From IMG/VR virus record IMGVR_UViG_3300030098_001361, positions 500-26,098 of that record: a stretch of DNA of 25,599 bases. One strand, given 5' to 3'. Every line of letters starts with the position of its first letter. Position 1 is the stretch's first letter. Below the pieces are notes generated by a model. It saw nothing but the letters and a program-made list of their open reading frames with translations. It had not been told where the DNA came from and did not search any database. This document shows, in pieces, positions 1 through 25,599 of the stretch. This DNA comes from a virus. Both the position numbers and the translations under genes were made by a program.

Positions 1-317
1 CTTTACTTACTGTATCTGATGCACCTGCATGGACAACTGGAGCAGGAAATTTAGGAACAGTTTCAAGTGGCGGAACTATTAACTTTACAGTAGCTGCAAC
101 AAATGCTACAAGTTTTGCTGTGCAATCTGGATCAATGCCAGGTGGTGCAAGTTTAAATGCAAGTACAGGTGCAATTACTGGTACTGAATCAGGATCAACG
201 CAAACAACAACGTTTACGTTTACTATACGAGCAACAGATGCAGAGGGCCAAACAGCTGATCGTCAGTTTAATATTATTGTATCTCATGGATCAAGTGGAG
301 GAGCACAGTTTAACTAA
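1..317 (+). CDS. Putative-Ig-domain tail protein, C-terminal part (partial)
   Basis: This is the 3' end of a gene that enters from the left; the frame is open from base 3 to the TAA at 315-317. The visible ~104 residues are rich in Ser, Thr, Gly and Ala. They carry the signature of a putative-Ig (He_PIG/cadherin-like) fold: a PGGASLNASTGAITGT loop followed by a FTFTIRATDAEGQTADRQF strand pair. Such domains are known as accessory binding domains at the ends of phage tail fibres and other virion proteins. The GTG at 120 is an internal codon, not a convincing start, because the reading frame and the fold continue upstream of it. The stop overlaps the ATG of the next tail gene by one base (TAATG), implying translational coupling. 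A host-attachment role is inferred from the domain and the neighbours. Confidence 0.75.
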   Translation, partial: LLTVSDAPAWTTGAGNLGTVSSGGTINFTVAATNATSFAVQSGSMPGGASLNASTGAITGTESGSTQTTTFTFTIRATDAEGQTADRQFNIIVSHGSSGGAQFN

Positions 318-1675
318 TGGCTAGTACATATTTAACAAGAAGTATATCATCAACAGGTAACAGAAAAAAATGGACTTGGAGTGGTTGGCTTAAAAGAGGA
401 AATTTAGGTTCAAATTATATTATGACGTCTAACAATGGTAGTAATCAATACTCTATGCTTCAATTTGATAGTGCAGATATTTTAAGATATTATGATTATA
501 CAAGTGATTATCAAACTCATTTAAAAACAACTAGAGTTTTTAGAGATACTAGTGCTTGGTATCATATTGTTTTTGCTTACGATTCTGCACAATCCACAGC
601 AGCAGATAGAGTAAAAGTTTATGTTAATGGTACTCAAGAAACAAGTTTTGGTACATCTTCTTATCCAAGTCAAAACTATGATAGTTTTATGAACCTTTCA
701 GGAATATCACATTATATAGGTAGAGAAACTGGAACTAGCAATTTGTATGATGGAATTATGACCCACGTGCATTTTTGCGATGGTCAAGCATACGCTGCAT
801 CAGATTTTGGTTTAACCGATGCTACAACTGGAGAGTGGAAAATAAAAACTGCTCCTAGTGTTTCTTATGGAACAAATGGTTATTTTATGTTTAAAGATGA
901 TAACTCTGTAAATGATGATAGTGGTAATGGTAATAATTTTACTTTAACAGCAGGTACATTAACTCCTACACTTGATAACCCAAGCAATAATTTTGCAACA
1001 CTTAATACTTTATTTAAAGCTGGAGCAGGAACAACAACGTTTAGTAATGGTGCTACTACTGGTCAATCGCCTAACTCGCAAGGTAGTGCTGGTGTATCTA
1101 CATTAGGTGTAAGTTCAGGAAAATTTTATGCAGAATTTAAACAAAGTGCAGAAAGCACAGCCAATGAGGGAGCAATAGCCATAGTTGATAGTCATTATAT
1201 AAATCAAAATTTAGGATTAAGTTCTAGTGGATATTATGAATATTGCGTTGCTACTTGGGGATTAAGAGATTATAATGGTGGCAATTTTTATTCAAGTAAC
1301 GGATCAAGATATACAGCCACTGGTCAACACGCAAACTGGTCTAATGGAGATATATTAATGGTAGCTTTAGATGCTGATAATAACAGAGTTTATTTTGGAA
1401 AAAATGGTCAATGGTCTGCTAGTAATACTTGGTCATCTGCTACTCCATCACAATATATGACTATAGACCCAACTGGTTTTGAAGGAGTTTATCACTTTGC
1501 AGTAGGTGATAGCAGTAGTGGAAATAATGTTACTTGGCAAGCAAACTTTGGTAACGGTTATTTTGGATCAACGGCAGTATCTAGTGCAGGAACTAATGCA
1601 TCAAATCTTGGGACTTTTGAGTACGATGTCCCAGCGGGCTATACTGCGTTATGTACAAAGGGGTTAAACGAATAA
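317..1675 (+). CDS. Tail/receptor-binding protein with LamG and SPRY-like domains
   Basis: This 452-residue protein has no signal peptide. Residues ~15-215 look like a concanavalin-A/LamG jelly roll: a WTWSGWLKRG opening, AWYHIVFAYD and VKVYVNGTQ strands, and a late SHYIGRE strand. After a linker rich in Gly and Asn, residues ~270-445 resemble a SPRY-type lectin fold, seen in SSGKFYAEF, DILMVALDADNNRVYFGKNGQW and the YHFAVGD strand. LamG plus SPRY pairs are common in tail appendages of marine phages, where they are thought to bind surface glycans; the specific ligand cannot be read here. The start ATG at 317 overlaps the previous stop. It sits in a row of tail genes, and the next gene starts two bases after its stop. 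The domain call is by motif resemblance, not alignment. Confidence 0.75.
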   Translation: MASTYLTRSISSTGNRKKWTWSGWLKRGNLGSNYIMTSNNGSNQYSMLQFDSADILRYYDYTSDYQTHLKTTRVFRDTSAWYHIVFAYDSAQSTAADRVKVYVNGTQETSFGTSSYPSQNYDSFMNLSGISHYIGRETGTSNLYDGIMTHVHFCDGQAYAASDFGLTDATTGEWKIKTAPSVSYGTNGYFMFKDDNSVNDDSGNGNNFTLTAGTLTPTLDNPSNNFATLNTLFKAGAGTTTFSNGATTGQSPNSQGSAGVSTLGVSSGKFYAEFKQSAESTANEGAIAIVDSHYINQNLGLSSSGYYEYCVATWGLRDYNGGNFYSSNGSRYTATGQHANWSNGDILMVALDADNNRVYFGKNGQWSASNTWSSATPSQYMTIDPTGFEGVYHFAVGDSSSGNNVTWQANFGNGYFGSTAVSSAGTNASNLGTFEYDVPAGYTALCTKGLNE

Positions 1676-1676
1676 T

Positions 1677-2720
1677 ATGGCTTATTCAACAATTAGTAGA
1701 TCTACAGATCATTTTAGAACAAAACTTTATGCTGGTAATTCAACAGCATCAAGAGGAATAACTTTTGATGAAAGTGCAAATATGAAACCAGATTGGGTAT
1801 GGATAAAAGAAAGAGATGATACCATAAACCACTATGGTTTTGATGCTGTAAGAGGAGCAACAAAAGGATTATCTCAAAATATAACTAACGCAGAAGTTAC
1901 AAGAGATAGCACATGGTTTAATTCTTTTGATACAAATGGATTTACCATAGGAGCCGAAGATAATATTAACGATACTGGTGATAATTATGTTGCATGGTGT
2001 TGGAAAGCAGCAAACTCTTCAGGTTCATCTAATTCAGATGGTTCTGTGACATCAACTGTATCTGCAAATACAACAGCAGGATTTAGCATTGTAAAATTTA
2101 ATGTAGGAAACAGTGGTGGTAATATTACTGTAGGTCATGGTTTAGGGGCTGCACCTAAAATGATAATAATTAAAAGTTTAGCTGACAATTATAATTGGGA
2201 TGTTTATGTAGAAAATGTAGGAAATAATAAAAGATTAATATTAAATGACACTACTACAGAAAGTTCAAGCACATTTATGAATAATACATCACCAACAAGT
2301 TCAGTTTTTACTTTTAAACAAACTCATTATGGTAATAATGCTGATGCTATAGCTTATTGTTTTAAAAATATTACTGGATATCAAAAAATAGGACAATATT
2401 ATGGCAATGGAGTAGCTGGAGATCCTTATGTTTATTTAGGATTTAAACCAACTTTTCTATTAATTAAAAATGTAGCTGCAACTCAAAGTTGGAGATTAGT
2501 TGATATCAAAAGGAATGGTTTTAATCCTAATAATCACATGCTTTATCCAAATCTTAGTAACGCAGAAAGTACAAGTGAATATGTTATAGATATACTTTCA
2601 CATGGATTTAGAGTTGTATCAACTGATGCTGGAGTAAATGGTAGTAGTAATAGACACATTTATTTAGCTATAGGACAAACAGCTGTAGGAAATAATAATA
2701 TAGCTTGTACCGCGAGGTAA
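1677..2720 (+). CDS. Tail appendage protein (DUF7483-like)
   Basis: This 347-residue, Ser/Asn/Thr-rich beta protein contains two similar halves. Residues ~1-115 have the pattern of a KPDWVWIKERD strand followed by DNYVAWCWKA. Residues ~130-340 repeat it with PKMIIIKSL, AIAYCFKN, PTFLLIKNV and HIYLAIGQ. This 'P-x-hydrophobic-IK ... A-W/Y-C' pattern is familiar from marine phage tail proteins (probably the DUF7483 family), which often stand C-terminal to LamG domains in one polypeptide. Here the block is a separate gene, starting at 1677 two bases after the lectin gene stops. Its likely job is part of the receptor-binding appendage. The stop codon lies in the loop of a small hairpin that also covers the ribosome site of the next gene. 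The function is inferred from context; the family name is from memory. Confidence 0.65.
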   Translation: MAYSTISRSTDHFRTKLYAGNSTASRGITFDESANMKPDWVWIKERDDTINHYGFDAVRGATKGLSQNITNAEVTRDSTWFNSFDTNGFTIGAEDNINDTGDNYVAWCWKAANSSGSSNSDGSVTSTVSANTTAGFSIVKFNVGNSGGNITVGHGLGAAPKMIIIKSLADNYNWDVYVENVGNNKRLILNDTTTESSSTFMNNTSPTSSVFTFKQTHYGNNADAIAYCFKNITGYQKIGQYYGNGVAGDPYVYLGFKPTFLLIKNVAATQSWRLVDIKRNGFNPNNHMLYPNLSNAESTSEYVIDILSHGFRVVSTDAGVNGSSNRHIYLAIGQTAVGNNNIACTAR

Positions 2721-2740
2721 TCTCGCATGTACTTCGGTGC
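2706..2740 (+). promoter_or_regulatory. Hairpin sequestering the ribosome site of the repeat-protein gene
   Basis: GCGAG (2712-2716) pairs perfectly with CTCGC (2722-2726) across the five-base loop GTAAT. The loop holds the stop codon of the upstream gene (2718-2720), and the stem contains most of the GAGG Shine-Dalgarno (2714-2717) for the ATG at 2727. GTAC at 2707-2710 and 2729-2732 could extend the stem past a small internal loop. Alternatively GTAC (2729-2732) can pair with GTGC (2737-2740) around a C(UUCG)G tetraloop. This arrangement would make translation of the downstream gene depend on ribosomes finishing the upstream one. The structure is seen directly; the regulatory role is inferred. 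Confidence 0.5.
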
Positions 2741-3365
2741 TACCCCCTTTTCGGCAGCAGCCTTCTCTGATGTAGGCTTTAATCCTAATGCATTTGTTAG
2801 TATAACAGGTCAAAGAATAAATGTATCAATTGGAAATGTAACACAAACAGCAGATGCTAATTTTTCAATTACTGGTCAACGATTAAATATATCAACAGGT
2901 GATTCAACTATCGTAGGAAAAGCATTAGTTGCATTAACAGGCAATCAGTTAAAACTAACAATTAGTAGTGTTCAGGCCTCTATACCAAATACTGCTGCTG
3001 TATTTGGTAATCAATTTGAAGTATCAATAAATAGTGTTACAACAAAAGCGGGTGCTTCTCCTACCATAATTGGCAATAGATCTAATATTAGCGTTGGAAA
3101 TATAACTACTATAGGAAAAGCAAATGTTAGTGTTGTAGGAGGTAGATTAAATATATCACTTGGCACTGCTGTAGCTAAAGCTAATGCAGTTGCTGTTATA
3201 ACAGGTAATAGATTAAATATTAGTACAACTGAAGTTAGTATTCTTGCTAAAGCTAAGGTATTACCAAATAGTAATAGATTAAACGTAGCTGATTCTGATA
3301 TTACATTAAGAATGTGGGAAAGTGTTCCTACAAATGCAACACAAACCTGGACGGAGATACCATAA
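2727..3365 (+). CDS. Tail-associated protein of eight 22-residue repeats
   Basis: This is a 212-residue protein with three parts. The N-terminal cap (residues 1-23) is headed by FGATPFSAAAFSDVG. Residues 24-199 hold eight consecutive 22-residue repeats whose core reads roughly (I/V)-x-G-(N/Q)-R-x-N-(I/V)-S-x-G, followed by an alternating strand. A 13-residue tail ends in TQTWTEIP. The strict period with alternating hydrophobic residues suggests a beta-solenoid or a string of beta-hairpins, as in fibre shafts. Short proteins with the FGATPFS cap are familiar in marine phages but have no assigned function. The next gene is a clear paralogue with only two repeats. The ATG at 2727 has a GAGG nine bases upstream that lies inside a hairpin. 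A tail-fibre or decoration role is inferred from position. Confidence 0.7.
   Translation: MYFGATPFSAAAFSDVGFNPNAFVSITGQRINVSIGNVTQTADANFSITGQRLNISTGDSTIVGKALVALTGNQLKLTISSVQASIPNTAAVFGNQFEVSINSVTTKAGASPTIIGNRSNISVGNITTIGKANVSVVGGRLNISLGTAVAKANAVAVITGNRLNISTTEVSILAKAKVLPNSNRLNVADSDITLRMWESVPTNATQTWTEIP
2796..3323 (+). repeat. Eight tandem 22-codon repeats (66 bp unit)
   Basis: The protein repeat continues without gaps for eight units. Units 1, 2, 5, 6 and 7 share the G-(Q/N/G)-R-x-N-(I/V)-S core. Units 3 and 4 carry GNQ in place of G-x-R, and unit 8 has SNR. The DNA units are diverged, so this is an old protein repeat and not a young DNA satellite. Two related units occur in the next gene (about 3428-3550). 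Confidence 0.75.
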
Positions 3366-3610
3366 TGTTATTTGGAGCAACACCTTTCGCATCAACAACT
3401 TTTGCTGGAGTAGGTATACAAAATGTGGTAGTATCTGTTAACGGCAAAAGAGTCAATATAAACATAGGAAATACATTAGTTGGATTTGGAGCCAATGTTA
3501 CAGGCAATAGATTTAATGTTGCAAGTGGTAGTGTTTCTGTGATATCATGGAATGAAATAGATCCAAACGCAACAGGGACATGGGTTCCAATAGACCCATT
3601 AAACCCATAG
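3365..3610 (+). CDS. Short paralogue of the repeat protein (two repeats)
   Basis: This 81-residue protein begins FGATPFASTTFAGVG, matching the cap of the preceding 212-residue protein. It then has about two 22-residue units, with cores NGKRVNINIG and TGNRFNVASG. It ends WNEIDPNATGTWVPIDPLNP, matching the WESVPTNATQTWTEIP end of its neighbour. It is therefore a tandem gene duplicate that differs mainly in repeat number. The frame is open upstream to an alternative start at 3314, but that would run 52 bases into the previous gene and add a non-homologous leader. The ATG at 3365 aligns with the paralogue's start and forms a TAATG junction, so it is chosen. A structural role near the tail fibre is inferred. 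Confidence 0.75.
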   Translation: MLFGATPFASTTFAGVGIQNVVVSVNGKRVNINIGNTLVGFGANVTGNRFNVASGSVSVISWNEIDPNATGTWVPIDPLNP

Positions 3611-3617
3611 GAGAATT

Positions 3618-4337
3618 ATGGCATCGAGTACATCAAGTGATTTAAAACTAGAACTAATTACAACAGGTGAGAAGTCAGGTACCTGGGGTACAATTACAAA
3701 CACAAATTTACAGATATTAGAGCAAGCAGCATCAGGTTATATATCATTGGCAGTAGGATCTGGTGATGTTGCCTTATCTTTAGCAAATCACGCTACAGCA
3801 AATGGTAAGAATCTATACTACAAATTAACTGGCACATTAAATGCAAACAGAACAGTTACCATGCCAGACTCTTCAGAAAGAGTATTCATAGTAGAGGATG
3901 CTACAGCTAGATCATCTAGCAATTACACATTAACTGTTAAAACTGTATCGGGAACAGGTTTAGCTTTACCTATAGGATCAACAACTATTTTATATTCTGA
4001 TGGCACAAATATTACAGGTAAATTACAGACAAAAGGTTATTATACAGTTCCTGGTGCTTACACAGCTGTTAATAATGATCAATTATTAATTGATACCTCT
4101 GGTGGTGGTATAAGTAGTTCAGTAACCGTAACTTTACCCGCATCACCTGCTATTGGTAATGAAGTTACGTTTATAGATAGTGGTAATAATTTTGCTTCTA
4201 ATAACTTAACTATTGCTAGAAATGGATCTAATATCTTAGGTGCAGCTTCTAATCTAGTAGTCAGTGCAAATGGCTCCGCTTTTACTTTGGTATATGTAAA
4301 TGCAACTAGAGGTTGGGTATACAAAGACAAAATATAG
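3618..4337 (+). CDS. Tail fibre protein (GEKSGTWG type)
   Basis: This 239-residue protein has the N-terminal pattern SDLKLELITTGEKSGTWG followed by TNTNLQILEQA. It is widespread in marine phage tail-fibre and virion-adaptor proteins, where it probably forms the attachment segment to the virion. The rest (about residues 45-239) is beta-rich and dominated by Gly, Ser, Thr and Asn. It has two similar halves: TVTMPDSSERVFIVEDAT...NYTLTVKT and SVTVTLPASPAIGNEVTFIDSG...NNLTIARNG. The end, FTLVYVNATRGWVYKD, resembles the last strand of such fibre domains. There is a good AGGAG ahead of the ATG at 3618. It closes the tail-appendage block; the enzyme or ligand, if any, is unknown. Confidence 0.75.
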   Translation: MASSTSSDLKLELITTGEKSGTWGTITNTNLQILEQAASGYISLAVGSGDVALSLANHATANGKNLYYKLTGTLNANRTVTMPDSSERVFIVEDATARSSSNYTLTVKTVSGTGLALPIGSTTILYSDGTNITGKLQTKGYYTVPGAYTAVNNDQLLIDTSGGGISSSVTVTLPASPAIGNEVTFIDSGNNFASNNLTIARNGSNILGAASNLVVSANGSAFTLVYVNATRGWVYKDKI

Positions 4338-4347
4338 GGTCTAACGT

Positions 4348-6252
4348 ATGGCTCTAATTGATTTTAAATTCAAACCTGGAATTGACAAACAAAATACATC
4401 TGTAGGTGCTGAAAATAGTTGGGTAGATTCCGACAATGTAAGATTTAGATATGGTCTTCCAGAAAAGGTTGGTGGTTGGTCATCTCTTGTAACAGATACA
4501 ATAGTGGGAGTATCTAGAGCACAACACGCTTTTGTAGATTTAGATGGTAATAGATATGTTGCTATAGGTACAGATAAATTTTTACTTATTTATTTTGAAG
4601 GTCAGTTACATGACATTACACCACTTAAAACAACTTTAACATCTGCAACTATCGCAACCACAAATAATTCAGCTACATGCACAATTACTAAAGCTGCACA
4701 TGGTTTATCTATTGGAGATATCGTACAATTAGATAATGTTACTTTACCAGGTGGTACAGGTTATCAAAACTCTGACTTTGAAGATAAGAATTTTCAAGTT
4801 ATCACAGTGCCCACTACAGGAACATTTACAATCACACAATCTAGTAATGCAACCGCAACTGTATCTACAGGCGGTAGTTTAAGCATAAAACCTTTTGAAC
4901 CTGTAGGCCCAAGAGCACAATCATATGGTTATGGTTGGGGTATTGATACATGGGGCACAGGTAACTGGGGTGAGGCAGCTTCTGCATCAAGTGTATCACT
5001 AGAACCTGGATTATGGTCGTTAAGTAATTTTGGAGAAGTATTAATTGCAACAGTTGCAAATGGTAAAACTTTTACATGGAATGCTGGAGCAGGGTCGCCT
5101 TTAACAACAAGAGCATCTACAACAACATCTAATTTTCAAACAGGTAATAATCCCACAGCTAGTAGAGTTACTTTAATATCTCCAACAACAAGACACTTGA
5201 TACATTTAGGTACAGAAACAACTATTGGAACTACATCAACACAAGATGATATGTTTATAAGATTTTCTGACAGAGAAGATATCAACACTTATACACCAAC
5301 TGCTACTAACACAGCAGGTTCTCAAAGATTACAAGATGGTACAAAAATTTTAGCTGCAACAAAAGCCAAAGAAAGTATTTTGATATGGACAGATAACGCT
5401 CTATATACAATGAAATTTGTAGGAGCACCGTTTACATTTGGTTTTGAACAGGTTGGTACAAACTGTGGTATCATAGGTAAGAATGCTGCAGTTGAAATAG
5501 ATGGTGCCGCTTTTTGGATGTCAGCAAAAGGTTTCTTTTTATTTGATGGTACGGTTAAATCTCTTCCTTGTTCTGTAGAGGATTTTGTATATGATAATTT
5601 TGATACAACAAAAGGCCAACAAGTATATGCTGGTTTAAACAATTTGTATACAGAAGTTATTTGGTATTATCCTTCAAGTGGTGCAGATTATAATGATAAA
5701 TATGTTGTTTATAATTATGGTGAAAATACTTGGTATACGGGAACAGAGGCTAGAACTTCTTGGATAGATGCAACAGTATATCAAAATCCTTTTGCTACAA
5801 AATATGATTCTTCTGCATCAGGAACTTTTCCTGTAATCGTGGGTGAGTCAGGTCTAGGACAAACAACCTATTTTGAACATGAGGTGGGAACCGATCAGGT
5901 TAATCCAAATGGAACTACAACAACTGTTACCTCTTTCATACAATCTTTTGATTTTGATATAGCTAACCCACAGATGGGAGAAGGAGAATTTTTCTTAGCT
6001 GTTAGAAGATTTATACCAGACTTTAAAAATCTACAGGGAAATGCAAAAGTTACAATGGCGGTGAAAAGGTTTCCTCAACAATCTCAAACAACTACCTCAT
6101 TAAGTCCGTTTACAATCACCTCTTCAACGAATAAAAAAGACACACGTGCTAGAGGTAGATATGTAAATATTAAAATCGAGAATGATGCGGCTAGTGAATC
6201 ATGGAGATTTGGCACATTTAAGATAGATATACAACCAGATGGTAGAAGATAA
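4348..6252 (+). CDS. Large virion structural protein (tail nozzle/stabilisation candidate)
   Basis: This 634-residue protein opens with FKFKPGIDKQNTSVGAENSW, then DSDNVRFRYGLPEKVGGW. This opening is highly recurrent in marine podovirus-like phages and annotated only as a structural protein. Residues ~97-180 look like an inserted beta domain (HGLSIGDIVQLDNV, then TGTFTITQ). The remainder is a run of beta strands with repeated Trp, Tyr and Gly, compatible with a propeller-like body such as that of P22 gp10 or T7 gp12 nozzle proteins. That comparison rests on size, composition and position between fibre and ejection genes, not on alignment. The start ATG at 4348 has no strong Shine-Dalgarno. The stop overlaps the next ATG (TAATG at 6250-6254). 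The structural role is fairly secure; the exact part of the virion is not. Confidence 0.6.
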   Translation: MALIDFKFKPGIDKQNTSVGAENSWVDSDNVRFRYGLPEKVGGWSSLVTDTIVGVSRAQHAFVDLDGNRYVAIGTDKFLLIYFEGQLHDITPLKTTLTSATIATTNNSATCTITKAAHGLSIGDIVQLDNVTLPGGTGYQNSDFEDKNFQVITVPTTGTFTITQSSNATATVSTGGSLSIKPFEPVGPRAQSYGYGWGIDTWGTGNWGEAASASSVSLEPGLWSLSNFGEVLIATVANGKTFTWNAGAGSPLTTRASTTTSNFQTGNNPTASRVTLISPTTRHLIHLGTETTIGTTSTQDDMFIRFSDREDINTYTPTATNTAGSQRLQDGTKILAATKAKESILIWTDNALYTMKFVGAPFTFGFEQVGTNCGIIGKNAAVEIDGAAFWMSAKGFFLFDGTVKSLPCSVEDFVYDNFDTTKGQQVYAGLNNLYTEVIWYYPSSGADYNDKYVVYNYGENTWYTGTEARTSWIDATVYQNPFATKYDSSASGTFPVIVGESGLGQTTYFEHEVGTDQVNPNGTTTTVTSFIQSFDFDIANPQMGEGEFFLAVRRFIPDFKNLQGNAKVTMAVKRFPQQSQTTTSLSPFTITSSTNKKDTRARGRYVNIKIENDAASESWRFGTFKIDIQPDGRR

Positions 6253-6419
6253 TGGCTAAGATTACAATAAGAGTACCAGAACCAAAACAACAATATGATG
6301 TATCAAACCAGAAACAGATCAATAGATCATTGGCTAGTATTGTAGAACAACTAAATTCTACTTATTTAAATGAATTAAAAGAGGAGCAGGAGCGATTTAC
6401 CTGGTTTTTAGGTGGCTAA
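6252..6419 (+). CDS. Small conserved phage protein, 55 residues
   Basis: This is a 55-residue gene. The start ATG overlaps the stop of the large structural gene by one base, and the TAA at 6417-6419 overlaps the GTG start of the next gene by eight bases. The protein begins MAKITIRVPEPKQQYDVSNQKQ. It continues with a helix-prone segment NRSLASIVEQLNSTYLNELKEEQERF and ends TWFLGG. The tight packing on both sides and the typical marine-phage pattern 'QYD...NQ...R...I..QLN.TY' argue that it is real despite its length. No enzyme motif is present. A minor virion or assembly role is a guess from location. Confidence 0.75.
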   Translation: MAKITIRVPEPKQQYDVSNQKQINRSLASIVEQLNSTYLNELKEEQERFTWFLGG

Positions 6420-6741
6420 TATATATACAAACGTAAAAGCAGATTTGACAACTAGTGGAAATACTAGTATTTTTACCGTTCCAGCGGCTACAACTGCTAT
6501 TATCAAGTCTTTTATAGTGTCAAATGACTCAGGATCTGCTGATGCTATACAGGTTGAAGTGCTCAACACAACAGGAAATGTGTTTAGTCTATTTAAAAGC
6601 AAGGCTGTTGGAGCAAATACTACTATAGATTTGTTAACAAATCCGTTAATATTAACGGAAAATGAGCAAATAAAAGTACAGGCAACCACTGCAGATAGAT
6701 TGCATGTAATTTTATCTATGTTACAATTGAATAGGGATTAG
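6412..6741 (+). CDS. Small beta-rich protein, unknown (GTG start)
   Basis: This 109-residue protein starts at GTG 6412 inside the last codons of the preceding small gene. No ATG occurs early in the frame, and the first residues ANIYTNVKADLTTSG fit a structured N-terminus. The sequence alternates hydrophobic and Thr/Ser/Asn residues (FTVPAATTAIIKSFIVSND, AIQVEVLN, NPLILTENEQIKVQATTADRLHVILSMLQL), suggesting an all-beta sandwich of the small virion-protein type. It has no catalytic motif. It lies between the large structural protein and the ejection-type genes, so a minor virion, neck or head-tail joining role is plausible but unproven. Confidence 0.65.
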   Translation: MANIYTNVKADLTTSGNTSIFTVPAATTAIIKSFIVSNDSGSADAIQVEVLNTTGNVFSLFKSKAVGANTTIDLLTNPLILTENEQIKVQATTADRLHVILSMLQLNRD

Positions 6742-6744
6742 ATT

Positions 6745-6990
6745 ATGGCATTTAAAGAACCAGGCTCAGTTCGCTACGAAACAATAAACGGCAAAAAAGT
6801 GCCTGTTGTTGAATGTGAGGCTGAGATAGTTTTAAGAAATACAAAAACAAATTATGAGTATTCTTCTGACAAAGAGGCAGAAGATGATATTGCAAACCCA
6901 GAAACAGATACAGTAAGAGAAGATGTTACTAGATCGGTTAAAATTAAAGTAGCGGAGATGCCACCACTAGGTGCTGCATCAGATGAATAA
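6745..6990 (+). CDS. Conserved hypothetical acidic protein, 81 residues
   Basis: This is a small, strongly acidic protein. It starts MAFKEPGSVRYETINGKKVPVVECEAEI, has a central NTKTNYEYSSDKEAEDDIANPETDTVREDVTRS stretch and ends KIKVAEMPPLGAASDE. The pattern recurs in marine phage genomes at this place without an assigned function. It follows the previous gene by three bases and precedes the next by two, so it belongs to the same transcription unit. It has no membrane segment or enzyme motif. A minor structural or scaffolding-type role is possible only by position. Confidence 0.65.
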   Translation: MAFKEPGSVRYETINGKKVPVVECEAEIVLRNTKTNYEYSSDKEAEDDIANPETDTVREDVTRSVKIKVAEMPPLGAASDE

Positions 6991-6992
6991 TT

Positions 6993-8210
6993 ATGGCAAT
7001 CAATAGAACAATGATGAAAAGACAACTATACGAGGACGGAGGTCTGGGGTTAGTGCCTAGAGAACAATATGGCCTTGGTAGTTTTCTTAAAAAAACTTTT
7101 AGAAAAGTTACAAAACCTTTTGTAAAGGTAGCACAAAAATTAGTACCAAAAGAAATAGCTAAACCTTTAATGGTAGCTGCTCCTTTCCTAGGCCCATATG
7201 CTCCACTAATCTATGCAGCAGGTTCAGCAAAAGCAACAGGTAGAATAGATCCAGTAAAGTTAGCACTAACAGCTGCACCTTATGTTAAGTTTGAGGGTAT
7301 CAAACCAGTTGGTTATGGTGGATCTAAGTATGGAATATTTGGTGGAGACGAAATTGGATTTGGTAAAAAAGTTGGATTACCTGAAGGTACAGGTGTAGGT
7401 GAAGATTTAAGAGGAACTAGTATAGCAGATAGAGTAGATAAAGGTGCTAGCAAACAATTTGAGGCATTAGCTAAAGGTGAGGGTAAAACAGCAAGTATAA
7501 AAGAAGTTGGAGCAGAAATATTAACTGATCCTAAAACCATAGTATCAGGTGGTGTATCACTTGCTACATACATAGATGAACAGAAAAAACTAAAAGAAGA
7601 TCAAGGCTTAGAATTTACAGAAGAAGATTACAATAATGCAGTTAATGAATTTTATTCTAAATATTCAGAATCATTTGAAAGAGGCTTTGGTCAAACAGGT
7701 GGCATAGCACAGACCCGTAAAAATTTTGCTTTAGGTGGAGATGACGATGAGTTACCCGAAGATCCAACAAAACCTGTTAATCCTTTTCAACCTAAACCCA
7801 TAGGCCCTGTATTACCTGATAAGATGGCAGAGAGTCGTCCATCACAATTATTCAAACTTCTAGAAGAGGCAGAAGCTGCAGGAGATGATGATAAAGTCAA
7901 AGAGATTAAATCAGATCTATTTAGAGAGTTTGGAATAAAACTAGCAAAAGGTGGTAGAGTAAAACTAGAAGACGGCACTACTATTACACCTATGAAAAAA
8001 CCAGAACAGACAGAAGAGAATACTATAATCCCTATGGATACATTTGAATCAAAAATCAATAATGCTGTTATGGGTATCAGAGGTGGTATAGATAAAGATC
8101 TCATGGTTGAAATGTTGGAAAATCAAAGAGTAGAATTAGGTATACCTGAAGATGATGCCAAGATGGCAGTTCAAAATTTTATGCTTCGTTTTCGAAGAGG
8201 GATTAAGTAA
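6993..8210 (+). CDS. Virion-associated protein with GG motifs, unknown function
   Basis: This 405-residue protein has a basic N-terminus (INRTMMKRQLYEDGGLGLVP) and a basic amphipathic stretch FLKKTFRKVTKPFVKVAQKLVPKE (~30-55). Next comes a hydrophobic stretch LMVAAPFLGPYAPLIYAAG (~59-77). The middle is charged with an acidic helix, and the C-terminal ~80 residues begin with KGGRVKLEDGT and include RGGIDKDLMVEMLENQR. The basic helix beside a membrane-prone stretch suits a DNA-ejection or internal virion protein, and the gene lies at the head of five such genes. The RGG and KGG turns recur in the next virion genes. The stop overlaps the next start (TAATG at 8208-8212). No known catalytic motif is seen. 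Confidence 0.6.
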   Translation: MAINRTMMKRQLYEDGGLGLVPREQYGLGSFLKKTFRKVTKPFVKVAQKLVPKEIAKPLMVAAPFLGPYAPLIYAAGSAKATGRIDPVKLALTAAPYVKFEGIKPVGYGGSKYGIFGGDEIGFGKKVGLPEGTGVGEDLRGTSIADRVDKGASKQFEALAKGEGKTASIKEVGAEILTDPKTIVSGGVSLATYIDEQKKLKEDQGLEFTEEDYNNAVNEFYSKYSESFERGFGQTGGIAQTRKNFALGGDDDELPEDPTKPVNPFQPKPIGPVLPDKMAESRPSQLFKLLEEAEAAGDDDKVKEIKSDLFREFGIKLAKGGRVKLEDGTTITPMKKPEQTEENTIIPMDTFESKINNAVMGIRGGIDKDLMVEMLENQRVELGIPEDDAKMAVQNFMLRFRRGIK

Positions 8211-9262
8211 TGCCTACTTCTAATCAAATTCCAATAGAAGAGTTAAATAATATTCTAGAAGCTAATCAAGAAATATCTCCTGGAATGAAAAATGCTTTAG
8301 ACAATTTAAAGGAAGAATATAATCAAGCATATAAGTTATTAATGATATATCCAGATCAGGAAATACCAGATGAATTTGTAGAGGAATTGTTAGGTGCGAG
8401 AGAAAAATTAATGGATTATAATTATCTATCTGATGAAGAAAGACAATATCATCAAGATATATTAGAAGGTGCCCAGAAAATGAATAAAAGATTACAAGAA
8501 GATCCTACGTTTACAATTGAACGATCAGACGCTGCAAAGGGTGGTTTGATAAAACGTGTAGGACTTAGAGGTGGTAAGGATGCTGCTCAATCTGATTTTG
8601 GTGCAGGGCCAGGTGAAACAAGTTCTGATGCAGGATTTGCTAATACTAGTCCATCAAGAGTATCAACAATAAATGTTACAGATAGACCAGTATTTGATAT
8701 TACCAAAGTTGGTGATCCGTCACAAAACCCTAGATCAATAAATGTTAGAGGTGATGATAGATTCTCTGGATACACTCCATCATTTGCTCCTAAACCTAGT
8801 TTTAAAGATAAGGTGATCAGTAAAGGCAAGAGTTTTGTAAAGTTTGCAACACCATTCTTAACAAATATAGCTTTTGCTAATTTACCTTCTAATGTTAGAA
8901 AAGGAATTGGTCTACTTAATCTAGCAAAAAATTTAGATAAAATAGCTGACATGACTGCAGAAGAAACCATAGACGAAAGCATGTCACTTGACGAAGATAG
9001 ACAAGAATTTAAAGGTGGGGGTATTAAAAAAATCCCTATACGAAGCAATAAATATGGTGTAAAAGAGTTAGATTACAGGAAATCTGGTGGCTTTGTGCCT
9101 ATTGGTGTCAAAGAAAAAGCAGATGATGTCCCTGCCATGCTATCCAAAAATGAGTTTGTTTTCACAGCTGACGCTGTCAGAGGTGCAGGAAATGGTAGCA
9201 TAAACAAAGGTGCACAGAAAATGTACAACTTAATGAAAAATTTAGAATCTAGGAGAGTATAA
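8210..9262 (+). CDS. Virion-associated protein with DDVPAMLS C-terminal motif
   Basis: This 350-residue protein starts with an acidic helical region (residues ~1-105, with repeated E, D, Y and L). It then has KGGLIKRVGLRGG and a low-complexity Ser/Gly/Asp section. A hydrophobic-basic stretch follows (KSFVKFATPFLTNIAFANLPSN), and then GGGIKKIPIRSNKYG. The C-terminus contains GGFVPIGVKEKADDVPAMLS and NEFVFTADAVRGAGNGS, an unmistakable block shared by many marine podovirus-like genomes, although no function has been assigned. The conservation suggests a contact surface within the virion. It is coupled to both neighbours by TAATG overlaps. An internal or ejection role is inferred from its place in the cluster. 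Confidence 0.65.
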   Translation: MPTSNQIPIEELNNILEANQEISPGMKNALDNLKEEYNQAYKLLMIYPDQEIPDEFVEELLGAREKLMDYNYLSDEERQYHQDILEGAQKMNKRLQEDPTFTIERSDAAKGGLIKRVGLRGGKDAAQSDFGAGPGETSSDAGFANTSPSRVSTINVTDRPVFDITKVGDPSQNPRSINVRGDDRFSGYTPSFAPKPSFKDKVISKGKSFVKFATPFLTNIAFANLPSNVRKGIGLLNLAKNLDKIADMTAEETIDESMSLDEDRQEFKGGGIKKIPIRSNKYGVKELDYRKSGGFVPIGVKEKADDVPAMLSKNEFVFTADAVRGAGNGSINKGAQKMYNLMKNLESRRV

Positions 9263-10125
9263 TGGCAGAAACAACTACAACAGTATCTAGACCATCGCCA
9301 TATGTAGAGGCGTTTGGTAAATCACTTACAGAACAGGTTTTAAAACAGATAGAGAAACCAGTAGATACGTCAAAATTTGCACCTCAAGTAGTTGATGTAG
9401 ATCCATTTACACAACAAGCCATACAGAGAAGAGCCACAGCAGGTGGTCTTGGTCAAGTAACATTTGATCCTACAACAGGTGCTGCAACAGGAGTTGGTGC
9501 AGGTACGGGGATCGCGGCTTTTGAACCTTTTATAGATAAAGCCCAAGAGATGACAGGGCCTGATGCTTTCAAACAATTCTTATCACCATATCAACAAGAG
9601 GTAATAGATAAAACATTAGAGGGTTTTGATAGACAACAATCCATACAAAGAGGTCAGATAGGACAAGCTGCAATAGCATCAGGTGCTTTTGGTGGTGGCA
9701 GGGAAGGTGTTGCATTAGCAGAGTTTGATAAAGAATCATTATTTAATAGAGCAATGTTAGAGGCAGGTCTAAGACAACAAAACTTTCAACAGGCACAAGC
9801 ATTAGCTTCTCAAGGTTTTGAACAACAGACAAATTTAGCTCAAATGGTTCCAGGTCTAGAATCAGCAACGGCTGCAGAGATAGGTAGATTAGGTTCTGAA
9901 GGTTTTGCATTTAGACAAGCAATACAGGATGCTTCTCAAGAAGGTGAGAGACTAGCAGCCTTTGAACCATTCCAAAGATTAGGTTTTGCACAGGATGTGT
10001 TATCTGCACAATATGGTGGTGGATATGGAACAAGATTCCAAGAACAACCAACACAAAGTCCTCTACAACAGGCTTTAGGAGCAGGTATCGCTAGTGCAGG
10101 TATCATAGGAGCAATAAGAGGATAA
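9262..10125 (+). CDS. Virion protein, DNA-ejection candidate
   Basis: This 287-residue protein has a short N-terminal region beginning MAETTTTVSRPSPYVEAFGKSL. It then has long Gln/Ala-rich helical stretches (QQEVIDKTLEGFDRQQSIQR, LRQQNFQQAQALASQGFEQQ) separated by the Gly-rich turn SGAFGGGREGV. The Ala/Gly-rich C-terminus is hydrophobic (ALGAGIASAGIIGAIRG). The SGAFGGxR turn between Gln-rich helices is familiar in podovirus genes placed among ejection proteins. Helical, Ala-rich proteins with a hydrophobic tip would fit insertion into the cell envelope, but this is inferred. A good AGGAG lies ahead of the ATG at 9262, and both ends overlap neighbours by one base. Confidence 0.6.
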   Translation: MAETTTTVSRPSPYVEAFGKSLTEQVLKQIEKPVDTSKFAPQVVDVDPFTQQAIQRRATAGGLGQVTFDPTTGAATGVGAGTGIAAFEPFIDKAQEMTGPDAFKQFLSPYQQEVIDKTLEGFDRQQSIQRGQIGQAAIASGAFGGGREGVALAEFDKESLFNRAMLEAGLRQQNFQQAQALASQGFEQQTNLAQMVPGLESATAAEIGRLGSEGFAFRQAIQDASQEGERLAAFEPFQRLGFAQDVLSAQYGGGYGTRFQEQPTQSPLQQALGAGIASAGIIGAIRG

Positions 10126-11657
10126 TGTTTTTCAAGAGACCCAGTTTTAAATACGGTGGCGAGGCCGAAGGTATCAAGCAGACAGTTAGAAGAAAATTCG
10201 AAGCAGGCTCTAATCCTAATAGATCAGGTAACGCTTTTGTCAAAGATATATTTGAAACACAACCAGCAACTAATTTTAATGTAATGAATGAAGGCATAGG
10301 TCAGGGTCTACAAATGAAAAATCCTAGTGCTGCTATGGGTATGGCTGAGTTTGACGATTCGTATTTAAAATCTGTTTTAGAACCTAAAGATCAAGGTGTA
10401 ACTGCTGATGCAGGTTTTGAAGAAATGGGTTTAGGTCAGACAAAAGAGAAAGTAACTTCTGCAGATGTTCAAAGTGGTGAAAAAGAACCTCCTGGATTTT
10501 TTGGATTTACATTTGATAAACCTCGTACTATAGGTGAGATTTTTAAAGGTAGAGTAGCAATAGAAAATGAAAGGGAGATAAAGGATGAAGAAGAAAGACT
10601 ACAAAAAGCTATTGCGGCAGATGTAGAGAGAGAAGAGAAAACATTTAATCCTGATGATATTGTATTTAGTAAAAATAGAATACAAGAAATACAAAAGAAA
10701 AATCAAGATACAAAACCTGAAGTTAATATTGCTGATGAATTTGCAGATATTACATTAGGATCAAAACAAGATGAAGACACTGCTAATAAACTATTAGCGG
10801 GTGAATTAAAAGCAAAAGCAGACGATGATCCTGCTAAGGCATTAGATGGTGAAGAATTAAATCTAGCAAACAAAGAAGCTGAGAGTGGTTTAACAGGTAA
10901 ATTTATACCTATGTTTGAAAAGTATTTATCTCCAGAAGCAGCTGAAATAAAAAGAGATGCGTTTTTAGCTGTAGCCAAAGCAGGTTTTAGATTGATGAAT
11001 AAATCTGTAGCTGAGGCAGGCTTAGAATCAGTGGACGACTTTGAGAAAATTGCAAAAGAAAAACGTCAATTAAGAGCATTAGCTGCAATGAAAGGATTAG
11101 ACTTTGAAAAAGACATTATGATTGCAGATAAAAAATTAAAAATAGCTGCAATCAAAGCAGGTAAATTAGATAGTTATGATAAAAAATCATTAGAACTTAA
11201 AAATGGTTTACAAGCATTATATCCTGAAGTCTCTTCCACTTTTATAGATGGTGTTGCTGCCCAGGTTAGAGTTAAAGGTGGCACTTACAATTTTAGTTTA
11301 GATAAAGAATTATATAATGATGCTTCAACTTTAATGGCTTTTTCTACAGGAGGAGCAAAAACTCCTGGTTTAGTTCCTAAAAATTATCATTATGAAATAG
11401 CTAAATTTGCTTATATAGATCCAAATTTAGATGTTAATAGTAATTTAATTGAGATACCTACAAAACCTGGAAAGAATAATCAAAGAACATTAGACCAAGC
11501 GTTTGAATTACAACCAGGTAATTTTTATTTTAGTGAAGGATTAAACAACGGTAAGAAAATTTTCCAATATACAGGAGATGAAAATCTAACGCTTGCTGAT
11601 GGACAAAATTTATTTAAAGAATATGTTTCTCCAGTAAAAGGCCATGTATTAAAATAG
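10125..11657 (+). CDS. Large hypothetical virion protein with coiled-coil regions
   Basis: This 510-residue protein begins MFFKRPSFKYGGEAEGIKQT, with a basic patch RRKFEAGSNPNRSGNAF. Residues ~140-200 are very rich in Glu, Lys and Arg with a helical, coiled-coil look (AIENEREIKDEEERLQKAIA). Residues ~210-345 continue as charged helices containing FIPMFEKYLSPEAAEIKRDA. The last ~150 residues are more mixed and beta-like (GGTYNFSLDKELYND, FYFSEGLNNGKKIFQYTGD). I do not recognise a family. Its place between an ejection-type protein and the 1397-residue protein, and its TAATG coupling upstream, suggest another internal virion or ejection component. Confidence 0.6.
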   Translation: MFFKRPSFKYGGEAEGIKQTVRRKFEAGSNPNRSGNAFVKDIFETQPATNFNVMNEGIGQGLQMKNPSAAMGMAEFDDSYLKSVLEPKDQGVTADAGFEEMGLGQTKEKVTSADVQSGEKEPPGFFGFTFDKPRTIGEIFKGRVAIENEREIKDEEERLQKAIAADVEREEKTFNPDDIVFSKNRIQEIQKKNQDTKPEVNIADEFADITLGSKQDEDTANKLLAGELKAKADDDPAKALDGEELNLANKEAESGLTGKFIPMFEKYLSPEAAEIKRDAFLAVAKAGFRLMNKSVAEAGLESVDDFEKIAKEKRQLRALAAMKGLDFEKDIMIADKKLKIAAIKAGKLDSYDKKSLELKNGLQALYPEVSSTFIDGVAAQVRVKGGTYNFSLDKELYNDASTLMAFSTGGAKTPGLVPKNYHYEIAKFAYIDPNLDVNSNLIEIPTKPGKNNQRTLDQAFELQPGNFYFSEGLNNGKKIFQYTGDENLTLADGQNLFKEYVSPVKGHVLK

Positions 11658-11660
11658 GAG
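11656..11660 (+). promoter_or_regulatory. Ribosome binding site that decides the start of the giant gene
   Basis: AGGAG ends six bases before the ATG at 11667, an ideal spacing. The in-frame TTG at 11661 directly abuts the AGGAG and cannot be used with it, so 11667 is taken as the start. Confidence 0.8.
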
Positions 11661-11666
11661 TTGACT

Positions 11667-14600
11667 ATGGTCAATATTTTAAAACTTAATGCAGAGCAGA
11701 CAGGTGCTTACAACAACATACCACTAAACTCAGCTGAAGAAGAAAATGATGTAGCAACATGGGAATCTGTATTAAATGGTATAGGTTCTGGTCTAATTAA
11801 AGCTGTTGGTAATACTGTATCGTTGGGTGCAGAACTAATAGATCTTGGTGCTGACACAAACAAAGCAGCTGAGGTAGAAGCATACTTTGATAAGATAAAT
11901 CCATTTGATGAAAAAGCAGAGGCAACAACTGCAGGTAAAGTAACAGAGGTATTATCTCAATTGGCAATACCTGGAACAGCAGGTTTTAAATTAGCGAGTG
12001 CAGGGGTCAAAGGTTCAAAGATGGCTAGTAAAGCTATCAAAGCAAAAAAGAATAATAAATATTTAGAGAAAGCAAACGGTAAAAAAGCATTAGAAGAATT
12101 ACAAAAAGTACAAAAACAATATAATAGGAAAAGTTTTTTTGCAGGCGTGGCTGGTGGTACGGCAGCAGAGGTAGCTGTATTTGATGAAGATATAGGGACT
12201 TTTGGATCTACGTTTGATTTTGGTATAACTAAATTAAATACTGATGATGACTTAGAGGGTAGAGAGAATGCTTTACAATCATTAATAAATAGAAGTAAGT
12301 TTGGTTTAGAAAGTATATTTCTAACAGGTATTATAGGTGGTGTAGGTACAACTGCAAAACTATTGGCTAATCATGGTCAACAACTAAGCCTATCTAACAA
12401 TAGGTTTTTTCAATTTATAAATAAATATATAAGAGAACCTTTTGTATCTACTGGTAAAAAAACACCTGAACAATTTGAGTTAGAAAGACAGGCGATAGGT
12501 AAAGCATCTAGATCAAGACAAGAGGCTAGTAGAGCAGTTTCTAATTTAAACAGAGGTATAGATTTATTATTTGGCAGATGGAGATTTACTTTATCTGCAG
12601 CAGAAAAAGAAAAAAGAGCAGATATAATAAAACAAGTTGGTAGAACTATTATGTCAGGTGAATCTAAATTAGTTAAAGATGAAACTGGTAAAAGTATATT
12701 AGAGTTTGGTGGTAGTATAAAAAAACCTTTAGCAGGATTTGATAAAAAAGAAGTTACAAAATTAAAAGGATTATTAAAAGGTTTACCAGGTGAAGATTAT
12801 TTTGATCAATTATATGGTAGTATGTATTATACTAGACTGGTAGCTGATGATGTTAGAAATACATTTTATAATACTGACTTAGTGCAAAAAGCGGCAGGCC
12901 CAGAATATAAAAAATTAGTTGAGAGTAAAATAGGATCGTTTTTTGAAACAGCTTTTCCATTAATACAAACAAAAAACCTACCTAGATTTTTACAATATAA
13001 ACCAACAAGAGAAACTATTGATTCTGTAAGAAAAGAATTAATAGAGGTTAGTAAAACTAATCCTAATTTAAGATTAGCTTACGATGGTGGAATGACAGTA
13101 GGACAAGCAGATGCAATAATAGATGACATATTAAGTGCAAAAGATTTAACATTAGGTAGATTTAAAACACAACCTAAAGTAAAACCAGATGGTAAATTAG
13201 AAGATGATATAATAACTAAATTATCTAAAACAGTTGAATCACAGACAGATCCAACAAAAGCAAAAACTATTGCTAAAGGTATGGATCCAATAGAATTTAG
13301 AAGAGTAAGACCTTTTGAAGATGCAGAGATATTAACAGCTAATTTCAGAGCACCCACTGCATTGTCTAAAGCTACATTACAAAAAGAATTTATAGGTAAT
13401 AAAAATTTAAGAAAAATATTAGGAGATGAAGGAGATATTAGAATTAGATTCTTCAACACTTTAGAAACATTAACTAATTACAATACTAAATTAAACTTAG
13501 GAAAAAGTTTAATGAATGCCGTAAAAAAAGCAGAGGAACAGTTCGGTATTGTTGGTGATAACGTATCAAATATTTTAAAACCTAACAGAAATTTACCATT
13601 AGGTTTTTCAAGTATAAAGAATGCAAGAGCAATATTAGGAGATGAAGTTGCATTAGACTACATTAATGTTCCTTCGTTTGGTGATACTGGATTACAAAAT
13701 TTATTAGGTGTAGCTAAAAAAGCAAAAAAAGGTGAAGAGGCTTTTGATCCTTTTTATAATATGGTCTTTAGAAGAGAGGTAGCTGAAGAATTAGCAGGCA
13801 CACAAAAATGGTATATGAAAGATGGAGTTACTTTAAGTTTATATAGAAACATGTTATTGTTTCCAAAAGCAACATCACAGATAGCTAAAACAGTTTTATC
13901 ACCAATTACTCACGCTAGAAATTTAATTAGTGCAGGTGCATTTTCTGCAGCAAATGGCGTATTACCTCTAATACCTGTAAGACCAGGTGATTACGCTATC
14001 TTTGCTAAATCATTAAAAGATTCTTTGGGCCCATTAGTTGGTAAAAATAAACTAAGAGCAAAACAAGTTTATGATGAATTATTAGAACTAGGTGTCGTAA
14101 ACTCAAACGTAAGATTAGGAGATTTATCAGGTCTTTTACAAGATTTACAAATTGGTAAAGGGATATTAACAGACAGAGGCTTTGGTAGAGCACTTAATCC
14201 TTTTAAAAAGTTTTATAAAAAAATGGAAAATTTATATGTGGCAGAGGATGATATATGGAAAATGGTAAACTTTGCATCTGAAAGAGCAAAATTATTAAAA
14301 GCATATAAAGGTAATACGTCTTCATTTAGAAATCCATTTACAGGTGCAGCTGAAACATTAAATGAAAGAGCAGCAAGAATTGTTAGAAACACAGTTCCTA
14401 ATTACGATTATGTATCTAGTTTTGTAAGAGGTTTAAGAGGATTACCATTTGGTAACTTTGTATCTTTTCCTGCTGAGATAATTAGAACAGGTGGTAACAT
14501 AATAAAACAAGGTATTGATGAGATGATAGATCCTGCAACAGGTAAAATATCAGTTAAGTCTCCTACTTTTAGTATAGGTTTTAGTAGAATATTAAATTCT

Positions 14601-15860
14601 TCAATGGTGTTTGCAGGTGTTCCGTACGGATTATACGAAGGAATGAAAGCACTGCACAACGTAACAGAAGATGAGATGAACGCTCTTAGAAAAATAGTTC
14701 CTGATTGGTCTAAAAATTCTGTTCTCTTACCTATGGGTAGAGATAAAAATGGTAAATTAAAATATATAGATTTTAGTCATGCAAACGCATACGATACTTT
14801 AATAAGACCAATACAAACAGTTAGAAATGCTGTAATTTCTGGTGAAGAAGATGCTGAAAAGGTAACAACATCTTTGACAAAAGGATTGTTAGAAGCTATG
14901 TCTGAGGTGGCTCAACCATTTGTAAGTGAATCTATATTTTTTGAAGCAGCAAATGATATTATATCCAGAGGTGGACGAACTAGAACAGGTAAAATTATAT
15001 TTGATCCAGACGAAAGTTTAGGTAATAAAGTAAGAAAAGTAACTATGCATACTTTAGCAACACAAGCACCAGGTAGTGTTGCTGCTTTAGAAAGAATATT
15101 ACGGGCTACAGCAGATGGTGAAAGAGATATATTAAAACAATTTGATAAATATGGAAATGAATATTTTTTAAGAGATGAACTACCAGGTATAGCAGGATTT
15201 AGAGTTGTTACTGCTGATACAAACAGAGCCCTTCCATACATAGTAACCGCATACAGAAAAACAATTGACAGAGCAAAAGGCCCAATAAATACTTTAGTTT
15301 ACAGGGGTGGTGAGATAGATCCAATAGATTTAACAGAAGCAGTAATAGAAGCCAATAAAAGAAAATTTAAATTAGACAGAGAGTTCTATCAAAAGTTAGA
15401 AGCCTTAAAAACTTTAGGTGTAGATACAGTTAAATTTGAAAAACAATTTAATAGAATAAGAGGTGAAGGACAAAAATCATTTTTAAGAACAGGTTTATAT
15501 AATCCTGTAAAATTAACTGCTCAAGATATTACAGCCATAGTTACAAATGCAAATGAAAAAGGTTTTAAAAATCCATTGCCTACATCTTTAACACAAATAA
15601 ATAGATTTATTGGTGATATTACTGCAATACCATTATTAGAGGCTCCGTTAGAAGAAGCAACAGATGTAGATGATTTTATAAATGATGTTAGATCAAGAAA
15701 TGCAAGAGAAAGTTCTTTGATACCTAACGTATTTAAACAAGATTTGAACACTGCAATGCCTGCAAACATAGGAAATACAGTAACAAATATGAATGTACCT
15801 TACAATCAAATGACTATTGCACAGAAGATAGAATACGATAATATGGTAAGAGGTAGATAA
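11667..15860 (+). CDS. Giant internal virion / DNA-ejection protein candidate
   Basis: This 1397-residue protein is the largest in the window. It is mostly helical, with Lys/Glu-rich charged runs broken by hydrophobic or Gly/Ala-rich stretches that could contact membranes: near residues 95-115 (VLSQLAIPGTAGFKLASAG), 215-225 (SIFLTGIIGGVG), 760-775 (LISAGAFSAANGVLPLIPV) and 975-985 (SMVFAGVPYGLYEG). The C-terminus is polar (MPANIGNTVTNMNVPYNQM). A single 1300-1400-residue helical protein at the end of the virion cluster is typical of podovirus internal core or ejection proteins such as T7 gp16, the inferred role. No lytic-transglycosylase motif stands out, unlike T7 gp16, so peptidoglycan cutting is not claimed. 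It is followed two bases later by the lysis genes. Confidence 0.6.
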   Translation: MVNILKLNAEQTGAYNNIPLNSAEEENDVATWESVLNGIGSGLIKAVGNTVSLGAELIDLGADTNKAAEVEAYFDKINPFDEKAEATTAGKVTEVLSQLAIPGTAGFKLASAGVKGSKMASKAIKAKKNNKYLEKANGKKALEELQKVQKQYNRKSFFAGVAGGTAAEVAVFDEDIGTFGSTFDFGITKLNTDDDLEGRENALQSLINRSKFGLESIFLTGIIGGVGTTAKLLANHGQQLSLSNNRFFQFINKYIREPFVSTGKKTPEQFELERQAIGKASRSRQEASRAVSNLNRGIDLLFGRWRFTLSAAEKEKRADIIKQVGRTIMSGESKLVKDETGKSILEFGGSIKKPLAGFDKKEVTKLKGLLKGLPGEDYFDQLYGSMYYTRLVADDVRNTFYNTDLVQKAAGPEYKKLVESKIGSFFETAFPLIQTKNLPRFLQYKPTRETIDSVRKELIEVSKTNPNLRLAYDGGMTVGQADAIIDDILSAKDLTLGRFKTQPKVKPDGKLEDDIITKLSKTVESQTDPTKAKTIAKGMDPIEFRRVRPFEDAEILTANFRAPTALSKATLQKEFIGNKNLRKILGDEGDIRIRFFNTLETLTNYNTKLNLGKSLMNAVKKAEEQFGIVGDNVSNILKPNRNLPLGFSSIKNARAILGDEVALDYINVPSFGDTGLQNLLGVAKKAKKGEEAFDPFYNMVFRREVAEELAGTQKWYMKDGVTLSLYRNMLLFPKATSQIAKTVLSPITHARNLISAGAFSAANGVLPLIPVRPGDYAIFAKSLKDSLGPLVGKNKLRAKQVYDELLELGVVNSNVRLGDLSGLLQDLQIGKGILTDRGFGRALNPFKKFYKKMENLYVAEDDIWKMVNFASERAKLLKAYKGNTSSFRNPFTGAAETLNERAARIVRNTVPNYDYVSSFVRGLRGLPFGNFVSFPAEIIRTGGNIIKQGIDEMIDPATGKISVKSPTFSIGFSRILNSSMVFAGVPYGLYEGMKALHNVTEDEMNALRKIVPDWSKNSVLLPMGRDKNGKLKYIDFSHANAYDTLIRPIQTVRNAVISGEEDAEKVTTSLTKGLLEAMSEVAQPFVSESIFFEAANDIISRGGRTRTGKIIFDPDESLGNKVRKVTMHTLATQAPGSVAALERILRATADGERDILKQFDKYGNEYFLRDELPGIAGFRVVTADTNRALPYIVTAYRKTIDRAKGPINTLVYRGGEIDPIDLTEAVIEANKRKFKLDREFYQKLEALKTLGVDTVKFEKQFNRIRGEGQKSFLRTGLYNPVKLTAQDITAIVTNANEKGFKNPLPTSLTQINRFIGDITAIPLLEAPLEEATDVDDFINDVRSRNARESSLIPNVFKQDLNTAMPANIGNTVTNMNVPYNQMTIAQKIEYDNMVRGR

Positions 15861-15862
15861 TT

Positions 15863-16081
15863 ATGGCAATAGAACCGAAAACAACAAGAGAACACATAGT
15901 GGCGTTATATGGTTATATAACGGGTGTAAGAAAAGATATTACTACAATTAAGAATAATCATCTCAAACACATACATGCAGATGTCGAGAAGTTGGGTGGT
16001 AAGATAGACAAGATCTATTGGGTTCTCTTAGCAGCAGCGGGATCTGCAGCACTTTTTGCATTAGGACTATTATTTCAATAA
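15863..16081 (+). CDS. Holin-like protein with one C-terminal membrane segment
   Basis: This 72-residue protein has a polar, helical N-terminal domain (residues 1-50; TTREHIVALYGYITGVRKDI, then NNHLKHIHADVEKLGGKIDK). One membrane segment follows at ~51-71 (IYWVLLAAAGSAALFALGLL), ending FQ. The layout, a short coiled soluble part with repeated His/Lys/Asp and a C-terminal membrane anchor led by a Trp, is that of XhlA-like and similar small phage holin or lysis-accessory proteins. It stands directly before an M15 peptidase gene (TAATG overlap), which supports a lysis role in the inner membrane. It could also be an accessory membrane protein helping the endolysin rather than the pore former. Confidence 0.65.
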   Translation: MAIEPKTTREHIVALYGYITGVRKDITTIKNNHLKHIHADVEKLGGKIDKIYWVLLAAAGSAALFALGLLFQ

Positions 16082-16557
16082 TGAATCTTTCACGTAATTT
16101 TACTCTCTCAGAGTTAACTAAATCAGACACTGCAATACGTAGGGGTATAAACAATAACCCTAACGCAGAACAAGTAGAAAAATTAAAAGCATTGTGTGAG
16201 AATATCTTACAACCAGTGCGTGATCATTTTGGCAGGGTTAAGATTACTAGCGGATATCGTAGCCCAGAATTATGCACAGCGATAGGTAGTTCTGTAAATT
16301 CACAGCACGCCAAAGCTGAGGCGGCAGACTTTGAATGTGTTGGTGTAGATAACGCTGAACTTTTTGATTGGATCAAATTAAATCTTGAGCCAGATCAGCT
16401 GATTCTTGAGTTCTATACTCCAGGTGAACCTAACAGCGGATGGATACATTGTAGTTGGATACCTGAAGGTAGACGTGCATCGTTTTTACATGCGTATAAG
16501 TCGGAAGGTAAAACTAAATATAAACCTGTATTAGGTAAAGCAAAAGATTTATTTTAA
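16081..16557 (+). CDS. M15-type peptidase endolysin
   Basis: This 158-residue protein matches the peptidase M15A/M15_3 family, which cleaves peptide bonds in peptidoglycan stem peptides. The FTLSELTKS opening is typical of this family. The conserved ITSGYRSPEL turn is at residues 55-64. The zinc-binding block SQHAKAEAADF holds His76 and Asp83, and GWIHCSW gives the third ligand His123. The usual HxxGxAxD motif has Ala at the Gly position (Ala79). The length is normal for a single-domain phage enzyme; no signal peptide is present, so export would need the holin. The frame is open upstream to 16018, but the ATG at 16081 overlaps the holin stop and gives the standard family N-terminus. The last codons overlap, on the opposite strand, the end of the leftward small gene. 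Confidence 0.85.
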   Translation: MNLSRNFTLSELTKSDTAIRRGINNNPNAEQVEKLKALCENILQPVRDHFGRVKITSGYRSPELCTAIGSSVNSQHAKAEAADFECVGVDNAELFDWIKLNLEPDQLILEFYTPGEPNSGWIHCSWIPEGRRASFLHAYKSEGKTKYKPVLGKAKDLF

Positions 16558-16760
16558 CGACACATACAACCTATCATACTACCACTCCCATCATTCATTA
16601 TATGTAGATTTAAAGTGTCAACATAGCCTGTGAGTTTTAGTCTTAGGATATCACAGAGATCAAAACAATCAATCTCGCCCGTTAATACAATACCCTCCAT
16701 CATTTTTTTTGTTACGGGTATTAATTGATATAATCCATCGTTTAGTATTATTAAATCCAT
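16554..16760 (-). CDS. Small hypothetical protein downstream of the SNF2 helicase
   Basis: This 68-residue protein is on the leftward strand. It starts at 16760, ten bases inside the 3' end of the helicase gene, and stops at 16554 within the stop codon of the endolysin gene on the other strand. It begins MDLIILNDGLYQLIPVTKKM and carries four cysteines (C32, C36, C65, C67) as CxxxC and CxC, which might bind a metal, though the spacing is not a standard finger. The reading frame fills the space between convergent genes almost exactly, which supports it being real. I do not recognise a family. It is probably co-transcribed with the helicase. Confidence 0.55.
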   Translation of the reverse strand: MDLIILNDGLYQLIPVTKKMMEGIVLTGEIDCFDLCDILRLKLTGYVDTLNLHIMNDGSGSMIGCMCR

Positions 16761-18211
16761 TCTCTTAAATCTTCACCCATTATCTCAGTGGCTATATTAA
16801 CCTTATTTCTTAATGACTCGACAATCTTCTCATCCACTGTATCATCAGCCATCATATCTATATAAGTAACTTTATTTTTTTGACCTATCCTGTGGGCTCT
16901 ATCTTCTGATTGTAATCTCTTTTCTAAATCATAACTATTTGAATAATATATAACAGCTTTTGCCTCTGTTAGCGTAATACCATAACCACCTGTCTGCGGA
17001 TTACCTATAAAAAATCTAACTTTAGAATTAGGGTCTTGAAATTTTTTAATGTTCTCTTGTCTTTGGTCAGCGTTTATTGCACCATAATAGGTAACAATAG
17101 CCTCTGTTCCATATTTTAGATTACCCTCTTCGTCTTTCATATGAGAGATGGCTTTTATAATACTCTTAATATCATGGACATAGTTAGCCCAAATGATTAC
17201 CTTACCATCGACCTCTTCGATTAGATTAAGTAAGTCTTTAATTCTATTATTTTTTAACTCTATTACCTCATCATTATCGGTTTTCATATGACCACAGGTT
17301 ATCTGATGTAGTCGCATTAACTGTGTTAATACTGTGCTCGTTGACATAACCTTAGAGTTTAGTTCTGCGAGGGCCGTGGTTCGCATTTGATCGTAAAGCT
17401 GTCTCTGTTCTTTGGTTAATTCTACTCTATGTTTTATAAATAATTTTTTAGGTAAGTCCAAGCAATCCTCCTTTAATACTCTAAATGAAAATGGTTTAAT
17501 GTTTTTTTCTAGTTCTTCTATTCTTTGATAACCAGCAACTAGCTGGATTGATCTACCATTAATTAACACTCTACGCATAATGGCGTATCTATTTCTAAAA
17601 GAAACGTAAGAAAAATAGTTAAGTAAAAATGGATCTAAGAAATAACACTGACTAAATAAATCCAAAGGTGATTTAGTTACTGGTGATCCAGTAAGTATTC
17701 TACGATAAATAGCACCATCTGCTATCTTAATTATATTTTTTGTTCTAGCTGCACCTGGATTTTTTATTGTAGTGCTTTCGTCTACGGCTAACATAGCTTT
17801 ATGTGTTCTTAAAAATTTCTGTGCAGCATCTACACCTTTTTGTGTAGACAATGCTTCAACATTCATAATAAATATATGAAGATCATCATCAACTTTTAAT
17901 AAACTTTCAAATTGTTTTTTAAATTTTTTTGTATGATTAGCTTGCCACATTACCATTTTATGTTTAACGTGATCAGGCATATGTGTAGGTATCTCTTCAG
18001 AAAACCAATTTTTATAAACACCTTTTGGTGCTATAATTAGAGCACCATCTATCTTTCCGTTGTCATATAATATGGCTATGTTATCTATTAATACTTTAGA
18101 TTTACCTGTACCCATCTCCATAAACAATGCAAAATTTTTTTCAAATGCACTTCTTTCAAGCGCAATTGATTGATGTTGAAACGGTTTCGTTTTAAATTTA
18201 TATTTAAACAT
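16751..18211 (-). CDS. SNF2-type superfamily 2 helicase
   Basis: This 486-residue protein carries the full helicase motif set of SNF2/Swi2-like SF2 ATPases. It has a Q-like PFQHQ (10-14), Walker A MEMGTGKSK (31-39), motif Ia LIIAPKGVYKNW (58-69), motif II DEST (144-147) followed by TIKN, and motif III LTGSP (173-177). Motif V is GGYGITLTEA, and motif VI is QSEDRAHRIGQ (ends near 444), which is diagnostic for SNF2. The length is that of the compact phage version without accessory domains. These proteins move along or remodel DNA rather than unwind it; in phages the role is thought to be replication, repair or recombination. It is leftward, opposite to its neighbours, and is probably driven from the palindromic promoter 15 bases upstream of its ATG. 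Confidence 0.9.
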   Translation of the reverse strand: MFKYKFKTKPFQHQSIALERSAFEKNFALFMEMGTGKSKVLIDNIAILYDNGKIDGALIIAPKGVYKNWFSEEIPTHMPDHVKHKMVMWQANHTKKFKKQFESLLKVDDDLHIFIMNVEALSTQKGVDAAQKFLRTHKAMLAVDESTTIKNPGAARTKNIIKIADGAIYRRILTGSPVTKSPLDLFSQCYFLDPFLLNYFSYVSFRNRYAIMRRVLINGRSIQLVAGYQRIEELEKNIKPFSFRVLKEDCLDLPKKLFIKHRVELTKEQRQLYDQMRTTALAELNSKVMSTSTVLTQLMRLHQITCGHMKTDNDEVIELKNNRIKDLLNLIEEVDGKVIIWANYVHDIKSIIKAISHMKDEEGNLKYGTEAIVTYYGAINADQRQENIKKFQDPNSKVRFFIGNPQTGGYGITLTEAKAVIYYSNSYDLEKRLQSEDRAHRIGQKNKVTYIDMMADDTVDEKIVESLRNKVNIATEIMGEDLREWI

Positions 18212-18225
18212 TTTTACTTTCTTAT

Positions 18226-18260
18226 CTTGACATATAATTTATGATGTATTATATGTCAAG
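18226..18260. promoter_or_regulatory. Perfect palindromic divergent promoter/operator
   Basis: CTTGACATATAAT (18226-18238) is repeated exactly as its reverse complement at 18248-18260 around a nine-base spacer. On each strand the arm contains a consensus -35 (TTGACA). On the + strand TTGACA 18227-18232 lies 17 bases from TATATG 18250-18255; on the - strand TTGACA 18259-18254 lies 17 bases from TATATG 18236-18231. A perfect TATAAT also lies at 18233-18238 (+) and 18253-18248 (-). The element sits between the divergent SNF2 helicase (start 18211) and the replication operon (start 18266), so it is probably a shared promoter, and the symmetry also suits a dimeric repressor site. Confidence 0.75.
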
Positions 18261-18265
18261 TAGAA

Positions 18266-18661
18266 ATGACAGAAAGTATAGCAAAAGCATTAAACGATAA
18301 ATTTAATAACAAATCTATTGTTTATGTTATTCAAGCAGTACCTGGTACACGTGATGGTGCACCAAAAATAAATATTGTTGGAGCACAAGAATTTGGCGAA
18401 ATTAAGGTATTGTTAGATGAGGACAAACAAATAATGTTTAGTCCTGCACCTATGATCAGAAAAATGAAAAGGATGTTAAAAGACTTTTCAGATAATGATT
18501 ACTTGTTATTAACAGGTGATCCTGCTATGATCGGTGTTGCGTGTTCTGTTGTTTCTGAAGTAAACAATGGTAAATATAAACTTTTGAAGTGGGACAGGCA
18601 AGAAAGACAATACTATCCTATTTCAATTAATATACATGAAAGAGGTAATACTGATGAGTAA
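18266..18661 (+). CDS. Conserved hypothetical protein, first gene of the replication operon
   Basis: This 131-residue protein resembles a group seen at the head of replication gene clusters in marine phages, but without known function. Residues 1-55 read as a small alpha/beta unit (SIVYVIQAVPGTRDGAPKIN, then FGEIKVLLDED). A conserved segment DYLLLTGDPAMIGVACSVVS follows at ~77-96, and the end is LLKWDRQERQYYPISINIH. No nucleotide-binding loop is seen. There is no Shine-Dalgarno ahead of the ATG at 18266. If the 17-spaced promoter boxes are used, transcription would begin within a few bases of it, so translation may be leaderless or nearly so. It overlaps the next gene by eight bases. Confidence 0.65.
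   Translation: MTESIAKALNDKFNNKSIVYVIQAVPGTRDGAPKINIVGAQEFGEIKVLLDEDKQIMFSPAPMIRKMKRMLKDFSDNDYLLLTGDPAMIGVACSVVSEVNNGKYKLLKWDRQERQYYPISINIHERGNTDE
18642..18645 (+). promoter_or_regulatory. Ribosome binding site deciding the start at 18654
   Basis: GAGG within AAAGAGGT sits eight bases before the ATG at 18654. The in-frame ATG at 18636 has no such site and would add six residues inside the previous gene, so 18654 is preferred. Confidence 0.65.
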
Positions 18662-19241
18662 AGAAAGTAATATGGAAAAACTTTGGGAACAAGACCAAGG
18701 TAGCACTCTGCAAGAAGGCGGTGGCGATCTAGCGGAGTTAAATAAGAAAGTAAAAAAGTTAGAAGGACATCAAGATCAACTGGAAAAACTTGAAGAAGAA
18801 GTTGATAAAGTAAAAGCAGAAATAAAAAAGATTTCTTACGAAGAGATACCAGACCTTCTGGCTGAAAAAGGTATTGAGAAACTTACACTACATGATGGAA
18901 CCGTAGTGGAAGTTAAAAAAGTAATTAACGCATATCTACCAAAAGCGGATAGAGATCCCGAAGGTAGAGAAAAAGCGTTTAAATGGCTTCGAGATAACGG
19001 CCATGGTGATATTATTCAAAATAACATCATAGTTTCCTTTGGTCGTGGCGAAGATAACAAGGCGGTGGAATACGCTAGCCTTGCACAGCAAAAAGGTTAT
19101 TTACCTACTCAAAAGGTAGATGTACATAACCGAGTCCTTGTTGCTGCACTAAGGGAGCGTCTCGAAAAAGGACTAGAGATGCCTTCCGAACTATTTAACA
19201 TGTTTGTAGGAAACCAAACCAAAATAAAGAGGAGTAAATAA
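18654..19241 (+). CDS. Conserved phage protein with N-terminal coiled coil (DUF7173-like)
   Basis: This 195-residue protein has a long, strongly charged helix (residues ~25-65; NKKVKKLEGHQDQLEKLEEE, then VDKVKAEIKKI) that should form a coiled coil. It is followed by YEEIPDLLAEKGIEKLTLHDG and VVEVKKVINAYLPK. The C-terminal part contains REKAFKWLRDNGHGDIIQNN, then IVSFGRGED, then KVDVHNRVLVAALRERLEKG and MPSELFNMFVGNQTKIKRS. The order 'coiled coil, P-x-L-h-x-x-x-G, WLxxxGHGDxI' matches a conserved phage family of unknown function (DUF7173, from memory) found in replication regions. A DNA-binding or replisome accessory role is inferred from context. It begins eight bases inside the previous gene and ends two bases before the next. 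Confidence 0.65.
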   Translation: MSKESNMEKLWEQDQGSTLQEGGGDLAELNKKVKKLEGHQDQLEKLEEEVDKVKAEIKKISYEEIPDLLAEKGIEKLTLHDGTVVEVKKVINAYLPKADRDPEGREKAFKWLRDNGHGDIIQNNIIVSFGRGEDNKAVEYASLAQQKGYLPTQKVDVHNRVLVAALRERLEKGLEMPSELFNMFVGNQTKIKRSK

Positions 19242-19243
19242 CA

Positions 19244-20056
19244 ATGAGTCAAGAAGCAATGACCGATGCTAGTGGAAAGAAACTAGAGAAGAAAGAAGCA
19301 AATCTGCCTAGTGAACTTACTGCAATGTTTGAAGCAGATGCAGGAATGGGCATGGAGAATGTTGGATCAGAAGATGTTAAGATTCCGTTTTTAAGAATCT
19401 TACAGGATCTATCTCCGCAGGTAAAGGAGGGTAAAGGTGAATATATACAAGGTGCAAAACCTGGTATGATTATTAACTCTGTATCCAAAAAACTTTACGA
19501 TGGCAGAAAAGGTATCAATGTTCTACGATGCTATTATAAAAGAGAGTTCGTAGAGTGGCAAGATAGAGGTAAGGGTGATAGTGCACCTGTTGCTACATAT
19601 CCTGCTAACAGCGATATCATAACAAAAACAACTAGAGATCAGTTAGGAAAAGATAGATTACCTAGTGGTAATTATCTATCTAATACTGCTAATCACTATG
19701 TGTTGATGTTAGATGGTAATATGGTTACTGAAAGTGCCTTGATAGCAATGTCATTTTCACAGCTTGTAAAAAGTAGAGAGTGGAACACCATGATCACAAG
19801 TAACAAGCATATGAAAAAAGATGGCAGTATCATAAAGCCGCCTGCTTTTAGCCATGTTTACAATTTAAAAACTGTCTTACAATCAAATAGTAAGGGTGAG
19901 TTTTATAATTGGAACATCACAAAAGTTGGGCCATTGACAGATCCAAATGCTTACAAAACTGCAAAAGAGTTCTCAGAGGGTGTCTCTAAGGGCGCAGTAA
20001 GTGCTAAGTATGATGAGGATAAAGTCAATGATTCATCATCTGATTCGCCATATTAA
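19244..20056 (+). CDS. Replication-region protein, SSB-like candidate
   Basis: This 270-residue protein is a familiar marine-phage type in replication operons. It has an N-terminal ELTAMFEADAGMGM segment and the motif VKIPFLRILQDLSPQVKEGK at ~45-64. A middle section has many aromatic and basic residues suited to nucleic-acid contact (INVLRCYYKREFVEWQDRG, HYVLMLDG, REWNTMITSNKHMKKDG, FSHVYNLKT). The end is an acidic, Ser-rich tail closing with Tyr (DEDKVNDSSSDSPY), similar in layout to the acidic aromatic-tipped tails of phage single-strand binding proteins such as T7 gp2.5. The SSB role is inferred from tail and context, not from fold recognition. There is a strong AAAGAGGAG ahead of its ATG. 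Confidence 0.55.
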   Translation: MSQEAMTDASGKKLEKKEANLPSELTAMFEADAGMGMENVGSEDVKIPFLRILQDLSPQVKEGKGEYIQGAKPGMIINSVSKKLYDGRKGINVLRCYYKREFVEWQDRGKGDSAPVATYPANSDIITKTTRDQLGKDRLPSGNYLSNTANHYVLMLDGNMVTESALIAMSFSQLVKSREWNTMITSNKHMKKDGSIIKPPAFSHVYNLKTVLQSNSKGEFYNWNITKVGPLTDPNAYKTAKEFSEGVSKGAVSAKYDEDKVNDSSSDSPY

Positions 20057-20070
20057 ACGAATCCTAGGTA

Positions 20071-20102
20071 GTGGGCGATAAAGCGAGAGTGGAGTCGCCC
20101 AC
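20071..20102 (+). promoter_or_regulatory. GC-rich hairpin ahead of the primase gene
   Basis: GTGGGCGA (20071-20078) pairs perfectly with TCGCCCAC (20095-20102) across a 16-base purine-rich loop. It is unusually GC-rich for this genome. No T run follows, so it is not a standard terminator. It lies between an upstream stop at 20056 and a start at 20114, whose only preceding sequence has no Shine-Dalgarno, so it may control translation or RNA processing. An origin-type single-strand signal is another possibility. Confidence 0.5.
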
Positions 20103-20113
20103 GTTGCATATGT

Positions 20114-21634
20114 ATGGTAGAGAAGTTTATAGAGATATTTCAAGGTCTACGTCTAGGTTATGGTTTAACAAAACGAGGTAATGTATCAGAGCAAGGTAAA
20201 GTCGAGTCAAGTCATCGTTGGGTTGAAAAAGAATTAACCAAAGAGATCGTACAAGGTCATTTAGATGGGACAGGTGACAATTTAGGTATCGTACCAATTA
20301 ACGAAAATAATAAATGTAAATGGGGTGCGATTGATATAGACGAATATACTTTTAATCATAAAGAATTTACGCAGACGATGAGAGAATCAAAGATACCTCT
20401 TATTGTTTGTAGATCAACAAGTGGTGGTGCACACCTATATTTATTTACAAAAGATTTTGTAGAGGCAAAAGACATGAGACAGACTCTATTGAGTCTTACA
20501 GCATCTCTTGGACTCGTAACTAGAAAAGATAAAATATTTCCGCAACAAACTAAAATAAACGTAGAGACAAACGATAGAGGTAACTTCTGTAGTTTGCCAT
20601 ATTATAAACATAAAACAGGCACAAAATACGCCATAAATGACGATGGTTCTGCTGCTAGTCTAGAATCATTTTATTCTATGTATGATAGATATTCTGTAGA
20701 TCCATCGAAATTATCTGAAATAAAAGTTGAATTAAATGAGAAAGCTAAAGCAGTATCAAATGGCCCACCTTGTTTAGAGGTTCTTTGCTCACAAGGATTT
20801 CCTAAAGGCACAAGAAATAATGGATTATATAATATTGGAGTTTACTTAAAAAAATCTTTACCCGATGAGTGGGAAACTTTAATAGAAGATTACAATAGAA
20901 AATATTTAAATCCACCACTTAGTAATGCAGAGGTAGAAAATGTAAAAAAATCTTTGCGTAAAAAAGATTACAATTATAGTTGTAATGAGCAACCAATAAA
21001 TTCTTTTTGTAATAGAGAACTATGTAGAACTAGGAAGCATGGTATAGGTCTTGCCAATACAGCTTTACCCGAAATTAGTAACTTAACTAAAATAAATCAT
21101 AAACCGCAACCACAATGGTTTGTTAATGTAGACGGAGAAAGATTAGAATTAGAAACAGACGATTTACAAATACAAGCTAGATTTAAAAAAGCATGTATGG
21201 AACAACTAAACACAATCATACCAAGAGTTGCAGATAGACAATGGGATACCTTACTTAGAGTTTTATTTTCAGCAATACAGATTATTGAACCACCAGAAAG
21301 TTTATTAATTAAAAATCAATTAGAAGATTTGATAGAGGACTTTGCAGTAAGACGAGCACAGGGTAGACAGAAGAGTGATATACTTAGAGGTGTTCCTTAC
21401 ACAGCAGATGGAGAGACAATGTTTAGATGGAAAGATCTAAAAAAATTTTTAGAAAGACAGAAATGGTCATTTGATATTAGAAAAACTGGTGCCATGATAG
21501 AGGATATATTTAACACAACAGAAAAAACATTAAACATAGATGGTAAGAGAGTAAGGGTTTGGGTTATGAAAGCTATGGAAAAACAAAATACATCTTTTGA
21601 AAAACCAAAATATAAAGAGGAGGATGCGTTTTGA
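20114..21634 (+). CDS. Archaeo-eukaryotic-type (AEP) DNA primase
   Basis: This 506-residue protein should make primers for phage replication. Residues ~1-200 are an AEP catalytic domain close to the TOTE-type primases. The metal-binding D-x-D is in WGAIDIDEY (Asp74, Asp76), the second motif is CRSTSGGAHLYLF (Ser103-His107), and FCSLPYYKH is at ~158-166. The next ~110 residues form a C-terminal primase-type domain with PPC (Cys220), KGTRNNGLYNIGVYL, and the cluster C290-x8-C299-x4-C304, likely zinc or iron-sulphur binding. Residues ~320-506 are helical, with no recognised helicase motif, so this is a primase without a built-in motor. It has no Shine-Dalgarno and follows a hairpin. It is directly followed by an SF1 helicase gene (overlap TTGA), suggesting a replisome pair. 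Confidence 0.8.
   Translation: MVEKFIEIFQGLRLGYGLTKRGNVSEQGKVESSHRWVEKELTKEIVQGHLDGTGDNLGIVPINENNKCKWGAIDIDEYTFNHKEFTQTMRESKIPLIVCRSTSGGAHLYLFTKDFVEAKDMRQTLLSLTASLGLVTRKDKIFPQQTKINVETNDRGNFCSLPYYKHKTGTKYAINDDGSAASLESFYSMYDRYSVDPSKLSEIKVELNEKAKAVSNGPPCLEVLCSQGFPKGTRNNGLYNIGVYLKKSLPDEWETLIEDYNRKYLNPPLSNAEVENVKKSLRKKDYNYSCNEQPINSFCNRELCRTRKHGIGLANTALPEISNLTKINHKPQPQWFVNVDGERLELETDDLQIQARFKKACMEQLNTIIPRVADRQWDTLLRVLFSAIQIIEPPESLLIKNQLEDLIEDFAVRRAQGRQKSDILRGVPYTADGETMFRWKDLKKFLERQKWSFDIRKTGAMIEDIFNTTEKTLNIDGKRVRVWVMKAMEKQNTSFEKPKYKEEDAF
21614..21623 (+). promoter_or_regulatory. Strong ribosome site supporting a TTG start
   Basis: AAAGAGGAGG ends seven bases before TTG 21631. It lies inside the primase gene, so helicase translation begins before the primase stop. 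The out-of-frame ATG at 21624 abuts the site and cannot use it. Confidence 0.75.
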
Positions 21635-23133
21635 TTACAATCATACTTGGCCCACCTGGAACTGGTAAGACAGAAAAACTTTTATCTTTGGTTGAAGAAT
21701 ACTTATCAAAAAAAATACATCCAAGTCGTATAGGTTACTTTGCATTTACAAAGAAAGCTGCCAATGAAGCCCTATCAAGAGCCATGCATAAATTTAATTT
21801 ATCAGAGGATGATCTGCCATACTTTAGAACACTACACTCACTTGCATTTAGAAGACTATCTATAAATAAAAATCAAGTTATGAAAAAATTTCACTATCAA
21901 GACCTTGGAAAAAAGCTAGGTTTTTCAGTGGCTTACGCATCATATCAAGATGACTTTGGTGGGTACTTCTCATCTGATAGTGATTATCTAAATCTAATAT
22001 CTCTTGCTAGAGTCAGAGGTATACCTGTAGAGGAGCAGTTTGATTTAAATGAACATGAGGCAGATATAGAGAGAGATAAACTTATAATCATAGCCAATGA
22101 ACTTGAGAGATATAAAAAAGAAATAGGTTTGATTGATTACACAGACATGATTTTAAAATTTACACAAAAAGATGTAGCACCAAAACTAGATGTAATGTTT
22201 ATTGATGAGGCACAGGATCTTAGTTTACTACAATGGAAAATGGTAAAACAAATGTGGCAAAAATGTGACCAAGTATTTGTTGCGGGTGATGATGATCAAG
22301 CAATATTTAGATGGGCGGGAGCAGATGTTGATTCGTTTATAGCTTTAGAAGGTAAGACAATAGTATTAGATCAATCTTATCGTGTGCCATCAGGAGACAT
22401 ACATAACCTGTCAATCAACCTAGCAAACAGAATATCAAATAGAAGAGATAAGATATGGCGACCTAAAACATCAGAGGGTGTTTTAAGATACCACGGAGAT
22501 ATACATCAAGTTGACATGTCATCTGGCGAGTGGTTGGTGCTAGCTAGAACCAAATATCTATTAGAAGATACCAAAGATTTTTGCGAGGAGCGTGGTTGGT
22601 ACTATAATTTTAAAAATGAAAAGTCAATAAACGAAGATACCTTCAAAGCTATCACAGATTGGGAACATTGGCGTAAGGGTCAAGAATTAAATTATGATGC
22701 TGTAAAAAATATTTATGGACACATGAGTTCTAAAAAAGTTAATCAAGCACATAAGTTAGGTAAAACATTATTAAAAGATCAAACTTACATCATGGAAGAT
22801 TGTATGAAAGATTATGGATTAAACACAAATGATGTTTGGTACGAATCACTAGATGAGATTGATTTTCGTACAAAAGAGTATATAAGAGCAATGAGAAGAA
22901 ATGGAGAATTATTGAAACAAGAACCTAGAATAAAATTATCAACCATACATGGTATGAAGGGAGGTGAATGTGATAATGTTGTATTGTTGAGTGATCTTAC
23001 AGAAAATACGATGCGTAACTTTGAGAAAACTCCAGACGATGAAAACAGATTATTTTACGTTGGAGCAACAAGAACTAAAAAACAATTACATATCGTGGAA
23101 CCTAAATCATTTGACATGAGTTATCCGCTATGA
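21631..23133 (+). CDS. UvrD/Rep-like superfamily 1 DNA helicase
   Basis: This 500-residue protein has the whole SF1A motif series. Walker A is GPPGTGKT (7-14), motif Ia is FAFTKKAANEA (37-47), and TLHSLAF is at ~67-73. Motif II is FIDEAQD (190-196), III GDDDQAIF (219-226), IV QSYRV (248-252), V STIHGMKGG (437-445) and VI ENRLFYVGATRTK (471-483). It is shorter than bacterial UvrD (about 720 residues), lacking most of the 1B/2B accessory insertions, which is usual for phage versions. The role is most likely unwinding at the fork or in recombination and repair with the neighbouring primase and polymerase. It starts at TTG with an excellent ribosome site; its end overlaps the next ATG by four bases (ATGA). 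Confidence 0.9.
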   Translation: MITIILGPPGTGKTEKLLSLVEEYLSKKIHPSRIGYFAFTKKAANEALSRAMHKFNLSEDDLPYFRTLHSLAFRRLSINKNQVMKKFHYQDLGKKLGFSVAYASYQDDFGGYFSSDSDYLNLISLARVRGIPVEEQFDLNEHEADIERDKLIIIANELERYKKEIGLIDYTDMILKFTQKDVAPKLDVMFIDEAQDLSLLQWKMVKQMWQKCDQVFVAGDDDQAIFRWAGADVDSFIALEGKTIVLDQSYRVPSGDIHNLSINLANRISNRRDKIWRPKTSEGVLRYHGDIHQVDMSSGEWLVLARTKYLLEDTKDFCEERGWYYNFKNEKSINEDTFKAITDWEHWRKGQELNYDAVKNIYGHMSSKKVNQAHKLGKTLLKDQTYIMEDCMKDYGLNTNDVWYESLDEIDFRTKEYIRAMRRNGELLKQEPRIKLSTIHGMKGGECDNVVLLSDLTENTMRNFEKTPDDENRLFYVGATRTKKQLHIVEPKSFDMSYPL

Positions 23134-23369
23134 CAGATAAAGATATGTTTAAATCAACCACATATGATTCATTAGATAAGCAGGTCGATGGAAATCATTA
23201 TAAATCTATGAAGATACAACCCGCAGAGTTTATAAATGAAAATAAACTTTTGTTCGCGGAAGGGAACGCTATAAAATATATTTGCAGACATCGGTCTAAG
23301 GGAAAAGAAAAAGATATTAAAAAAGCTATTCACTATCTTGAGATGATTTTAGAGAGAGATTACTCATGA
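23130..23369 (+). CDS. DUF3310 family protein
   Basis: This 79-residue protein is a near-textbook DUF3310 domain: VDGNHYKSMKIQPAEF (19-34), FAEGNAIKYICRH (42-54) and KKAIHYLEMIL (64-74). The family is common in tailed phages; some members are annotated as nucleotide kinase-like by relation to T7 gp1.7, but no P-loop is present here, so enzymatic activity is not claimed. It sits in the replication operon between helicase and polymerase, with four-base overlaps on both sides. A role in nucleotide metabolism or replication control is inferred. Confidence 0.85.
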   Translation: MTDKDMFKSTTYDSLDKQVDGNHYKSMKIQPAEFINENKLLFAEGNAIKYICRHRSKGKEKDIKKAIHYLEMILERDYS

Positions 23370-23530
23370 AATGTTTCTATTGTGGTAATGAAGTAAGATG
23401 GAATAATGATTTTGATGCAGAAGATATTAGTCCTGACTCTGAATATTTAATTATAAGTATGTATAGCTGTGATAAATGTGATGCTTGGTATGAAGTATCT
23501 CATTCAAAAAAGGATAAAAAGAAAAAATGA
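23366..23530 (+). CDS. Small zinc-ribbon protein, 54 residues
   Basis: This 54-residue protein begins MKCFYCGNEVRW and later reads YSCDKCDAWYEV. The four cysteines C3, C6, C35 and C38 form two CxxC knuckles, the standard zinc-ribbon layout. The tail is very basic (SKKDKKKK), which would favour nucleic-acid binding. It overlaps the DUF3310 stop (ATGA) and its own stop overlaps the start of the DNA polymerase gene (ATGA at 23527-23530), so translation is probably coupled. Partner or target is unknown; a replisome or transcription accessory role is inferred from position. Confidence 0.75.
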   Translation: MKCFYCGNEVRWNNDFDAEDISPDSEYLIISMYSCDKCDAWYEVSHSKKDKKKK

Positions 23531-25395
23531 GAGGATTACAACAACCATTGTTCTCACCACAGACTGAGTGGGTACCACCATCAGAGTTTAGAGATTTAAG
23601 TAACTATGATGAGATAGCCATTGACCTAGAGACCTGCGATCCAAACATCAAGACGCGTGGTTCGGGGTCAGTGGTTGGTGATGGTAAGGTTGTAGGTGTA
23701 GCAGTGGCAACGATTGATTGGAGCGCATACTTTCCTTTTGATCACTTAGGTGGCGGTAACTTAGATAAGAACAGAGTTATATCCTGGTTTAAAGATGTAT
23801 TAAAAACACCTGCTACTAAAATATTTCATAATGCAATGTATGATGTGTGTTGGATAAGAGCCATGGGCCTACAGATAAATGGTGAGATTGTAGACACAAT
23901 GATAGCTGCTAGTCTGATTGATGAGAATAGATATACATATAATCTAAATGCAATCTCATATGAATTTTTAAAAGAAAGAAAAAGTGAAACAGAATTAAAC
24001 AATGCTGCAAAGGAGTGGAGTCTAGATCCAAAGGCAGAGATGTGGAAACTACCTGCAATGTATGTTGGTAAGTATGCAGAGAAAGATGCAGAGTTAACAT
24101 TTAAACTTTGGAATAGATTCAAACATGAGATCAGAGAACAGGATCTACAAAATGTATTTGATTTAGAGAAAGAGATATTCCCTTGTCTTGTTGATATGAA
24201 GTTTAAGGGAGTTCGCGTAGACGTTGAAAAAGCGAATCAAACCAAGAATGAACTAGCAACGAAAGAAAAACAGATATTACAAAACCTAAAAAAAGAAACA
24301 GGTATTGATGTAGAGATATGGGCGGCAGCCTCTATTGCAAAATTATTTGATAAATTAAAATTGCCGTATGATAGAACTGAAAAATCTAAAGCACCATCTT
24401 TTACTAAAAATTTTTTACAGAATCATTCTAATCCTCTAGTCAAACAGATAGCACAGGCTAGAGAGATAAACAAAGCACATACAACTTTCATAGATACTAT
24501 TTTGAAACATGAACATAAGGGTAGAATACATGCTGATATTAATCAGCTTAGATCAGATCAAGGAGGGACGGTTACAGGTAGATTCAGTTATTCTAATCCT
24601 AATCTACAACAGATACCTGCTAGAAACAAAGATCTAGGGCCATTGATTCGATCATTATTTATACCTGAGAAGGGTCATAAATGGGGTTGTTTTGACTACT
24701 CGCAACAAGAGCCGAGGTTGGTGGTTCACTACGCATCACTACAAAAATTGTTAGGAGTTGAGGATGTATTGGAGGCATATAATAAGGGTGATGCAGACTT
24801 TCATACTATCGTTGCTGAGATGGCAGAGATACCTAGAACACAGGCTAAGACTATAAATCTTGGTCTATTTTATGGTATGGGTAAAAACAAACTTCAAGCA
24901 GAATTAGGTGTGAGTAAATCTAGAGCAGAGGAATTGTTTCAACAATATCATAACAAAGTTCCTTTTGTTAAAGAACTAATGGATGCTGTATCCAGAAGAG
25001 CGCAAGAATCTGGTAAGATTAGAACCTTACTTGGCAGAAGATGTAGGTTTCATTTATGGGAACCAAATCATTTTGGTTTACATAAACCCCTACCGCACGA
25101 TGAGGCACAAAGAGAATATGGCCCAGGAATTAAAAGAGCAATGACATATAAGGCATTAAATAGATTAATACAGGGTTCCGCTGCTGACATGACTAAAAAA
25201 TCTATGATTGATTTATATAAGGAGGGAATCATACCACATATACAGATACATGATGAATTAGATGTCTCAGTAGAATCAGAAGAACAGGCAAAAAAGATAA
25301 TTGAAATTATGGAGAATGCTGTTAATCTTGAAGTTCCCAATAAAGTCGACTATGAATATGGAAAGACTTGGGGAGATATTTATGATAAAGGATAA
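23527..25395 (+). CDS. polA: Family A DNA polymerase with 3'-5' exonuclease
   Basis: This 622-residue protein is the replicative polymerase. The exonuclease domain has ExoI IAIDLET (Asp33, Glu35), ExoII FHNAMYD (Asp105) and ExoIII YAEKD (Tyr182, Asp186). The polymerase domain has motif A FDYSQQEPRL (Asp390, Glu395), the O-helix QAKTINLGLFYG (Lys441, Leu445, Tyr449) and motif C HDE (575-577). All catalytic residues are present. Leu445 occupies the place of E. coli Pol I Phe762; leucine there is known from virioplankton polymerases and linked to altered speed and fidelity. There is no 5'-3' exonuclease domain, as is usual for phage polymerases. The start overlaps the zinc-ribbon gene; the next gene begins two bases after the stop. 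Confidence 0.92.
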   Translation: MRGLQQPLFSPQTEWVPPSEFRDLSNYDEIAIDLETCDPNIKTRGSGSVVGDGKVVGVAVATIDWSAYFPFDHLGGGNLDKNRVISWFKDVLKTPATKIFHNAMYDVCWIRAMGLQINGEIVDTMIAASLIDENRYTYNLNAISYEFLKERKSETELNNAAKEWSLDPKAEMWKLPAMYVGKYAEKDAELTFKLWNRFKHEIREQDLQNVFDLEKEIFPCLVDMKFKGVRVDVEKANQTKNELATKEKQILQNLKKETGIDVEIWAAASIAKLFDKLKLPYDRTEKSKAPSFTKNFLQNHSNPLVKQIAQAREINKAHTTFIDTILKHEHKGRIHADINQLRSDQGGTVTGRFSYSNPNLQQIPARNKDLGPLIRSLFIPEKGHKWGCFDYSQQEPRLVVHYASLQKLLGVEDVLEAYNKGDADFHTIVAEMAEIPRTQAKTINLGLFYGMGKNKLQAELGVSKSRAEELFQQYHNKVPFVKELMDAVSRRAQESGKIRTLLGRRCRFHLWEPNHFGLHKPLPHDEAQREYGPGIKRAMTYKALNRLIQGSAADMTKKSMIDLYKEGIIPHIQIHDELDVSVESEEQAKKIIEIMENAVNLEVPNKVDYEYGKTWGDIYDKG

Positions 25396-25397
25396 TT

Positions 25398-25599
25398 ATG
25401 GCTTATCTAAATGCAAACATACCACCAGTATATGCTCAAATAAAAAGAGAGTATCTCTATGATTTACAAAAACATCATGGCGAAGTTGAGGATTGTATTA
25501 TCTTTGGTTTATCAGCGATTACTGGACGTAGTATATTATGGCACTGTATTATGGAAAACGGTGCAATATTTTATCGCCTACCAATTAGCGCGTTTATTC
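25398..25599 (+). CDS. Conserved phage protein after polA (5' part)
   Basis: The first 67 codons of a gene that leaves the window. The protein begins MAYLNANIPPVYAQIKREYL, continues YDLQKHHGEVEDCIIFGLSA and then ITGRSILWHCIMENGAIFYR and LPISAFI. The segment from LNANIPPVYAQ to GRSILWHCIMENGA is a block I recall next to polymerase genes of marine phages, without an assigned function. The ATG at 25398 is two bases beyond the polymerase stop, so it belongs to the same operon. No domain can be named from the visible part. Confidence 0.65.
   Translation, partial: MAYLNANIPPVYAQIKREYLYDLQKHHGEVEDCIIFGLSAITGRSILWHCIMENGAIFYRLPISAFI

Follow-up and report, generated by a model that had tools for sequence, protein, structure and literature searches.

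A perfect palindrome at the SNF2/replication junction of an HTVC023P-type pelagiphage probably consists of two superimposed divergent promoters

In E. coli, the promoters of bioA and bioB point apart and overlap each other at a palindromic operator, where BirA acts. Bidirectional promoters have been described in E. coli and other prokaryotes by Warman, Grainger and colleagues; the two directions share a -10 element, and their start sites lie 10–23 bp apart (PMC12825309). Competition between the directions is of consequence only if at least one of them is highly active (PMC12825309). The outcome is competition together with reduced noise, not bistability (PMC12825309). In alphaproteobacteria, over 60% of sigma70 promoters are without T at -7 (PMC8407463).

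The DNA analysed here, called the window, is a 25,599-nt stretch of the IMG/VR record IMGVR_UViG_3300030098_001361 and comes from an HTVC023P-type pelagiphage. The best matches among phage records are 023Pt_psg01, HTVC027P and HTVC023P, and their gene order resembles that of the window. The SNF2 helicase gene points leftward, and the genes for the Pam3_gp32-like protein, DUF7307, Pam3_Gp34, primase, UvrD-like helicase and PolA point rightward (Table 1). A sequence-only reading of the window placed a palindromic promoter/operator between the leftward genes and the rightward replication operon, and this gene context is correct. Complete relatives have further leftward genes elsewhere in the genome. 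Because the complete records are numbered from the first rightward gene, the element lies across or adjoins the record end. HTVC027P is reported to encode no RNA polymerase and is said to depend on that of its host; the main text of this RNA-seq paper leaves both SNF2 and the first rightward gene unnamed (PMC12753301).

The inverted repeat consists of a left arm, CTTGACATATAAT (18226–18238), a spacer, TTATGATGT (18239–18247), and a right arm, ATTATATGTCAAG (18248–18260). Read directly from the sequence, 13 of 13 bp are complementary, as had been claimed. This is the longest perfect inverted repeat in the window with loops of up to 20 allowed, and the runner-up has an arm of 10 bp. Dinucleotide shuffling of the whole window produced arms of at least 13 bp twice in 60 trials (0.033 per shuffle), and shuffling of the 54-bp intergenic region did so twice in 20,000; a chance origin of this arm length is unlikely. 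The window has one such element, with no second exact copy of the arm elsewhere in it. No exact match to the palindrome was found in bacterial or archaeal genomes, so a host origin is not backed.

Table 1. Features of the SNF2/replication junction and its flanking genes in the window
Feature	Position	Strand	Basis
68-aa ORF, second gene of the leftward unit	16554–16760	-	Overlaps SNF2 stop; counterpart annotated in 023Pt_psg01
SNF2-family helicase gene	16751–18211	-	PF00176 (E=7e-25), PF00271
AGAAAG in SNF2 leader, probable ribosome-binding sequence	18217–18222	-	Just after predicted leftward +1 (~18223); CTTTCT there in most relatives
Inverted repeat, 13-bp perfect arms, 9-nt spacer; probable overlapping divergent promoter element	18226–18260		Sequence, shuffles, folding
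-35 box TTGACA, predicted rightward promoter	18227–18232	+	TTGAC in 147/151 loci chosen by SNF2 homology
-10 box TATATG, predicted leftward promoter, 17-bp spacing	18231–18236	-	17-bp spacing on this strand in 128/150 distinct relatives
-10 box TATATG, predicted rightward promoter, 17-bp spacing	18250–18255	+	TATA kept at 16–18 bp in relatives; without T at -7
-35 box TTGACA, predicted leftward promoter	18254–18259	-	GTCAA core kept in all three geometries, HTVC027P-type included
Predicted rightward +1, 4-nt leader	18262	+	Inferred, 7 nt after -10; ATG 0–5 nt away in 59/60 N23/24 elements
Pam3_gp32-like gene, first of rightward replication operon	18266–18661	+	PF23992 (E=1.4e-32)
Remaining rightward operon: DUF7307, Pam3_Gp34, AEP primase, UvrD-like helicase, DUF3310, PolA	18636–25395	+	

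Both of the 17-spaced TTGACA/TATATG pairs that had been described as lying face to face were located, one on each strand, with a 2-bp overlap between each -10 and the -35 that faces it. We propose, with a probability of about 0.8, that the palindrome represents a pair of complete host sigma70-type promoters, one superimposed on the other across the two strands. The symmetry would then be a by-product that is not itself selected, since two near-identical promoters share the same bases through the 2-bp overlaps. We infer start sites at about 18262 on the plus strand and 18223 on the minus strand. The rightward start would fall around 4 nt before the Pam3_gp32-like ATG and give a practically leaderless replication-operon mRNA, and the mirror-image promoter would start around 12 nt before SNF2. 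Host RNA polymerase would use both. Because each -10 overlaps the opposing -35, the 35-bp site should hold one polymerase at a time, and firing one way would transiently block the other direction. Such mutual exclusion is plausible and could balance the helicase against the replication genes. The idea that the site acts as a bistable switch is unsupported, since exclusion yields competition rather than bistability and E. coli bidirectional promoters compete little at basal activity (PMC12825309).

TATAAT had also been reported on both strands. The hexamer within each arm is real, but it is not the -10 of the adjoining TTGACA, since the two hexamers directly abut. The TATAAT at 18233–18238 is an unlikely alternative rightward -10. 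The left arm keeps this AT better than the right arm does, which speaks for it, but it has no fitting -35 upstream and leaves the conserved TTGA and TATA columns unexplained.

With an E. coli-type matrix, each window promoter scores 7.4; 104 window sites exceed 7, and neither promoter stands out. As these scores are only middling, the single sequence is weak evidence for promoters and the case rests on comparison. Divergent junctions were gathered from IMG/VR through five SNF2 searches and one gp32-like search, and about 320 SNF2 loci were read. Two opposed promoters are found at the junction in nearly all loci with enough upstream sequence. A sample of loci was selected for homology to two distant SNF2 proteins, and 151 were usable. 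A TTGAC...GTCAA pair is present in 147 of these, and the remaining four are of the HTVC027P type.

The element spans 33–38 bp, usually with two TTGAC -35 boxes at discrete distances, either 23 or 24 nt (N23/24) or 26 to 28 nt (N26–28). The first geometry, N23 in the window and N24 in others, is TTGACATATAAT-N9-ATTATATGTCAA and its variants. The second is nearly always N27, as in TTGACAATTATATAAACACTACTATATAAGATGTCAA. The third, from HTVC027P, is CTTTCTAAAAAGGTATATAATACTTTGAAAGAAAAAAGTCAATG, with TTTACT-18-TATAAT rightward, TTGACT-17-TATATA leftward and a shared -10 region. In the psg01-type set, the pair lies directly upstream of SNF2 in 74 of 78 loci. The other four have extra sequence beside SNF2, including at least one clear leftward gene (L100), and an intact N27 element beyond it, before the rightward operon. 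Six loci in all were seen with extra sequence or genes between SNF2 and the element (L100, L112, L113, L059, L190 and L197; clear leftward genes in L100, L190 and L197), and the element stays before the rightward operon in each. It is absent from the HTVC023P isolate and its kin L011 and L013, whose first rightward gene differs.

Across all three geometries, 16–18(19) bp are kept inside each promoter while the arm-to-arm distance varies. The leftward spacing is mostly 17 bp (Table 1); the rightward spacer is 17, 18 or 16 bp in 63, 50 and 37 distinct elements, with the choice restricted to 16–18. TATATG on both sides occurs only in N23 elements and TATATT on both sides only in N24 elements. The extra base of N24 preserves 17 bp on both strands, and a split of this kind is what keeping that spacing on both would demand. 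Among the 44 distinct N23 elements, TATA is conserved at positions 7–10 and 24–27, and TTGACA and GTCAA are fully invariant. Since the search expression demanded TTGAC and GTCAA, their support is the count of 147 of 151 and not this invariance; conservation in motif-selected loci is circular for the -35 columns and was excluded from the evidence. The middle of the N23 elements is free except for a moderately kept A15 and A18-T19. In the window spacer and the N23 relatives, these form an A..GAT-like pattern outside both hexamer pairs.

Each strand has the boxes of a sigma70-type promoter, a TTGACA -35 and, 16–18 bp away, a TATAAT-like -10 that is kept in relatives. The -35 cores, the TATA spacing and the junction position are all kept across relatives and uphold the proposal of two divergent promoters that overlap fully and lie between SNF2 and the replication operon.

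The symmetry of the arms behaves differently from the promoter boxes. The palindrome had been called a natural dimer site whose arms might co-vary among related phages and which should stay symmetric in close relatives with the same gene order. Arm changes in N23 elements with window-type halves are one-sided in 13 cases and compensated in none, and all 13 fall at arm positions 11–12, outside the hexamers. Within the window's clade, L003, L005, L006 and L007 carry an altered outer base on one arm only, L005 has an additional one-sided change and the right arm of L008 is rewritten; the arms of L005 and L008 are thus broken in close relatives of the same gene order, the very loss that had been named beforehand as a refutation, and symmetry as such is not supported. 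Perfect arms of at least 12 bp are found in 18 of 147 loci. In N27 elements, the two inner arms match each other less well than do left and right halves paired at random (4.16 vs 5.15 of 13). A 70-row SNF2 tree requires eight switches between N23/24 and N26–28, of which supported branches force at least six, and at least four changes of the perfect-arm state; these counts could be too high if SNF2 and its promoter have recombined. Together, the one-sided changes and the distance switching give no indication of a dimer operator or of a requirement for symmetry.

A primary role of the palindrome as operator, bound by a dimeric regulator of phage or host that would repress both promoters or balance them, is therefore unlikely. 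Half-sites that shift among N23, N24, N26, N27 and N28 would change helical phase, the element is a single copy per genome and missing from HTVC023P, and TTGAC is already accounted for as a -35. An operator could explain why TTGAC/GTCAA is so widely kept and could also explain the 41 viral contigs with exact 12-bp arms, all at the SNF2/replication junction and with varying 9-nt spacers. Some of these are distant, with an SNF2 only 58–62% identical to the window's, and a protein that demands symmetry would account for arms that are exact even there. These distant relatives also speak against a one-off by-product, as which the perfect palindrome could be taken from the window and N27 clades alone. 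Under superimposed promoters, we read the recurring exact arms as a best fit that arises repeatedly where TTGACA/TATATG promoters share a 2-bp overlap. An additional symmetric ligand may act in the distant exact-arm lineages.

Another possible explanation is a single real promoter, with the other half due to chance or composition in AT-rich DNA. The ordinary matrix scores of the window fit this explanation, as does the rightward -10, which is poor in part of the N27 clade; among distinct N27 cores without TATATA, TGnTA, the extended -10 form, is present in 9 of 43. However, the N23 columns TTGA 1–4 and TATA 24–27 serve only the rightward promoter, and TATA 7–10 and TCAA 30–33 only the leftward one. 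Since columns useful to one promoter alone are kept for each, both are separately supported, and both divergent gene sets need a promoter at the junction. A single promoter is thus very improbable. The least probable explanation is a hairpin that works at the nucleic-acid level, whether as a terminator, as an RNA element or as a signal for single-strand replication. It draws on the clean 13-bp DNA hairpin formed by a 47-nt strand (-9.8 kcal/mol, z -5.6) and is disfavoured, as there is no T-run after either arm and no Rfam match, the position is divergent rather than convergent, and the pairing is lost in relatives, N27 included.

The replication operon mRNA probably starts nearly leaderless. 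Leaderless mRNAs occur in alphaproteobacteria. One leaderless start site is mentioned for Caulobacter (PMC4287350). The near absence of a leader before the ATG at 18266 holds as a prediction and recurs in the family. With +1 set 7 nt after the -10 and the first ATG after the element taken as the start, the distance is 0–5 nt in nearly all N23/24 elements (Table 1) and in 42 of 86 N26–28 elements. In many N27 elements, the predicted +1 is the A of the ATG itself (GTCAATG), without a preceding ribosome-binding sequence. The HTVC027P-type form has GAAAG in its rightward leader.

Bidirectional promoters are already known, and the fully overlapped geometry of the window is a variant of them. As in the promoters of Warman, Grainger and colleagues, pseudo-symmetric DNA between divergent genes would direct divergent sigma70 transcription, and binding of one polymerase would exclude the other. 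The N23–28 elements differ in that their -10s overlap or abut the opposing -35, with predicted starts around 33–39 bp apart. In the window itself, the -10s are separate and the predicted starts 38–39 bp apart, so it falls outside the published kind with a shared -10 and closer starts. The HTVC027P-type form does fit that kind by sequence, with about 21 bp between starts and a shared TATATAAT. A limited literature search found no prior description of the window geometry, in which each -10 lies inside the opposing -35 and starts are about 38 bp apart. Like bioA/bioB, the promoters point apart on one short palindromic stretch; unlike bioA/bioB, the pelagiphage arms do not co-vary, and there is a single element per genome without a known regulator.

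The boxes resemble alphaproteobacterial sigma70 promoters without T at -7, with a TTGACA -35, a spacer of about 17 bp and a TATAnn -10. Many -10 boxes in the family end in G, A or C, which would be poor for E. coli but holds for most of the alphaproteobacterial promoters that have been mapped (PMC8407463). Ordinary promoters of this class differ from the pelagiphage element, which superimposes two on opposite strands.

The comparison provides a base-level prediction, drawn from several hundred natural variants, of the promoter that would start the replication genes, and the variant set reveals which bases and spacings can stand in for one another. Translation of the first replication gene is also predicted to be leaderless. 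Bidirectional promoters would be extended to fully superimposed -35/-10 pairs, where polymerase competition should be strongest. In phages that infect the most abundant ocean bacteria, the host polymerase could start the helicase or the replication operon, probably not both at once. A more tentative and rather doubtful idea is that such elements, with -10s embedded in opposing -35s and strictly exclusive directions, form a distinct class of fully superimposed bidirectional promoters. They might then serve as a fixed early ratio-setter between SNF2 helicase and a leaderless replication operon in the most abundant ocean phage group.

Several smaller observations were made among the relatives. 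A leaderless or near-leaderless first rightward gene is predicted in L026–L038 and L257–L416, and in some cases its ATG overlaps the leftward -35 (GTCAATG). In phage DSL-LC04, AGAAAGGAG-like sequences occur on both sides, and the counterpart of the SNF2-leader AGAAAG takes the AGAAAGGAG form. In L040–L045, another gene lies upstream of the gp32-like gene and there is no divergent SNF2; L040 and L041 have a one-way promoter-like TTTACA-17-TATAAT before the same replication gene.
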